64,000 nt of DNA, from contig JANSWZ010000006.1 of assembly GCA_024743215.1 (NCBI GenBank), positions 1-64,000 on the forward strand. The letters run 5' to 3'. The notes under the pieces were generated by a model. That model made no database searches. It saw nothing but the letters and a program-made list of their open reading frames with translations, and was not told where the DNA came from. Both the position numbers and the translations under genes were made by a program. This document shows positions 1 through 64,000 of this stretch, piece after piece (position 1 is the stretch's first letter; every line of letters begins with the position of its first letter). Origin of the DNA: Alphaproteobacteria bacterium. GTDB taxonomy: Bacteria > Pseudomonadota > Alphaproteobacteria > Rhizobiales > GCA-2746425.

Positions 1-487
1 CAATGTCTGATATTACCTGAATGAAAAGCAATACAGCTTAACTTCCAGACACCTCAAGAGCTTCTCTCCAGTTGGCTAGAGACACAAGGCCTCGCCGCCA
101 GCGGCACGTCCGCTCTCGATGAAGCGGTTTATATGGGTAGGTGCTTTTAGTGTCAAACGCTTTATCTGCTTTTTGTGAAACTTTTTTGGCGCTGCAACAT
201 TCAGGCTATTTCGCCTGGTATAAACGGCAGAATTGCGCGGGTTTGCTTTATCCACATCGTCTGCAAAAGATTCACAAGCCGAAAGTCTCGGTCAGTCGTC
301 AGCATTATATATAGGGTCCTGTGCGCAAAGTTTAAGACCTGCATTCTCCACGACATAAGTCTGCCTCTTTTTCCGCTCATACGGGCGCAGTCCAGATAGG
401 GGCCGCGCTTGCGGCTTTACCGGGTCTTGGTCTATAAAGGTGTGCTTAACGCGCGCTCCCAAACGCAACAGTGAATCAAGAAGCTTT
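1..487. other. Non-coding stretch upstream of the M23 peptidase gene
   Basis: No convincing gene or RNA gene is seen. Short open frames in this stretch on either strand have no recognisable motif and no ribosome binding site. An AT-rich run around 303-313 could be a -10 region for the downstream peptidase gene, but I could not pair it with a good -35 box. The stretch probably holds the promoter and leader of the peptidase gene and possibly the 3' flank of a gene lying before the window. Confidence 0.4.
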
Positions 488-2503
488 ATGTCACCATCCG
501 CCTCAGAGTTCCGCCGCAAACGAGATCAGCAATTACGTGTCTCCGTGGATGTAGGAACCGATGCCCCCTTGATGACAACCGATACACGCCTGCGCGTGCC
601 CGATCGCCGTCATGTCAATATGCGCTGGTTTGCCGGAACGGTTCTGACAGGCATCACGTCAGTTGTCCTTATGGGCGGCGCCTTGTTCGCAGCGATTGAT
701 GCAAGTCATGAAAGTGCGCAGCCAACAGGCGCGCTGAGCGGGTCACTCATTCAGGGCGGCCAGCCCATTTCCCAAAGAGCCTCCACACTTGGAAACAGCG
801 GCAAGGGCAATCGCTTCCGGCCAGAAATCAAGGCAAAGCCCGCCCGACGCGTTATTCAGGTGTCTACGGTCAACCGGGAGGGCAATCGCGACTTTATCCG
901 CGTTAAGCCCTTTGTGCACATCAAGGCACCGCTCGCCCTGGAAACCACGGGCCGCATCAGCGAAATTCCAAGTTTCAATCCACTGACCGTCTATACAGAA
1001 GAACAGCCAGATGCCCGGCAGGAAGCCCTGCCCATTATTACCACAGCAAAAGTTGATGGCGAGATATCCATTCAGGTTCGTCCCTTCCCGCTTGCCATGG
1101 GTGCTGTTGATACGACGGTACTGCTGAGCGAAGAAGATGTCATGTCCGACATCAACGAGATCGGCCGGTTCCTGAATGGCGAGGATGCCAATGCGATCAG
1201 TGTTGCAGCCATGGATCCACAAGGCATCGGCATGCCGGATGTTGGCTCGGATCCTGTCGATCTGGCCAATGCTCCGATGGCCGACCCATTCAACATCACC
1301 ATCATTCCGGAAAATGTATCCTTCATCGAGAAATACGGCGATACAGGCGCGAATTTCTCATATGAGGAACGCATTGTTGACGTCGCAAAGGATGACACAC
1401 TCTCCGGCATCCTGGCAAAGCACGATGCTGACCAGACGGAAGTCGCCAGCGCCGTAGATGCACTGATCAAAGCCCATGCCATCACCCAGATCAAACCCGG
1501 TCAGAAAATCCGGATCGCCATAGCGACGGCGGAAGACGGCAGCAACCGAAATCGCCCCGTGCGCGTGTCCATCTATGAGGGTCGTGAGCATCTGGGCAGT
1601 GTCGCTCTCAACGACAGTGGGGAGTTTGTTGGCGCAGCCGAGCCCTATCTGGAAGCAGACCTTGGTGAAATTGCTGAAGCAAAGCCCATCCCCGGTCAAT
1701 TGCCGACTTTATATGACAGCCTTTATGAAACGGGCCTCTCGCTTGAAATGCCTCGGGAACTCGTTGCCGATCTCATACGCATCTTCACTTATGATCTGGA
1801 CTTCCAGAAGCGCATCACACCCAGCGATTCCATTTCCGTGCTGCATTCCACACCCAATGCGGGTAGCGATGAAAACGGGCATGTACTGTTTGCAGAGGTA
1901 ACACTGGCTGGAAACACCAAACAGTTTTACCGGTTCCGGACACCGGATGATGGATTTGTAGACTATTATGACGATTCAGGACGCAGCGCCAAAAAGTTCC
2001 TGATGCGCAAGCCCGTTGCCAAGGGCGCGTTCCGCTCTCCTTTCGGTATGCGAAAACACCCCATTACCGGCGTCTTTAAGATGCACACAGGGGTGGATTG
2101 GTCGACAGGACGCGGCACACCGATTTACGCTGCTGGCGATGGCACTGTTAAAATGGCCAAATGGAATGGCGGATATGGCCGTCATGTTCGTTTGCAGCAC
2201 GCCAACCGCTATGAGACCACTTATTCTCATATGAGCAAGTTTGCATCAGGCATCAAGGCCGGCGCACGCGTGCGTCAGGGACAGTTGATCGGCTATGTCG
2301 GGTCTACCGGCTTCTCCACCGGCCCTCACCTTCACTATGAAGTCCTGGTCAATAAGCGCCACGTGAACCCGATGAAGATCAAACTGCCCAGAGGGCGGGT
2401 TCTGAAAGGCGAAATGCTGGCCAAGTTCCACGAAGAACGTCAGCGCATCACATCTCTTATTGCACTGAATGAAGAGGCAACTGTCGCTGCAGCGTCCAAC
2501 TAA
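488..2503 (+). CDS. Membrane-anchored M23 (LytM) murein endopeptidase
   Basis: Predicted periplasmic zinc metallopeptidase that cleaves peptidoglycan cross-links. With the ATG at 488 the protein is 671 aa. It has a charged cytoplasmic N-terminus, one membrane segment at about residues 47-70, a long linker, a LysM/OapA-like region at about 297-345 (VAKDDTLSGILAKH, then IKPGQKIRIAI), and a complete LytM domain near the C-terminus. The metal ligands are intact: HTGVD with His533 and HLHYE at about 614-618, so the enzyme should be active, unlike the degenerate LytM protein at 58257. A GTG at 440 would add 16 residues; I prefer 488 because the extra residues look like leader sequence, although the ribosome binding site (CAAGAAG) is weak. 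The gene converges on clpB. Confidence 0.9.
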   Translation: MSPSASEFRRKRDQQLRVSVDVGTDAPLMTTDTRLRVPDRRHVNMRWFAGTVLTGITSVVLMGGALFAAIDASHESAQPTGALSGSLIQGGQPISQRASTLGNSGKGNRFRPEIKAKPARRVIQVSTVNREGNRDFIRVKPFVHIKAPLALETTGRISEIPSFNPLTVYTEEQPDARQEALPIITTAKVDGEISIQVRPFPLAMGAVDTTVLLSEEDVMSDINEIGRFLNGEDANAISVAAMDPQGIGMPDVGSDPVDLANAPMADPFNITIIPENVSFIEKYGDTGANFSYEERIVDVAKDDTLSGILAKHDADQTEVASAVDALIKAHAITQIKPGQKIRIAIATAEDGSNRNRPVRVSIYEGREHLGSVALNDSGEFVGAAEPYLEADLGEIAEAKPIPGQLPTLYDSLYETGLSLEMPRELVADLIRIFTYDLDFQKRITPSDSISVLHSTPNAGSDENGHVLFAEVTLAGNTKQFYRFRTPDDGFVDYYDDSGRSAKKFLMRKPVAKGAFRSPFGMRKHPITGVFKMHTGVDWSTGRGTPIYAAGDGTVKMAKWNGGYGRHVRLQHANRYETTYSHMSKFASGIKAGARVRQGQLIGYVGSTGFSTGPHLHYEVLVNKRHVNPMKIKLPRGRVLKGEMLAKFHEERQRITSLIALNEEATVAAASN

Positions 2504-2677
2504 GATTGCGGCGACCATTCTGAAGGTTTGGCTAGTAGCGGATTGTCGGACCACATCAAAGAATGACAGGAAGCAATTGCCTCCACTGGATCAGCGGTCT
2601 TCACTCCGGAGGCGACAGACAAAGCGCCCCATTCGGGACCGCAGCCGACGGTCCACCCACCCAGATTCCAGACACAA

Positions 2678-2721
2678 CCAGTCAATGACACAGCCAGTCA
2701 AAGACACAGCCAGTCAAAGAC
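2678..2721. repeat. 16-bp tandem repeat, about 2.8 copies
   Basis: Units start at 2678, 2694 and 2710. The unit is CCAGTCAAAGACACAG, with one substitution in the first copy and a truncated third copy. It lies just before the shared terminator between the peptidase gene and clpB. It is probably neutral slippage sequence in the 3' untranslated region. Confidence 0.8.
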
Positions 2722-2731
2722 ATTTGAAAAC

Positions 2732-2757
2732 AAAACCCCGCCGGATGGCGGGGTTTT
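2732..2757. terminator. Bidirectional intrinsic terminator between convergent genes
   Basis: Perfect inverted repeat AAAACCCCGCC / GGCGGGGTTTT around a four-base loop, with a T-rich tail on either strand. It sits 8 bases beyond the clpB stop codon and about 230 bases past the peptidase gene, and can end transcripts of both. Confidence 0.9.
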
Positions 2758-2765
2758 GAAATCTA

Positions 2766-5348
2766 TTATTGCACCGTCAGTAACAAGCGGTCAGTACCAC
2801 CATCCACTTTAACCTCGGATCCATCTACAACCTCGCCACCCAGAATTTTCTCGGACAGCGGATCCTGCAGATACTTCTGAATGACCCGTTTCAACGGACG
2901 TGCACCATAGGCTGGTTCAAAGCCCTTATCGGCCAGCCATTGTTTGGCACCGTCACTCAGTTCAAGGGCAATCTTGCGGCCTGCCAACAGGGCATCCAGA
3001 CGTTTGATCTGAATATCGACAATCGCGCCCATATCCTGCTGACGCAAGCGGTCGAACAGAACGATATCATCGATCCTGTTGAGGAATTCCGGTCGAAAGT
3101 GGCTGCGCACGGCACTCATCACCAGACCTTCTGTCTCATCGGAAATGACGTCATCTGTATCGGCCAGAAGAAACTCCGATCCAAGGTTCGACGTCATGAT
3201 GATGATGGCATTGCGGAAATCCACCGTCCGACCCTGACTGTCAGTCAAACGGCCATCATCCAGCACCTGCAACAGCACATTGAAGACATCCGGATGAGCC
3301 TTTTCAATCTCATCGAACAGGACCACCTGATAGGGGCGCCGCCGCAGACTTTCAGTCAGCGCACCGCCCTCATCATAACCCACATAGCCTGGAGGCGCCC
3401 CGATCAGACGGGCCACAGAGTGCTTCTCCATATATTCCGACATATCAAGCCGGGTCATGGCTGTTTCATCATCAAACAAAAACTCTGCCAATGCCTTGGT
3501 CAGTTCAGTCTTGCCGACGCCTGTAGGCCCCAGAAACATGAATGATCCCAATGGCCGGTTCGGGTCCTGCAAACCAGCACGCGCCCGCCTGACGGCCGTA
3601 GACACTGCTTGGACAGCACGGCCCTGGCCAACCACACGGGCCGCCAGATCATCTTCCATGGTCAGCAGTTTTTCCCGTTCACTTCCGAGCATTTTCTCCA
3701 GCGGAATACCGGTCCAGCGTGATACGATATGAGCAATGTGATTGGGCATGACGGCTTCTTCAAGAAAGCCTTCCTCAACAGACTCTGCATCCTCTTCCTG
3801 CCCCTGCAACGCGGCTTCCAGATCGGGAATAACCCCATAGGCCAACTCACCGGCACGGGCAAGGTTGCCTTCACGCTGCGCTTTTTCAAGCGCAGAGCGG
3901 GCTTCATCCAGCTCTTCCTTCAGCTTTTGGGCGGACGATAATTTATCCTTTTCCGCATTCCATTTGCTGGCCATTGCGGACGCATCTTCTTCCAGATTGA
4001 CCAGATCCACTTCCAGTTTTTCCAACCGGTCCTTGGATGCCTGATCGGTTTCCTTCAGCAGTGCCTCGCGCTCAATCTTCAACTGAATGATGCGGCGGTC
4101 CAGCTCGTCCAGTGCTTCCGGCTTGCTGTCAATCTGCATGCGCAGACGAGCAGACGCTTCGTCCATAAGATCAATTGCCTTGTCTGGCAAAAACCGGTCC
4201 GTGATATAGCGGTTCGACAGATTGGCGGCAGATACAAGTGCGGAATCAGAAATTCGGACCCCGTGATGCAACTCGTATTTTTCCTTGATGCCACGCAGAA
4301 TCGAGACCGTATCCTCAACAGTCGGTTCTCCCACCATCACTGGCTGGAATCGACGGGCCAGAGCCGCATCCTTCTCAACATGTTTGCGATATTCATCCAG
4401 TGTGGTGGCGCCCACACAGTGCAATTCCCCACGCGCCAACGCAGGTTTCAGCAAATTGGAGGCATCCATCGCACCGTCTGATTTGCCAGCACCCACCAGC
4501 GTGTGCATCTCGTCAATGAACAAGACGATTTCGCCGGCGGCATGCTGCACTTCATTGAGCACGGATTTCAGCCGCTCTTCAAACTCACCGCGGTATTTTG
4601 CACCGGCAATCAAGGCGCCCATATCCAGCGCCAGAAGAGACTTGCCTTTCAAGGATTCCGGTACGTCGCCATTGACGATACGAAGTGCCAGACCCTCCGC
4701 AATTGCGGTTTTACCAACACCTGGCTCGCCAATGAGAACCGGGTTGTTCTTGGTGCGCCGGGACAAAACCTGAATGGCTCTGCGAATCTCTTCATCGCGG
4801 CCAATGACCGGGTCGAGCTTTCCGTCACGCGCATCCTGCGTCAGATCGCGGGCATATTTTTTCAGCGCGTCAAAATTGCCTTCTGAATTGGCACTGTCAG
4901 CTGTCCGGCCCTGCCGCAAGGCATCAATGGCCTGGCCCAGAGCCTGAGCGGAAACCGCACCGTCTGAAAGGCTTTTTGAAGTTGTGGCGGCTTTGACCAT
5001 GGCCAGTGCCTGCAACACACGTTCAACGGTGACAAAGGAATCGTCAGCCTTCTTGGCATTGTCCTCAGCCTGTTTGAACACCTTGGCCAAAGCCGGTGCA
5101 ATGTACAGCTGGCCAGAGCCGCCGGTGACTTTAGGCAAAGCCGCCAGGGCCGCATCATTGGCCATGCGTACCCGTGCCACATCACCACCTGCAGATTGAA
5201 TCAGGCTCGCTGCCAGCCCTTCGGAATCATCCAGAAAAACTTTCAAAAGATGCTCGGGGGAAAATTGCTGATGATCTGCAGCAAGGGCATTGCCCTGGGC
5301 AGACTGCACAAAACCGCGCAGGCGGTCAGAATAGGTATCAATGTTCAT
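2766..5348 (-). CDS. clpB: ATP-dependent chaperone ClpB (Hsp100 disaggregase)
   Basis: Hexameric cytoplasmic AAA+ machine that pulls polypeptides out of aggregates together with DnaK. The protein is 860 aa from the ATG at 5348, the normal family length. In order it shows the Clp N-domain (about 1-145), AAA-1 with Walker A GEPGVGKT at 207-214, the M-domain coiled coil (about 400-530, rich in Lys/Glu/Leu), and AAA-2 with Walker A GPTGVGKT at 607-614. An open frame runs 23 codons further upstream, but the ATG at 5348 has a GGAG eight bases before it and begins the conserved [14 protein letters not shown] candidate heat-shock promoter lies about 110 bp upstream. The gene appears monocistronic between two terminators. 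Confidence 0.98.
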
Positions 5349-5456
5349 AATCACACTCCAGAAACACATCACACCCAAACGGCATATGACGCGAAAACAA
5401 AAGAGACGGACCCGCAAAGCAGCGTCCGCGCACCGATCGGATGCCGGTGCTGTTCA

Positions 5457-5485
5457 TATATAGTGTTGCTATTTCGCAACAAAAG
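5457..5485 (-). promoter_or_regulatory. Candidate RpoH (heat-shock) promoter of clpB
   Basis: On the minus strand a CTTTTG box (RC of 5480-5485) is followed after 16 bases by CTATATA (RC of 5457-5463). This resembles the alphaproteobacterial RpoH pattern CTTG-N17-CYTATNT. The spacer holds a perfect short palindrome, GTTGC-6 bp-GCAAC (5465-5480). Position upstream of clpB supports the call; the -35 match is imperfect. Confidence 0.45.
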
Positions 5486-5507
5486 AGGTCGCAGCGATTC
5501 TCTTAAA

Positions 5508-5541
5508 CAAAAACGCGCCCTGTCCAGCAAGGCGCGCTTTC
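5508..5541 (-). terminator. Intrinsic terminator of the DUF4167 gene
   Basis: On the minus strand CGCGCC and GGCGCG form a stem around a loop of about ten bases, extended by A-T pairs and followed by five T. It lies about 50 bp beyond the DUF4167 stop and upstream of the clpB promoter, separating the two units. Confidence 0.75.
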
Positions 5542-5590
5542 AAACTTCATCCAGAAACGAGCATAGACCTGAAAGCCTGACCGGAGCCAG

Positions 5591-6319
5591 TTATTCGGCA
5601 GCATCCGGTTGCGTCGCCAATTCAGGTTCTGCTGGCTTTGGGCGGCGTGTCCGCGGCTTCCGAGCCGGTTTTTCCGGTGCCGGGCTATCAGCGGTTGCCT
5701 CAACAGCCGGGCTTGCTTCAATCTTGGGGCGTCGGGCACGCCGTGGCTTCGCCTCAACAGGCGCGGCCTGAACTGGTTCAGCAGCAACCTCTGATGGCTT
5801 GTTCGCGGCTTCCTCAGAAGAAGCGCTCTGATTATTCGCCTCTTTGTCATTGGGCTTATTGGCGTCAGACGCTTCCAGACCGGGCTGCGGACCTGAACCA
5901 TTCAACGGCTCATCATTTGATGACTGCTGGGGATTGTCCTGCTGTTGCTGATTTTGCTGCGCCTGCTGGGCCTGCTGGGCCTGCTGAGCTTGCTGGGCCT
6001 GCTGGGTTTGCTGATTGGCAGCCTGGGCTGCAGCAATAATCCTGGAATAATGCTCCGCATGCTGCATGTAATTTTCAGCCAGAATCCGGTCTCCCGCAAC
6101 CTGTGCATCGCGCGCCAGAGTCAGATATTTCTCGGCAACCTGCATGGCATTGCCGCGAATTTTTACATCCGGGCCATTGCTTTCATAACTGCGCTGCAGC
6201 GGATTAGGGCCACGTCGGTTATTGTTGCTGTTGTTATTGTTGCTGTTGTTACGCCCGCGATTACGCTGGCGATTCTGATTGTTCCGCGAAGACGCGTCTC
6301 TGTTAGAAACCCGGTTCAT
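5591..6319 (-). CDS. DUF4167 domain protein, Asn/Gln-rich
   Basis: Protein of 242 aa, function unknown, from a family almost confined to Alphaproteobacteria and typically next to prmC-prfA as here. The N-terminus is very rich in Asn and Arg (NNSNNNNSNNN), followed by the conserved DUF4167 core at about residues 40-105 (GPDVKIRGNAMQVAEKYLTL, then AGDRILAENYMQHAEHYSRI). A Gln-Gln-Ala repeat follows, then an acidic Pro/Ala stretch ending in basic RRARRPK and RTRRPK clusters. The basic low-complexity ends suggest RNA or nucleoid binding, but that is inference. I chose the ATG at 6319 because GGAGG lies 11 bases before it; the TTG six codons earlier overlaps that site. Confidence 0.9.
   Translation of the reverse strand: MNRVSNRDASSRNNQNRQRNRGRNNSNNNNSNNNRRGPNPLQRSYESNGPDVKIRGNAMQVAEKYLTLARDAQVAGDRILAENYMQHAEHYSRIIAAAQAANQQTQQAQQAQQAQQAQQAQQNQQQQDNPQQSSNDEPLNGSGPQPGLEASDANKPNDKEANNQSASSEEAANKPSEVAAEPVQAAPVEAKPRRARRPKIEASPAVEATADSPAPEKPARKPRTRRPKPAEPELATQPDAAE
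5961..6014 (-). repeat. Six 9-bp repeats coding the Gln-Gln-Ala tract
   Basis: Six near-identical 9-bp units (plus-strand form GCCTGCTGG, with variants ending in TGA or starting GTTT) encode the repeated Gln-Gln-Ala of the DUF4167 protein. Units of a multiple of three can expand or contract without frameshift, so length probably varies among strains. Confidence 0.85.
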
Positions 6320-6803
6320 TCCAGAGCTAACCTCCAAGTGTTTATCTTCCGCTGCCCTTGGGCCAAGCGGCTCCTATAGCCAAAATTCATCACACCAGTA
6401 GTCCGTGGCCAATGTCCCAAAAAGGCAAGTAAATATATGCCGGGCATCAATCAGCAGTCGGTCAATGAGATTCAAATAGGCTCTGTTCCTGCCTCAACTC
6501 AGACGGTCAGATTTCCGGTGCGCCACAAAGGCTCGGGTCAGTTTGAAACAAAATGCTCCGCGAGACCCGCCTGCATGAAATCCCTAAATCGTGGCCAGTT
6601 ACAGAACCGAACACTTCTTACGAGATCAGCACGGATTCTTCTGGGCCCCAACAAGTTGAGCTGCAGAAAAATCGAAGACTGTCGTCTGAGATGTAATCGA
6701 AGCGAGCATTCATTGTTCGCTTCCCAACGGGCAGACTAAGCCACTGATTCCGCCACTTTTCAAGGCTTATCCTGAGAAAACCACACGAAAAGCGGTTTTT
6801 TTG
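6320..6803. other. 484-bp intergenic region between DUF4167 gene and prmC
   Basis: No gene is supported. A plus-strand frame at 6437-6739 has no motif and looks random. An imperfect CCGCT/AGCGG hairpin at about 6353-6371 falls in the likely leader of the DUF4167 gene. At 6779-6802 a weak AAAACC/GGTTTT hairpin with a run of T on the plus strand may help end the prmC transcript or may be chance. Confidence 0.4.
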
Positions 6804-7709
6804 TCAATTTGGCTCGCTTTTGTGGCCTATCAGCACACGCGGATGCCCAGCAAGATCATGCAAAAGCTCTGGCTCAAAGCCAGCTTCCAACATCAGGGCA
6901 CGCACAGATGAACTTTGATCATATCCAATTTCAACAATCAGATAGCCTCCGGGTGCCAAAAACGGGGCAGCCTCGGCGACCAAGGGTCGATATATATCGA
7001 GGCCATCAGTGCCGCCATCCAGCGCAACCCGTGGATCATGATCCCGAACTTCAGTGTCCAGATCATCAATCACGTTAGAAACTATATAGGGTGGGTTAGA
7101 CAGAATTACATCAAAAACACCCGTCTTTGGAACGCCATCATAAACATCACTCAAACAGGTGGAAAACCGGTCGGCCACATCAAGCCTGTGCGCATTGCGC
7201 TCCGCCACCGCCAAGGCACCCTGGCTGATATCAACACCCAGAGCGGCAGAACGCGGCCGCTCGGACAGGATAGCGAGCGGCAAACACCCTGTTCCGGTTC
7301 CCACATCCAGAATGCGCGTGGCTTCACCGCCAATGCGCGATAATGCAGCCTCCACTATCAGTTCACTATCTGGACGCGGCACCAGCGTATCATCCGACAA
7401 ATGAAATGGCAGGCTCCAGAATTCCGCCTCACCCACAAGCCGCGCTACCGGAACACCAGCACCCCGCCGGATTGCCAACTCTGTAAGCGCAGCTGCATCA
7501 CCTTCCGAAAGCTGATGGGTCGGTGCCGCAATCAGTTCGGCATGAGATATTTGCATGTGATGCAAAAGCAGCAGCCGGGTATCCAGACCGCAATCGAGAA
7601 ATAGCTCTCTGGCCTTAAGCCCACGCTCGATAATCAAACGCATTGTGTAAAGGGCAACCGTGAGATTGTCGCCAGGCAAAACCGCCAAAGGCTGGTCGGC
7701 CTGCTGCAT
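6804..7709 (-). CDS. prmC: Release factor glutamine methyltransferase PrmC (HemK)
   Basis: SAM-dependent cytoplasmic enzyme that methylates the Gln of the GGQ motif in release factors RF1 and RF2. It is 301 aa. The N-terminal helical domain is followed by GVPVARLVGEAEFWSLPF and LVPRPDSE, typical of the family, the SAM-binding loop DVGTGTGCLPLAIL, and the catalytic NPPYIVSN motif that holds the glutamine side chain. Its ATG overlaps the stop codon of prfA (TGATG), so enzyme and substrate are translationally coupled. Confidence 0.97.
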   Translation of the reverse strand: MQQADQPLAVLPGDNLTVALYTMRLIIERGLKARELFLDCGLDTRLLLLHHMQISHAELIAAPTHQLSEGDAAALTELAIRRGAGVPVARLVGEAEFWSLPFHLSDDTLVPRPDSELIVEAALSRIGGEATRILDVGTGTGCLPLAILSERPRSAALGVDISQGALAVAERNAHRLDVADRFSTCLSDVYDGVPKTGVFDVILSNPPYIVSNVIDDLDTEVRDHDPRVALDGGTDGLDIYRPLVAEAAPFLAPGGYLIVEIGYDQSSSVRALMLEAGFEPELLHDLAGHPRVLIGHKSEPN

Positions 7710-8797
7710 CAGGCCTCATCACCAAGGCTTGCCAAAAGTTCGGCCTGGTCTTCTGTGATCAAAGCATCAATCACCTCATCAAGGGCCTCTCCCACAATCA
7801 CTTTTTCCAGCTTGTAGAGCGTGAGATTGATTCTGTGATCCGTCACGCGCCCTTGCGGAAAATTATAGGTCCGGATGCGTTCTGACCGATCTCCCGATCC
7901 GACCTGACCTTTGCGGCTTTCAGCACGCTCATCGGCCAGCTTCTGGCGTTCCATATCATAGAGCCTTGTCCGAAGAACTTCCATGCCTCTGGCCCGGTTC
8001 TGATGTTGGGACTTCTCGGCCTGCACCACCACAACGCCGCTTGGAATATGGGTTATACGAACCGCCGAATCGGTGGTGTTGACGTGCTGCCCCCCGGCAC
8101 CGGAGGCCCGCATTGTATCAATCCGCAAATCCTCTGAACGGATTTCAATATCAACTTCCTGTGCTTCCGGCAGTACAGCGACCGTGGCCGCTGATGTATG
8201 AATGCGGCCTCCCGATTCCGTTTCCGGAACGCGCTGAACCCGATGCACACCGGATTCAAATTTCAATTTGGCAAACACACCTTTACCAGAGATCTTGGCG
8301 ATGATTTCCTTGAAGCCACCCACATCCCCTTCGCTTGCGGAAATCAATTCCACCGTCCAGCCATGGTTGGCCGCATAGCGCTCATACATGCGGTAAAGGG
8401 TACCTGCAAACAGCGCCGCTTCATCTCCGCCTGTACCTGCCCGAATTTCCAGCATGGCATTTTTCTGATCAGCGGCATCCTTGGGCAACAGCAGCAGACG
8501 CACTTCATGACCAAGCACCTCAAGCTTTTCTGCAAGCGCACGCTCTTCTTCCTGCGCCATAGCGCGCATATCTGAATCAGTCTCAGGATCGGAGATCATC
8601 TCCTGCAAATCCGCATATTCGGATTCGGCGGCCTTCAGCGTTCGAATCTGCGCAACGACCGGGTCCAGCTCTGCATATTCCTGCGACAGAGCGACATATT
8701 TCTCCGGATCGGGATTATGCGCCATCTCCGCTTCAATCACATTGAGGCGATTGACAAGCGCATTGAGCTTTTCCTGAGGCAGTGAGACAGATGACAT
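7709..8797 (-). CDS. prfA: Peptide chain release factor 1
   Basis: Recognises UAA and UAG stop codons and triggers peptidyl-tRNA hydrolysis. It is 362 aa, the normal length. The codon-recognition tripeptide Pro-Glu-Thr is visible in [17 protein letters not shown], the class-I release factor signature, and the catalytic GGQ is at residues 235-237 ([15 protein letters not shown]). The stop codon overlaps the start of prmC, whose product modifies this GGQ. The upstream neighbour ptsP is 43 bp away on the same strand, so the genes are probably cotranscribed. Confidence 0.98.
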
Positions 8798-8840
8798 GGG
8801 ATCACTTGGTTATGGAACTGAAGACAATACTGATCCGCCC

Positions 8841-11111
8841 CTAATAGGGCACCTGATGTGCTTTCGCAAAGTCTTCCAGCAACCCGCGCAATCCCGGCGC
8901 ACCGGAACTGTCGTTCAGCCACACGGCAAACTTGTCCTGAAGCTCCTGAACCGGCAAGGCCCGAAGCATTTCCTTGACGGGACCAATCTGCGCTGGAGAC
9001 ATGGAAATTTGCCGAAATCCGATACCGATCAAAGCCATGGCCGCCAAGGGGTGTCCGGCCATATCTCCACACAGAGAGAGGGACTTCCCGGCTTTGTCAG
9101 CAGCTTCCGTTACCTGCCTCAGCGCCCGGAAATAAGGACTGCCCAGCGGATCAAAACGTTCCGCCACGCGTGTATTGCCACGGTCACTGGCCGTCATGAA
9201 CTGCAGCAAATCATTTGACCCGACAGATATGAAATCAGCCACTTCAAACAATTCATCAAGTTGAAACAGCAGCGAGGGAACTTCCAGCATCGCGCCCATT
9301 TGCAGCATTGGCGGCTCAACCTCATAGTGCCGCCGAACATGATCAATCTCGCGTTCCACAGCAAGGCGGGCTTTCCTCAATTCCGAAACCTCGGTGATCA
9401 TGGGAAACATCAAACGCAACTCATTGTCTTTCGCCGCCAACAACAACGCCCTGATCTGAGCGCGCATCAGACCCGGACGATCAAGACCCAGACGAATCGC
9501 CCGCCAGCCCATGGCCGGGTTTTCTTCCACATCCATGCGCAGATAGGGCAATACTTTGTCTCCGCCCACATCAATGGATCTGAAGGTTACAGGCTTGCCC
9601 TTTGCATGGTCATAGATCTGTTCATAAAGCGCCTGCTGTTCCGCCATTTTGGGAAAGGACGATGCCACCATGAACTGCAATTCCGTGCGGAACAGGCCGA
9701 TTCCTGAAGCGCCCGCCTCTTCCAGATGCTCCATATCAACCAGCAGACCGGCATTCATCAGCAACTCGACATGCACACCGTCCTTACTGACACTTGGCAA
9801 ATTCCGGTTGGCCCGATACCGCTCCATACGCTTGGCGCGAAAGCGAACCTTTTCGCCATAGGAATGAACAACTTCAGGCGTCGGGCGCAGATGGACCTCG
9901 CCGGCATCACCATCAATGATGATGTCGTCCCCGGATTCAGCCAAAGCGACCACGTCAATGGCGCGCCCGACACTGGGCAGGCCAAGCGCCCGGGCCACAA
10001 TACTGACATGACTGGTAGGCGCACTTTCCTCCAGCACCAGGCCGCGCAGATTTGACCGGTCATAGTCCAGCAGCTCCGCAGCCCCCATGGTGCGTGCAAT
10101 CAGAACCGCGTTTTCCGGCAGTTCTGCCGTCATATCGGTCTGGGGCTTGCCCATCAGCACACGCAGAAGGCGGTTTGCCAGATCCTCAAAATCGTGCAGC
10201 CGGTCCAGAAGATAAGGATCACTGGCCTGCCGCTTCATACGCGCCCGGGTCTGGTTCTGCACCCGTTCAACAGCCGCTTCGGCTGTGAGGCCAGACTGCA
10301 CGGCCTCTTTGATGCGCCGGACCCAGCCCTGATCATTGGCAAACATGCGGTAGGCTTCCAGCACATCACGATGCGCACCACCAGCTGCCATATCGCCTCG
10401 TGCCAGCATGTCATCTACCGACAGGCGCAAACTGGCAATCGCCGCATCAAGGCGGCGCAGTTCAGTTGGAATATCCTCAGCGATCAGCTCCGTCACCACC
10501 ACGCGGGGCTGGTGCAGCACCACAGTGCCAAGACCAATCCCATCACACAGTGTGGTGCCGGCAAAATGACTGGCACGGCGAATGTCCAAATCACCCCCGG
10601 CGCCCGAAAGGCCGGTTAGTTCATCAGACGCAAGAACTTCAGCAATGACCATAGCCGTGGTCTGAAGCGCTTCAACTTCATCTTCGGCATAACCGCGTTG
10701 GGTGGCGTTCTGGACCACAAGCACACCCAATGTGCGCCCTGCCCGTAAAATAGGCACGCCCAGAAAGGAGTGATACAGATCCTCGCCGGTTTCCGGACGA
10801 TAGGCAAATTGTGGATGGCTGCGCGCTTCAGGCAGATTAAGCGGTCGCGCATCAGCGGCAATCAGACCCACAAGCCCTTCGCCCACACGCAGGGTTGTCT
10901 TGTGGACCGCATCAGGGTTCAGGCCTTCAGTGGCGTAGAGTTCCAGCGCGCGATCGGTCCGCAAAGCATAGATGGAGCAAACTTCTGCCACCATATTGGA
11001 CGCAATCAGGCTGGCGACCTTATCCAGTCGCTCCTGCGCGCCAATTGATTCCGCCATGGTTGCCCGAAGGCTGCGGAGCAACAGGCGCGGACCTGCAGTT
11101 GCTCCGGACAT
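8841..11111 (-). CDS. ptsP: Nitrogen phosphotransferase enzyme I (EI-Ntr)
   Basis: PEP-dependent phosphoryl donor of the nitrogen-related PTS; it passes phosphate to NPr and then to EIIA-Ntr, a regulatory rather than sugar-importing chain. The protein is 756 aa with an N-terminal GAF domain (about 20-150), then the EI domains. The phosphorylated histidine is in APTSHVSIVARALGLPS, about residue 368, and the PEP-binding barrel contains LFRTELQFM and GSNDLLQF. The GAF domain separates it from sugar-PTS EI and is where glutamine sensing is known in the family. An ATG three codons upstream (11120) directly abuts AGAAGG with no spacer; the ATG at 11111 has nine bases of spacing and is preferred. 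Confidence 0.96.
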   Translation of the reverse strand: MSGATAGPRLLLRSLRATMAESIGAQERLDKVASLIASNMVAEVCSIYALRTDRALELYATEGLNPDAVHKTTLRVGEGLVGLIAADARPLNLPEARSHPQFAYRPETGEDLYHSFLGVPILRAGRTLGVLVVQNATQRGYAEDEVEALQTTAMVIAEVLASDELTGLSGAGGDLDIRRASHFAGTTLCDGIGLGTVVLHQPRVVVTELIAEDIPTELRRLDAAIASLRLSVDDMLARGDMAAGGAHRDVLEAYRMFANDQGWVRRIKEAVQSGLTAEAAVERVQNQTRARMKRQASDPYLLDRLHDFEDLANRLLRVLMGKPQTDMTAELPENAVLIARTMGAAELLDYDRSNLRGLVLEESAPTSHVSIVARALGLPSVGRAIDVVALAESGDDIIIDGDAGEVHLRPTPEVVHSYGEKVRFRAKRMERYRANRNLPSVSKDGVHVELLMNAGLLVDMEHLEEAGASGIGLFRTELQFMVASSFPKMAEQQALYEQIYDHAKGKPVTFRSIDVGGDKVLPYLRMDVEENPAMGWRAIRLGLDRPGLMRAQIRALLLAAKDNELRLMFPMITEVSELRKARLAVEREIDHVRRHYEVEPPMLQMGAMLEVPSLLFQLDELFEVADFISVGSNDLLQFMTASDRGNTRVAERFDPLGSPYFRALRQVTEAADKAGKSLSLCGDMAGHPLAAMALIGIGFRQISMSPAQIGPVKEMLRALPVQELQDKFAVWLNDSSGAPGLRGLLEDFAKAHQVPY

Positions 11112-11235
11112 CCGCTTCATCCTTCTGGCTCATAACTCATGTGTGCCTCAATCCTTTACCCGGTCTGCAAGACGAACAGTGTCTGTACAACATTGCTCGC
11201 GCAATAATGTGTCACACAGACTGTCTGCCAGTCCA

Positions 11236-12501
11236 TCAGTCCTGCGGCTTATCGAGGCCATAAAGGCTATGCAAGGACCGTACCGCCAACTCAGTATAGG
11301 CCGCATCAATCAAAATCGAAATCTTGATTTCAGACGTCGTGATAAGTTGAATATTTATGCCTTTTTCAGCCAGAGAGCTGAAAGCCTGGGCCGCAACACC
11401 AGCATGCGACCGCATACCAATGCCAATGACGGAGACCTTCACCACATCTTCGGAGCCTGAAACAAGCTCGCAGATGATCTCACCGCTTTCGCGCTGTTCA
11501 TCGATCACCTTGCGCGCACGGGCGTAATCCCCTTGCGGCACAGTGAAGGTGATATCTGTTGTTTTGCCGTCTTCAGAAATATTCTGGACAATCATGTCCA
11601 CAATCACATTGCCCTGTGACAAGGGCAGGAAGATCGCAGCTGCGACACCCGGCCTGTCAGCAACTCGGCGCAAAGTGATTTTCGCTTCATCTTTGCTGTA
11701 GGCAATGCCTGTCACCAATTGCTGTTCCATAAGAGCCTCTTCATCACAAATCAGGGTGCCTGGGGGTGTTGCGCCCGGGCTGGAATCGATTGAGTCCGGA
11801 TCATCAAAGCTTGACCGCACAAACATGGGCACATTATGCACCATGGCCATTTCAACCGAACGAACCTGCAGCACTTTCGCGCCCAGAGAAGCCATCTCCA
11901 GCATCTCTTCAAAGGCCACACGGTCCATGCGCCGGGCACGCGGCACCATACGAGGGTCAGTCGTGTAAACCCCATCCACATCGGTATAGATATCACATCG
12001 GTCTGCTTTCACAGCGGCCGCGATGGCAACCGCACTGGTGTCCGACCCACCCCGTCCAAGCGTAGAAATCCGATTGTCAGGGCCAATGCCCTGAAAGCCG
12101 GCGATGACAGCAACCTGATTGATTTCCAGACGTTCGATCAGCCGTGTCCCATCAATGTCGGTAATACGGGCAACCCCATGGGCGCCATCGGTCAGAATCG
12201 GTATCTGCCATCCCAGCCAGGACCGCGCATCCACGCCCATATTCTGCAGCGTCATAGCCAGCAAACCGGCTGTAACCTGTTCTCCGGAAGCCACCACAGC
12301 ATCATATTCGCGCGCGTCATGAAACGGGCTTGCCTCGCGACACCAACCCACAAGCTCATTGGTCTTGCCAGACATGGCGGACACAACAACAGCAACCTGA
12401 TGGCCAGCTTTGATTTCACGCTGAACATGGCGGGCCACATTCTTTATGCGCTCAAGATCGGCGACGGATGTACCGCCGAATTTCATGACTAATCGGGACA
12501 T
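11236..12501 (-). CDS. lysC: Aspartate kinase
   Basis: Phosphorylates aspartate, the first step towards lysine, threonine, methionine and diaminopimelate. With the ATG at 12501 it is 421 aa, starting MSRLVMKFGGTSVADLERI, the family signature for nucleotide binding. The kinase domain (about 1-235) is followed by two C-terminal ACT domains that normally bind lysine or threonine for feedback control. An upstream in-frame ATG at 12573 would add 24 residues with no homology character and is rejected. The gene heads a minus-strand series with ptsP, prfA and prmC and is divergent from ubiG. Confidence 0.97.
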   Translation of the reverse strand: MSRLVMKFGGTSVADLERIKNVARHVQREIKAGHQVAVVVSAMSGKTNELVGWCREASPFHDAREYDAVVASGEQVTAGLLAMTLQNMGVDARSWLGWQIPILTDGAHGVARITDIDGTRLIERLEINQVAVIAGFQGIGPDNRISTLGRGGSDTSAVAIAAAVKADRCDIYTDVDGVYTTDPRMVPRARRMDRVAFEEMLEMASLGAKVLQVRSVEMAMVHNVPMFVRSSFDDPDSIDSSPGATPPGTLICDEEALMEQQLVTGIAYSKDEAKITLRRVADRPGVAAAIFLPLSQGNVIVDMIVQNISEDGKTTDITFTVPQGDYARARKVIDEQRESGEIICELVSGSEDVVKVSVIGIGMRSHAGVAAQAFSSLAEKGINIQLITTSEIKISILIDAAYTELAVRSLHSLYGLDKPQD

Positions 12502-12712
12502 GCTTTCAGAACTCTTTGATGCAGCGGACACGTGGCAGAAAACCAACGGTAATCCAGCCTTTTTGCGCGGCATTCATAGACGTTGAGTGCCAAGGAAGCA
12601 ACCGCGCTGTACACACAATTGCGCCCATTTTTTCCTGTTTTGCTTGACATGTGATCGATGCCAACCACGTTTGTCTGTAGCAGACCGTGATCCACAAAAC
12701 ATGAAGACGAAA

Positions 12713-13468
12713 ATGGCTGAAGCACCCAACACCGGAAGAACCACCATCGATGACGCTGAAGTGGAGCGTTTTTCAAAGCTGGCAGCAGAATGGTGGAACC
12801 CGACCGGCAAATTCAAACCGCTGCATAAATTCAATCCGGTCCGCCTGACTTACATCAAGGAAAAAGTGTCCGCCCGTTTTGACCGCGACATCAAGGCGAC
12901 AGATGCCCTGGCCGGCTTGCGCATTCTCGATATTGGCTGCGGCGGTGGTCTTCTATGTGAACCCATGGCGCGTCTGGGTGCTGAGATTGTGGGCGTGGAT
13001 GCATCAGCCACGAACATAAATGTTGCCTCATTGCACGCAGAGCAAAGCGGCCTGTGCATCGATTATCGGGCAACAACTGCCGAAGCATTGTCAGCCGAAG
13101 GCGAGACCTTCGATATCATTCTCAACATGGAGGTCGTTGAACATGTGGCAGATGTGCCCCTGTTCCTGAGCGAATGCTCCAAGATGTTACGTCCCGGTGG
13201 ATTGATGTTTATCGCCACCATCAACCGCACCATGAAAGCCTGGGGTCTGGCCATCATCGGCGCAGAGCACATTCTTCGCTGGTTGCCAAAGGGAACACAC
13301 CAATATGAAAAACTGGTTCGGCCCGAAGAGATCGAGCGACCGCTGAACGCCGAAGGGCTGTCAATTCTGGAAATCAACGGCGTTTTCTACAATCCGCTGA
13401 AGGATGTCTGGGCTCTATCGAACGACACGGATGTCAATTACATGATGCTTGCAGAACGGCCCAAATAG
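12713..13468 (+). CDS. ubiG: Ubiquinone biosynthesis O-methyltransferase UbiG
   Basis: SAM-dependent enzyme for the two O-methylations of ubiquinone synthesis, acting at the membrane surface. It is 251 aa from the ATG at 12713. Visible features are the family N-terminus [21 protein letters not shown], here seen as [16 protein letters not shown], the SAM motif [20 protein letters not shown], and [15 protein letters not shown]. The open frame continues upstream to 12587, but those residues are unlike the family. An ATG at 12701 is an alternative start. A TTGACA at 12644-12649 in the lysC-ubiG gap could be a -35 box, though I see no good -10 partner. Confidence 0.95.
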
Positions 13469-13515
13469 GCTGAACCTGGCCTAACAGCGGAGTCGACAGG
13501 CCATGTACAAAAACG

Positions 13516-14223
13516 TCAGGACTTTCCAGTCACGGGGATGAGTGCACCGTGGATCGCGTCACTGTCGGAAGACACCAAAAAGGCGATTACCCCAGCAAGC
13601 TGATCCAGCGTCACCCATTTACTGGTGTCGGCACCCGGCATTGCGTTGCGGTTATCCGGCGTGTCCAGAACGCTGGGCAAGACCCCATTCACATTGATGT
13701 TGTGAGGCTTCAGTTCTGCAGAGGCGCTTTCGGTGGCGCGCATGACAGCCGATTTGGCCGCCACATAGGGGCCCATGCCCGCACCACCCTTCAAAGCTGC
13801 ATACGCGCCCACAGTTACAATGTGTCCGCTTTCGCGCTGTTTCATTCCCGGTACAATTGCGGCCAGCACTGACAACAAGGTTTCCAGATTAAGCGCCTGC
13901 ATTTTCTGCCAACCATCGGCCCCAACGTCATGAACCTTTGGCCCCATATCAAACCCACCCGCAGCCGCAATCAGACAGTCAATGGCGCCAAACTCTGTTT
14001 CCGCCTGCTGGACGGCAGCAAGAACGGCCTCGCGATCGAGCAAATCAAGCGCACAGACCCTGTGCTGACCGGGCAGTTCATCAGACAAGGCTTGAAGCGC
14101 CCCGAGATCACGACCCATCAGCACAAGCCGAGCGCCTTCCCGCGCCAGGCGCTGGGAAGTTGCTCGGCCCAGATGTCCTGCTGCTCCGGTCACAATTGCT
14201 GTTTTTCCGACAAATCGTTTCAT
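13516..14223 (-). CDS. Short-chain dehydrogenase/reductase family protein, atypical
   Basis: Classical-size SDR of 235 aa with an N-terminal Rossmann fold (TGAAGHLGRATSQRLA) and the YVAAK catalytic Tyr/Lys pair at about residues 154-158. Two hallmarks are altered: the usual NNAG is AAAGG, and the catalytic serine region reads TVGAYAAL with no serine in the expected place. Substrate cannot be told. It may be a weak or specialised reductase, or a cofactor-binding protein. It is convergent with ubiG (47 bp apart) and stands alone on the minus strand. Confidence 0.8.
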   Translation of the reverse strand: MKRFVGKTAIVTGAAGHLGRATSQRLAREGARLVLMGRDLGALQALSDELPGQHRVCALDLLDREAVLAAVQQAETEFGAIDCLIAAAGGFDMGPKVHDVGADGWQKMQALNLETLLSVLAAIVPGMKQRESGHIVTVGAYAALKGGAGMGPYVAAKSAVMRATESASAELKPHNINVNGVLPSVLDTPDNRNAMPGADTSKWVTLDQLAGVIAFLVSSDSDAIHGALIPVTGKS

Positions 14224-14343
14224 GGCTGATCTTCCATATGTCTTCGCTCAGGTTTCCGAACAGGACATAGCGCAGAAATGCGCGCACACAAGCAATTGCC
14301 TCTGCTCTCACAATGCCATTGGCGGAAGTGACCATGAATGATG

Positions 14344-14745
14344 TCAGTCCTGATAACTCACGACTTCAAATTCAATCATATCAGCATCATGAAAATAGAA
14401 TCGTTGACCCGGTTCGTAATCGGCATGGCTATGGGTCTTGAACCCCTTTGCCAAAACCCGTTGTTCTGCCGCTTCAATATCGGCCACGACGACGCCAATA
14501 TGGTTCAAGCCACCGCGTGTTGAATAGCTGTCGTCACGCCCTTGTTTCATCTGTCCCATTGAATAAACGGCAACGTAACTGTCATCCGATCCCACATGCA
14601 CTGTGGTGCCCCCGTGTATGGCCTCCCCTTGCCAGCGAATGTGCCAGTCAAACAGGTCACACAGGATTTCCGCGGTCTTTGCTGGATCGCTGACCGTCAC
14701 ATTGACATGTTCCAGCATTCCAGATTTTTGGGTCCCATCAATCAT
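14344..14745 (-). CDS. VOC (glyoxalase/bleomycin resistance fold) protein, likely SoxR target
   Basis: Small protein of 133 aa of the vicinal oxygen chelate superfamily. The two beta-alpha-beta-beta-beta modules are visible, with candidate metal ligands in MLEHVNVTV, GLNHIGVVV and MIEFEVVS. Members include glyoxalases, dioxygenases and antibiotic-binding proteins, so the substrate is open. GGAG lies six bases before the ATG. The promoter carries a SoxR box with the 19-bp spacing used by MerR-family activators and the gene is divergent from soxR, which suggests a role in coping with redox-cycling compounds or their aldehyde products. That role is inference. Confidence 0.85.
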   Translation of the reverse strand: MIDGTQKSGMLEHVNVTVSDPAKTAEILCDLFDWHIRWQGEAIHGGTTVHVGSDDSYVAVYSMGQMKQGRDDSYSTRGGLNHIGVVVADIEAAEQRVLAKGFKTHSHADYEPGQRFYFHDADMIEFEVVSYQD

Positions 14746-14775
14746 AAGTCACTCCATATCTTTAACAATGACAGA

Positions 14776-14806
14776 ACCCTAATTCCTAAACCTAACTTGA
14801 GGTCAA
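14776..14806 (-). promoter_or_regulatory. SoxR-activated promoter with SoxR box
   Basis: On the minus strand TTGACC (RC of 14801-14806) and TAGGGT (RC of 14776-14781) are exactly 19 bp apart, the over-long spacing of MerR-family promoters. The element CCTCAAGTTAGGTTTAGG (RC of 14785-14802), in and just entering the spacer, matches the classical SoxR box CCTCAAGTTAACTTGAGG at 15 of 18 positions. It drives the VOC gene at 14745. Confidence 0.75.
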
Positions 14807-14867
14807 GTAATTTTTATGATAGTCTCAAAACCAGAAAACACCTTGAATCAAAAGCGATTTTCAGGCG

Positions 14868-15332
14868 ATGAAACCAACAGACAGACTTTCGATTGGACAA
14901 TTGGCTGAGCGAACGGGCCTGTCGGTTTCAGCAATCCGCTACTATGATGCGCAGGATCTGATTGAGGCAGAACGCAATGCCGGCGGCCAAAGACGCTTTA
15001 TGCGGTCTGATATCAGGCGCCTCTCCTTTGTTCAGATCATGCAGCAATTCGGATTTTCAATTGATGAGATCAGAGCGCTTCTGCAAACACTGCCTGAGGG
15101 CCGCACACCGAACAAAGCAGACTGGCGTCAGATCAGCCGCAGCATAAGACACCATCTCGACAGCCAGATAGAAACACTTGAAAAGCTGCGTGATAATCTG
15201 GATGGCTGCATTGGCTGTGGCTGCCTGTCCTTACGCAATTGCGAACTCTATAATCCACAAGACCGAGCCCAGAAAAAGGGCGCAGGCCCACGCTATTTAT
15301 TGGGCGACAAACCGGCACTCGAAACCAGATAA
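14868..15332 (+). CDS. soxR: Redox-sensing transcriptional activator SoxR
   Basis: MerR-family regulator of 154 aa whose [2Fe-2S] cluster senses redox-cycling agents. The N-terminal winged helix reads LSIGQLAERTGLSVSAIRYY, followed by the dimerisation helix and the cluster-binding C-x2-C-x-C-x5-C motif CIGCGCLSLRNC at about residues 122-133, exactly the SoxR spacing. The gene is divergent from the VOC gene at 14745, and a SoxR box lies between them. Most alphaproteobacterial SoxR proteins act directly on a few target genes rather than through SoxS, in keeping with this arrangement. Confidence 0.95.
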   Translation: MKPTDRLSIGQLAERTGLSVSAIRYYDAQDLIEAERNAGGQRRFMRSDIRRLSFVQIMQQFGFSIDEIRALLQTLPEGRTPNKADWRQISRSIRHHLDSQIETLEKLRDNLDGCIGCGCLSLRNCELYNPQDRAQKKGAGPRYLLGDKPALETR

Positions 15333-15345
15333 TCCGCAGATATCA

Positions 15346-16155
15346 TCACCCAAACACGGCCCTGATTGGCACATGATCTGATGGTTTTTCCCAGCCGCGT
15401 GCGTCACTTAAAATCTCAACCGACGACAGATGCTTTGCGACATCTGGATGCGACCAGATGTGATCGAGCCGCCGTCCACGGTTGGACGCCTGCCAGTCAC
15501 GTGATCGATAGCTCCACCAGGAAAAGAGTGTCTCAGGCTCCGGAAAGTGTTGCCGCACAAGATCAATAAAGTCACCAGATCTGAACACCCTGTCCAGCGA
15601 TTCCACTTCCACCGGTGTGTGTGAGACAACTTTCAAAAGCTGCTTGTGGGACCACACATCATGCTCGCTAGGCGCAATGTTCAAATCGCCCACGACAATG
15701 TTCTTGTCACTCTTGAAGCGGTCGCCAAAATGCCCCGTCATTTCATCCAGAAATTTCAGCTTGTGATCGAATTTGGGATTTTTGACAATATCCGGCTCAT
15801 CCCCTCCGGCTGGCACATAGAAATTATGCAACAGAACCGAATCAGACATTCCCGGGATTGCGTGTCGTGTGGAGATGTGTCGGGTATCACCCATCTCGCA
15901 AAACTCGACCCATTCAGCATCGGCCTCAAATGGCTGGCGGGAAATGGTGGCCACGCCGTGATAGCCCTTTTGCCCGTGCATCGCGATATGCTCATAGCCC
16001 AACTTCTTGAAGGCAGCCGTCGGGAACTGATCATTCGGACATTTCGTCTCCTGCAGGCACAACACATCAGGCTGCCACAATTCGAGCAATTGCTGCACAA
16101 TGGGCATGCGCAAGCGCACAGAATTAATGTTCCAGGTGACGATAGAAAAAGCCAT
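15346..16155 (-). CDS. xthA: Exodeoxyribonuclease III (AP endonuclease)
   Basis: Repairs abasic sites and 3'-blocked ends in DNA. It is 269 aa from the ATG at 16155, the normal size of the Xth family, with MAFSIVTWNINSVR at the start, LQETK (metal-binding Glu), GDLNIAP (catalytic Asp/Asn) and a C-terminal SDHVPI (catalytic Asp-His). The open frame runs 61 codons further upstream, but those residues are not family-like, and AGGA lies eight bases before the ATG at 16155. It ends 13 bp from the soxR stop, convergent. Confidence 0.97.
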   Translation of the reverse strand: MAFSIVTWNINSVRLRMPIVQQLLELWQPDVLCLQETKCPNDQFPTAAFKKLGYEHIAMHGQKGYHGVATISRQPFEADAEWVEFCEMGDTRHISTRHAIPGMSDSVLLHNFYVPAGGDEPDIVKNPKFDHKLKFLDEMTGHFGDRFKSDKNIVVGDLNIAPSEHDVWSHKQLLKVVSHTPVEVESLDRVFRSGDFIDLVRQHFPEPETLFSWWSYRSRDWQASNRGRRLDHIWSHPDVAKHLSSVEILSDARGWEKPSDHVPIRAVFG

Positions 16156-16216
16156 GATGAAATTCCTGTAAAAGAGAAGTATCAGATGGCCGGATTCGCG
16201 AACAGAAGACAAGCCC

Positions 16217-16642
16217 TCAATCGAAATTCGGCTTCTTGCGGTTTTGTTTGGTCGATCCGCGCTGCGTTTTCTTCTCCAGCCGACGCCTCTTGGATGCCAA
16301 TGTCGGGCGTGTCGGCTTGCGGAATTTGGGGCGTTCACTGGCTTGCTTCAAAAGCTTCAAAAGCCGGTCCCGCGCATCTGCCCGGTTTTGCTCCTGCGTG
16401 CGAAACCGCTCTGCCTGAATAAGAATTTCACCGGATTTTGTCATCCGGCTGCCAGCAAGTTCTGAGGCCCGGGTTTTGATGTAAGGCGACAGCGTTTCGC
16501 AGTTTTTCAGGTCAAACCGCAACAACACGGCAGTAGATACCTTGTTGACATTCTGACCGCCGGGGCCGGACGAGCGTACAAACAGCTCTGTCAGGTCAGC
16601 GTCGGTAATATAGTTTGAGCCGGAGATGGGAAATTGTTCCAT
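16217..16642 (-). CDS. arfB: Alternative ribosome-rescue factor ArfB (YaeJ)
   Basis: Codon-independent peptidyl-tRNA hydrolase that frees ribosomes stalled on mRNA lacking a stop codon. It is 141 aa, with the GGQ motif in RSSGPGGQNVNKVSTAVLLR at about residues 27-29 and a long, strongly basic C-terminal tail (RPTLASKRRRLEKKTQR) that in the family inserts into the empty mRNA channel. There is no codon-recognition domain, which separates it from RF1 and RF2. It lies between lpdA (39 bp) and xthA (61 bp) on the same strand. Confidence 0.95.
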   Translation of the reverse strand: MEQFPISGSNYITDADLTELFVRSSGPGGQNVNKVSTAVLLRFDLKNCETLSPYIKTRASELAGSRMTKSGEILIQAERFRTQEQNRADARDRLLKLLKQASERPKFRKPTRPTLASKRRRLEKKTQRGSTKQNRKKPNFD

Positions 16643-16681
16643 GCCCGGCTCATATCATAATCATTAGACAGCGCAAATTGC

Positions 16682-18094
16682 CTACATGTGGATCGGTTTG
16701 GCAAAAGTCGCCAGAGCGGCTTCACGCACCGCCTCCGACAAGGTTGGGTGCGCATGACAAGTGCGCCCCAAATCTTCTGATGATCCGCCAAATTCCATCA
16801 GCACGGCTGCTTCGTGAATCATGTCACCCGCACTGTGCCCGACAATATGAACGCCCAGAACCCGGTCCGTTTTCTTGTCAGCAAGCACCTTCACAAAACC
16901 ATCTGTGGCCAACATGGCACGGGCTCTGCCATTGGCGGAGAACGGAAATTTGCCGGCTTTGTATTCAATGCCAGCTGCCTTCAGTTCCTCTTCCGTCTTG
17001 CCGACAGATGCAACTTCCGGCGCTGTGTAAACCACACTTGGAATCACATCATAATTCACATGGCCTGCCTGGCCCGCCAATATCTCGGCAACCGCCATGC
17101 CTTCATCTTCAGCCTTATGGGCCAGCATTGGACCGGCAATCACGTCACCAAGGGCATAAACACCATCGATATTGGTCTGGTAATGGCCATCAACTTCCAC
17201 GCGGCCAATCCGGTCCAGCTTGACTCCAATGGCCTCCAGGCCCAGCGAATCCGTATAAGGGCGACGTCCTGTGGCGACCAACACCACGTCAGCATCAATG
17301 GAAACCGCATCACCGCCAGCAACAGGCTCATAGGTCACCAGAGCACCCTTGTCAGTGGATTCAACGCCCGTCACCTTGGATGACAGCTTCATCTGAAGGC
17401 CTTGTTTGGACAGCATCCGCTGGAACTGTTTTGACACATCACCATCCATGCCACCCAGAATCTTGTCCATATATTCGATGACGGTCACCTTGGCGCCAAG
17501 GCGGCTCCAGACTGAACCAAGTTCCAGCCCGATGACCCCGCCACCAACGACAACCATATGGGCCGGAACCTTTTCCAGCTCCAGCGCACCGGTTGAGGAG
17601 ACGATGATCTTCTCATCAAATTCAATGTCTACACCTGGAATACCGGCCACATCAGACCCGGTTGCCACAACAATATTCTTGGCAGCAACTGTTTGCACAG
17701 AGCCATCATCCGCAGTGACTTCAACTTCGCCTGCACCAAGGATCCGACCTTCACCATGAAACGTATCAATCTTGTTCTTTTTGAACAGGAACGCCACACC
17801 TTCCACATTGGATTTAACCGTCTCGTCCTTATGCACCATCATTTGCGGCAGGTTCAGCTTTGCGGTCCCCACATCAATGCCCAGCGTCTTCAGCTTGTGA
17901 TCTGTTTCAGACAAGACCTCCGAGGCATGCAGGAGCGCTTTGGACGGGATACAGCCAGTGTTCAGACAGGTGCCGCCAAAGGTCGCGCGTTTTTCAATCA
18001 CGGCAGTTTTCAACCCCAATTGTGCGGCCTTGATGGCGCAGACATAGCCCCCCGGTCCGCTTCCGATTACAACGAGATCATATTGGTCAGCCAT
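16682..18094 (-). CDS. lpdA: Dihydrolipoyl dehydrogenase (E3)
   Basis: FAD flavoprotein that reoxidises dihydrolipoyl groups with NAD+ in the 2-oxoglutarate dehydrogenase complex, encoded just upstream in transcription order. It is 470 aa. The FAD-binding GSGPGGYVCAIKAAQLG is at the N-terminus, the redox disulfide is Cys43/Cys48 in GGTCLNTGCIPSK, the NAD-binding loop VVGGGVIGLELGSVWSRLGA is central, and the active-site HAHPTLSEA is near the C-terminus. Confidence 0.98.
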   Translation of the reverse strand: MADQYDLVVIGSGPGGYVCAIKAAQLGLKTAVIEKRATFGGTCLNTGCIPSKALLHASEVLSETDHKLKTLGIDVGTAKLNLPQMMVHKDETVKSNVEGVAFLFKKNKIDTFHGEGRILGAGEVEVTADDGSVQTVAAKNIVVATGSDVAGIPGVDIEFDEKIIVSSTGALELEKVPAHMVVVGGGVIGLELGSVWSRLGAKVTVIEYMDKILGGMDGDVSKQFQRMLSKQGLQMKLSSKVTGVESTDKGALVTYEPVAGGDAVSIDADVVLVATGRRPYTDSLGLEAIGVKLDRIGRVEVDGHYQTNIDGVYALGDVIAGPMLAHKAEDEGMAVAEILAGQAGHVNYDVIPSVVYTAPEVASVGKTEEELKAAGIEYKAGKFPFSANGRARAMLATDGFVKVLADKKTDRVLGVHIVGHSAGDMIHEAAVLMEFGGSSEDLGRTCHAHPTLSEAVREAALATFAKPIHM

Positions 18095-18115
18095 GTTTCG
18101 TTCCTTGTGGTTGGG

Positions 18116-18862
18116 CTAGCGCCCGCCAGAGACATCCAGAAAAGCACCTGTCACATAGGATGCCTTAGGTGAAATCAGAAATAAAATCGCATCGGCCACT
18201 TCCGCGGCCGATCCTTCACGTTTCATCGGTATGGTATCGCGCAATTTCGCAACCCTGTCCGGTTCGCCGCCACTGGCGTGAATATCGGTATCAATGATGC
18301 CCGGGCGCACTGCATTGACGCGAATACCCGTTTCCGCAAGCTCAACAGCAAGGCCAGTGGTCAGCGTATCAATGGCGCCTTTGGAAGTCGCGTAGTCAAC
18401 ATATTGATGCGGCCCCCCCAGTCTTGCAGCGACCGACGACAAATTGATGATTGATCCACCAACACCGCCTGTTTCAAGCGACATCCGCTTGATGGCCTCT
18501 CTGGAATACACCATGGGGCCAATCACATTGACGCGCATCATCTCTTCCAGGCGCTCAGTACTCATTTGGGCAAGAGGAGACTTCACATCAACAATGCCTG
18601 CGTTGTTGACAAGCGCAGTCAGCGGCAGGCCCAATTGATCGATCTGGGTAAAAACCCGCTCTGTATCCGCTTCAACACCGACATCAGCCTGGATGGCAAT
18701 TGCGCGCCGAGACACGGCCTCAATCTTCTCCACGACAGATGCGGCAGAAGCCGCATCTGTGCGATAGGTCAGGCATACATCATACCCGGCCTTGGCCGCC
18801 CCAATTGCAACTGCAGCACCAATGCCCCGGCTTCCACCTGTGACAAGAACAAGACCGGACAT
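18116..18862 (-). CDS. SDR family oxidoreductase embedded in the suc-lpdA cluster
   Basis: NAD(P)-dependent short-chain dehydrogenase of 248 aa with all hallmarks: TGGSRGIGAAVAIG, NNAG, NLSSVAA (catalytic Ser) and YATSK (Tyr/Lys), ending in GAFLDVSGGR typical of the FabG/glucose-dehydrogenase subgroup. It sits between sucB (18 bp) and lpdA (21 bp) on the same strand and is surely cotranscribed with them. An SDR at this place recurs in related genomes, but its substrate is unknown to me. Confidence 0.93.
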   Translation of the reverse strand: MSGLVLVTGGSRGIGAAVAIGAAKAGYDVCLTYRTDAASAASVVEKIEAVSRRAIAIQADVGVEADTERVFTQIDQLGLPLTALVNNAGIVDVKSPLAQMSTERLEEMMRVNVIGPMVYSREAIKRMSLETGGVGGSIINLSSVAARLGGPHQYVDYATSKGAIDTLTTGLAVELAETGIRVNAVRPGIIDTDIHASGGEPDRVAKLRDTIPMKREGSAAEVADAILFLISPKASYVTGAFLDVSGGR

Positions 18863-18880
18863 GTCCCAAATGCCGCCTTC

Positions 18881-20200
18881 CTAGAGATCGAGAACGAGAC
18901 GTTGTGGATCTTCAATGGCTTCTTTCACACGCACCAGGAATGTCACAGCTTCCTTGCCGTCAACAATGCGGTGATCATATGAAAGCGCCAGATACATCAT
19001 TGGACGGATCTTGATCTCGCCACCCACAACCATCGGCCGTTCCTGGATTTTATGCATGCCCAGAATACCGGATTGTGGTGCATTCAAAATCGGTGTCGAC
19101 ATCAACGATCCATACACGCCACCATTCGAGATGGTAAAAGTACCACCCTGCATGTCGGCAATAGACAATTTCCCGTCCCGTGCTTTCTTGCCAAACGCAC
19201 CGATGGTTTTCTCCACTTCAGCAATGGATAGCGTATCGGCTTCTTTGACGACGGGAACAACAAGGCCTTTCTCTGTACCAACGGCAACGCCGATATGGTA
19301 GAAATTCTTGTAGATGATATCCGTTCCATCAACCTCGGCATTGACGGATGGTACGTCTTTCAGCGCCTGAATCACAGCTTTGGCGAAGAAACCCATAAAG
19401 CCAAGCTTTACGCCGTGCTTCTTTTCAAACAGCTCTTTGTAGTCTTTGCGCAACGCCATGACATTGGTCATGTCCACTTCGTTGAAGGTGGTCAGCATTG
19501 CTGCAGAATTCTGGGCATCCTTCAAACGGCGCGCAATAGTCTGGCGCAGCTTGGTCATCCGCACACGTTCTTCACGGGAACCATCATCGCTCACCCTTGC
19601 TGCAGCCGGAGTTGCTGCAGGTGCAGGTGCCGGTGTAGGAACCGCTGCCGGAGCAGCTGGAGCTGGTGCAACCACCGCGGCCGGTGCGGGCGCAGCAGGT
19701 TCCGCGGCGGCTTCAGGCGCAGCCATCGCATCGGCAATTCCCTGATCGAGGGATGCCATGACATCTTCTTTCAAAATCTGGCCGCGCTTGCCCGATCCTT
19801 CAACATCATCCTCTGTCAGATCATGTTCGGCCATTTTCTTCGCAGCTGCCGGTGATGCAGGCATGGCAGTCGCACTGGCTGCTGCAACAGGTGCAGCTTC
19901 TGGCACAGGCGCCGGGTCGGCAGCAGCTTCCGCAGTTCCATTACCGGAAGCGCCAGCAGAAGCACCGGCGTCAAGTGCAGCCAGCAAAGCACCAACTTCA
20001 ACAGTTTCGCCTTCCTGTGCAATGATTTCACTCAACACACCTGAACTGGGTGCTGGCACTTCGACCGTAACCTTATCGGTTTCCAGTTCCACCAGCGGCT
20101 CGTCGGCATTCACCGCATCGCCAACTTTCTTGTACCACTGACCGATAGTGGCTTCGGTGACAGATTCCCCCAGTGTCGGGACGCGAATTTCAGTTGCCAT
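18881..20200 (-). CDS. sucB: 2-Oxoglutarate dehydrogenase E2 (dihydrolipoyl succinyltransferase)
   Basis: Core of the 2-oxoglutarate dehydrogenase complex; transfers succinyl groups to CoA. It is 439 aa. It has one lipoyl domain (lipoylated Lys43 in [12 protein letters not shown]), an Ala/Pro linker, an E3/E1-binding domain at about 113-150 ([20 protein letters not shown]), a second long Ala/Pro linker, and the catalytic domain with SYDHRIVDG (His410). The single lipoyl domain fits SucB rather than pyruvate dehydrogenase E2. The start is 53 bp after sucA. Confidence 0.98.
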
Positions 20201-20253
20201 TGTTAGAACTCTTTCGATTGCATCAATACATTAGACGATCAGAGCCTGTCGGA

Positions 20254-23220
20254 TTAAGACAGGGCCTGATCAAGAAAATCGGCTCGTTGTGCCAGATGGG
20301 TGGACATCAGACCTGTTGCCGTAGCCGCAGAAGCCGCGCGTCCCACATAGATAGGCCGCAAAGACGCTGCACCAATATGGTTCAGAACCCATTCGATATA
20401 ACTTTCGGCAAAACTCCAGGCACCCTGATTCTTGGGTTCTTCCTGACACCAGACCATTTCGGCCATTTTGAATCGACCCAATTCGGTGACAAGCGCCTTG
20501 GCCGGGAACGGATAAAGCTGTTCCAGGCGCAGCAGATAAACATCATTGATGCCCAGCTTCTCGCGCTCTTCATAAAGGTCATAGTAAACCTTGCCGGTGC
20601 ACATCACGACGCGGCGGATCTTGTCATCAGGTGCCAGTTTGATTTTTTCATCCGGCAGATATTCTGCGTCATCCCATAACAGGCGATGGAACGCGGAGTT
20701 AGGACCCATCTCTTCCAAGGTCGACTGCGCACGCTTGTGACGCAACAAAGATTTAGGCGTCATCAGGATCAATGGTTTGCGGAAATTCCGCTTCAACTGG
20801 CGTCGAAGAATGTGGAAGTAATTCGCCGGTGTCGTGCAATTCGCCACCTGCATATTATCTTCTGCACAAGCCTGCAAAAAGCGTTCTGGCCGGGCTGACG
20901 AATGCTCCGGTCCCTGACCTTCATAGCCATGAGGCAGCAGCAGCACCAGACCGCACATACGCAGCCATTTACGCTCACCCGCAGACAGGAACTGATCGAT
21001 CACCACCTGGGCGCCATTGACGAAATCGCCAAACTGGGCTTCCCAGAGTGTCAGCCCGTTTGGCTCTGCCAGCGAATAGCCATACTCATAGGCCAGCACG
21101 GCTTCTTCAGACAGCATCGAGTTGATGACATCATAATGGGCCTGATCTTCGGAGATACTGTTGAGCGGAATATATCGCCCCTCTGTTTCCTGATCATACA
21201 GCACTGAATGCCGCTGGGAAAATGTTCCGCGCTCGCAATCCTGACCGGACAGACGGATCGGGTGCCCTTCCTCGGCAAGCGTTCCAAACGCCATGGCTTC
21301 CGCCATAGCCCAGTCGATGCCAGTTCCGTTTTCCATCATCTTGGCGCGGTTGTTCATAAACCGCTGAATGGTTTTGTGAACTTTGAAGTCTTCGGGAACC
21401 TGCGTGATCTTCCTGCCGATTTCCCGCAGAGCTTCGACATCCTTACCGGTTTTGCCAACGCGCTTTTCATCAGAACTGTCAGCACGGCTCAGACCGGACC
21501 AGGCACCATCCAGCCAATCGGCCTTGTTGGGCTTGAAGGAATTGCCAATTTCAAACTCATTATCCAGATGCGACCGCCAGGACGCTTTTTGCCCGTCAAT
21601 GTCGTCTTGAGACACAAGGCCTTCGGCCAGCAATTTCTCACCGTAAATCTGCAAGGTGGTCGGATGACTGCGGATCTTCTTGTACATGATCGGCTGCGTG
21701 AAGGCCGGCTCATCGCCCTCATTATGGCCGTAGCGGCGATAGCAGAACATATCGATAACCACCGGTTTGCCGAATTTCTGACGAAACTCGATCGCAACCT
21801 TGGCCGCATAAACCACGGCTTCCGGATCATCACCATTCACATGGAAAATCGGCGCTTCAATCATCTTGGCCACATCAGAAGGATAGGGCGAAGAACGAGA
21901 GAGACGTGGATCAGTGGTAAAGCCGATCTGGTTGTTGATGATGAAATGTATCGAGCCGCCAGTGCGGTGCCCTTTAAGTCCGGACAATCCAAAACATTCT
22001 GCAATCACGCCCTGACCGGCAAAGGCTGCATCACCATGCAGCAGCAATGGCAGCACCGCCGAGCGGTCATGGTCATAAACCGAGTCCTGTTTCGCACGCG
22101 ACTTGCCCAGCACCACAGGATCGACAATTTCCAGATGGGATGGGTTCGCTGTCAGCGACAGATGCACATTATTGTCATCAAATTCGCGATCAGATGATGC
22201 GCCCAGATGATATTTCACATCGCCGGAACCTTCCACATCATCGGGCGCAAAAGAGCCGCCCTTGAATTCATGGAAAATCGCCCGGTGCGGCTTCGCCATC
22301 ACCTGCGACAGAACATTCAGTCGGCCACGATGGGCCATGCCAAGGACGATCTCTTTGACCCCAAGCTGACCACCACGTTTGATAATCTGCTCAAGAGCGG
22401 GAACGAGGGATTCGCCACCATCCAGACCAAAACGCTTGGTACCGGTGTATTTGACATCAATAAATTTCTCAAAGCCTTCCGCTTCAACAAGTTTGTTGAA
22501 GATCGCTTTCTTGCCTTCCGGCGTAAAGGAAACCTGCTTGTCCGGCCCCTCGATACGAGCCTGTATCCAGCTCTTTTCTTCCGGGTCAGAAATATGCATG
22601 AATTCCACAGCCATCGTCGAACAATAGGTACGACGCAGGATTTCAAGCATTTCCGGAATGGTTGCGAATTCAAGCCCAAGCACATGATCCAGAAAAATCT
22701 GCCTGTCATAATCAGCTTCGCTGAAGCCGTATGAGGAGGGGTGCAATTCTTCATGGTCGCGCTCTTCTGCCAGACCGAGCGGATCAAGATTGGCATGAAG
22801 ATGGCCGCGCATACGATAGGCGCGGATCATCATGATAGCACGCACGGAATCTCGCGTGGCGCTGTGGACCTGCGCGTCGGTGAGATCAACACCATTTGAA
22901 GTGGCTTTTTCGGCGATTTTCTCGCCTACAGCCTCGGTCACGGCAACGGGGGGAACATCGCCCCAGTCACCATCAAGTGCAGAGACCCACTCACCATTGG
23001 CTTTTACGGGCCAATCAGCGCGTTTCCAGGAAGCACCTCGGGCATTGGCCTGAACGTCCTGAGGCGCGTCCTTCAGCTTTGCGAAAAAATCTTTCCACTG
23101 CGCATCAACCGAATTGGGGTCGGCCTGATACTGAGCGTATATTTCTTCAATATAGGACGCATTGCCACCATACAGAAATGACGTCCCAGCAAAAATCTCA
23201 TTCGCCTCTTCACGAGCCAT
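20254..23220 (-). CDS. sucA: 2-Oxoglutarate dehydrogenase E1 (thiamine diphosphate dependent)
   Basis: Decarboxylates 2-oxoglutarate and passes the succinyl group to the lipoyl arm of SucB. It is 988 aa, slightly longer than the enterobacterial enzyme, as is usual in Alphaproteobacteria. The N-terminal segment FLYGGNASYIEEIYAQYQ binds the E2 core, the thiamine diphosphate site is around LLLHGDAAFAGQGVIAECF, and the C-terminal half includes GYEGQGPEHSSARPERFLQ. A 121-bp gap separates it from sucD, wide enough for an internal promoter, though I cannot point to one. Confidence 0.98.
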   Translation of the reverse strand: MAREEANEIFAGTSFLYGGNASYIEEIYAQYQADPNSVDAQWKDFFAKLKDAPQDVQANARGASWKRADWPVKANGEWVSALDGDWGDVPPVAVTEAVGEKIAEKATSNGVDLTDAQVHSATRDSVRAIMMIRAYRMRGHLHANLDPLGLAEERDHEELHPSSYGFSEADYDRQIFLDHVLGLEFATIPEMLEILRRTYCSTMAVEFMHISDPEEKSWIQARIEGPDKQVSFTPEGKKAIFNKLVEAEGFEKFIDVKYTGTKRFGLDGGESLVPALEQIIKRGGQLGVKEIVLGMAHRGRLNVLSQVMAKPHRAIFHEFKGGSFAPDDVEGSGDVKYHLGASSDREFDDNNVHLSLTANPSHLEIVDPVVLGKSRAKQDSVYDHDRSAVLPLLLHGDAAFAGQGVIAECFGLSGLKGHRTGGSIHFIINNQIGFTTDPRLSRSSPYPSDVAKMIEAPIFHVNGDDPEAVVYAAKVAIEFRQKFGKPVVIDMFCYRRYGHNEGDEPAFTQPIMYKKIRSHPTTLQIYGEKLLAEGLVSQDDIDGQKASWRSHLDNEFEIGNSFKPNKADWLDGAWSGLSRADSSDEKRVGKTGKDVEALREIGRKITQVPEDFKVHKTIQRFMNNRAKMMENGTGIDWAMAEAMAFGTLAEEGHPIRLSGQDCERGTFSQRHSVLYDQETEGRYIPLNSISEDQAHYDVINSMLSEEAVLAYEYGYSLAEPNGLTLWEAQFGDFVNGAQVVIDQFLSAGERKWLRMCGLVLLLPHGYEGQGPEHSSARPERFLQACAEDNMQVANCTTPANYFHILRRQLKRNFRKPLILMTPKSLLRHKRAQSTLEEMGPNSAFHRLLWDDAEYLPDEKIKLAPDDKIRRVVMCTGKVYYDLYEEREKLGINDVYLLRLEQLYPFPAKALVTELGRFKMAEMVWCQEEPKNQGAWSFAESYIEWVLNHIGAASLRPIYVGRAASAATATGLMSTHLAQRADFLDQALS

Positions 23221-23341
23221 CTTGTAATTTCCCGGAGAGCTTTCGCCCCCGTACCTTTTCCACTTTGATCCCAGATTCCACTGTGTTCTTTTGCCGCCGC
23301 ACCGTCAACAGTCCGGCGACCCAAGATTGTGCGATTGATGA

Positions 23342-24262
23342 TTATCCGTTGAGCAATTCAACCAGCGTTGTGCCAAGTTTGGCCGGAGATGGTGAAACGC
23401 GGATGCCAGCTTCCTGCATCGCCGCGATTTTGTCTTCAGCACCGCCCTTGCCACCGGAAATCACGGCACCTGCATGGCCCATGGTCCGGCCCGGAGGTGC
23501 AGTCCGCCCGGCAATGAAGCCAACAGTCGGCTTTGAACGGCCTTTCTTGGCTTCATCAGCCAGGAACTGGGCTGCATCTTCTTCGGCAGAACCGCCAATT
23601 TCACCAATCATGATAATCGACTTGGTTTCCTCGTCAGCGAGGAACATTTCCAACACGTCAATGAATTCTGTGCCCTTCACCGGATCGCCGCCAATACCGA
23701 CAGCGGTCGACTGACCAAGATTTTCATTGGTGGTCTGGAAGACCGCTTCATAGGTCAGCGTGCCGGACCGTGAAACGATGCCAACATTGCCCTTCTTGAA
23801 GATGTTGCCTGGCATAATGCCGATCTTGCACTCATCCGGTGTCATGATGCCCGGGCAATTGGGGCCAAGCAAACGGGATTTTGAACCCGCCAGATGATCC
23901 TTCACCTTCACCATGTCGACAACAGGAATGCCTTCGGTGATGCAGGTAATGAAGGAAATCTCGGCATCAATCGCCTCGATGATCGCTGCTGCTGCACCTG
24001 CTGGCGGCACATAGATTACCGATGCATCGGCACCAGTTGCTTCCTTGGCTTCCACAACGGTTGTAAAAATCGGCAATTCCTTGCCCGCTGCAACGCCAGC
24101 ACCTTCGCCAGCAGTCCAGGTTGAGCCACCCTTTTTGGGGTGAATACCGCCCACCATCTGTGTGCCGTGATAGGCCAGCGCCTGTTCAGTATGGAAAGTC
24201 CCGGTCTTACCGGTCATGCCCTGAACGATAATTTTCGTGGATTTATCGACGAGTATGGACAT
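23342..24262 (-). CDS. sucD: Succinyl-CoA synthetase, alpha subunit
   Basis: With SucC makes succinate and ATP or GTP from succinyl-CoA. It is 306 aa. The CoA-binding Rossmann region ([19 protein letters not shown]) is at the N-terminus, and the phosphorylated histidine is in [14 protein letters not shown] near residue 250. Its ATG directly follows the sucC stop codon with no gap, so the two subunits are translationally coupled. Confidence 0.98.
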
Positions 24263-25462
24263 TTACGCGCCCTCCTTCACAGCTTTGACGATCTTCTGCG
24301 CAGCATCATCCAGATCATCTGCAGCAATGACATTGAGGCCCGATTCATTAATGATGACCTTGCCACGTTCCACATTGGTACCTTCAAGGCGCACAACCAG
24401 CGGCACTTGCAGACCCACATCCTTAACAGCGGTGACCACACCCTCTGCAATCACATCGCAGCGCATGATGCCGCCAAAGATATTCACCAAAATACCTTTC
24501 ACATTCGGATCTGCAGTGATGATTTTGAAGGCTGCCGTTACCTTCTCTGTGGTCGCGCCACCACCCACATCCAGAAAGTTCGCTGGTTCTGATCCGTAAA
24601 GCTTGATGATATCCATGGTTGCCATGGCCAGGCCCGCTCCATTGACCATGCAGCCGATGTCACCATCCAGTGCCACGTAAGCCAGATCATATTTGGAGGC
24701 TTCGATTTCCTTGGCGTCTTCCTCAGATGTATCCCGAAGGCTCATCACATCATCATGGCGGAACAGCGCATTGCCATCGAAGGACATTTTCGCATCCAGC
24801 ACCCGCAGACGGCCATCTTTCATGACGATCAGCGGATTGATTTCCAGCAGGCTCATATCCTTTTCGACAAAGGCTGTGTAGAGCAGCGGAAACAGGAATT
24901 GACCATCTTTGCGGGCAACGGCATCGAGCTGCAATGCGTCACACACCTTGTCCGCGACAGCAGATGTTACACCATCAGAAAATTCCACATCAATCGTGTG
25001 AATCTTCTCGGGCGTGTCTTCTGCAACGGCTTCAATATCCATGCCGCCCTCGGTTGAAGCGACGAATGAAATTTTGCCGGTTTCGCGATTGACCAGAAGC
25101 GAGAGATACAATTCCCGCTCAATATCTGCACCATCTTCAATGTAAAGACGGTTGACCTGTTTGCCGGCCGGACCGGTCTGCTTTGTCACCAGCGTATTGC
25201 CCAGCATTTCCTGCGCATGGGTCACCACATCTTCATGTGAGAAAGCAAGCCGCACGCCGCCCTTGGCATCTGGAGCAAGTTCCTTGAACTTGCCCTTGCC
25301 TCGCCCACCGGCATGGATCTGGGATTTGACCACCCAAAGCGGGCCGCCCAATTTCTGCGCTGCAGCTTCTGCCTCATCGGCGGAAAAAATCGGCACACCA
25401 TCGGCAACAGGCGCGCCATATTCCTTCAACAGCGCCTTGGCCTGATATTCGTGGATATTCAT
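24263..25462 (-). CDS. sucC: Succinyl-CoA synthetase, beta subunit
   Basis: Nucleotide-binding subunit of succinyl-CoA synthetase, 399 aa. It starts [19 protein letters not shown], has the ATP-grasp region [16 protein letters not shown], and the C-terminal ligase domain with [17 protein letters not shown]. It follows mdh by 36 bp and abuts sucD. Confidence 0.98.
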
Positions 25463-25498
25463 GAATCACTCTTCCTTGATTATGCTCAGAGCCAAAGT

Positions 25499-26602
<1,104 letters not shown>

Positions 26603-26650
26603 TTAAGTGTGATCAGACCAAACCGTCGATTTCTTCAAGAGCCTTACGTA

Positions 26651-26669
26651 TACGTCAACAAATGACGTA
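26651..26669. repeat. Inverted repeat just after zapE
   Basis: TACGTCA-ACAAA-TGACGTA, perfect seven-base arms, ending one base before the zapE stop codon. It may be an mRNA 3'-end hairpin of zapE, but there is no T-run to make it a standard terminator. Confidence 0.5.
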
Positions 26670-27824
26670 CTAGTTTGATCCATCTTCCACAACCATTCCA
26701 TGCGGTTCAGCCAGATAATCCTTCGACTGCATTTCAATAAGACGCGATACTGTACGATCAAACGCGAATAATTCATTACCGGATTTTGCGCTGTAAAGCC
26801 GGTCTGGCGCATCAGCAGCCGAGGCAATCAGCTTCACCCGGTAATTATACAGTGCATCAATCAGATTAATGAACCGCCGTGCCGCATTCGCTGAGCTCTG
26901 TGTGAGCAGCGGAATCTCTTCAAGAATGACACTGTGGTACAGTTGTGCGATGGCAAGATAGTCGGCCGCACCTAACGGCCTGTTGCACAATTCATCAAAC
27001 GAAGCGCGTGCGACCCCCTGGGCAGCCTGGGGAATGACAATCTTGCGCCCCTTCATCTCAATCTCGGCTGCAACTCCCGGCTCATCCTTGCCGGTCAGAT
27101 CCAGCCATGCCTGATCCAGACCATCCTGTGCCGCTTGGCCAAGCGGCGAAAAATATGTCGTGCTCTGGCTCAGTTTCTCCAGTCGGAAATCCGTTCGGGC
27201 GGTCAATTCAACCACATTCACCCGGCTTTTCAACAGCGCAATGAATGGTAGAAACAATTGTCGATTGAGACCATTGGGATAGAGCTCATCTGGATCCACA
27301 TTTGAAGTGGCAACCAGTGTCACGCCATTTTCGAAGAAACGTTCAAACAGCCGTCCCAGAATCATCGCATCAGCAATGTCGACAACGTAAAACTCATCAA
27401 AACAAAGAAGTTTCATATTTTCCGACAGGGCGTCGGCCACAGGGGGAATTGGGTCCCCATCCTTCATCTTGCCATTCTTGATCAGTGCCCGTTGCGCATG
27501 AATACGTTCATGAACGTCGGCCATAAAGGCATGGAAATGAAATCGCTTCTTCTGCCGGATCGGGGATTCTTCAAAAAACAGATCCATCAGCATGGTCTTG
27601 CCACGCCCAACGCCACCCCAAATGTAAAGTCCCTTGGGAGCGGTTTTTGGACCGGATTTGGCAAACAGCCAGCCAAGCGAGCTCTTCTTGGACGCAAGCT
27701 CGTATTGTTTCAGCGCTTCTGTGAGCTCGGAAAATTTTTCAATCAGGGCAATTTGTGCGGGATCACGCTCAATTATGCCACCTTCAACAAGGCGTTGATA
27801 GCGCGTCTGCATGGCTTGCGGCAT
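26670..27824 (-). CDS. zapE: Cell division ATPase ZapE (AFG1 family)
   Basis: AFG1-like AAA protein of 384 aa. In bacteria ZapE associates with the Z-ring and destabilises FtsZ polymers; mitochondrial relatives act in respiratory-complex quality control. Walker A is GLYIWGGVGRGKTMLMDLFF at about residues 67-86, Walker B LLCFDEFYVVD, and the sensor region VATSNVDPDELYPNGLNR. An ATG four codons further in (27812) is an alternative start. Its place just upstream of mdh is common in Rhizobiales-type genomes. Confidence 0.95.
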   Translation of the reverse strand: MPQAMQTRYQRLVEGGIIERDPAQIALIEKFSELTEALKQYELASKKSSLGWLFAKSGPKTAPKGLYIWGGVGRGKTMLMDLFFEESPIRQKKRFHFHAFMADVHERIHAQRALIKNGKMKDGDPIPPVADALSENMKLLCFDEFYVVDIADAMILGRLFERFFENGVTLVATSNVDPDELYPNGLNRQLFLPFIALLKSRVNVVELTARTDFRLEKLSQSTTYFSPLGQAAQDGLDQAWLDLTGKDEPGVAAEIEMKGRKIVIPQAAQGVARASFDELCNRPLGAADYLAIAQLYHSVILEEIPLLTQSSANAARRFINLIDALYNYRVKLIASAADAPDRLYSAKSGNELFAFDRTVSRLIEMQSKDYLAEPHGMVVEDGSN

Positions 27825-27850
27825 GGAGCAACCAGAAACTGGTGAGAACC

Positions 27851-28483
27851 TTAGCGACTAACGGAAACGGGTGCGCCGCTTTTTGTTTGTCCGGAGAAAC
27901 GATTGCCACCGGCTGGCGACAGAGTTGCAACCTGCGACCCAGTGGCCCCGACAAGAACCACCTGGTTGTTCTGCAAATCCCACGCCGTAACATTGGCAAG
28001 TTCCACAGAGTTGCAGCCCTTCGTCGTGGCACGATACCCACCCGTCCAGGTGGTGAGTGTCATGAACAGCTGACACGTATCCGCTGTCGATGCCAACTGC
28101 CAGGCACCAAGCATATCAGCGCGGCTCAGTTGAACGGCAGAGACTGTTGGTTGAATAGGCTGTGGCGCAGCGGCAGCAGGCGCCTGCGTGATCTGCGTAT
28201 TGGCCGGTGGTGTTGTCACCCGTGGCGGTGCTGCATTGGCAGCGGCGGCTGGATCAAACGGCTGAGCACCAACGGGCTGACCCTGTTGTGTCAAAGCGGG
28301 CGCTGGCGCATTGGGATCAAAGGGTTGTCCGGCCTGCGTACCATCAGCTGAAGGAAGCGGCGGAAGATCACCAGACTGAACCGGGGCTGTCGGTGAACCG
28401 GAGAACGGATTTGGCAAACGCGTTTGACACGCACCAAGCAGAAATGAAGTTGCCAGAAGGGCGATGGCGCTTCGTGTAGCCAC
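27851..28483 (-). CDS. Omp19-like lipoprotein with protease-inhibitor (Inh/AprI) domain
   Basis: Predicted outer-membrane lipoprotein of 210 aa. The start is a GTG at 28483 with a strong GGAGG seven bases before it, giving a normal lipoprotein signal (VATRSAIALLATSFLLGAC, lipidated Cys at residue 19). A longer frame to 28609 would bury the signal behind about 40 residues. A Pro/Ala/Gln linker follows, then a C-terminal beta-barrel domain (about 120-210) of the Inh/Omp19 type, with MLGAWQL, TADTCQLFMTLT and ATTKGCN; the two cysteines of that domain could form its usual disulfide. Brucella Omp19 inhibits host proteases; whether this protein does is unknown. Confidence 0.85.
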   Translation of the reverse strand: MATRSAIALLATSFLLGACQTRLPNPFSGSPTAPVQSGDLPPLPSADGTQAGQPFDPNAPAPALTQQGQPVGAQPFDPAAAANAAPPRVTTPPANTQITQAPAAAAPQPIQPTVSAVQLSRADMLGAWQLASTADTCQLFMTLTTWTGGYRATTKGCNSVELANVTAWDLQNNQVVLVGATGSQVATLSPAGGNRFSGQTKSGAPVSVSR

Positions 28484-28951
28484 AGATGTGCCTCCGGTCC
28501 TTACGCGAACCTCAGTTCCGGCAATAGCGGTGGTAGCGCCATGACTGGCGAAAGCCGCTTGGATTTTCTGTCCGGACATTATAGTTCCCCTGTGACTCAA
28601 CTCATACAATTCGTCGACGCGTACGCCCTATGGTCCTTTTTTGACCAAATATACTGAATATTTTATTGACGCCACGGTTAAAAAAATCAATGGCGCAGTG
28701 AAATTACGGGCAAGATTTAGGTGTGGCACGTGTTGGAATTGTGGCACAGGCTCATTTCGAAGGCAGAACAGTCAACAATCCGGCCAGTCTGTTTCACCCT
28801 TGAAGACGCCTAACGATTGTCATAAATCTTTGCTACTTGGCGTAAACGTGACCTTTGGTATTATGTTCAGTCCTCGGACAGGCGTATCAGGTGGCGCCGG
28901 AGGGTGTTGAGGTTCAACCCGTCTGAACATTATTAATGACTGGGGGTCACC
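28484..28951. other. 468-bp divergent intergenic region
   Basis: Holds the promoters of the lipoprotein gene (minus) and the acyltransferase gene (plus). No gene is supported. The last part, between the candidate promoter at 28837-28864 and the acyltransferase ATG, forms a leader of about 80 bases with a GTTCA/TGAAC hairpin. Confidence 0.5.
28837..28864 (+). promoter_or_regulatory. Candidate sigma-70 promoter of the acyltransferase gene
   Basis: TTGGCG (28837-28842) and TATTAT (28859-28864) are separated by 16 bp and lie about 90 bp before the acyltransferase ATG. It is a reasonable but unproven match to the housekeeping consensus. Confidence 0.4.
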
Positions 28952-29872
28952 ATGGCTCTTTATGCACATACTGCCTTGAAGGACCGCGTGTCGGAAGCGC
29001 GTCAGGCCCGTTCGCGCGTAGCGGTCAAAAACCACGTTCACATTGTGGACAGGCTGATTGCCGAACGCGCAATCGGGCTGGCCTCCCATTGGTCTTGGCC
29101 GGTTATCCGTCCCATGCTTTACAAACTGCTGGGTTACAAACGTGCTGTCACCATGTCAGATATCGTGGCGGACATGTCGGGGCCAGATGCCATGTCATTC
29201 GTGTCGACCATGCTCAATCTGCAACTGGACATTTCCGGTCTCGACCGCATTCCAAGGGAAGGTCCCTTCCTTCTGGCGGCCAACCACCCGACCGGCATTG
29301 CCGACGGTGTTGCCGTATATGATTTGGTCAAAGCGGTCCGTCCCGACATTGCCATTTTCACCAATCGCGATGCCGTGCGTGTTGCCCGCCGGTTTGACGA
29401 AGTGCTGATCCCGGTTGAGTGGCGCGAGGAACATAAGAGCCGCGAAAAAACCAAGGAAACGCTGATCAGAACCGCTGAAGCCTTCGATGACGGCAAAGCT
29501 GTTGTGATCTTCCCTTCTGGCCGCATCGGTTATTGGGCCGATGAAAAACTGAATGAACGGACCTGGCAAGCGACACTTGTGACACTGGCCAAACGTTACA
29601 AAGTACCGATTGTGCCCGTCCATGTGCGCAGCCGCAATTCCGGCCTGTTCTACTTGTTCAGCCGCATCTCCAACGAATTGAGAGACATGACTGTCTTCTA
29701 CGAACTGCTCAATAAGTCAGGTACCGGGTTTGGTCTGAGCGTTGGCAAACCGATCTCTCATGAAAGTCTGATTGGTGATGCAAACGAGTTGACGGCAGAA
29801 CTGCAGACCCACACCGTGACGACACTGGCACAAGACAGGCACGCACTCTTCAAAAGCCGCGTGAACGCTTGA
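28952..29872 (+). CDS. PlsC-like lysophospholipid acyltransferase family protein
   Basis: Glycerolipid-type acyltransferase of 306 aa. The catalytic block is NHPTGIADGVAVYD, an H-x5-D variant found in the hemolysin-like and ornithine-lipid acyltransferase branch rather than the H-x4-D of classical PlsC, followed by FTNRDAVRVARRFDE and FPSGRIGYW, which replaces the usual EGTR block. It probably acylates a lysolipid or an aminolipid at the inner membrane; the acceptor cannot be read from the sequence. GGGGG lies five bases before the ATG. A decayed second copy of its 3' end is found at 30530-30631. Confidence 0.88.
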   Translation: MALYAHTALKDRVSEARQARSRVAVKNHVHIVDRLIAERAIGLASHWSWPVIRPMLYKLLGYKRAVTMSDIVADMSGPDAMSFVSTMLNLQLDISGLDRIPREGPFLLAANHPTGIADGVAVYDLVKAVRPDIAIFTNRDAVRVARRFDEVLIPVEWREEHKSREKTKETLIRTAEAFDDGKAVVIFPSGRIGYWADEKLNERTWQATLVTLAKRYKVPIVPVHVRSRNSGLFYLFSRISNELRDMTVFYELLNKSGTGFGLSVGKPISHESLIGDANELTAELQTHTVTTLAQDRHALFKSRVNA

Positions 29873-29876
29873 CTCC

Positions 29877-29890
29877 GGGGTTTGAACCCC
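29877..29890. repeat. Palindrome GGGGTTTGAACCCC after the acyltransferase gene
   Basis: Perfect 14-bp palindrome four bases past the acyltransferase stop. Its 12-bp core recurs at 31928-31939, after the sulfotransferase gene, so the pair flanks the kinase-sulfotransferase segment. It resembles a tRNA T-arm superficially, but no tRNA surrounds it. Confidence 0.7.
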
Positions 29891-29954
29891 TGTTGTAAAA
29901 AATTGGACAATAACGCCGGATTTGCAGGATCAAATCAGTTGGAGCAATAAACCG

Positions 29955-30551
29955 ATGGCTGCCAAACTGCGGAACCTGTGTTTGTTGGGAACATCGCATG
30001 TTGGCAAATCGACTTGTGCACGCGCATTGGGCTCTACAGCCGGAATGGCCGTGATATCCACTGACAAGTTAGGGCGTCATCCGGGCCGGCCATGGACTGA
30101 TGTGCCGAAGGAAGTCGAAGAGTTTTATCAACACCTCAGCGACGATACCATTCACTGGTTTTTGCGCGTCCACCACGAGAATATGCGCCCCGTTATTCAG
30201 AATTGCGTAGCAGACATGCGCCAGGCAAACAGCGCCTTTGTACTGGAAGGGTCTGCATTGAGGCCCGAATATCTGTCATTCTGGGACATCAGCGATGCAC
30301 TATCAATTTGTCTTTATGCAGATAACGAATTTCTAAGACGGAGAATCGAAGCTGAAAGCGACCATGCCGCACAAGGTAAACCAATGAAAATCGCCATCGA
30401 CAGGTTCATTGAACGCTCTCTTCGCGAAAACGATGCGCTCGTCGAGGCCGCGAACAGACATGGTGTGCCCCTGTTCGATGTTACCCACGTAACGAGCGCG
30501 AAAAGCCTCATCGAAAAATTGAGCGCCCAATTGAAATCGCGACCGAGTTGA
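29955..30551 (+). CDS. Small P-loop kinase-like protein, function unknown
   Basis: Protein of 198 aa with an N-terminal Walker A (LCLLGTSHVGKSTCARALG) and the layout of small nucleoside/phosphometabolite kinases: a DKLGRHPGRPW segment after strand 2, a lid region rich in Arg (EFLRRRIEAE), and a C-terminal SLRENDALVEAANRHGVPLF typical of kinase-like P-loop proteins. The substrate cannot be assigned. The ATG at 29955 is preferred over a TTG at 29922; GGAG lies 11 bases before it. The final codons (AQLKSRPS and stop) overlap, in another frame, a decayed copy of the acyltransferase C-terminus. The sulfotransferase-like gene follows after 250 bp. Confidence 0.8.
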   Translation: MAAKLRNLCLLGTSHVGKSTCARALGSTAGMAVISTDKLGRHPGRPWTDVPKEVEEFYQHLSDDTIHWFLRVHHENMRPVIQNCVADMRQANSAFVLEGSALRPEYLSFWDISDALSICLYADNEFLRRRIEAESDHAAQGKPMKIAIDRFIERSLRENDALVEAANRHGVPLFDVTHVTSAKSLIEKLSAQLKSRPS

Positions 30552-30631
30552 CGCCAGAAAAGCAGACCCAGACTGTGGCCACTCCGGCACAGGAAAGGAA
30601 CACCCCGTTCAAAGGCAACGTGGAAACCTGA
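30530..30631 (+). pseudogene. Remnant of a second acyltransferase 3' end, overprinted by the kinase C-terminus
   Basis: Starting at 30530 a reading frame encodes IEIATELTPEKQTQTVAT and onwards to a TGA at 30629-30631. It aligns without gaps to the last ~33 codons of the acyltransferase at 28952 (IGDANELTAELQTHTVTT and onwards), with the stop in the same place. Over the 93 bases from 29785 and 30544 I count 69 identities. The frame differs from the kinase frame, so the last kinase codons and its stop lie inside the remnant. No other part of a second acyltransferase copy is recognisable. Confidence 0.75.
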
Positions 30632-30801
30632 TTCCGAAGGTCGAATGATTTCATCCCCTTCAGTTCAAAGCCGCCGTAGCAAATCTCCCACGCTTGCGGG
30701 CAAGGCTCACTTGTTTAATATTGGGCCACGAAAGCACTGAGCTTACGGTCGTCGAGGCGCATGGCCGCTCTCGCCCCGCGGCACCCAATGGAGATTTCAC
30801 A

Positions 30802-31917
30802 TTGAAAGCCGACTTGTTTCTGATCAACGGGCAAAACAAAGACAACGCCTTTCAAGCGTCTGGCCTCGATGATTTCAAGCTAAGTCCAAAAGGGCAGATA
30901 GAGATCGACACGCTTGTTGCCTCGCCGGATTGGACCCTCTATTCGGTCGATCCTGCAAAGGGCATGGCAATGCTCATAGAAATGCCCGCAGGAACCGATT
31001 TATCCAATTCCGTCTTTGTGTACCAGGACCAGTTTGATCTGGGATTGCGCGCTGCAATCCTTGAACTCGATGCCTTCATTGAAGCCAGTCAGGCGATTGC
31101 GCCACCAAGTCATCTGTCGTTTTTGTTCTCAACGGGGCGCTGTGGTTCAACATTGGCCAGCCGCATCTTTGCAAAATTACCCGATGTCTGGAGCCTGTCA
31201 GAGCCCGATTATCTGACCAATATAGCCATGGCACGGCTGACAAATCCGCGCGCCGAGCTTGTGGCGTTGATCCGGGCAACCACGCTCTGGACATGTCGCG
31301 CACCCAAAGGCCAGGCACCAACAGCCATCATTCTAAAACCACGCAGCGAGGCGACCCTGATCGCCGAACTGTGTCAGGAAGCATTTCCGAACTCGCAGAA
31401 TGTATTCCTGTATCGAGACTTGCTCGGCTGGGCAAATTCCATAGGCAAGCTCTCACAGCGGGCCATGGACCCGGCGATTGTATATGCCGAAAGCGAGTTT
31501 TGGCGTGACTGGTGGGATCATGTCATGGCGGGTCAGCCACTAACGACATTGGAAGACTATTTCCCGCCAGATCACGGACCGATTCTGGCGTCAGAATTCT
31601 TCACTTTGGCATGGGACCTGCGCATAGAAGGCTATCTCAATGCACTGCGGCGGGGCATGAATTTTACCGCCATTCACTATGCAGACCTCAATAAAAACCG
31701 GGAGCACGAGGCGGCGCGGCTTCTCAGCGGCTGCGGATTGCCCACCGACTATCTGAATATGGCAATGGAAGCATTTGACGTGGACAGCCACAGAGGAAGC
31801 GTCAGCGGAAATGCAACACCCGCCATGCCGATGCCAAAGAACCAACAGGCGCGAGCCACAGCCTTGTTGGCCCGAATGGGAAAGCGCGACTATGTAGAAG
31901 CAAGACTGCCAGATTAG
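30802..31917 (+). CDS. Sulfotransferase-like P-loop protein
   Basis: Protein of about 371 aa. The central FLFSTGRCGSTLASRIFAKL (near residue 110) is the 5'-phosphosulfate-binding loop of PAPS-dependent sulfotransferases, and FLYRDLLGWANSIGKLSQR further on matches the 3'-phosphate-binding block (R-D-...-S). The N-terminal ~95 residues form an extra domain of unknown type. The start is uncertain: TTG at 30802 has GGAG eight bases before it and begins a plausible strand (KADLFLING); TTG at 30694 would add 36 residues. The acceptor is unknown. No PAPS synthesis genes are nearby. GC content appears lower than in the flanking TCA genes. Confidence 0.75.
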   Translation: MKADLFLINGQNKDNAFQASGLDDFKLSPKGQIEIDTLVASPDWTLYSVDPAKGMAMLIEMPAGTDLSNSVFVYQDQFDLGLRAAILELDAFIEASQAIAPPSHLSFLFSTGRCGSTLASRIFAKLPDVWSLSEPDYLTNIAMARLTNPRAELVALIRATTLWTCRAPKGQAPTAIILKPRSEATLIAELCQEAFPNSQNVFLYRDLLGWANSIGKLSQRAMDPAIVYAESEFWRDWWDHVMAGQPLTTLEDYFPPDHGPILASEFFTLAWDLRIEGYLNALRRGMNFTAIHYADLNKNREHEAARLLSGCGLPTDYLNMAMEAFDVDSHRGSVSGNATPAMPMPKNQQARATALLARMGKRDYVEARLPD

Positions 31918-31927
31918 GTTAAGATCA

Positions 31928-31939
31928 GGGTTTGAACCC
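31928..31939. repeat. Palindrome GGGTTTGAACCC after the sulfotransferase gene
   Basis: Perfect 12-bp palindrome identical to the core of the one at 29877-29890, here 10 bases past the sulfotransferase stop codon. The two could be duplicated 3'-end hairpins or boundary marks of an inserted segment. Confidence 0.65.
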
Positions 31940-32054
31940 AATTGGGCGATCGCATTATGACAGAACAACACTGAAAACTGTTCGGCCATGCCATATTGTG
32001 CCGATAACAATTGTTGCTGGCGCAAAACAACTGAACAGGAGACGTAACGCAGAC

Positions 32055-32795
32055 ATGTATGATCCAAAAGGAAACGGCAAAGACAAAACAGTACAATCAG
32101 TGCAGTTTGCCAAGGCAGAACCACCCGATCATTTGCGTGGGATCGTACATCGATTTTTGGAACTCAAGACTAATGGCACGCTGTCGGATGATTATAGATT
32201 CCATGCATTGCCGGATGCATGCGCCTACATCGTCTTTGACCAATTGAACCCAAAAATCACAGGGGTTTCCAAATTGCGCGCTGCGTCTGAAGAGCTCAAT
32301 TTGGGCAAGGCATTTCACTATGTGAACATTCGTTTTTTGCCTGGTGTCTGGCAAGGTGACCGTGAAGAGGTTGCTTACGGCATGGTGGACACGACGTATT
32401 CGGGCGGCCTGCCTCTGAACGAAATCAATCGTCAGCTTTCCAAACGAACCTTTATCGATCAACAGCTGGTGTTGTCAGAATTCGTAGAAAGACTGATTGA
32501 GAGCAAGCAGGTCGTAGCGAACCCTGTCACAGAAAAGATATTTCAAAACCTCGACGGGATTCATACGGTTTCAGACATGGCGGCTGTTTCAGAACTGTCG
32601 ACACGCCAGCTTCAACGAACGCTCAAACGAACCACCGGGTTTGCTCCACATGACTTTCTCAAAGTGCTGCGCCTCCAACAAACTCTGAACGGCAATGATG
32701 CATCTTCTTACGCCGACCAGTCGCATTTCATACATTCGTTTCGCAAAGCCACTGGCTACACACCGGGTAAGTATTCTCGAAAGTTTGATGTCTGA
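32055..32795 (+). CDS. AraC-family transcriptional regulator
   Basis: Protein of 246 aa with an N-terminal effector or dimerisation domain (FHALPDACAYIVFDQLNPK) and a C-terminal double helix-turn-helix of AraC type (VSDMAAVSELSTRQLQRTLK, then FAPHDFLKVLRLQQTL, and the signature YADQSHFIHSFRKATGYTPG at about residues 218-237). The ATG at 32055, preceded by AGGAG, begins MYDPKGNGK; an upstream in-frame ATG at 31932 overlaps likely leader sequence. Likely targets are the VOC gene 69 bp downstream or the sulfotransferase gene upstream, but nothing in the sequence proves either. Confidence 0.9.
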   Translation: MYDPKGNGKDKTVQSVQFAKAEPPDHLRGIVHRFLELKTNGTLSDDYRFHALPDACAYIVFDQLNPKITGVSKLRAASEELNLGKAFHYVNIRFLPGVWQGDREEVAYGMVDTTYSGGLPLNEINRQLSKRTFIDQQLVLSEFVERLIESKQVVANPVTEKIFQNLDGIHTVSDMAAVSELSTRQLQRTLKRTTGFAPHDFLKVLRLQQTLNGNDASSYADQSHFIHSFRKATGYTPGKYSRKFDV

Positions 32796-32864
32796 TATCT
32801 ACAATACACACCAAATCCAACTTGCTATCTGATTGTCATAATCGAAAACAAACAGGAGTTGGAT

Positions 32865-33245
32865 ATGACAAAAATGAACGCAGTTGGATGGTTCGACATC
32901 TATGTAAGCGACCTGAATCGGGCAGTTTCCTTTTATGAAACTGTATTGGGGCACAAACTGGAAGAAATGACCGATCCAACAGGTCAATCACAAATGATGA
33001 GTTTTCCTGCTGACATGACTTCATACGGGGCAGCCGGCGCGTTGACAAAATCAGACCATGCGTCCCCCGGAGTAGGCGGCACTGTCGTGTATTTTTCTGC
33101 AGAAGACTGTGCGGTGGAAGAATCACGCGTTGCTGCGGCTGGCGGCAAAGTCATCAGACCAAAATTCTCAATCGGAGAGTTTGGCTGGGTCACACTGTGT
33201 CAGGATACCGAAGGCAACATGTTTGGTCTCAACTCCCTGAAATAG
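32865..33245 (+). CDS. VOC family (glyoxalase-fold) protein
   Basis: Protein of 126 aa with two beta-alpha-beta-beta-beta modules: GWFDIYVSDLNRAVSFYETV at the start and GGTVVYFSAEDCAVEESRVA in the second half, ending DTEGNMFGLNS. The histidine that opens the metal site in true glyoxalases is replaced (WFDI), as in the PhnB-like/CGA-type branch, so catalysis is doubtful. AGGAG stands six bases before the ATG. It follows the AraC gene and could be its target. Confidence 0.88.
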   Translation: MTKMNAVGWFDIYVSDLNRAVSFYETVLGHKLEEMTDPTGQSQMMSFPADMTSYGAAGALTKSDHASPGVGGTVVYFSAEDCAVEESRVAAAGGKVIRPKFSIGEFGWVTLCQDTEGNMFGLNSLK

Positions 33246-33273
33246 AATTCCAATAATTTGAGATGATTTTACA

Positions 33274-33392
33274 GCGCCAGGTCTGGCGCAGGTAGCAATT
33301 GCGCGGGCATGTCGAAAGACGGCCCGTGCTACGCCCGCAATCCCTTCAAGACCGGTTTGGAGCAGATGTGCATTTGCGAATGCAGCGGTCTT
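33274..33392 (+). ncRNA. Candidate structured RNA element (three hairpins)
   Basis: The gap between the VOC gene and the convergent membrane gene holds three successive hairpins. First, GCGCCA-GGTC-TGGCGC (33274-33289). Second, an ATTGC/GCAAT and CGGGC/GCCCG stem (33298-33341) capped by GTC-GAAA-GAC, a GNRA tetraloop. Third, AAGACCG/CGGTCTT (33348-33354 with 33386-33392) enclosing TGCATT-TGCG-AATGCA, a UNCG-type tetraloop. Both loop types appear only when read on the plus strand. It could be an elaborate 3' end of the VOC mRNA, an intergenic repeat, or an independent RNA. Confidence 0.4.
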
Positions 33393-34003
33393 TAAACAAT
33401 GTCCCAGAACACATAGCCAAACCAGGCGTAGAACAACACCCAGATGAACAGCGTCAACCGCATCAGGCCGACGCGGCGAAGCCGGGCATACAGAAAACTG
33501 CGCAACAGTCCTGACAGGGCCAACACCACAACAATTCTTGAAAAGCGGGCAATGGTTGCCGGTTCCAGAAACGCCAGCAATGGCGCAATGCCGGCTTCAA
33601 AGGCTGTTGCGGAAAAAATCTTGAACGGCACGCCGGTGAAGCCACCAAACAACAGCGCACCCATCGGCTCCGCGGCCATATCAGTGGACGCATAGCGCAA
33701 CAATTCCTCGGTGATACCGGGAACTGTCAGGATGAAGGACCGGACAAATTCCGGGTTCACCTGCGATAATTTATAAAGAACAATGCCGCCCAGCATTGTG
33801 CCAATCAAGGCAGCAAAGGCAGGGACCATGGCCTTCAGCACGCCGAAGCGCATAACAGCAAGGCTGATCAGCACATCCACCATGATGAAAAACCACAGGG
33901 CTTCCGCAAATCCCCAGATGAAGCCCACGAGTGACCACACCAGCAGCCAACTCCAGGTCAGGGCATTTCTGGGAGACATGGGACCGAGCAGCAGCCCAAC
34001 CAT
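33392..34003 (-). CDS. Multi-pass inner-membrane protein, possibly VTT/DedA-like
   Basis: Hydrophobic protein of 203 aa with five or more membrane segments (for example LLVWSLVGFIWGFAEALWFF and YAWFGYVFWDI). The segment GGFTGVPFKIFSATAFEAGI, with its FKI and small-residue pattern, recalls the re-entrant loop of VTT/DedA or YqaA-like proteins, but I am not sure of the family. It starts 15 bp after the sdhB stop on the same strand, so it is probably cotranscribed with the succinate dehydrogenase genes. Confidence 0.75.
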   Translation of the reverse strand: MVGLLLGPMSPRNALTWSWLLVWSLVGFIWGFAEALWFFIMVDVLISLAVMRFGVLKAMVPAFAALIGTMLGGIVLYKLSQVNPEFVRSFILTVPGITEELLRYASTDMAAEPMGALLFGGFTGVPFKIFSATAFEAGIAPLLAFLEPATIARFSRIVVVLALSGLLRSFLYARLRRVGLMRLTLFIWVLFYAWFGYVFWDIV

Positions 34004-34018
34004 GACAGGACCTACCCC

Positions 34019-34795
34019 TTAGACACGTCTTTCAACCATCATCTTCTTGATCTCAGCAATGGCCTTGGCCGGATTGAGACCCTTCGGACAGGCTTGCGCA
34101 CAATTCATGATGGTGTGACAGCGATACAGCCGGAACGGATCTTCCAGATCATCAAGCCGTTCACCTGTTGCCTCATCCCGGCTGTCAATCAGCCAGCGAT
34201 AGGATTGCAACAGAACTGCAGGACCAAGATAGCGGTCACCATTCCACCAATAGCTTGGGCAGGAAGTTGAGCAACAGGCGCACAAGATACACTCATACAG
34301 CCCGTCCAGCTTCTCACGGTCAGCCTCGCTCTGCTTCCATTCCCGTTCCGGGCTTGGTGTCGTCGTTTTGAGCCATGGCTCAATCGACCGATGTTGCGCA
34401 TAGAAATTCGTCAGATCCGGCACCAGATCCTTGACCACAGGCAAATGCGGCAGAGGATAGATTTTTACTTCCCCGTCAATTTCATCCATGCCCTTGGTAC
34501 AGGCCAGCGTATTGGTGCCATCAATATTCATGGCACAGGACCCGCAAATACCCTCGCGGCAAGACCGTCGGAAGGTGAGGGTGGGATCAATATTGCTCTT
34601 GATCCAGATCAGCGCATCCAGAACCATAGGACCGCAATCATCCATATCCACATGATAGGTATCGACCTGCGGATTGCCGTCCCCATCCGGATTCCAGCGA
34701 TAGACGCGAAACTCACGTAAATTGCTGCCAGATGGTTTTTCCCAGGCTTTACCCTGCTTCATCTGTGAGTTTTTAGGCAGTGTCAGTTGAACCAT
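34019..34795 (-). CDS. sdhB: Succinate dehydrogenase iron-sulfur subunit
   Basis: Carries electrons from the flavin to ubiquinone through three Fe-S clusters. It is 258 aa. The [2Fe-2S] ligands are in [15 protein letters not shown], the [4Fe-4S] set in [16 protein letters not shown], and the [3Fe-4S] set in [17 protein letters not shown]. It follows sdhA by 30 bp, giving the usual order sdhC-sdhD-sdhA-sdhB. Confidence 0.98.
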
Positions 34796-34825
34796 GATTG
34801 AAAGGCTCTCTCAGCAAAAACGAAT

Positions 34826-36640
34826 TTAATAAACGCGGGCTTTGGGGGCAATCTTCTCCAACGGTATTTCGTTGGACAAGGGGTCAGCATGAACCGGACG
34901 GGAGTCCAGTTTCACTTTCCCTTCTTCAGACACCCACGACAATGAATGCTTGCGCCAGTTCTCATCATCCCGGTCCGGGCAGTCCTCACGCGCATGTGCA
35001 CCACGGCTTTCTGTCCGCGCTTCGGCGGAGTAAACCGTGGTGATGGCATTGGCCATCAGGTTTTCATACTCAATGGTTTCAACAAGATCCGTATTCCAGA
35101 TCATGGACCGGTCGGTCACCTGAATGTCGTCGCGCGCATCCCAGATTTCCGACACGCGCTTACAGCCATTCTTCAAGGTTTCCCCGGTCCGGAACACCGC
35201 AGCATCGTCCTGCATTGCTTTCTGCATTTTCAGGCGCAGATCAGCGGTGCGGGTACTGCCATTGGCATTGCGCAATTTATCAAACCGCTGCAGAGCCTTA
35301 TCGACGGATGCCTGATTGAGGTTCTCATTGCTGGATTTCGGATCAACAATTTCACCGGCGCGAATTGAGGCCGCGCGGCCAAACACAACCAGATCGATCA
35401 GAGAGTTCGATCCCAGACGATTGGCACCATGCACAGAGGCGCAGGCAGCTTCGCCAACGGCCATCAGTCCAGGCACCTTGGTATCAGGATTGCCGTCTTT
35501 GAGGGTCATCACTTCGCCCCAATAATTGGTCGGGATGCCACCCATATTATAATGCACGGTCGGCAGGACCGGAATCGGCTCCTTGGTCAGATCAACTCCG
35601 GCAAAAATCCGTGCTGATTCCGAAATACCCGGCAGACGCTCTGCCAGAGTTTCCGGCGGCAGATGATCCAGATGCAAATGGATGTGATCCTTGTCATTGC
35701 CCACGCCGCGCCCATCGCGAATTTCCATGGTCATGCACCGGGACACAACATCTCGCGAAGCCAGATCCTTATAGGTTGGCGCATAACGCTCCATAAAGCG
35801 CTCGCCTTCGGAGTTGGTCAGATAGCCCCCCTCACCGCGCGCGCCTTCGGTAATCAGGCAGCCCGCACCGTAAATTCCGGTTGGATGGAACTGAACAAAC
35901 TCCATATCCTGCAAAGGCAGGCCCGCACGAGTGACCATGGCATTGCCATCACCGGTGCAGGTATGTGCGGATGTGGCAGAGAAATAGGCCCGGCCATACC
36001 CGCCGGTTGCCAACACCACCATTTTGGATTTGAAGGCATGCATCGTGCCATCATCCAGCTTCCAGGCAAGAATACCCTGACAGGTGCCTTCTTCCGACAT
36101 GATCAGATCAATTGCCAGATATTCGATGAAGAACTCGGCATCATGTTTCAAAGACTGACCATACAGCGTGTGCAAGATGGCATGGCCGGTGCGGTCTGCT
36201 GCAGCGCAAGTACGCTGCACAGGCGGGCCTTCACCATATTCCGTCGTGTGGCCACCGAATGGTCGCTGGTAGATTTCGCCTTCCTTGGTCCGCGAGAAGG
36301 GCACACCGTAATGTTCCAGCTCATAAACGGCCTTGGGCGCCTCACGCACCATATATTCAATCGCATCATGATCGCCGAGCCAGTCTGACCCCTTGACCGT
36401 GTCATACATGTGCCACTGCCAGGAATCCGGTCCCATATTGCTGAGACTGGCCGCAATGCCGCCCTGCGCTGCAACTGTATGCGAACGCGTGGGAAATACT
36501 TTTGTTACACAGGCCGTACGCAGCCCTTGCTCCGCCATTCCCAATGTGGCGCGCAGACCAGATCCGCCAGCGCCAACAACAACGACATCGAATGTATGTT
36601 CGGTAACGTCATAGGCCTTACCATTTGCAGCAGTCACCAC
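34826..36640 (-). CDS. sdhA: Succinate dehydrogenase flavoprotein subunit
   Basis: Oxidises succinate to fumarate with covalently bound FAD. It is 604 aa. The FAD fold [20 protein letters not shown] and the flavinylation site [14 protein letters not shown] (histidine) are at the N-terminus, and active-site segments include [20 protein letters not shown]. The start is GTG at 36640 with GGAGG seven bases before it; this ribosome binding site overlaps the sdhD stop codon, so the two genes are coupled (3-bp gap). Confidence 0.98.
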
Positions 36641-36643
36641 GGA

Positions 36644-37024
36644 CTAACCTCCAAAGCTCAATTTCAGAATGGAAAACACCGACACCAGCGCAATCGCTGC
36701 CGTGAAAAATGTGTTCCCGAGTACGAGCACAATTTTCATGCCCTCTGAGTGAATATAGTCCTCAATCACAACCTGCATACCCAAACGCATATGCCAGGTG
36801 ACCGACAGAACCGCTGCGATCAGGAAAATTGCGCCAAGCGGCGAACCTGCCGCTGCAACAAATTCCGCGTGGGTCGCGCCAGACAACATGATGACAAGAA
36901 TCACAAAGCCGATAACCAGCGGCACATTGGCAACGGCTGTCAGTCTTTGTTGCCAGAAATGCGATGTGCCATCCTTGGCTGATCCAAGGTGGCGAATGGT
37001 TTTCAAAGGTGTACGCATTGACAT
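36644..37024 (-). CDS. sdhD: Succinate dehydrogenase membrane anchor subunit
   Basis: Small subunit of 126 aa with three membrane segments that helps bind heme b and ubiquinone. The motif HMRLGMQVVIEDYIHSEGMK near residues 81-100 is the family signature, its first His being a candidate heme ligand and the Asp-Tyr pair lining the quinone site. GGAG lies nine bases before the ATG at 37024. It follows sdhC by 12 bp. Confidence 0.95.
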   Translation of the reverse strand: MSMRTPLKTIRHLGSAKDGTSHFWQQRLTAVANVPLVIGFVILVIMLSGATHAEFVAAAGSPLGAIFLIAAVLSVTWHMRLGMQVVIEDYIHSEGMKIVLVLGNTFFTAAIALVSVFSILKLSFGG

Positions 37025-37036
37025 GCTGATTTGCTC

Positions 37037-37453
37037 CTATCGCACCATGTAGCCGATGATCCAGACAAGAACTGTCAGAATCACCGAACCTGCGAGTGTG
37101 GCCTTCGCCATTGTCTCACGTTCAACTTCACCGAAGCCGTGGCCCATGTCCCAGACAAAATGGCGCAGGCCACCCAGCATGTGATGCAGCAGGGCCCAGG
37201 TGAAGCCAAACAGGATCACCTGGCCAAACCAGGACCCGAAAAAGCCCTGAACCCAGGTAAAGTAATCGGGGCCGCTTGCGGCTGCAAACAACCACCAGGC
37301 CAGCAAAAACATACCAAAATACAGACCGACGCCGGTGATGCGGTGGACGATGGACATCATCATCGTGAACAGCGGTCGGTAAACCTGAAGATGTGGAGAA
37401 AGGGGTCGATCAGCGCCAATGCGCGGATGAGGGGTGGGTGTCGTTTCAGACAT
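37037..37453 (-). CDS. sdhC: Succinate dehydrogenase cytochrome b556 subunit
   Basis: Membrane subunit of 138 aa carrying a heme ligand and the other half of the quinone site. The signature RPLSPHLQVYRPLFTMMMSI with SIVHRITGVGLYFG is at the N-terminus, followed by three membrane helices; HHMLGGLRHFVWDMGHG contains the conserved His. The ATG at 37453 begins MSETTPTPH; ten upstream in-frame codons are not family-like. It is the first gene of the sdh operon, so its promoter lies in 37454-37620, where I see no clear consensus. Confidence 0.96.
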   Translation of the reverse strand: MSETTPTPHPRIGADRPLSPHLQVYRPLFTMMMSIVHRITGVGLYFGMFLLAWWLFAAASGPDYFTWVQGFFGSWFGQVILFGFTWALLHHMLGGLRHFVWDMGHGFGEVERETMAKATLAGSVILTVLVWIIGYMVR

Positions 37454-37620
37454 GAAGTGCGCCTTTATTTGCAGCAAAGCCAATCAGCAAGACAGGTTTT
37501 GGAATGAGCCCGCCAGAAAATTGGCCTGATATTGCCATCAAGTGACCTGTTCTTAGAAAACTTAAGCAGCCACGTCAAAGTAACCTTTTGACCCATGGGT
37601 ACTTTATAAGAAATGAAAGC

Positions 37621-38670
37621 CTACTGAAGCAGAACGCGTTCCACCTCAAACCCGTACTCACGAAACAAGGCAACCAAACCCTCTTTGCCCGGCAAATGCA
37701 GCGCTCCGACCGCAATGAAAGCCCCGCCCTTCGATAAATGGGGCAAAGAACGTTCGGCCATGCGCCGGTTGCGATCAACGATCATGCTTTTTTCAAAACC
37801 CGCTGGGATATCAGCCAGCGGCGCGAACGGCATCTCGATTCGCTCGAGTGCCAACATCTGATCCATGCGTTCCGCATCATAAAGCGCAACCAGTGTCGCA
37901 GCAAAATCTTCGATTTGATCTTCATGCAAAACCAAAGTCTCCAGCATTGAAATCCCTTCAGCCAATGGAATGCTGGTAATCGCTTCCATCTGCTCGGCAA
38001 AGGATTCAAGGCCCCCTGTGGGAATACCGGCCGCTTCCGCTGCGCTGGCTATGCGCACATCAACCGTATTGTTCATGCCCCCGGCGCTTTCCAGCATTCC
38101 CGGCAATTCACAGGACGGAATGGAAATCAGCGCCGTGACGACAAAGGGCCGAAAGCCAATCAGCGCAAAGGGCGGCAGCCCCATCTCCGTCATCAAACGC
38201 TCCAGATTGCCATAGGCCTGCGGGCTCATGAAATCTTTCAACGTCTTGCCATTGCCCAGAAACAGGTTTCCCATCTGCAGCACCGATTGTTCTGCAACAA
38301 TCGTTTCATTGGCAATATCAGGAATTTCCGTGACAACCAGCTGCGACTGCAGCACCAGATCGAGAACCGTCGGCGAAATCTCCGGAACACTCAGTTCAGA
38401 CAGATGGATTGTACCGAACAGATATGATGTTTTGCCGTCTGGTGCAGTGATCCGCCACAACAATCCCTCCCCATTGGGAATGGCCCGCGCTTCGCGCTCC
38501 AGATTGGCATAGACCTCCGGATAATCCGCTTCCAGCTGGCTCACAATACTTGTACCGGTGCAGCTTGGATGTGCCGGATTGGCAGTTGCAACAGTCGTTC
38601 CAAATGCCAGAAGCAAGCCTGTAAGGCCAAGCACGCAGCCAAGAAATCCCATGCGCCAGATTGCGGTCAC
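37621..38670 (-). CDS. TraB/GumN family secreted protein
   Basis: Protein of 349 aa with an N-terminal signal peptide (FLGCVLGLTGLLLAFGTTVA). The TraB/GumN fold motifs are present: TSYLFGTIHLSELSVPEI, with the GTIH metal-type motif, and GGAFIAVGALHLPGKEGLV near the C-terminus. Some relatives act as metalloproteases (TIKI) or in pheromone shutdown and polysaccharide clusters; the substrate here is unknown. The start is GTG at 38670, with GGAG seven bases before it. The DUF1737 gene ends 10 bp upstream on the same strand. Confidence 0.88.
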   Translation of the reverse strand: MTAIWRMGFLGCVLGLTGLLLAFGTTVATANPAHPSCTGTSIVSQLEADYPEVYANLEREARAIPNGEGLLWRITAPDGKTSYLFGTIHLSELSVPEISPTVLDLVLQSQLVVTEIPDIANETIVAEQSVLQMGNLFLGNGKTLKDFMSPQAYGNLERLMTEMGLPPFALIGFRPFVVTALISIPSCELPGMLESAGGMNNTVDVRIASAAEAAGIPTGGLESFAEQMEAITSIPLAEGISMLETLVLHEDQIEDFAATLVALYDAERMDQMLALERIEMPFAPLADIPAGFEKSMIVDRNRRMAERSLPHLSKGGAFIAVGALHLPGKEGLVALFREYGFEVERVLLQ

Positions 38671-38680
38671 AACAATTCTC

Positions 38681-38884
38681 CTAATAGTCAGACAAGGTTA
38701 TATCGTCAGAATAAGTGCCTTCGGTCTCTTTCCAGACCGCCTGTCCGCACATCATGGAACCACTTTCAGGATTATGCGTCAGCGTCGGGCTGCCATGCAG
38801 GTTCCAACCGGCACTTAAGGCCTTGGAGACGCGTTTGCAAAATGACGAATCATCCGGACCTGTAAGATATCGATAGAGTTTCAT
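38681..38884 (-). CDS. DUF1737 small protein
   Basis: Protein of 67 aa, mainly found in Alphaproteobacteria, function unknown. The whole family pattern is visible: MKLYRYLTGPDDSSFCKRVS, ALSAGWNLHGSPTLTHNP and MMCGQAVWKE. It lies between the CitE-like gene and the TraB-like gene on the same strand with short gaps (27 and 10 bp), and is probably part of that transcript. Confidence 0.9.
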   Translation of the reverse strand: MKLYRYLTGPDDSSFCKRVSKALSAGWNLHGSPTLTHNPESGSMMCGQAVWKETEGTYSDDITLSDY

Positions 38885-38911
38885 AATGTTTCCCGTTTCA
38901 GTGTGTCCTGC

Positions 38912-39802
38912 TTATTGAGTGGCATCTGCAAGACCTGCTTTCACCAGCACGCGCTGCGCAGCTTTGAGATGCAGAAATTCAACCATTTTGTTGTTCACCG
39001 TCAGAACGGCTTTGCCGGCATTGGACGGATCAGCAAATGCTGCGCAAATGGCTTTCGCCTCCAGCACATCTGCCTTGGCTGGGGTAAAGGCCGCCATACA
39101 GGCCGCAATCTGACCCGGATGGATCAGGCTTTTGCCATCAAGGCCAAGTGCCGCGCCCTGTTCACATTCCGTCTGAAATCCGTCCATATCCTTCAAATCT
39201 GTATAAACGCCATCCACCAATGCCAATCCATAGGCGCGGCACGCTGCAAGGCATTGCATGATCCACGGAATATAGGCTGCCCGTCCCGGCACCAAAGGCG
39301 TACCGGTTTGAAGCGCAAGGTCATTTGTACCCAGCATCAGCGCTTCCAGTCTTGGGTCAGCCGAAGCGGCCATTGCGGCAATCTCGCCAATATTCATCAG
39401 CGCCAGCGGACTTTCAATCATACCCCACAACCGAATGGAGGCTGGCGCATCACTCGCTTCAAAGGCACTCAGCGCAGTCTCGATGTCAGCGGCCTTGTCA
39501 ACTTTAGGCAACACAATGCCATCTGGCATCATTGCCAGAACAGCCAGAAAATCTTCCGCTCCCCATGGCGTATCAAGCGGGTTGATGCGCACCAGAATGC
39601 GGCCCTTTGGACGCTCCCCTGCCAGCGCCGCACGCAAGGCTTCTCTGGCATCAGCCTTGTCAGCACTGGTAACTGAGTCCTCCAGATCAAAAATGACACA
39701 ATCAGCTCCCAACATGTCAGGACTGCCCAGCACTTTTGCAACGGCGCGATGATTGTCGGCCGGGACATACAATATGCTACGATATGCGTTGTGTTTATTC
39801 AT
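38912..39802 (-). CDS. CitE-like CoA ester lyase (HpcH/HpaI aldolase family)
   Basis: Protein of 296 aa with the CitE/malyl-CoA lyase barrel. It has RSILYVPADNHRAVAKVLGS at the N-terminus (CoA contact), VIFDLEDSVTSADK (metal-binding acidic residues), RILVRINPLDTPWG (active-site Arg) and LMLGTNDLALQTG. Stand-alone homologues act on beta-methylmalyl-CoA, malyl-CoA or citramalyl-CoA, or as (3S)-malyl-CoA thioesterases; no citrate lyase alpha or gamma subunit is nearby, so it is not citrate lyase proper. It is divergent from the FAD oxidoreductase at 39936. Confidence 0.9.
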   Translation of the reverse strand: MNKHNAYRSILYVPADNHRAVAKVLGSPDMLGADCVIFDLEDSVTSADKADAREALRAALAGERPKGRILVRINPLDTPWGAEDFLAVLAMMPDGIVLPKVDKAADIETALSAFEASDAPASIRLWGMIESPLALMNIGEIAAMAASADPRLEALMLGTNDLALQTGTPLVPGRAAYIPWIMQCLAACRAYGLALVDGVYTDLKDMDGFQTECEQGAALGLDGKSLIHPGQIAACMAAFTPAKADVLEAKAICAAFADPSNAGKAVLTVNNKMVEFLHLKAAQRVLVKAGLADATQ

Positions 39803-39935
39803 GAGATTTCCAGATAATTGAGCACCTTCTTATCACCCACAAACTGGCTCCTGTCAGTAGTCTTTTCATGGCTTTCACCCTGTGAACCTGTTACAGCAGC
39901 GATTATATGCCCGGTGAAAAAACCAGCGGTTCCCA

Positions 39936-41102
39936 GTGCAAAACACATTTGATGTCATCATTATCGGAAGCGGCATTGTCGGCGTATCAACCGCGTGGCA
40001 TTTGCGGGGAATTGGCTTTGCCGGCACGATTGCCATCGTGGAACGCGATCCCAGCTTCAGCCATTCATCCACATCTCAGGCAATCGGCGGAATCTGGCAG
40101 CAATTCTCTCTCAAAGAAAACGTACAAATGTCCCTCTATGGCGCAAAATTCCTCAAGGAGTTCGCCAAGGAGCAGAAAATCGATCTGGATTTTCAGGAGC
40201 ATGGCTACCTGTTTCTGGCCGATGATGCAGCTCAGGGCACTTTGGAAAGAAACGTCGAGCAACAACGCAAGCTGAAAGCTGACATCGCGCTCTTGACCCC
40301 CGCCCTACTGGAACAGCACTTCCCCTGGCTCAACACGGACGGACTGGCAACTGGCGCTTTGGGCCTGTCCAATGAGGGCTGGTTTGACGCCCACCAGCTT
40401 CACAGTTCCATGCGCAGCGCAGTTCGCGACTGGGACGTGCCATTAATCAAGGGATCGGTCACCGAAATCGAACATACCGACACGGAAATCCGCTCGGTGA
40501 TGCTGGATAATGGGCGGCGGCTGAAATGCGGTCACCTTGTCAATGCGACCGGCCCCAACGCCGGAATTCTGACGCGTATGGCCCGGATTCGTCTGCCCAT
40601 CGAACCAAGAAAACGTAGCATCTTCATGGTCCATGGCGAATCTGCACCAGCCGAAATGCCCGTGCTTGTTGACCCAAATGGTGTGTTTCTGCGCCCGGAT
40701 GGCCCCTTCCATATTTGCGGCGTCGCGCCGGACAAAACTGATGACCGCCGCAGCAGCGCATCAGACATAGAGCCGGATCCAGACCTGTTTAATGATATCA
40801 TCAAGCCAGCACTTGCGGCGCGCTTGCCCGGTGTAAAAGAATTCAAGATCATCAGGTCCTGGGCTGGCCATTACGACTACAACAATTTTGATCAGATCGC
40901 TGTTCTGGGACCTCATACCCGTCTTGAGAATTTCTATTTTGCCAATGGTTTTTCCGGCATTGGCCTGCAACAGGGCCCGGCGGCCGGGCGCGCCGTCGCC
41001 GAACTCATTCTCCATGGCGCCTATCAGACCCTCGATCTGTCCCGTCTTGGTTTCGAACGCATTGTTGAAAACCAGCCGCTTGAAGAAGAAAACCTGATTT
41101 AG
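39936..41102 (+). CDS. FAD-dependent oxidoreductase (DAO/glycine oxidase family)
   Basis: Protein of 388 aa with an N-terminal dinucleotide fold (VIIIGSGIVGVSTAWHLRGI), a DAO-type substrate domain, and the C-terminal FAD motif FYFANGFSGIGLQQGPAAGR. This family oxidises amino acids, N-methylated amino acids or hydroxyacids. The overall pattern, including SQAIGGIWQQFS near residue 48, recalls FOXRED1-like and sarcosine-oxidase-like members. GTG at 39936 is the likely start, though its ribosome binding site is poor. Two PLP-linked genes follow on the same strand, so amino-acid turnover is a fair guess. Confidence 0.88.
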   Translation: MQNTFDVIIIGSGIVGVSTAWHLRGIGFAGTIAIVERDPSFSHSSTSQAIGGIWQQFSLKENVQMSLYGAKFLKEFAKEQKIDLDFQEHGYLFLADDAAQGTLERNVEQQRKLKADIALLTPALLEQHFPWLNTDGLATGALGLSNEGWFDAHQLHSSMRSAVRDWDVPLIKGSVTEIEHTDTEIRSVMLDNGRRLKCGHLVNATGPNAGILTRMARIRLPIEPRKRSIFMVHGESAPAEMPVLVDPNGVFLRPDGPFHICGVAPDKTDDRRSSASDIEPDPDLFNDIIKPALAARLPGVKEFKIIRSWAGHYDYNNFDQIAVLGPHTRLENFYFANGFSGIGLQQGPAAGRAVAELILHGAYQTLDLSRLGFERIVENQPLEEENLI

Positions 41103-41199
41103 CCGGCTGGTGAATTCGATCCTCTGCCAAGTTGACTAACGCGGCCAACGGGCTGATATGGATGGCTACTTGGTTCAACAGCACTGAAATGCGCTTAAG

Positions 41200-42156
41200 A
41201 TGCAGCCTTCAAACTCGGGCGCCACCCGCCCGCCAATTATTGTTCTGTCCAGCCTGGTGGCTGATGGTTCTGTGGGTGGACGGCTGGCCTGTTTTGCGCT
41301 GGAAAGGCTGGGGTTTCCAGTCTGGTTCGTGCCAACAGCCACCCTGCCCCGCCATCCCGGTCGCAGCCCATCAGTCCGTACAGATACGTCCGCAGAATTT
41401 CTGCAAGGCTGCCTGGCTGATCTGTCTGAGCTGGCAAAGGCGCAGCCGATCGCTGCAATCCTGACTGGATATATGGGAGATGCTCAGCAGATAGACATCA
41501 TCGCCGACGCCATATCCAATCTCAAAGCCACCCATCCGGACCTGCTTTATCTGTGCGATCCCGTATTGGGGGATGGCGAGCAATTATATGTCGCTGAGGA
41601 GACCGCGAACGCAATGCGCGACAAGCTCTGGCCGCTATGCGATGTCGCGACACCCAACAGTTTTGAACTGTGCTGGCTGGAAAGCGCCGTTGATCAATTG
41701 GTGACAACCGCGCCAGCTCTGGCTGATCTTTCAAGAACAGCATCGCCGCAGCGCATCGCGGTCACCAGCGTTGCCGGACTGATGAAAGGGCATATTGGCA
41801 ATCTGTTAGCCACGCCCGACACGCCAGCAATTCTATTTGAGCATTTGGCCATGCCGCACGCGCCACACGGCACCGGGGATTTGTTTGCGGCCCTCTTGCT
41901 GGGTCATTACCTCCTATCTGGCAATTGGGAAAAGGCGACAGAACGGGCAAGCTCCGCGCTGTTTGAATTGACCGCCAGAGCGGCAAAGTCAGGCCTTCAC
42001 GATTTGCCGCTGATTGCAGAGCAAGTGTCGCTGGAGCGCCCCATGGCCTCAGTGTCCAAGCGACAGATCACAACGGCCCAAACAGGAAGCAAAACCGGAC
42101 AGCAAGCTGGAAAGAAGGGCAAACGACCAGTATTGAAACCCAGCCCTCTTTCGTAA
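41200..42156 (+). CDS. Pyridoxal kinase-like protein (PdxY/PdxK, ribokinase fold)
   Basis: Predicted kinase of 318 aa making pyridoxal 5'-phosphate. The PdxY-type start is visible (VLSSLVADGSVGGRLACFAL, then FVPTATLPRHPG), followed by CDPVLGDGEQLYVAEE and the C-terminal HGTGDLFAALLLGHYL, which holds the catalytic Asp and anion hole. Some PdxY positions differ (AGNSA-type loops read ADGSVGG). The C-terminal ~40 residues are basic and low in complexity (SKTGQQAGKKGKRP), not usual in the family. The next gene, 31 bp on, encodes a PLP-dependent enzyme, so the kinase may supply its cofactor. Confidence 0.85.
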   Translation: MQPSNSGATRPPIIVLSSLVADGSVGGRLACFALERLGFPVWFVPTATLPRHPGRSPSVRTDTSAEFLQGCLADLSELAKAQPIAAILTGYMGDAQQIDIIADAISNLKATHPDLLYLCDPVLGDGEQLYVAEETANAMRDKLWPLCDVATPNSFELCWLESAVDQLVTTAPALADLSRTASPQRIAVTSVAGLMKGHIGNLLATPDTPAILFEHLAMPHAPHGTGDLFAALLLGHYLLSGNWEKATERASSALFELTARAAKSGLHDLPLIAEQVSLERPMASVSKRQITTAQTGSKTGQQAGKKGKRPVLKPSPLS

Positions 42157-42187
42157 ACAGGTCCGCTCTCATAAATCAGGAACCCTC

Positions 42188-43111
42188 ATGCTAAGCAAAA
42201 GCGCTATCGAAGACGCCCACGCGCGCATCGCGCCCCATATTCGCAGAACACCTGTGATGGACAGTAATGGCGACTTTTGCGATCATGACACGCACCTGTC
42301 CCTCAAGCTGGAACTGTTTCAGCACACAGGTTCTTTCAAACCGCGTGGCGCATTCAATAATCTGCTCACCAGGCCCGTTCCACAGGCGGGCATCGCAGCA
42401 GCGTCCGGTGGCAATCATGGGGCAGCCGTAGCCTTTGCCGCAGCGCGGCTTGGTCACAAAGCCAAAATCTTCGTGCCGGAAATATCCAGCCAGGCCAAAC
42501 AGGCAAAAATCCGTGAAGCCGGTGCAGATCTGGTCGTGGAAGGGGCGCTCTATGCCGATGCCCTTGCCCTGTGCAACACCTATCAACAACAAACCGGCGC
42601 AATGACAATCCACGCTTACGATGCTGAAGAAACTATTGCCGGACAAGGAACGCTTGCCCTCGAGTGGTTGCAGCAATCAGGTCCGCTGGACACATTATTG
42701 GTGGCAGCCGGTGGTGGTGGTCTTATCGCGGGCATTTTACTGGCATGTCAGGATGTGTGTCGGGTGGTCTCCGTAGAACCAGAAGGTTCCTGCTGTCTTG
42801 CGCAGGCACTGCAGGCAGGGCGACCCGTTAATGTGGACGTTGATTCAATCGCAGCGGACAGTCTTGGCGCGCAATCATTGGGCAAATTGTCCTTTGAGAT
42901 TTGCCAAAAACACCTTCACCGCGCAATCACCGTACCTGACAGCGCTATTCTCGAAACTCAAAAAGCCATCTGGCAAAAGCTGCAAATCATCACCGAACCG
43001 GGTGGAGCTACGGCACTGTCCGCGCTCGTCCACGGCGCTTATATACCCGAACCGGGAGAGCGAATTGGCGTTTTACTATGCGGTGCCAACGCCGAATCTG
43101 GTGTTTTTTGA
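42188..43111 (+). CDS. PLP-dependent threonine/serine dehydratase-like enzyme
   Basis: Fold-type II PLP enzyme of 307 aa. The Schiff-base lysine is in HTGSFKPRGAFNNL at about residue 47, SGGNHGAAVAFAAARLG binds substrate, and VAAGGGGLIAGI holds the cofactor phosphate. There is no C-terminal ACT domain, as in catabolic threonine dehydratases, serine racemases and hydroxyaspartate or ectoine-utilisation (EutB) dehydratases, so the exact substrate is open. It lies directly after the pyridoxal-kinase-like gene. Confidence 0.9.
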   Translation: MLSKSAIEDAHARIAPHIRRTPVMDSNGDFCDHDTHLSLKLELFQHTGSFKPRGAFNNLLTRPVPQAGIAAASGGNHGAAVAFAAARLGHKAKIFVPEISSQAKQAKIREAGADLVVEGALYADALALCNTYQQQTGAMTIHAYDAEETIAGQGTLALEWLQQSGPLDTLLVAAGGGGLIAGILLACQDVCRVVSVEPEGSCCLAQALQAGRPVNVDVDSIAADSLGAQSLGKLSFEICQKHLHRAITVPDSAILETQKAIWQKLQIITEPGGATALSALVHGAYIPEPGERIGVLLCGANAESGVF

Positions 43112-43507
43112 CCATAATTCCCCCAAAACCGCCTTTTCTGGCAAAAGAGTCTTGAAAATATTGCCTTTCAGAGCCTATTTTAAGGAAGCGCTTGGGTTAG
43201 GCCCTGCGCGAAGGTAAGTAGCCGTTCACTCAGACGAACTCTCAGATGAGATTGTATGATCGTTGACCGTGTGGCCGTTATCGGAAACTTCTTCACCATG
43301 AAAGCCTGTGCTTTGATGTGGTTGGTTCGTTTGGGCCGACGCAAAAATGCCGGTTTAGCCCGTGAATTTGGGCTATGACATGAGGAAGACCTATTCGGCA
43401 TCGGGTGCATTAATTTTTAAAGGATAAAAACCCTGACCACGCCATTGCAGGCTTCGTCCTCCGACACAGCGCCACAAAAGGGTGCAAATGTGCAGCCAGC
43501 ACATACG
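43112..43507. other. 396-bp gap before rsfS; nadD absent
   Basis: No gene is supported. In many Alphaproteobacteria nadD lies directly upstream of rsfS; here it is absent. An AGCCC/GGGCT hairpin at 43357-43375 could end a transcript from upstream. The rsfS promoter should lie in the last part, where I see no clear boxes. Confidence 0.4.
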
Positions 43508-43891
43508 ATGTCAGAGGCAGCGGCTGAAACCGAATTTTCTTCGGAAGAAGCCCTTAAAATAGTTCTCGCCAGCCTGGATGATTCCAAGGCGGAGGAGACA
43601 CTTCCCATCGACATCAGCGGAAAATCTCCACTGTTCGACCATATTGTTGTAACCACCGGACGCTCACATCGTCACGTCAATGCGATTGCCGACCATCTTT
43701 TGCGCGATGTGAAAACAGCCGGTCTTGGCCGTGCGTCAGTTGAAGGCTTGCCAGCTTGCGATTGGGTGCTGGTCGATACGGGCGATGTTGTTGTTCATAT
43801 TTTCCGCCCTGAAGTGCGCGAGTTTTACAATATCGAGAAAATCTGGCGCGCCCAGGAAGACGATATGAAACCGGCTCCAGCGAACGCCTGA
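43508..43891 (+). CDS. rsfS: Ribosomal silencing factor RsfS
   Basis: Binds ribosomal protein uL14 and blocks subunit joining in stationary phase. It is 127 aa from the ATG at 43508. The family core is clear: ALKIVLASLDDSKAEETLPI, DHIVVTTGRSHRHVNAIADH, and DWVLVDTGDVVVHIFRPEVR with REFYNIEKIW. The frame is open further upstream (TTG at 43445, GTG at 43490), and none of the candidates has a good ribosome binding site, so the exact start is unsure. rlmH follows after 18 bp. Confidence 0.93.
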   Translation: MSEAAAETEFSSEEALKIVLASLDDSKAEETLPIDISGKSPLFDHIVVTTGRSHRHVNAIADHLLRDVKTAGLGRASVEGLPACDWVLVDTGDVVVHIFRPEVREFYNIEKIWRAQEDDMKPAPANA

Positions 43892-43909
43892 GCGAGTGAA
43901 CCTGAGCCA

Positions 43910-44392
43910 GTGAAACTGACAATTGCCGCAATCGGGCGGATGAAACGTGGTGCCGAACAGGATTTGTGCGCGCGCTATGCTGATCGCGCCGACAAGGCAG
44001 GCCGTGCGCTCAGCCTTGGTCCATTGCGCATTGTCGAATTCAATGAATCGCGCGCGTCGCGATCGGCCGAACGCAAAGCCCAGGAAGCCGACATGCTCTT
44101 GGGTGCCGCACCGCCTGGCGCAGCGAAATTTGTGTTTGATGAACACGGCACCGCACACACCAGCCGCAGCTTCACAAACCTTCTGGCAGAAGAACGCGAT
44201 AATGGCTGCGCCGAAGCCTGGTTCTTCATTGGCGGCGCCGATGGCCATGGCAATGCTTTGCTGGACGCTGCGACCAAAAAAATATCGCTGGGCAAGATGA
44301 CCTACCCCCACCAGATTGCACGATGCCTGCTGGCGGAACAGATTTATCGGGCCATCACCATTCTGTCCGGGCATCCCTATCATCGTGACTAG
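43910..44392 (+). CDS. rlmH: 23S rRNA pseudouridine-1915 N3-methyltransferase RlmH
   Basis: SPOUT-class methyltransferase that modifies helix 69 of 23S rRNA on whole ribosomes. It is 160 aa with a GTG start (KLTIAAIGRMKRGAEQDL). The SAM-binding trefoil knot motifs AWFFIGGADGHG and SLGKMTYPHQIARCLLAEQI, and the C-terminal GHPYHRD, are all intact. It pairs with rsfS, as is common. Confidence 0.97.
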   Translation: MKLTIAAIGRMKRGAEQDLCARYADRADKAGRALSLGPLRIVEFNESRASRSAERKAQEADMLLGAAPPGAAKFVFDEHGTAHTSRSFTNLLAEERDNGCAEAWFFIGGADGHGNALLDAATKKISLGKMTYPHQIARCLLAEQIYRAITILSGHPYHRD

Positions 44393-44437
44393 AGTGGGAA
44401 GCTTGAAAGCCATTCTGTTTTTGATACAAGGATAGCC

Positions 44438-45673
44438 ATGATCCGCACCCTCTTATGTCTTCTTTTGCTCGTCACCTCTGGACAGGTCTTCGCTCAGGAT
44501 CGCGGTGCTATCGAGCGGCAGTTCCAAAATTGGCTGAAAGAGACAATTTTACCGCAGGCGCGGTCCGTCGGTGTGTCACAGCGCACATTCAATGCCGCTT
44601 TTTCCGGCGTGACCCTGAATTGGGACCTTCCGGACCTTGTGCCGCCGGGCACCAAGCCCAAAGTTCCAAAGCGCCAGCGTCAAGCTGAATTCAGTTCACC
44701 GGGAAAGTATTTCAGACGCGGCAGCATTGATGGCGCCACCTCGGTTGGCCGACAGATGGCCTCACGCCACGCAAAAATACTTGCTACGGTGGAACGGCAA
44801 ACAGGCGTACCAGGACGCATCATTCTGGCCATCTGGGGACGCGAAAGCGGTTATGGTCGGGCTTCCATCCCCCACAATGTGTTCAAAGTTCTGGGCACGA
44901 AAGCCTTCATGAGTACAAGAGCGCCCTATTTCACCCGCGAATTGATTGCAGCTCTGCAGATCGCAGAAGCAGGTCATGCACCAGAGCGCACTATGAAAAG
45001 CAGTTGGGCTGGCGCCCTTGGACAACCGCAATTCATGCCATCCAGCTTCTTGAAATATGCCGCTGATGGCAATGGCGATGGCCGCGCTGACATCTGGAAC
45101 TCTGAAGCTGACACCATAGCATCCATCGGAACCTACCTTGCCCTACATGGCTGGGTCGGCGGGCGCGATTGGGGATTTGAAGTGGACCTGCCACGGTCTG
45201 TTTCCTGCACCCTGGAAGGCCCGGATCAGGGTCGTTCCATCGCCGCATGGGAAGCCATGGGAATCAAACGCGTGTCCGGGCGCCCATTCCCGGATCATGA
45301 AAAACGGGGCGAAGGCTATCTGCTTCTGCCGGCAGGCCGAAACGGACCAGCCTTCATTGCCACACCAAATTTCTTTGTCCTGAAGGAATATAACAAGAGC
45401 GATTTATACGCGCTGTTTGTGGGTCACGTGGGTGACCGCATCCAGTATGGCGTTGGTGATTTTGCCGCACGCTGGGGCGCTGTCGGCGGACTGTTGCGCT
45501 CCGACGTGGCAACCATGCAGCGTGCCTTGGAATCCAAAGGCCATGATGTTGGTGGTGCCGACGGGCTGGCCGGGTTCAAAACCCGCCGCTCCATAGGCCG
45601 CTGGCAAGAAGCAACAGGACAGGCCTCAACCTGTTTCCCGGAAGCCAATATGAAGGCAGCGCTGACCCGCTGA
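44438..45673 (+). CDS. MltB-type lytic murein transglycosylase
   Basis: Periplasmic enzyme of 411 aa that cleaves glycan strands of peptidoglycan. It has a signal peptide (MIRTLLCLLLLVTSGQVFAQ), an SLT-2 domain with the catalytic glutamate in IWGRESGYGR (about residue 135), the supporting SSWAGALGQPQFMPSSFLKY, and a C-terminal peptidoglycan-binding domain (VATMQRALESKGHDVGGADG). AAGGA stands five bases before the ATG. It follows rlmH by 45 bp and could be cotranscribed. Confidence 0.94.
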   Translation: MIRTLLCLLLLVTSGQVFAQDRGAIERQFQNWLKETILPQARSVGVSQRTFNAAFSGVTLNWDLPDLVPPGTKPKVPKRQRQAEFSSPGKYFRRGSIDGATSVGRQMASRHAKILATVERQTGVPGRIILAIWGRESGYGRASIPHNVFKVLGTKAFMSTRAPYFTRELIAALQIAEAGHAPERTMKSSWAGALGQPQFMPSSFLKYAADGNGDGRADIWNSEADTIASIGTYLALHGWVGGRDWGFEVDLPRSVSCTLEGPDQGRSIAAWEAMGIKRVSGRPFPDHEKRGEGYLLLPAGRNGPAFIATPNFFVLKEYNKSDLYALFVGHVGDRIQYGVGDFAARWGAVGGLLRSDVATMQRALESKGHDVGGADGLAGFKTRRSIGRWQEATGQASTCFPEANMKAALTR

Positions 45674-45723
45674 CAATCCAACAGGCAAGTTGGTTGGAGC
45701 ATCACCGATGATGGAACACTGAA

Positions 45724-46236
45724 ATGGTCAGATTTGTTGCTTTTTTGCGGGCCGTGAATGTTGGTGGAACCGGAAAACTTCCAATGAACGATCTCGTTCA
45801 ACTGTGCATAGACGCAGGATTTGAGGATGTTCAGACCTATGTCGCAAGCGGCAATGTTGTGTTTGCTTCCGATCTGCAAAAAGATCAGGCAAAGACCGCA
45901 CTTGAAGCCAGCCTTGAGGCTTATGCAGGTCGGCCTGTCCCTGTTTTCATAAGAACCGGCCTTGAATTGAGCCGCATTCTGGACGCAAATCCCTTCCCCG
46001 ATAAGCCGGGAAATCGCACGATGGTCGTTTTTCTGGATGGCACACCACCAAAAGAAACGCTTGAGCAGGCAACCGGGTTGAAAACTGAAGAGGTGCGCTT
46101 GGGCAAGCGCGAGCTTTACATCCATTATGGCGAAGGCATGGGGCAATCAAAGTTGAAGATTCCAGCAGCCCAATCCGGAACGGCCCGAAACATGAACACC
46201 GTGTCAAAGCTGGTCAAAATGGCATTGAAGAATTGA
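45724..46236 (+). CDS. DUF1697 family protein
   Basis: Protein of 170 aa of unknown function. The family pattern is clear: FVAFLRAVNVGGTGKLPMND, FEDVQTYVASGNVVFAS, and the C-terminal GTARNMNTVSKLVKM. It follows the transglycosylase gene by 50 bp with a small CCAAC/GTTGG hairpin between them (45678-45694). Confidence 0.9.
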   Translation: MVRFVAFLRAVNVGGTGKLPMNDLVQLCIDAGFEDVQTYVASGNVVFASDLQKDQAKTALEASLEAYAGRPVPVFIRTGLELSRILDANPFPDKPGNRTMVVFLDGTPPKETLEQATGLKTEEVRLGKRELYIHYGEGMGQSKLKIPAAQSGTARNMNTVSKLVKMALKN

Positions 46237-46360
46237 ATTCTGATCTTGCCGCGAATACCAAATCGATAAGTATGATGATTCGCAGCGGTCGAGCCTCACA
46301 GCGACAGTGGAATTTCTGTTGTGAAGAAATTGGTACTTTTCTAGCCTGTGTCCTTAGCCG

Positions 46361-47020
46361 CTAAAACTTCAGTGCATCGGCCAGCGAAACAGGCTTTTCG
46401 TCTTTGACCGTCAGATCCAGCCCTGAATGAAGGTCGACAATGTGACTGCGCATGATTTCTTCCGCGGCCTGCCTGTCCCCATCCGTGAACGCATCCATCA
46501 ACGCATTGTGAGAATGGCTTTCACAAGTGGTGTCGGGCCGCTTCCAGTAAAGGGCAATAATGAGCGATGATCGCTTGACCAGAGACTGAACAAAATCCGT
46601 GAAAACATCATGTGCAGCGATACGCGCAATCTCCACATGAAACTTTCCGGACAGGGCCAATGCAGTACCCTTGTCACCAGCAGCCATCGCAGCATGTTCT
46701 GCTGCAATGTGATCTTTAAGCTTCGCCAGATTCAATGCTTCAATCCTGGACGCCGCCATTCCGGCCACCCGTGGCTCAATCAGGGCTCTGGCTTCGAAAA
46801 CTTCATTGGCCTCCCGGATCGATGGACTGGCTATAAATGCACCGCGATTCTTTTCGATGGTGACAAGCTGTGAATGTGCCAAAGACTGCAGCGCCGAGCG
46901 AACAATGGTTCGACTGACCCCATAAACCTGGCCGACTTCATCCTCCGGCAAGCGTGTGCCAGGTAAGAGGCGGTGCTCAAAAATCGCCTGTTGCAGACCG
47001 TCTATTATTCTGTTCGCCAT
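46361..47020 (-). CDS. GntR-family regulator, FCD subfamily
   Basis: Repressor-type regulator of 219 aa. The N-terminal winged helix (AIFEHRLLPGTRLPEDEVGQ, then YGVSRTIVRSALQSLAHSQL) is followed by a helical FCD ligand domain with metal-type histidines in SGKFHVEIARIAAHD and ESHSHNALMDAF. Members of this group respond to small carboxylates or amino acids. The ATG at 47020 fits the family N-terminus; in-frame ATGs at 47125 and 47152 are alternatives that would add 35 or 44 unusual residues. It is divergent from the ABC transporter operon and probably controls it. Confidence 0.9.
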   Translation of the reverse strand: MANRIIDGLQQAIFEHRLLPGTRLPEDEVGQVYGVSRTIVRSALQSLAHSQLVTIEKNRGAFIASPSIREANEVFEARALIEPRVAGMAASRIEALNLAKLKDHIAAEHAAMAAGDKGTALALSGKFHVEIARIAAHDVFTDFVQSLVKRSSLIIALYWKRPDTTCESHSHNALMDAFTDGDRQAAEEIMRSHIVDLHSGLDLTVKDEKPVSLADALKF

Positions 47021-47142
47021 ACAGCCAAAATCCGCGCCATTGCAGCCATTCAGGAATTGAACGCTGACCTCATATCCGCTGAAAGCGAAATGTCTCGGTC
47101 TTCCAATGCATATTCTTTTGCCCATCAAATGACAATTCAATA

Positions 47143-47152
47143 TTGTATACAT
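47143..47152. promoter_or_regulatory. Candidate GntR/FCD operator
   Basis: TTGTATACAT contains the 8-bp palindrome TGTATACA, matching the T-N-G-T-N-N-N-A-C-N-A style of FCD-group operators. It lies between the gntR-type gene and the sigma-54 promoter of the transporter operon, about 110 bp upstream of that promoter. Confidence 0.5.
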
Positions 47153-47254
47153 TTTTTAATCATATCGTATCCGAAGTGATTAAATTTTGAGCACATTCGA
47201 CATTCCAACTTCAATAAAAACAGGAAAAATCAATTATTTCAGATACTTAAAAAC

Positions 47255-47270
47255 TGGCATGCTGTTTGCA
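47255..47270 (+). promoter_or_regulatory. Sigma-54 (RpoN) promoter of the ABC transporter operon
   Basis: TGGCATGCTGTTTGCA fits the -24/-12 consensus TGGCACG-N4-TTGCW at every fixed position except one T for C. GG and GC have the required spacing, and the predicted start near 47282 leaves a leader of about 20 bases before the ATPase ATG at 47303. Such promoters need an NtrC-type activator; no clear activator site was found upstream. Confidence 0.75.
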
Positions 47271-47302
47271 TTGTTCCTTGCTTAATCGTGAAAAGGCCGA
47301 GC

Positions 47303-48298
47303 ATGTCAGCGGATACCGATCTTGAACTCATCTCTGTTACCAAAAAATATGGTGATTCCGTCGCGGTTGATAACATCTCCATAAAGATCCCCCGCGGCTC
47401 CTATATTTGTTTGCTCGGGCCATCGGGCTGCGGAAAATCCTCCACCTTACGGATGATAGCTGGCCATGAAGCCATCACATCCGGTGACGTTCTCCTGAAT
47501 GGGAAGAATGTCACCGATCTGGCACCTGCCAAACGCGGGACTGCCATGATGTTCCAAAGCTACGCCTTGTTTCCTCATCTCAGTGTTACCGAGAATGTTG
47601 GTTTCAGCCTCAAAATGAAGGGGGTCGATAAGCCGACACGCGACGCCAGTGCCGCAAAGGCCTTGCAATTGGTCGATATGACCGAGTTTGGCGACCGGTT
47701 GCCGGCACAACTCTCGGGTGGACAACAGCAACGCGTGGCCCTTGCCCGAGCACTCATCACCGACCCGGCCATCCTGCTGCTGGATGAACCATTATCAGCA
47801 TTGGATCCGTTTCTGCGTCTCAGGATGCGCAGCGAACTAAAGCGGCTTCAACGCAGCCTCGGCATTTCCTTCGTACACGTTACGCACAGTCAGGACGAAG
47901 CACTGGCACTGGCCGACATTGTCATTGTCATGAACAATGGCGAGATCGAACAGGCAGGCCCTGCGGTTGAAATTTTCAACGCCCCGAAAACAGAATTTGT
48001 CGCCCGTTTCATGGGCGGACACAATGTCATCAAGGATGGTCTGAACGATCTGGCAATCCGAGCAGACAAAATCAAGATCACCAGTACAAAGACCGATGAT
48101 GCAACGGGCGTAGAGGCCGTAGTTCAGGATATCGAGTATCTGGGAACCAGCTTCTCGGTCACAGCCAGACGCGAGGACGGCACAGACCTCAATGTCACCG
48201 TGCCGGACGCTGCCTTTTCCAGCCACGCCATCGAAATCGGCCAGACAGTTTTTCTGAACTGGACGCCCGGCGACACCCATCACCTTAGCAACCCTTAA
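47303..48298 (+). CDS. ABC transporter ATP-binding protein (PotA type)
   Basis: Energy subunit, 331 aa, of a spermidine/putrescine-type importer. Walker A is GPSGCGKSSTLRMIAGHE, the Q-loop lies in MMFQSYALFPHLSVTENV, the ABC signature is LSGGQQQRVALARAL, Walker B is ILLLDEPLSALD, and the switch histidine is in VHVTHSQDEALALAD. A C-terminal TOBE-type domain (about 235-331) follows. The ATG at 47303 has AAAAGG six bases before it and is chosen over the GTG at 47288. Confidence 0.96.
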   Translation: MSADTDLELISVTKKYGDSVAVDNISIKIPRGSYICLLGPSGCGKSSTLRMIAGHEAITSGDVLLNGKNVTDLAPAKRGTAMMFQSYALFPHLSVTENVGFSLKMKGVDKPTRDASAAKALQLVDMTEFGDRLPAQLSGGQQQRVALARALITDPAILLLDEPLSALDPFLRLRMRSELKRLQRSLGISFVHVTHSQDEALALADIVIVMNNGEIEQAGPAVEIFNAPKTEFVARFMGGHNVIKDGLNDLAIRADKIKITSTKTDDATGVEAVVQDIEYLGTSFSVTARREDGTDLNVTVPDAAFSSHAIEIGQTVFLNWTPGDTHHLSNP

Positions 48299-48326
48299 AC
48301 ACAACCTATCAGGAGACTAAAAGCCT

Positions 48327-49628
48327 ATGACCAAATCCAACTCAACAAAAATCAACCCCGCCATCAGTCGGCGTAGCCTTCTCAAAAGCACTGCGGCGAC
48401 CGCCGGCGTTGCAATCGGCAGTGGTGCCATTACAGGATTTCCCACCATCTGGGCACAAAACATCAAGGATGTGACCCTGCGCCAGTTCGGCACCGGCGTA
48501 TCAAACCTCAATGAAGTCGCAGACAAGGTGAAAGAAGACCTTGGTTTCACCCTGGAAATGACGGCACTGGATTCTGACAGCGTCACCCAACGTGCGGCCA
48601 CTCAGCCGAAAAGCTTCGACATTGCAGATATTGAATACTGGATTTGCAAAAAAGTCTGGCCCACTGGCAACCTTCAGGCCATGGACACATCCAAGATCAA
48701 GAATTACGACAAGATTGTCGGCATTTTCCGCAATGGCAAACTCACCCCTGAAAGCGTGATTGCACAGGGCACGGCACCACACTCTGTCGGCTTTGTGGAA
48801 GGCCCGGGTGGCACCAGCTTTGTAGACAATGAGTCTGGCTGGATGACCCTCATCCCAACCATTTATAATGCAGACACGCTCGGCATCCGCCCAGACCTGA
48901 TTGGCCGTCCAATCGATACATGGGCAGAACTGCTCAACCCGGAATTCAAGGGCAAAGCCTCCATTCTTGACATTTCGTCGATTGGCATCATGGACATGGC
49001 CATGGTCTGCGAAGCTATGGGCGAAGTGACCTATGGCGACAAGGGCAACATGACCAAAGAAGAAATCGACAAAACCATCGGTATCTTCACAGAAGCCAAG
49101 AAGAACGGCCAGTTCCGCGCATTCTGGAAATCATTTGATGAAAGCGTGAACCTGATGGCTTCCGGCGAGGTTGTGATCCAGTCCATGTGGTCCCCGGCCA
49201 TCACGGCAGTAAAATCGAAAGGCATTCCATGTGTCTATCAGCCGCTGAAAGAAGGGTACCGGTCCTGGGGCGGTGGCATTGGCCTCTCCTCCAATCTGTC
49301 CGGTCTGGAACTCGATGCAGCCTATGAATACATCAACTGGTATCTTGATGGCTGGGTCGGCGGCTTCCTGATGCGCCAGGGTTACTATTCCGCTGTGCCT
49401 GAAACATCCAAGAACTACATGTCAGAAGACGAATGGGGCTTCTGGTTTGAAGGCAAGGCAGCAGCTGGCGACATCGTCAACCCGCAAGGAGACGTCATCG
49501 AGAAGGCCGGCGCTGTGCGTGACGGGGGCGCCTTCGAAGAGCGGATGGGCCGCGTGGCCTGCTGGAATGCGGTCATGGATGAAAATCAGTACATGGTTCG
49601 CAAGTGGAATGAATTCATTGCCGCCTGA
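48327..49628 (+). CDS. ABC transporter substrate-binding protein (PotD-like), Tat-exported
   Basis: Periplasmic solute-binding protein of 433 aa. The N-terminus carries a twin-arginine signal (ISRRSLLKSTAATAGVAIG) and a cleavage region near IWAQ, so it is probably folded before export. The mature protein has the extracellular solute-binding type 1 fold (SGWMTLIPTIYNADTLGI, IDTWAELLNPEFKGKASIL, SGEVVIQSMWSPAITAV). The ligand cannot be read directly; a polyamine, an amino-acid derivative or a hydantoin-type compound would fit the neighbours. It follows the ATPase gene by 28 bp. Confidence 0.93.
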   Translation: MTKSNSTKINPAISRRSLLKSTAATAGVAIGSGAITGFPTIWAQNIKDVTLRQFGTGVSNLNEVADKVKEDLGFTLEMTALDSDSVTQRAATQPKSFDIADIEYWICKKVWPTGNLQAMDTSKIKNYDKIVGIFRNGKLTPESVIAQGTAPHSVGFVEGPGGTSFVDNESGWMTLIPTIYNADTLGIRPDLIGRPIDTWAELLNPEFKGKASILDISSIGIMDMAMVCEAMGEVTYGDKGNMTKEEIDKTIGIFTEAKKNGQFRAFWKSFDESVNLMASGEVVIQSMWSPAITAVKSKGIPCVYQPLKEGYRSWGGGIGLSSNLSGLELDAAYEYINWYLDGWVGGFLMRQGYYSAVPETSKNYMSEDEWGFWFEGKAAAGDIVNPQGDVIEKAGAVRDGGAFEERMGRVACWNAVMDENQYMVRKWNEFIAA

Positions 49629-49639
49629 CGTTCGATAAT

Positions 49640-49673
49640 CCCCGCCTCGCGCCCACCGGGCGCGGGGCTTTCT
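49640..49673 (+). terminator. Intra-operon hairpin after the binding-protein gene
   Basis: CGCGCCC-ACC-GGGCGCG (49648-49664), extended by CCCCG/GGGG pairing and followed by CTTTCTCCC. It stands between the substrate-binding gene and the first permease gene. It may partly terminate or protect the upstream mRNA, giving more binding protein than permease, as in many importer operons. Confidence 0.65.
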
Positions 49674-49693
49674 CCCTCCCAACGGATTCTGCT

Positions 49694-50557
49694 GTGTTTA
49701 AAAAGTCCACTGCGAATGATCTTGTCGGATGGCTTCTCGCGTCACCGCTTCTGGTCATTCTGGCCCTTTTCCTGGTGCTGCCGATTTGCATGATTGTGGC
49801 TGTCAGTTTCTGGGGAGCAACAGAGTTTTCGATCTACCCTGCGTTTCAGTTCGAGAACTATCAGTATCTGTTTGAATCCTCGGTGACATATGCGGTCTTC
49901 TTCAAGACCTTCCTGTTCACGATCATCACATGGTTCTTTTGCCTGATCATCGGTTTTACCGTTGCCTATTTTCTGGCCTTCCATGTCCACAGCCTCACCT
50001 GGCAGATCGCGCTTTTCCTGCTTTGCACCATCCCCTTCTGGACATCGAACATCATACGCATGATTTCGTGGATTCCCTTTTTGGGGCGAAATGGCATTGC
50101 CAACCAGTCGCTCATGTCCCTCGGCATCATTGACGAGCCTCTTGAATGGCTGCTGTTTTCAGATTTCGCTGTCGTTCTGGCTTTTGTGCATCTTTATGCG
50201 CTGTTTATGGTTGTGCCCATTTTCAACACCATGATGCGCATCGACAAATCACTGCTGGAAGCAGCACGAGACGCTGGCGCAAGCGGCTTTCAGACACTGA
50301 CAAATATCATCATTCCCCTGACCAAACCCGGCATCATGATTGGGTCAATCTTTGTCGTGACCCTGGTCATGGGCGACTTCATAACCGTGCGCTTTATGAG
50401 CGGCTCCCAATCCGCCAATGTAGGCCGGTTGATTTCCAATGATGTTGCACTGCTCCGCTACCCGTCAGCTGCAGCCACCTCTGTCATCCTTCTCATCACC
50501 GTTCTGATAACCATCGGCATCATGCTGCGTTTCGTGAACATTCGGAAGGAGTTGTAA
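49694..50557 (+). CDS. ABC transporter permease (PotB-like)
   Basis: Inner-membrane permease of 287 aa with six predicted membrane segments. The EAA loop that contacts the ATPase is LEAARDAGASGFQTLTNIII at about residues 191-210. The start codon is GTG at 49694. The second permease gene begins one base after its stop codon, so the two are coupled. Confidence 0.95.
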   Translation: MFKKSTANDLVGWLLASPLLVILALFLVLPICMIVAVSFWGATEFSIYPAFQFENYQYLFESSVTYAVFFKTFLFTIITWFFCLIIGFTVAYFLAFHVHSLTWQIALFLLCTIPFWTSNIIRMISWIPFLGRNGIANQSLMSLGIIDEPLEWLLFSDFAVVLAFVHLYALFMVVPIFNTMMRIDKSLLEAARDAGASGFQTLTNIIIPLTKPGIMIGSIFVVTLVMGDFITVRFMSGSQSANVGRLISNDVALLRYPSAAATSVILLITVLITIGIMLRFVNIRKEL

Positions 50558-50558
50558 G

Positions 50559-51401
50559 ATGCAGGAAGGACGCAGCCGATCATTTTACATTCTGGCAGCA
50601 TTTTTTGCGCTGTTCATCCTGTTCCTCTATGGGCCAACCATCACCATTGCCATCCTGTCATTCCAGGGGCCGAAGGGCGGCCTGACCTTCCCCATGAACG
50701 GCGTTTCGCTGCATTGGTTCCACGATCTTTTCGAACAACAGGCTGTTGGTGACATCTGGGGGTCATTCCGCAGATCATTTGCTCTGGGTCTGATGGTCAT
50801 GGTGACTACGGTTGTCATCTCCGTGATGGCTGGCCTTGCTTTCCGCAAACGCTTTTGGGGATCTGGTATCCTGTTCTATCTGGTCATCACCAGTCTGATC
50901 ATTCCATCGATTCTGGTATCGCTGGGTGTGGGCCTGATTTTCAATCAGCTTGGCTTTGATATCCACTGGACAACATCTGGCTTCGGCTCTCAACTGACCT
51001 GGACCCTGCCCTTCGGCCTGCTGATCATGTTCGCCGTCTTCAATCGCTTTGACAAAGCCTATGAGGAAGCGGCCCGTGATCTGGGAGCAACATCATGGCA
51101 GACCATCCGCTATGTGGTTCTGCCCATCATCGCCCCCAGCCTCATCGGCGTCGCTCTGTTTGGCTTCACATTGTCCTATGATGAATTCGCGCGCACGCTT
51201 CTGACATCGGGGTCCTACAACACATTGCCGCTGGAAATTTTCGGCATGACCACCAATGTCACATCACCTGTGCTTTATGCGCTTGGCACGCTCACAACCG
51301 TGTTTTCACTTTTGATCATCGGGGCCTTCCTCCTGATCGCCTATAGCGCCAGACGCCGACAAGCGGCCAAGGGTTCGAATGCCGGCGACGGGATGGTTTA
51401 A
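50559..51401 (+). CDS. ABC transporter permease (PotC-like)
   Basis: Second inner-membrane permease, 280 aa with six predicted membrane segments, beginning with FYILAAFFALFILFLYGPTI. The EAA loop is YEEAARDLGATSWQTIRYVV at about residues 168-187. It completes a heterodimeric importer with the preceding permease; the racemase-like gene starts three bases after its stop. Confidence 0.95.
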   Translation: MQEGRSRSFYILAAFFALFILFLYGPTITIAILSFQGPKGGLTFPMNGVSLHWFHDLFEQQAVGDIWGSFRRSFALGLMVMVTTVVISVMAGLAFRKRFWGSGILFYLVITSLIIPSILVSLGVGLIFNQLGFDIHWTTSGFGSQLTWTLPFGLLIMFAVFNRFDKAYEEAARDLGATSWQTIRYVVLPIIAPSLIGVALFGFTLSYDEFARTLLTSGSYNTLPLEIFGMTTNVTSPVLYALGTLTTVFSLLIIGAFLLIAYSARRRQAAKGSNAGDGMV

Positions 51402-51404
51402 ACC

Positions 51405-52064
51405 GTGCCCACCCGCATCTTAATCATCAATCCGAACAGCACAGCGGCCATGACCGCCGAGATCGCAGAGGCCGCCAGTGCCTTTGCGCACACGGGCACA
51501 AGCATCACAGCGGTCAACCCGCCAGACGGCCCGGCCAGCATTCAAGGTCCGGAAGATGGAAAAGCATGTCTCCCCGGCCTCTTCAAGCTCTTTGATGAGA
51601 CCCTGAATGATCAGACCTATGACGCAGTTCTGATTGCATGTTTTGATGACACCGGGCTGTTTGACCTTAAAAAACGTGTGTCCATTCCCGTCATTGGTAT
51701 TGGCGAAGCAGCCTTTCATGCAGCCGCCATGTTGGGCCGCACTTTTTCCACGGTCACGACTTTATCGGTCTCCATCCCGGTTATTGAAAACAACATCAAA
51801 GCCTATGGGTTTGCAGATCAAAGCATACGGGTGCGCGCCTCTGAAGTGCCTGTTCTTGAAGTCGGGCAGCAAACCCGGCAAATCATTCACGCCGAAGCGC
51901 GCCGAGCGTGCGAAGAAGACAAATGTGACGTCATCGTCCTGGGCTGCGCCGGTATGGCTGGTCTTGCTCAGTCACTCAGCACCCAGTTGGAGCGCCCGGT
52001 TGTTGATGGGGTAAGTGCTGGAATGGGCTTTTGTCAGACCCTGGCAAACATGCACGCCGCTTAG
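51405..52064 (+). CDS. Asp/Glu/hydantoin racemase family protein
   Basis: Protein of 219 aa with the two-cysteine racemase layout: ILIINPNSTAAMTAEIAEAA at the N-terminus, one catalytic cysteine in VLIACFDDTGLFD and the other in VIVLGCAGMAGLAQSL. Hydantoin racemases, allantoin racemases and maleate isomerases share this pattern. Its GTG lies three bases after the second permease gene, so it belongs to the importer operon and probably acts on the imported solute, most likely a nitrogenous compound given the sigma-54 promoter. That link is inference. Confidence 0.9.
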   Translation: MPTRILIINPNSTAAMTAEIAEAASAFAHTGTSITAVNPPDGPASIQGPEDGKACLPGLFKLFDETLNDQTYDAVLIACFDDTGLFDLKKRVSIPVIGIGEAAFHAAAMLGRTFSTVTTLSVSIPVIENNIKAYGFADQSIRVRASEVPVLEVGQQTRQIIHAEARRACEEDKCDVIVLGCAGMAGLAQSLSTQLERPVVDGVSAGMGFCQTLANMHAA

Positions 52065-52110
52065 GCAAAAATTCCACCCTTCAGCTGGTAACTCTCGTCA
52101 AGGAATTGAC

Positions 52111-52128
52111 ATAGTGTATATTCACTAT
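52111..52128. promoter_or_regulatory. MarR operator 1 (autoregulatory)
   Basis: ATAGTGTATATTCACTAT, an inverted repeat ATAGTG/CACTAT with a six-base centre, immediately downstream of a TTGAC(A) box (52106) and 11 bases before the marR-type ATG. Its left two thirds are identical to operator 2 at 52597-52611. Confidence 0.7.
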
Positions 52129-52139
52129 AGTAAGGGTGC

Positions 52140-52574
52140 ATGACTAAATCGATGGCAACGGAAGATGATTTTTCGCAGTGTCTGCTCTTGAACACCATCA
52201 AGGCAGCCCGATCGCTGTCGCGCAGATATGACGCCAGGCTCAAACCCTATGGGGTAACGGTCGCACAATTTACGGTCATGATGCTGGTGCGCCACAATGA
52301 GGGTAAAGCCATCAATGCAATTGCAAAACGCATTGCCATGGAGCGCACAACACTAACGCGGAACATAGACCTGCTTGCACGTAAAGGACTGGTCGTGAAA
52401 GAGTTCGCTGAAAAAGGCAACGTGAAAACATGCCGCCTAACAGACACAGGCGATGCGCTCCTCGATGAACTGATTCCGGCCTGGCATGCGGCTCGCCAGG
52501 AATTACAGACATTGCTGACGGGACGAGACCCCGACGAATATCTGGCAATCCTGCAAACTTTGTCAAAGGGTTAG
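52140..52574 (+). CDS. MarR-family transcriptional regulator
   Basis: Winged-helix dimer of 144 aa. The DNA-binding part is visible in VTVAQFTVMMLVRHNEGKAI, AIAKRIAMERTTLTRNIDLL and the wing GLVVKEFAEKGNVKTCRLTD. An ATG four codons in (52152) is an alternative start; neither has a clear ribosome binding site, and the mRNA from a promoter at the operator would be nearly leaderless. The palindromes before this gene and before the ketoacyl synthase gene 53 bp downstream suggest it represses both. Confidence 0.92.
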   Translation: MTKSMATEDDFSQCLLLNTIKAARSLSRRYDARLKPYGVTVAQFTVMMLVRHNEGKAINAIAKRIAMERTTLTRNIDLLARKGLVVKEFAEKGNVKTCRLTDTGDALLDELIPAWHAARQELQTLLTGRDPDEYLAILQTLSKG

Positions 52575-52599
52575 CGAGCCATTATTTTTGACTTGTATA

Positions 52600-52611
52600 G
52601 TGTATATACAC
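52600..52611. promoter_or_regulatory. MarR operator 2, before the ketoacyl synthase gene
   Basis: GTGTATATACAC, a perfect 12-bp palindrome inside a longer match (ATAGTGTATAT from 52597) to operator 1. A TTGACT box lies at 52588-52593 and AAGGAG follows at 52613, so a bound repressor would cover the promoter of the 52628 gene. Confidence 0.7.
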
Positions 52612-52627
52612 AAAGGAGATCAATGAG

Positions 52628-53914
52628 ATGCAGTTTGAATTTCGAACCACCGATCCAATCGTTGTCACAGGTCTGGGAACTGTTTCGCCGCTCGGAGTTG
52701 GCGTCAAGAATAATTGGCGCCGACTGATTGCCGGGCAAAGTGGCATTGGTGCCAACACGCGCTTTGACGTTACAGAATTCGGTTCCAAAATTGCAGGTCT
52801 TGTTCCCTCCAAAGCTGAAAGCCCGGACGGATTTGACCCATTGGATTTCATGGATCGCAAGGACATCAGAAAGACGGATCTGTTCATTCATTATGCAATC
52901 GCCGCCACCGAGGAAGCGCTACAGCAGGCAGGTTGGAAACCTGACAGCGATGACCAGAAAGCACGCACAGCTACGATTATTGGCACCGGCATTGGCGGCT
53001 TGCCGGTCATTACCAATGCGGTCGAGACACTGGCTGAAAAAGGTCCGCGCAGACTGTCTCCTTTTGTGGTTCCAGCCTTCCTGCCGAATCTGGCCGCAGG
53101 ACATATTTCCATTCGTCATGGATTTGCCGGGCCGATTGGGACGCCGGTTACAGCCTGTGCAGCCTCAACACAGGCCATTGGTGATGGCATGCGCTTGATC
53201 TTAAGCGGCGAGACGGATGTTGCCGTTTGCGGTGGTTCAGATGCCTGCGTCGATCCGGTGGGCATTGGTGGTTTTGGGGCTGCAAGGGCCCTATCAACCA
53301 ACTTCAACGAGACCCCCGAAACAGCATCCCGTCCATTTGATAAACAACATGATGGCTTTGTCCTGTCCGAAGGCGCTGCCACCATCATCATCGAACGTCT
53401 CAGTCACGCCAGAAAGCGCGGCGCTCAACCGCTCGCAATTCTGGCTGGTTACGGCACGTCAGCGGACGCCTATCACATTACCGCTGGGCGGCCTGATGGA
53501 TCTGGTGGGGCTTTTGCCATGAACCTGGCCCTGGAAATGGCCGGTGTAAAACCGCAGGACATTGATTACGTCAATGCGCACAGCACCTCGACGCCCGTTG
53601 GCGATGCTGCAGAGATTACTGCATTGCGATCCGTCTTTCAGGACCGTGGAAAGGATTTGCCCGTAACGTCAACAAAATCCGCAACGGGTCATTTGCTGGG
53701 CGCAGCGGGTGCAATTGAGGCCGTTTATTCCATTATGGCACTGCAGAACAACATAATTCCCTGTGGTCTGAACATAGATGATCCCGAGCCCAACGCGGAT
53801 ATTTTTGACCTTGTTGCAAACACACCAATGGAAAAGCAATTGAACACTGTGCTTTCGAACAGTCTTGGCTTTGGCGGCGTCAATGCGTGCCTGGTACTGA
53901 AGCGTTTCGTATGA
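52628..53914 (+). CDS. Beta-ketoacyl-ACP synthase (KAS I/II, FabF-like), stand-alone
   Basis: Condensing enzyme of 428 aa. The catalytic triad is complete: the cysteine in VTACAASTQAIGDGM, the histidine in NAHSTSTPVGD, and the lysine-histidine pair in KSATGHLLGAAGA. No acyl carrier protein, reductase or dehydratase gene is adjacent, and it is paired with a MarR regulator, so it is more likely an accessory or inducible KAS than the housekeeping FabF, which usually follows acpP. It could alter membrane fatty acids in response to a signal. AAGGAG lies nine bases before the ATG. Confidence 0.93.
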   Translation: MQFEFRTTDPIVVTGLGTVSPLGVGVKNNWRRLIAGQSGIGANTRFDVTEFGSKIAGLVPSKAESPDGFDPLDFMDRKDIRKTDLFIHYAIAATEEALQQAGWKPDSDDQKARTATIIGTGIGGLPVITNAVETLAEKGPRRLSPFVVPAFLPNLAAGHISIRHGFAGPIGTPVTACAASTQAIGDGMRLILSGETDVAVCGGSDACVDPVGIGGFGAARALSTNFNETPETASRPFDKQHDGFVLSEGAATIIIERLSHARKRGAQPLAILAGYGTSADAYHITAGRPDGSGGAFAMNLALEMAGVKPQDIDYVNAHSTSTPVGDAAEITALRSVFQDRGKDLPVTSTKSATGHLLGAAGAIEAVYSIMALQNNIIPCGLNIDDPEPNADIFDLVANTPMEKQLNTVLSNSLGFGGVNACLVLKRFV

Positions 53915-53985
53915 ACACCCACCCTGGACGGCTCACGAAACCCTCATTCACCAGACAATGCTCATTGGAGGCTGCTGTTCCAAGT

Positions 53986-54010
53986 CTGTCGCCTTGAAAC
54001 GAAGCGACAG
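53986..54010. repeat. Inverted repeat between convergent genes
   Basis: CTGTCGC and GCGACAG, perfect seven-base arms 11 bases apart, in the gap between the ketoacyl synthase and DUF1349 genes. No T-run follows on either strand, so termination is only possible, not shown. Confidence 0.5.
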
Positions 54011-54084
54011 GAATACCGGGTCTGCTGTCTCCAAAAAAACACTCAGTGAACTTTTCGGCGGCGATCAGATGGGGCATGAAGGCT

Positions 54085-54672
54085 TCATTCATGAAGCTCT
54101 TTCACCTGCGGATCAGTCAACGACCATTCATGAAAGCGGGCCTTGAAGCCGGCCCGTTCCGGGGAGCAAAGATAGGGTCCGACATGAACTGTTGTGGCGG
54201 CATCGGGAAGCGGAGCGAGGCGAGCCATTTGCCATCCATCTTTCCCCCGATGTTGCATCAGCAACACATTGCCCAGACGGGTGATGCGCAATGTCACCGG
54301 CCCGTCAAGCGACACAGATTGCGCCGACCAGTCGGAAAAACCGTCTGTGACGACAACGCTGAGATGTGTTGCCCCGTCGGTCAGCTCAACACCGAACTTC
54401 ACCCATGCGGTCGGCCCCGACCGTACCATCAGCCCTGCCTGATCATACAGCGTCTGATAATCTCCGCTGAACGTCAGAACCGTACTGAAATCCTCCGAGC
54501 TCTTTTGAAGCAGCGCATGTCCATCATCCCGTTCAAATCCGTAATGTGTCCGTTGCCAGAAATCGGTTTTGTCTCCCGATGTCGCATGCAGCAGGCCATC
54601 CGCATCAATCGACCAGTAATCCGGCTCATTCAGCCACGACATATCCGCCCAGTTTTGCGTTGTTTTTGCCAT
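54085..54672 (-). CDS. DUF1349 family protein (concanavalin-like fold)
   Basis: Protein of 195 aa; members have a beta-sandwich fold related to regulation-of-enolase protein 1 of yeast and to lectin-like domains. Visible blocks are DADGLLHATSGDKTDFWQRT, GDYQTLYDQAGLMVRSGPTA, WVKFGVELTDGATHLSVVVT and HVGPYLCSPERAGFKARFHE. The ATG at 54672, preceded by AGGA ten bases away, fits the family start; the frame is open to 54780 but would overlap the transporter gene. Function unknown. Confidence 0.88.
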   Translation of the reverse strand: MAKTTQNWADMSWLNEPDYWSIDADGLLHATSGDKTDFWQRTHYGFERDDGHALLQKSSEDFSTVLTFSGDYQTLYDQAGLMVRSGPTAWVKFGVELTDGATHLSVVVTDGFSDWSAQSVSLDGPVTLRITRLGNVLLMQHRGKDGWQMARLAPLPDAATTVHVGPYLCSPERAGFKARFHEWSLTDPQVKELHE

Positions 54673-54754
54673 TCGATCCGATCCTTTTTCCGATAGATGC
54701 CAATACATGAGACGCAAAACATTGGGTGCGAACACATAACGGTTTTTACGAGCC

Positions 54755-55837
54755 TTAAAACCCGATGAATGCGTCTGCAAGAGCCATGAACACTGGAATA
54801 CTGAATATGGCCACAGGTGTTCCCAACCCAGTTGAGGTTCCGATATAGGCAGATGGGTTGGCTTTTGGCAGGGCAGCTCTCATTGTCGGAGGGCCGGAAA
54901 TATCAGAACTAGAGGCCGCCATAATCGACAAAAGGACAACCCCTCCGGCAGAGAAACCTGTGAGTTCGTGTGCGAGCAAACCAAATCCAAATCCGACAAA
55001 TCCATGCACAACTGGCGAGATCAGACCATAAAGAAGGTAGGCATGAGCCACTTTGGCAAGTTCGGACAACCGCGACCAGGCCTCCATGCCCATGACCAGC
55101 ATCAAAATCGACAGCAGGCCCCGAAACAGCGGCTCATAGAAACTGTCATAGACAGATTGGGGCTTGGCGAAAACACCAATGGCCAGCCCCAATGCCAGAG
55201 CTGAGATGGCCGGGCTCCGGAACGTATCCACCAGAATTTGCTTCAAAAGGTCTTTGTTGATTGCGAGCGGTGCAACACCATCCCCCCCTGAGCCAACGCC
55301 TGAGCCAATTGTCATGGCTGCGGTCCCATCACCGTGTACGACATTTGCCAGCCGCCGTTGTTCAGCTGTTTTTGCCAGCACAATGGCTGTAACAAGTGCA
55401 GCGATATCCATGAAAGGGTATAGCGCTCCGATGAAACCCTCATAGGCAATCCCGCCATCATCCAGCATGGCCATGCCCGCCGCCAGGGTTGATGCAGAAA
55501 CAGCGCCAAACAAGCCGGCGGTGGCATAGCCATCCATATGTGAGACGCCGGGCCAACCGGACAGGATACGTCCACCCGCCACCACAATGATGACCCCGGC
55601 AAAGGCAGCAAAGAAGGCTGGCAGCGCCAGTTCCAGGAAATCAGCTTCTCTGACCGAAATGCCAGCACCCAACCCAACCTTCAACAGCAGCAGCATGACG
55701 ACAAATTTGTAAACCGGTGCCGGAACCTCCAATTTACTGCCCAACGCTGCAAGCAGCATCCCGCCGATCAGGAATGCAAGGGTCGGCTTTTGCAGTTGCG
55801 CCAGCATAGTGCTCGCGATTTCAAAAATGATGTCCAT
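54755..55837 (-). CDS. SbtA-type sodium-dependent bicarbonate transporter family permease
   Basis: Membrane protein of 360 aa with about ten hydrophobic segments in two inverted halves. SbtA family traits include KPTLAFLIGGMLLAALGSKL, LLLLKVGLGAGISV, and the ion-binding regions GLFGAVSASTLAAGMAML and SSSDISGPPTMRAALPKANP, followed by AYIGTSTGLGTPVAIF. In cyanobacteria SbtA imports bicarbonate with Na+; in heterotrophs the substrate is less sure. ATG at 55837 has GAGAGG seven bases before it. It is divergent from a LysR gene with a palindrome between them. Confidence 0.92.
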   Translation of the reverse strand: MDIIFEIASTMLAQLQKPTLAFLIGGMLLAALGSKLEVPAPVYKFVVMLLLLKVGLGAGISVREADFLELALPAFFAAFAGVIIVVAGGRILSGWPGVSHMDGYATAGLFGAVSASTLAAGMAMLDDGGIAYEGFIGALYPFMDIAALVTAIVLAKTAEQRRLANVVHGDGTAAMTIGSGVGSGGDGVAPLAINKDLLKQILVDTFRSPAISALALGLAIGVFAKPQSVYDSFYEPLFRGLLSILMLVMGMEAWSRLSELAKVAHAYLLYGLISPVVHGFVGFGFGLLAHELTGFSAGGVVLLSIMAASSSDISGPPTMRAALPKANPSAYIGTSTGLGTPVAIFSIPVFMALADAFIGF

Positions 55838-55911
55838 AACGCTACCTCTCAATTGTCAGAGCGGTATGCGTGATCAGCTTGAGAATATAAAATATATCTT
55901 TTCTGAATTTT

Positions 55912-55930
55912 CGTTCTATTATTTAGAACG
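55912..55930. promoter_or_regulatory. Candidate LysR operator in the divergent promoter region
   Basis: CGTTCTA-TTATT-TAGAACG, an inverted repeat with perfect seven-base arms that contains the T-N11-A pattern of LysR-type sites. It lies 75 bp before the transporter ATG and 38 bp before the lysR-type ATG, where one site could control both genes. Confidence 0.65.
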
Positions 55931-55967
55931 TTTTTGCAAGCCCCATCTCGCTGAGAGCCAGAAACAT

Positions 55968-56825
55968 ATGGACACCCTGAATTACCGACATCTGCGTTAT
56001 TTTCGTGAGGTCGCCCATGAGGGTAATCTCACCCGAACGGCCGCAAAGCTGAACCTGTCGCAATCGGCCCTATCCACGCAAATCAAGACTCTCGAAGAGC
56101 GTCTGGGTCATGTCTTGTTTGACCGCGTGAGTCGCGAATTGGCGATCACTGAAGTGGGACGCATTGTGCTTGACTATGCGGATCGTATTTTCGGAACCGG
56201 TGAAGAACTGGTTGCGCAGCTTGAAGGACGTGGCAACGTCAATTGGCCGCTGCGCGTCGGTGCCATATCAACCTTGTCGCGAAACTTTCAACTTCAATTT
56301 CTGAAACCTGTGCTTGAGGAGCAGACGACTGAGGTCATCCTGAAATCAGGTGGCGAGGAAACATTACTGGCCTCTCTGAAATCACTGGCACTGGATGTCA
56401 TGCTGACCACTCAGCCGCCACGCAATTCAGGTACGGCAGAGTTCACAGCACATCTTATTGCAGAGCAAACAGTAGGCGCCCACGGCAATCCGGCGCGGCT
56501 GAAGCATAAAACACTGGAGGAGTTGCTTCGCAATGAGCCGCTCATTGTCCCCACAGAAAGCTCCATTCGCACCGGGTTTGACAGTCTGATTGCACGGTTG
56601 GGTGTGCAGCCTAAAATTGCCGCTGAAGTCGATGATATGGCCATGGTGCGGCTACTAACCCGCGAGGATTTTGGCGTTGCCATTGCACCAAATGTTGTTC
56701 TGGCAGACGAGATTGCAGCTGGACTGGTGGAAACATCGCAGTTTGATCTTGCGATTGTGGAAACCTTTTACGCAGTTGTCGCCCGGCGCGCCTTCCCGCA
56801 CCCGGCACTGGATGACCTGCTGTGA
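55968..56825 (+). CDS. LysR-family transcriptional regulator
   Basis: Protein of 285 aa with an N-terminal helix-turn-helix (LRYFREVAHEGNLTRTAAKL, then NLSQSALSTQIKTLEERLGH) and a C-terminal periplasmic-binding-like effector domain. The ATG at 55968 begins MDTLNYRHLRYF, the typical family start; the open frame upstream to 55809 is not family-like. The divergent SbtA-type gene is the likely target, which would make bicarbonate or a carbon-metabolism signal the natural effector. This is inference from position. Confidence 0.93.
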   Translation: MDTLNYRHLRYFREVAHEGNLTRTAAKLNLSQSALSTQIKTLEERLGHVLFDRVSRELAITEVGRIVLDYADRIFGTGEELVAQLEGRGNVNWPLRVGAISTLSRNFQLQFLKPVLEEQTTEVILKSGGEETLLASLKSLALDVMLTTQPPRNSGTAEFTAHLIAEQTVGAHGNPARLKHKTLEELLRNEPLIVPTESSIRTGFDSLIARLGVQPKIAAEVDDMAMVRLLTREDFGVAIAPNVVLADEIAAGLVETSQFDLAIVETFYAVVARRAFPHPALDDLL

Positions 56826-56948
56826 GCCACGATGCCAGTCTGCCACTTATTCTGAAATCAGCCATCCACATCGGAAGGTTTGTGCAACTCTTGATGCCGC
56901 GCAACGCACAATCTACACTTGCAGCAGCAAAAGAGAGGGAACCACAGA

Positions 56949-58028
56949 ATGCTAAAATTACCAGCAAGACTTGTAGTACAGTTCTTGATTTTCCTCGCAA
57001 TTCCCAATTTTTTGTTTGCCCAATCGGCAGACGCGCCCTCAGGCCGGGTGGTCGAAATCGAAGTGCCAGCACCTGCCTTGACGGGAAATTTGCTTGAAAC
57101 GCCAGACACCCAGAAAGCCGCGGTGTACCTTCCGCCGAGCTACGACACTGAACCAGATCGTCGTTACCCGACGGTTTTCCTGCTGCATGGAATCTTCGAT
57201 AACTACAATGTCTGGCTCCAGAACGTCGATGTACCGGCCATTCTCAACCGCCTGAGTCAGTCAGGAGATGTTCCGGAATTGATAGTGGTGATGCCAAATG
57301 GCGGCAATAAATACGGCGGTGGCTTTTACCGCAACTCGCCCGTCAGCGGCCGCTGGGCTGATTATATTGTCGATGATCTCGTTGGTTTCATCGACAATCG
57401 CTTTCGGACGCTGGCAGGCAGCGACAATCGCGCCCTTATTGGTCATTCAATGGGAGGTTATGGCGCCCTCAATCTGGTCATGACCCGACCTGGAATTTTC
57501 TCGGTTGCGTGGGCATTAAGCCCTTGTTGCCTGGCGGCAAATGATGATTTGAGCATCGGCAATGACGCTTGGAAGCGCGCGGCGCAGATCACCACAACAG
57601 ATAACTTGCAGAACTTTTTTGAAACACGGGATTTTTATCCAATCGCAGTTCTCGGCGTCGTCGCAGCCTTTAGCCCGGCCCCGGACAATCCACCATTTTA
57701 CGGTCACTTTCCGTTCGATATTGTCCGTGGCGAGATTGTACTCGATGATCCCGCTTATGACCGCTATCTTGACGCCCTGCCAATACGCCAGGTGCGCGAG
57801 GCACGCGAGGCGCTCCGCAATTTGAGGGGCCTGGGGCTGGGCGTAGGCCTGGGGGATCAATTCCTGCATATTCCAACCGGAACCCTTGAGTTTTCACAGC
57901 GTCTGGGAGCTGAGCGCATACCTCATTTGCTTGATATCCATGCCGGAGACCATCGCCAGTTAGTCGGCGAGCGCCTTGAGCAAATGATCCTGCCCTGGGT
58001 CACAGATCGCCTGGGACCGAGGGAATAG
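56949..58028 (+). CDS. Secreted esterase of the esterase-D/S-formylglutathione hydrolase type
   Basis: Alpha/beta hydrolase of 359 aa with a signal peptide (LVVQFLIFLAIPNFLFAQ). The fold opens with AAVYLPPSYDTEPDRRYPTV and FLLHGIFDNYNVW, the nucleophile serine is in ALIGHSMGGYGALNL (about residue 165), and the catalytic histidine is likely in IHAGDHRQLVGERL. True S-formylglutathione hydrolases are cytoplasmic, so the signal peptide points to a periplasmic or secreted carboxylesterase, perhaps acting on feruloyl- or acetyl-type esters. ATG at 56949 has GAGGGA about nine bases upstream; 30 extra upstream bases are open but would put polar residues before the signal. Confidence 0.9.
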   Translation: MLKLPARLVVQFLIFLAIPNFLFAQSADAPSGRVVEIEVPAPALTGNLLETPDTQKAAVYLPPSYDTEPDRRYPTVFLLHGIFDNYNVWLQNVDVPAILNRLSQSGDVPELIVVMPNGGNKYGGGFYRNSPVSGRWADYIVDDLVGFIDNRFRTLAGSDNRALIGHSMGGYGALNLVMTRPGIFSVAWALSPCCLAANDDLSIGNDAWKRAAQITTTDNLQNFFETRDFYPIAVLGVVAAFSPAPDNPPFYGHFPFDIVRGEIVLDDPAYDRYLDALPIRQVREAREALRNLRGLGLGVGLGDQFLHIPTGTLEFSQRLGAERIPHLLDIHAGDHRQLVGERLEQMILPWVTDRLGPRE

Positions 58029-58256
58029 GCGACCAACCTGCGGAAGCCCATGAACAGCGGTAAAAACGACGAACATGTAACAACCTCATCACGGCATTTC
58101 GACTACCTGGGCTCATGCCGGAACATGAGATTCGTCGTAGTATCCCGCCGGTGACACATGTCCGGCAATCCACGTGACGCTCACTTGGCAACTTTACCAC
58201 CTTCACTTTTTTCATTGCCGCTTTTTACCCGGGCAAGATTGCGCTAAACAGGCGTC

Positions 58257-59642
58257 ATGATCGCTTTCCTCATCCGATGTGTCGTTATGACGTCCCTATG
58301 CCTGTTCACAGGCATGGCTGCCGCAGAAACGCCACGCGAGGTTAAACTGCGCCTGGAAATGGAGCAGCGGGCCAAGGATCTTGCAAATCTGCAGGCCACG
58401 ATTGAGGTTACCGAAGAGCGAGAGGCTGAACTGGCCGCAGATGTACAGGCTCTGGAGCAGACCCGCGCGACACTCAATACGGAATTGATCGAAGCAGCCC
58501 AGCGCTCCAGAACACTGGAAGACAGCATTTCCAATTCCGAAGTTCGACTGGATGCCTCACTGGAAACCGAAGAAGTGATTCGCCTGTCCCTGCTCAAACG
58601 ACGCGCATTGCTTGGAGAAATTCTGGCCACACTGCAACGCATGGGCCGCTCACCGCCGCCTGCCTTGCTGGTACGTCCGGAGGATGTGATGAGCGCCATC
58701 CGCAGTGCCATGCTGATTGGAGCCGTCCTGCCTGATGTGAGGGGACAGGCTGAAAAACTGGCCTCTGACCTGGATGAGCTGGTGGCTGTACGAACGGAAA
58801 TCGAGGAAACGACAAACCAGCTCAAATCCGACTATCAGGCCTTGAGTGAAGAACAGACCCGTCTGGCATTGCTGCTCGACAAAAAGCGCGAAGAGGTGAG
58901 CGAATCGACATCAGAGCTGGCAATCCAACAGCAAAAAGCTTCGGAGCTGGGCAAGGAAGCTGTCAGCCTGAAAGAACTGATTGGCTCAATGGAAGAACAG
59001 ATAGCCGCCGTTCAGAAAGCCCAGCAGGACTCCATCAACGCGGCAGAAACCGCACGTCGCGAGGCAGCGCAACGAGCTGCGGCACAAACAACTACGTCAA
59101 AATTGCAGGCTTTGGGAGATCAGGGCCGCATTGCACCGGCCATCTCTTTTGACGATGCAAAAGGATTGCTGCCACTGCCGGTCAGCGGCGCATTGCTGTC
59201 AGATTTCGGTTCACCCGACGAAGCCGGCGATGCAAGCAAGGGAATCAGCATTGCCGCCCGCCCGGGCAGCGCAGTCATTGCCCCCGCCGATGGTTGGGTC
59301 GTTTATGCCGGGCCATTTCGCACTTATGGCCAATTATTGATCCTGAATGCTGGTGATGATTACCATCTGGTTCTGGCTGGCATGGAAACAATTAACGTCG
59401 AATTGGGGCAGTTTGTTCTTTCCGGCGAGCCCATTGCCACAATGGGGTCACGGAAGCTTGCCAGTCTGGTGACTGCAAATGTTGGCTCCACAACCGATGG
59501 GGATGGTCAATCCCTAACGGATAGTAACGTGACAGATGGTCCGACAGCGCTATATGTAGAGTTTAGAAAAGATGGCATTTCAATAGACCCGTCCTCGTGG
59601 TGGGTCGTGGATATAGCCACCGAAAATGATTTAGATGGTTGA
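58257..59642 (+). CDS. EnvC-like murein hydrolase activator (degenerate LytM)
   Basis: Periplasmic protein of 461 aa. A signal peptide (VVMTSLCLFTGMAAAE) is followed by two long coiled-coil segments (about 25-110 and 175-270, rich in Glu, Leu, Ala, Arg) and a C-terminal LytM domain (about 310-450). The zinc ligands are lost: the first site reads KGISIAA where HxGxD is expected, and the HxH site reads LYVEFRKDG. The same loss in EnvC and NlpD turns the domain into an amidase activator, so a role in daughter-cell separation is likely. ctpA follows after 40 bp. Confidence 0.92.
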   Translation: MIAFLIRCVVMTSLCLFTGMAAAETPREVKLRLEMEQRAKDLANLQATIEVTEEREAELAADVQALEQTRATLNTELIEAAQRSRTLEDSISNSEVRLDASLETEEVIRLSLLKRRALLGEILATLQRMGRSPPPALLVRPEDVMSAIRSAMLIGAVLPDVRGQAEKLASDLDELVAVRTEIEETTNQLKSDYQALSEEQTRLALLLDKKREEVSESTSELAIQQQKASELGKEAVSLKELIGSMEEQIAAVQKAQQDSINAAETARREAAQRAAAQTTTSKLQALGDQGRIAPAISFDDAKGLLPLPVSGALLSDFGSPDEAGDASKGISIAARPGSAVIAPADGWVVYAGPFRTYGQLLILNAGDDYHLVLAGMETINVELGQFVLSGEPIATMGSRKLASLVTANVGSTTDGDGQSLTDSNVTDGPTALYVEFRKDGISIDPSSWWVVDIATENDLDG

Positions 59643-59682
59643 GATTTTGCGGTAGACTATCCAGCAAACATATTCGAAGGGC

Positions 59683-61017
59683 ATGAAGATGATAAATAAA
59701 TCCGTGGTCACCCTCGTTGCAGGCGTCATGATTGGCGCAGCAGGCGTGGTTGGCTTGACCCAATTGCCGATCGTCGGCGCATCTGCCGAGGCCGCAAGCC
59801 GCGATACATACCGCCAATTGAACCTGTTTGGTGATGTGTTTGAGCGGATTCGCAACGATTATGTCGAGGAACCCGGCGACGGTGATCTGATCGAATCAGC
59901 GATTACCGGCATGCTCACTTCTCTTGATCCGCATTCCAGCTTCATGAATGCCAAAGCCTACCAGGATATGCGGGTACAGACCCGCGGTGAATTTGGTGGT
60001 CTTGGTATCGAAGTCACCATGGAAGACGGCCTGGTTAAGGTTGTGACCCCGATTGATGACACACCAGCTGCAAAAGCTGGCGTTTTGCCCGGCGATCTGA
60101 TCACCCATCTGGATGGCGAACAGATTCAAGGGCTGACCTTGAATGAGGCCGTGGAAAAGATGCGCGGCGCTGTGAAAGAACCTTTGACCGTGACCATTCG
60201 TCGTGGCGATGGCGCGCCGTTTGATATCACCATCATTCGCGACATCATCAAAATTCGCTCCGTCCGTTTCCGCATTGAAGACGGCATCGGCTACATTCGT
60301 CTGAGCCAATTCACCGATCAAACCTTTGATGGCTTGAAAGATGCAATTGCAGAGATCAAGGAAACACAGGAAGAAGATGGTCTGAAAGGCTATGTTCTGG
60401 ATTTGCGCAACAATCCCGGCGGTTTGCTGGATCAGGCCATTGCCGTATCCGATGCGTTTCTGGAGCGCGGTGAAATCGTCTCCACCAGAGGACGACACAA
60501 TGGCGACAGCCAACGCTTCTCCGCCCGCGATGGGGATCTGATAGACGGCAAACCGGTTATTGTATTGGTCAATGGCGGCGCAGCCTCTGCCTCCGAAATC
60601 GTTGCTGGCGCATTGCAGGACCATCGCCGTGCCACCATTCTTGGCACACGCTCATTCGGCAAGGGATCGGTTCAAACCATCATTCCACTTGGCACCGAAG
60701 GCGCAATTCGTCTGACGACCGCACGTTACTACACCCCGGCAGGCCGATCCATTCAGGCAAAAGGCATTGTGCCCGACATCCGCGTAGATCAGGAACTGCC
60801 TGAAGAACTGAAGGGGCTGGAGCAACCCCGCGGTGAAGCCTCCTTGCGTGGCCATTTGGCCAATGGTGGTGAAGAAGAAGAGAAAGCCGGCTCTTCAGCT
60901 TATGTGCCACCCGATCCCAAAGATGATCAGCAGTTGAACTTTGCCTATGACCTTCTGAACGGCATTCAGGTCCATGCAAACTTCCCGCCTGACGCGTCTC
61001 AAGGCATCCCCAACTAA
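59683..61017 (+). CDS. ctpA: Carboxyl-terminal processing protease (S41 family)
   Basis: Periplasmic serine protease of 444 aa with an N-terminal signal or anchor (VVTLVAGVMIGAAGVVGLTQ), a PDZ domain (about 90-170, FGGLGIEVTMEDGLVKVVTP) and the catalytic core. The nucleophile serine is in NGGAASASEIVAGALQDHRR and the general-base lysine in GTRSFGKGSVQTIIPL. CtpA trims C-termini of envelope proteins and degrades murein hydrolases; its place after an EnvC-like gene suggests shared control of peptidoglycan remodelling. A strong terminator follows. Confidence 0.97.
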   Translation: MKMINKSVVTLVAGVMIGAAGVVGLTQLPIVGASAEAASRDTYRQLNLFGDVFERIRNDYVEEPGDGDLIESAITGMLTSLDPHSSFMNAKAYQDMRVQTRGEFGGLGIEVTMEDGLVKVVTPIDDTPAAKAGVLPGDLITHLDGEQIQGLTLNEAVEKMRGAVKEPLTVTIRRGDGAPFDITIIRDIIKIRSVRFRIEDGIGYIRLSQFTDQTFDGLKDAIAEIKETQEEDGLKGYVLDLRNNPGGLLDQAIAVSDAFLERGEIVSTRGRHNGDSQRFSARDGDLIDGKPVIVLVNGGAASASEIVAGALQDHRRATILGTRSFGKGSVQTIIPLGTEGAIRLTTARYYTPAGRSIQAKGIVPDIRVDQELPEELKGLEQPRGEASLRGHLANGGEEEEKAGSSAYVPPDPKDDQQLNFAYDLLNGIQVHANFPPDASQGIPN

Positions 61018-61063
61018 GGGAACCGGATTGCCTCAGCAGTCCTGGAATTCGATCACACAATCA

Positions 61064-61093
61064 GAAGCCCGCTAATTTGTTAGCGGGCTTCTT
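61064..61093 (+). terminator. Strong intrinsic terminator after ctpA
   Basis: AGAAGCCCGCTAA-TTTG-TTAGCGGGCTTCT, a perfect 13-base stem with a four-base loop and a T-rich tail (TTTGTTT), 46 bp after the ctpA stop. Confidence 0.93.
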
Positions 61094-61135
61094 TGTTTAA
61101 AAGAAACCAATTCTTCACCATGTAGCGGCTAGTCT

Positions 61136-62410
61136 GTGCCCTCGCCATCAGGGGTAGCAGGTGGAAAGCCGCATCACGTGACCAGTTTTTCTGTTCCAAT
61201 AAACGTAACGGACCAGGTTTCACAAGAAAACCAATCAGGTTCAGCACTGCCCGCAATTGTCGGCCTGTCTACTATCAGCTTATGCCTGATTGCTGTTCTC
61301 ATTCTTTGGATTTCTGTTCTTGATGACCCTGCAGGCGGACGCCCGCATGTCAGTGTTGAGATCACAAACGCAACGGCGCAGCTTGACCTTGGCGCAGTAG
61401 GTGTCGCAAACGTCCGCCCCAGCATGACACCGGATCCCGAAGATCTCAGCATTGATCCACAGCCGCCCAGCACACAAATACAAGTCACAGCAGCCACCGT
61501 CCCTGACAGGGTCACAACCGCACCAGACACCACTGTGGCAGCCAGTGAAGAGCCACCTGCGGCGTCAATCCACTCCAACGCACACCGCCTTTCCGTCTTT
61601 CCTTTGGATAACATGGTAGCGCGCAGCGAACATGGATTGATCCCTAAACGCTCCGGCGACGGAAAGACCCCGTTTTCCGTCTATTCAAGACCACAACAAT
61701 TTGTCCCAGAGGGCCCCAAAATTGCTCTGGTCATCGGCGGCATCGGCCTATCCCAGAGCACCACGGCAGAAGCACTTGTTGAACTTCCGCCGACAATAGC
61801 GCTTGCATTTGCAACCTATGGCGAGAACCTGGAAAGATGGAAGAAACTGTCGCGCGAAAACGGGTTCGAATTGTTGGTGGAAGCACCAATGGAGCCTTTC
61901 AACTACCCACAGAATGATCCAGGGCCCCACACACTTCTGGTCGATGCAACCCCTGCAGAAAACAAGTCCAAGCTGGATTGGATTCTATCGCGCACGTCCA
62001 ATTATATTGGCGTGATCCCTTCTATGGGAGCGCGGTTTACTGCAGATGAAAATGCATTGACGACATTTGCTTCCGAGTTGAACAAAATCGGCCTCGCTTT
62101 CGTTGATCCATCGAACTCCGCTCGCAGCATTGCTGACAAGATTGTACGCCGTGCCTCGACAAACGAGTTGGGACATCTGCCATTTCTCAAGGTGGATGTT
62201 GTGCTTGACGGAGAGGCAACACGTGCTTCCATCGAACAGCATCTCATTCAACTTGAGGAATTGTCCAACACCAAGGGCCTTGCTGTAGGCTATGCCCAAC
62301 TGCGCCCATCCACAGTGGCAATCCTGACGGATTGGATGCAATTGCTGGAACAACGCGGTGTTACGCTGATCCCCTTGAGCACCGCAATCAATCTATCCAT
62401 ACCCAAATAA
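61136..62410 (+). CDS. Divergent polysaccharide deacetylase family protein (YibQ-like)
   Basis: Protein of about 424 aa with one N-terminal membrane segment (ALPAIVGLSTISLCLIAVLI at about 38-57), a Pro/Thr-rich periplasmic linker, and a C-terminal domain (about 200-424) of the divergent polysaccharide deacetylase family: KIALVIGGIGLSQSTTAEAL, LLVEAPMEPFNYPQNDPGPH, TSNYIGVIPSMGARFTADEN and GLAFVDPSNSARS. In this family the strand-1 Asp-Asp of active deacetylases is often kept; here it reads GGIG, so catalysis is doubtful. The start is unsure: GTG at 61136, or GTG at 61178. The ctpA-yibQ-rppH order is conserved in relatives. Confidence 0.85.
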   Translation: MPSPSGVAGGKPHHVTSFSVPINVTDQVSQENQSGSALPAIVGLSTISLCLIAVLILWISVLDDPAGGRPHVSVEITNATAQLDLGAVGVANVRPSMTPDPEDLSIDPQPPSTQIQVTAATVPDRVTTAPDTTVAASEEPPAASIHSNAHRLSVFPLDNMVARSEHGLIPKRSGDGKTPFSVYSRPQQFVPEGPKIALVIGGIGLSQSTTAEALVELPPTIALAFATYGENLERWKKLSRENGFELLVEAPMEPFNYPQNDPGPHTLLVDATPAENKSKLDWILSRTSNYIGVIPSMGARFTADENALTTFASELNKIGLAFVDPSNSARSIADKIVRRASTNELGHLPFLKVDVVLDGEATRASIEQHLIQLEELSNTKGLAVGYAQLRPSTVAILTDWMQLLEQRGVTLIPLSTAINLSIPK

Positions 62411-62446
62411 GATTGCCGTAGAAAGCAGATATTGCCTCGCTTCCGG

Positions 62447-62480
62447 TCAGGGGTTACTGCTGATCAGGGGTTACTGCTGA
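62447..62480. repeat. Perfect 17-bp tandem duplication
   Basis: TCAGGGGTTACTGCTGA occurs twice without a gap, at 62447-62463 and 62464-62480, in the leader of the 62505 gene. The perfect identity suggests a recent duplication. Confidence 0.9.
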
Positions 62481-62504
62481 AAGACGTCGACAGAGGATAT
62501 ACTC

Positions 62505-63113
62505 ATGACATTGGTAACCGACATTCACGAGTTGGAGCAACTGTATGGCGTGCCGTCAGAAGCCTCACTGATCAAGGTCTCAGACCAGATCACCAAAAAC
62601 TACCAGTTGCTGATCGAAGCATCACCCTTCATGGTGTTGGCAACAAGTGGTCCGGAAGGGATGGACTGTTCCCCGCGCGGTGATGCAAGACAGGTCGTTT
62701 TCATCCAGGATCAAAAAACGTTGTTGCTGCCTGACCGCAGGGGGAACAACAGAATGGATTCCTTGCGCAACATTGTGCGCAATCCCGAAATCGCTCTGTT
62801 GTTTCTCATTCCCGGCAGCAACACGACACTTCGCCTTAACGGAACAGCAGCTGTCAGCACAGCGCCGGAACTCACCAGCCAGTATAAAATGCAGGGAAAA
62901 GACCCGCGCTCTGTGATCATCGTGACAATACGCGAAATTTACTTTCAGTGCGCCAGAGCTGTCATGAGGGCGGATTTGTGGAACCCTGAGAATTTCAAAC
63001 CCGCAAATACCCTGCCAAGTGCAGGCGATTTGATGCAGGAACTCAAAGATGATTTTGATGGAACCTCGTATGACAAGGAATGGCCCGCCCGTGCAAAAGA
63101 AACAATGTGGTAA
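62505..63113 (+). CDS. Pyridoxamine 5'-phosphate oxidase-like flavin-binding protein
   Basis: Protein of 202 aa of the split-barrel FMN-binding superfamily, subgroup related to MSMEG_1061-type proteins. Family features are FMVLATSGPEGMDCSPRGDA, LLLPDRRGNNRMDSLRNIVR, and IALLFLIPGSNTTLRLNGTA, followed by REIYFQCARAVMRADLW. Members bind FMN, F420 or heme and most are not true PdxH. It lies between the deacetylase-like gene and rppH and is not part of the usual conserved order, so it may be a local insertion. Confidence 0.9.
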   Translation: MTLVTDIHELEQLYGVPSEASLIKVSDQITKNYQLLIEASPFMVLATSGPEGMDCSPRGDARQVVFIQDQKTLLLPDRRGNNRMDSLRNIVRNPEIALLFLIPGSNTTLRLNGTAAVSTAPELTSQYKMQGKDPRSVIIVTIREIYFQCARAVMRADLWNPENFKPANTLPSAGDLMQELKDDFDGTSYDKEWPARAKETMW

Positions 63114-63119
63114 ACGCTC

Positions 63120-63659
63120 ATGAACAGCCCAGAAAACAACCTTCCCTACCGCCAGAATGTCGGCATCGCCCTGTTCAATAAGTCTGGCAAAGTATGGGTC
63201 GGTCGCAGAGCCGGAATGCCCGAAACTCTGCCCGAAGAAGATGATATGAGTTTCGCCTGGCAAATGCCTCAGGGCGGCATTGATGACGGGGAAGACCCGC
63301 TTCCCGCTGCCATGCGCGAATTGTTCGAAGAAACCGGTGTCAGCAACATAGAACTGCTGGCTGAGGCCCCGGACTGGTTTACCTATGAATTGGCACCCGA
63401 CATCATCAAGAAGGGCTGGCGCAGCAAATTTCGTGGCCAGCGGCAGAAATGGTTCGCGTTCCTGTTTACCGGCGACGAAACAGAAATCAACGTTCTGACA
63501 CCCGGCGGCGGAGCTTTTGAGGCCGAATTTTCGGACTGGCGCTGGGCCAATTTGGAGGAAACGCCGGACCTGATCGTCCCGTTCAAACGAGAAGTCTATG
63601 AACAGGTCGTAGATGCGTTCAGTGGAATCTCTGATAATCTGAAACTGGACGCTTGTTGA
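63120..63659 (+). CDS. rppH: RNA pyrophosphohydrolase RppH (Nudix)
   Basis: Removes pyrophosphate from the 5' end of mRNA to start decay, or hydrolyses dinucleoside polyphosphates. It is 179 aa. The Nudix box is complete (GGIDDGEDPLPAAMRELFEE, then TGV), and the family start YRQNVGIALFNKSGKVWVGR and FRGQRQKWFAFLFTG are present. The gene begins six bases after the preceding stop codon and is followed by a bidirectional terminator. Confidence 0.96.
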   Translation: MNSPENNLPYRQNVGIALFNKSGKVWVGRRAGMPETLPEEDDMSFAWQMPQGGIDDGEDPLPAAMRELFEETGVSNIELLAEAPDWFTYELAPDIIKKGWRSKFRGQRQKWFAFLFTGDETEINVLTPGGGAFEAEFSDWRWANLEETPDLIVPFKREVYEQVVDAFSGISDNLKLDAC

Positions 63660-63664
63660 GACAT

Positions 63665-63695
63665 AAAAAAAGCCCGGCGATTGAGCCGGGCTTTT
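63665..63695. terminator. Bidirectional terminator between rppH and atpC
   Basis: AAAAGCCCGGC-GATTGA-GCCGGGCTTTT, a perfect 11-base stem with an A-run before and a T-run after, so it can end transcripts of the convergent rppH and atpC genes. Confidence 0.93.
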
Positions 63696-63717
63696 CTGAA
63701 AATTCAGATATGTGACG

Positions 63718-64000
63718 TCAGAGCGAAAGCGACTGTTTCACATATTCAAGATCGGACAAACGCAAACTGGCGATGTCTTTGGCATCGCCTTCAGCTGCAT
63801 CAACTTCTGCCTGAGCATTCTTCAATCGTGCCGCCAGCGTTTCGCTGTCCAGCTCACTGGCCAACATGGCGACTTCTGCCAAGAGGCTCAGACCATTATC
63901 ATTGATGTCAGCGAACCCGCCATCAACGAAAATTGTATCTTCGCCGCCCTCGGCGCGTTTGACCAGAACCAGACCTGGCTTGACGGTTGTCATGGTCGGA
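63718..64000 (-). CDS. atpC: ATP synthase epsilon subunit, partial (5' end outside the window)
   Basis: The C-terminal ~94 residues of the F1 epsilon subunit. The frame runs to the window edge: codons for Pro-Thr precede the internal Met at 63993, matching the family's PTMTTVKPGLVLV; next come GEDTIFVDGGFADINDNGLS and LLAEVAMLASELD. The N-terminal ~40 residues and start codon lie beyond 64000. It should be the last gene of the atpHAGDC operon read from outside the window. Confidence 0.93.
   Translation of the reverse strand, partial: PTMTTVKPGLVLVKRAEGGEDTIFVDGGFADINDNGLSLLAEVAMLASELDSETLAARLKNAQAEVDAAEGDAKDIASLRLSDLEYVKQSLSL

Follow-up and report, generated by a model that had tools for sequence, protein, structure and literature searches.

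Truncated gene scraps occur at points of insertion. Foreign DNA can be brought in by homology at one end together with non-homologous joining at the other, or by single-crossover integration, as set out in PMC3240628. Partial duplications (merodiploids) arise in natural transformation and, as described in PMC3784515, are tandem and about 100–900 kb in length. Here we describe a locus in the window (the whole stretch of 64,000 nucleotides that was analysed) that bears an ordinary scar, left by a gain of DNA with partial duplication, and represents no new kind of system. We consider it likely, with a probability of roughly 0.7, that a kinase-bearing segment was gained at the 3′ end of an acyltransferase gene and left a direct repeat of that end. 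The gene order is acyltransferase, kinase, remnant of the acyltransferase end, sulfotransferase-like open reading frame (ORF), AraC-type regulator and glyoxalase-like gene; the features that matter for the argument are as follows.

28952–29872, + strand: intact gene for a PlsC-like acyltransferase of 306 amino acids, from which the repeat derives (PF01553 and PF19576 of Pfam exceed their cut-offs)
29785–29886, + strand: acyltransferase 3′ end and a few bases past the stop, the functional copy of the repeat (69/93 identities to 30544–30636)
29887–30543, + strand: extra unique segment with the kinase, left edge rough (no counterpart at the G002 locus)
29955–30551, + strand: P-loop (AAA_18) kinase-like gene, 198 amino acids, full length (PF13238, E = 5.8e-8)
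30544–30636, + strand: decayed duplicate of the acyltransferase end, stop position 30629–30631 (repeat alignment; similarity to G002 continues to 30645)
30650–30692, + strand: intergenic DNA, found in G002 downstream of its only acyltransferase gene (86% over 43 bases)
30694–31917, + strand: sulfotransferase-like ORF (PF13469 at 26.5 bits, slightly below the cut-off of 27)

The gap-free alignment of positions 29785–29877 with 30544–30636 has 69 identities in its 93 columns, exactly the count given in the original prediction, whereas the next-best 93-base match to the acyltransferase end anywhere in the window has 41 identities (plus strand) or 42 (minus strand). Local alignment of the acyltransferase end with 29900–30899 gives a score of 66, whereas none of 500 first-order Markov resamplings of that interval exceeds 27; the homology therefore goes beyond chance, and the score is better than that of shuffled sequence. 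Independently of this alignment, a repeat finder recovered two copies of 107 nt at 29780 and 30539, 72% identical and spaced by 759, and the gap-free identity ends at about 30539. The frame and the position of the stop are common to both copies (ELTPEKQTQTVATPAQERNTPFKGNVET versus ELTAELQTHTVTTLAQDRHALFKSRVNA, each followed by the stop), as had been noted. These comparisons support the proposal that 30544–30636 arose by duplication of the acyltransferase 3′ end and has since decayed; it comprises only the last ~29 codons of the gene and, on the substitution pattern described below, is without coding constraint. A peptide search of the same genome at E values of up to 10 returned the remnant and the acyltransferase and nothing else. 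A DNA search of the genome with a 221-base region returned that region alone, overlooking even the known copy at 74%, and is uninformative about other diverged copies.

The acyltransferase, for which the top NCBIfam match is OlsF (142 bits; cut-off, 620), has one match in each of three of the four other genomes of the genus, with protein identities of 95% (G002), 89% (G001) and 79% (G003), and none in the fourth (G004). The kinase has no match in any of the four. The genus, which belongs to the Hyphomicrobiales, includes the named strain IMCC20636.

Genome G002, the closest of these four relatives, carries the uninterrupted site. Its single acyltransferase gene is directly followed by the sulfotransferase-like gene, and neither a kinase nor a repeated acyltransferase end is present. 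Similarity to G002 at the DNA level runs through the acyltransferase gene (83.5% over 103 bases across the functional repeat copy, reaching beyond the stop), fades between 29882 and 29894, which makes the left edge of the unique segment approximate, and is found again in the remnant, at 74.5% over 102 bases. The DNA downstream is collinear, at 86% over 30650–30692 and 87% from 30774. The window thus holds ~759 bases more than G002, corresponding to the kinase gene and one copy of the acyltransferase end or, apart from small indels, to one repeat unit plus about 650 unique bases. A relative therefore exists with an uninterrupted site that matches both flanks; that the difference is a gain rather than a loss is our inference. 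The DNA queries matched each genome’s own acyltransferase end once in G002 and once in G001 and missed that in G003, so that a remnant of such age in G003 would also escape them. The sulfotransferase-like protein is 85% identical to that of G002 over residues 20–407; about 80 bases at the start of its ORF (30693–30773) have no G002 counterpart, and the true start of the gene is uncertain.

These comparisons bear on the first of two histories offered in the original prediction, in which the whole acyltransferase gene was duplicated in tandem and the kinase then replaced most of the second copy. The retained frame and stop would fit such a history. However, the identity stops at about 30539 with no other trace of a second gene seen, G001, G002 and G003 have one acyltransferase match each, and a kept frame has a probability of 0.45 under drift. 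A complete second acyltransferase is also unnecessary and its replacement would require more steps, and we regard this history as improbable.

The remnant has changed about twice as much as either functional copy. Among 88 aligned bases, the remnant alone departs from the other two sequences at 15 sites, the window gene alone at 8 and G002 alone at 7, and no site shows three states; the excess of 15 over 8 is not significant on its own (chi-square of about 2.1). The remnant matches the window gene at 65 and G002 at 66 of the 88 bases. Its own changes are spread 6/3/6 over codon positions 1, 2 and 3 and alter 10 residues (neutral mean, 9.7), compared with 4 and 2 residues altered on the functional branches. 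In neutral simulations with 15 substitutions, an open frame and the kept stop survived in 45% of cases, an upper value because the simulations were without indels. A kept frame and stop with such a chance under neutrality give no evidence of recent coding, and the suggestion that the remnant was coding until fairly recently finds no footing in the 6/3/6 pattern, in the number of altered residues or in the frame itself. The remnant is best read as having been non-coding since soon after its origin. The general lesson is that a frame still open over 28 codons despite ~15 substitutions says nothing for recent coding.

A present function of the remnant, as a short coding or regulatory element, is the least credible of the readings that we weighed. 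Its open frame with the kept stop contains an in-frame TTG (30548) and GTG (30575), which would formally allow a product no longer than 27 residues; however, no in-frame ATG, GTG, TTG or CTG lies ahead of the repeat as far back as the stop at 30410, and the changes are neutral-like. There is also no Rfam match at the gathering score in 28500–34000 and no terminator-like site in 29700–30850.

The age of the remnant appears to be close to that of the separation of the window and G002 lineages. On the 88 sites, tree tests do not distinguish between three positions of the remnant near the point where the window and G002 part. A tree that joins it to G001 or G003 loses 4.5 log units, yet most tests do not reject this grouping (five topologies and 1,000 resamplings, too few for the AU test according to the program). 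The quartet site patterns number 4, 3 and 2, and a bootstrap tree places the remnant towards G001 and G003 with a support of 50. Taken as a whole, the divergence of the remnant looks like a near-star around the window/G002 split.

Such a date leaves room for a different direction of change, in which the kinase and the repeat were ancestral to the window and G002 and were lost together in G002 by recombination between the repeat copies. Direct repeats favour deletion of this kind, and the remnant diverged at about the time at which the two lineages split. Set against this is that the kinase has no match in G001, G003 or G004 either, so that a gain is required in any case and the loss becomes an additional step. 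We therefore consider this history unlikely, and it is in part compatible with the preferred reading, given that it still requires an older gain. The sporadic distribution of the kinase in the order, with a strong match in 17 of 397 genomes (its own included), supports a gain.

On gene order, the gap between the acyltransferase gene and the gene at 33392–34003 is a variable site in the genus, which also speaks for a gain. The two genes are about 45 bases apart in G003, whereas in G001 the gap holds a cluster of ABC transporter, HlyD and TetR genes. In G002 it holds three genes (the sulfotransferase, AraC and glyoxalase region, by DNA alignment), and in the window four, which are the G002 set and the kinase, plus the remnant. 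Variability of this kind could arise if the acyltransferase 3′ end were the att site of a site-specific integrating element and the two copies its worn att repeats; the ends of integrating elements often sit in gene 3′ ends. However, a Pfam scan found no integrase among the eight window genes in 26670–34003, and the kinase is the sole gene between the repeats. A downstream copy of the gene’s own 3′ end was found in none of 79 acyltransferase loci searched over up to 8 kb, with the window as the positive control; these loci are the best 80 of 171 minus one that was too short and, as only that of G001 is known to come from the genus, the lack of recurrent 3′-end repeats concerns loci that are nearly all from outside it. 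An att site is accordingly a doubtful explanation, somewhat more so than the duplication of a whole gene.

More doubtful still is the idea that the acyltransferase 3′ end serves as a repeated gene-capture point in the genus, with each capture leaving a copy of the end. If the idea were true, incoming DNA would recombine with a conserved gene, and the scrap might supply captured genes with their final codons and stop.

P-loop proteins of ~200 residues that conserve the motif STDxxxRHPGRPW form a sporadic family, of which the kinase is a member. Of 397 genomes from the order, 24 have a homologue (17 with strong matches and 7 with weak partial matches only), as do 5 of 385 genomes from the class (2 of them weak), with the kinase’s own genome included in both counts. 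The closest homologue is 59% identical, with a length of 199 amino acids by mechanical choice of the start. No NCBIfam model scores above its cut-off, and searches against solved structures (by sequence, at E = 0.01) and phage records returned no match; plasmid records gave eight matches, every one at less than 60% identity. The GC3 of the kinase, 0.545, gives no compositional sign of foreign origin: an uncurated reference of 40 long ORFs, collected by pattern on either strand of the window, averages 0.571 (s.d. 0.039). Among 10 neighbouring genes scanned around the kinase in four other genomes, 2 encode LysR-type regulators, 4 have no Pfam match and the rest are varied; the choice of neighbours was automatic, and some of those chosen lie on the wrong strand. 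The LysR-type genes are the gene before the kinase in G197 and one close by in G242, and a link between such regulators and the kinase family is possible.

Codon 197 of the kinase begins at 30543 and the stop occupies 30549–30551, so that the overlap with the remnant is 8 bases (30544–30551), made up of the last two bases of codon 197, all of codon 198 and the stop. Eighteen homologues were compared (16 stronger matches from the order search and 2 from the class search, leaving aside the own-genome match of each search, 15 weak matches from the order and 2 from the class). They are 191–206 amino acids long, with start codons chosen mechanically, and none has an acyltransferase within its ~3.5-kb locus. 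All 19 aligned sequences share GxS(H/N)xGKST and STDxxxRHPGRPW. A 198-residue kinase is of ordinary length for proteins that have no acyltransferase nearby, and no more than its final two codons and stop reach into the remnant. Thus, the window kinase is a complete and ordinary member of its family, and its natural end falls near the start of the remnant. The original prediction was right that the stop lies inside the remnant, in another frame; its description of the C terminus as overprinted does not hold, as the shared stretch is 8 bases and homologues reach similar lengths without it. Its second option, insertion of the kinase gene, agrees with the kinase being extra DNA that ends in the remnant and lacks a counterpart in the four other genomes of the genus. 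The stop may or may not have been borrowed from the remnant, as was further suggested, and two or three codons at most are at stake.

The gain that we favour would have taken place as follows. Kinase-bearing DNA would have been acquired just behind the acyltransferase gene, and the same event would have left a second copy of the last ~88 bases of the gene and of at least 5–14 bases past its stop. We infer that the route was recombination, which might have been a single crossover of a molecule that carried the kinase and homology to the acyltransferase end, or a joining that was homologous at one end and illegitimate at the other. Such an event yields in one step exactly the order observed: complete acyltransferase, kinase, 5′-truncated acyltransferase end and old downstream DNA. 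The truncated copy would have drifted since about the separation of the window and G002, with the kinase ending 8 bases inside it. A donor with the kinase beside an acyltransferase end was not present among the 18 kinase loci (~3.5 kb) and 79 acyltransferase loci, and with the closest kinase at 59% identity the junctions are not exactly readable.

The locus is a small and roughly dateable scar that indicates how a single accessory gene may settle where two conserved genes flank a variable spot. Both homology-facilitated illegitimate recombination and single-crossover integration may leave an incomplete copy of the target gene next to new DNA. The locus differs from these processes, as they appear in PMC3240628, in that the outcome alone is visible, the event is old and neither a donor nor a readable junction is at hand. 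Like the merodiploids described in PMC3784515, it would pair a partial duplication with DNA uptake, here of about 100 bases as opposed to about 100–900 kb. From the truncated scraps found at insertion points it does not differ notably: a 5′-truncated, decaying copy of a neighbouring gene that would lie beside acquired DNA.
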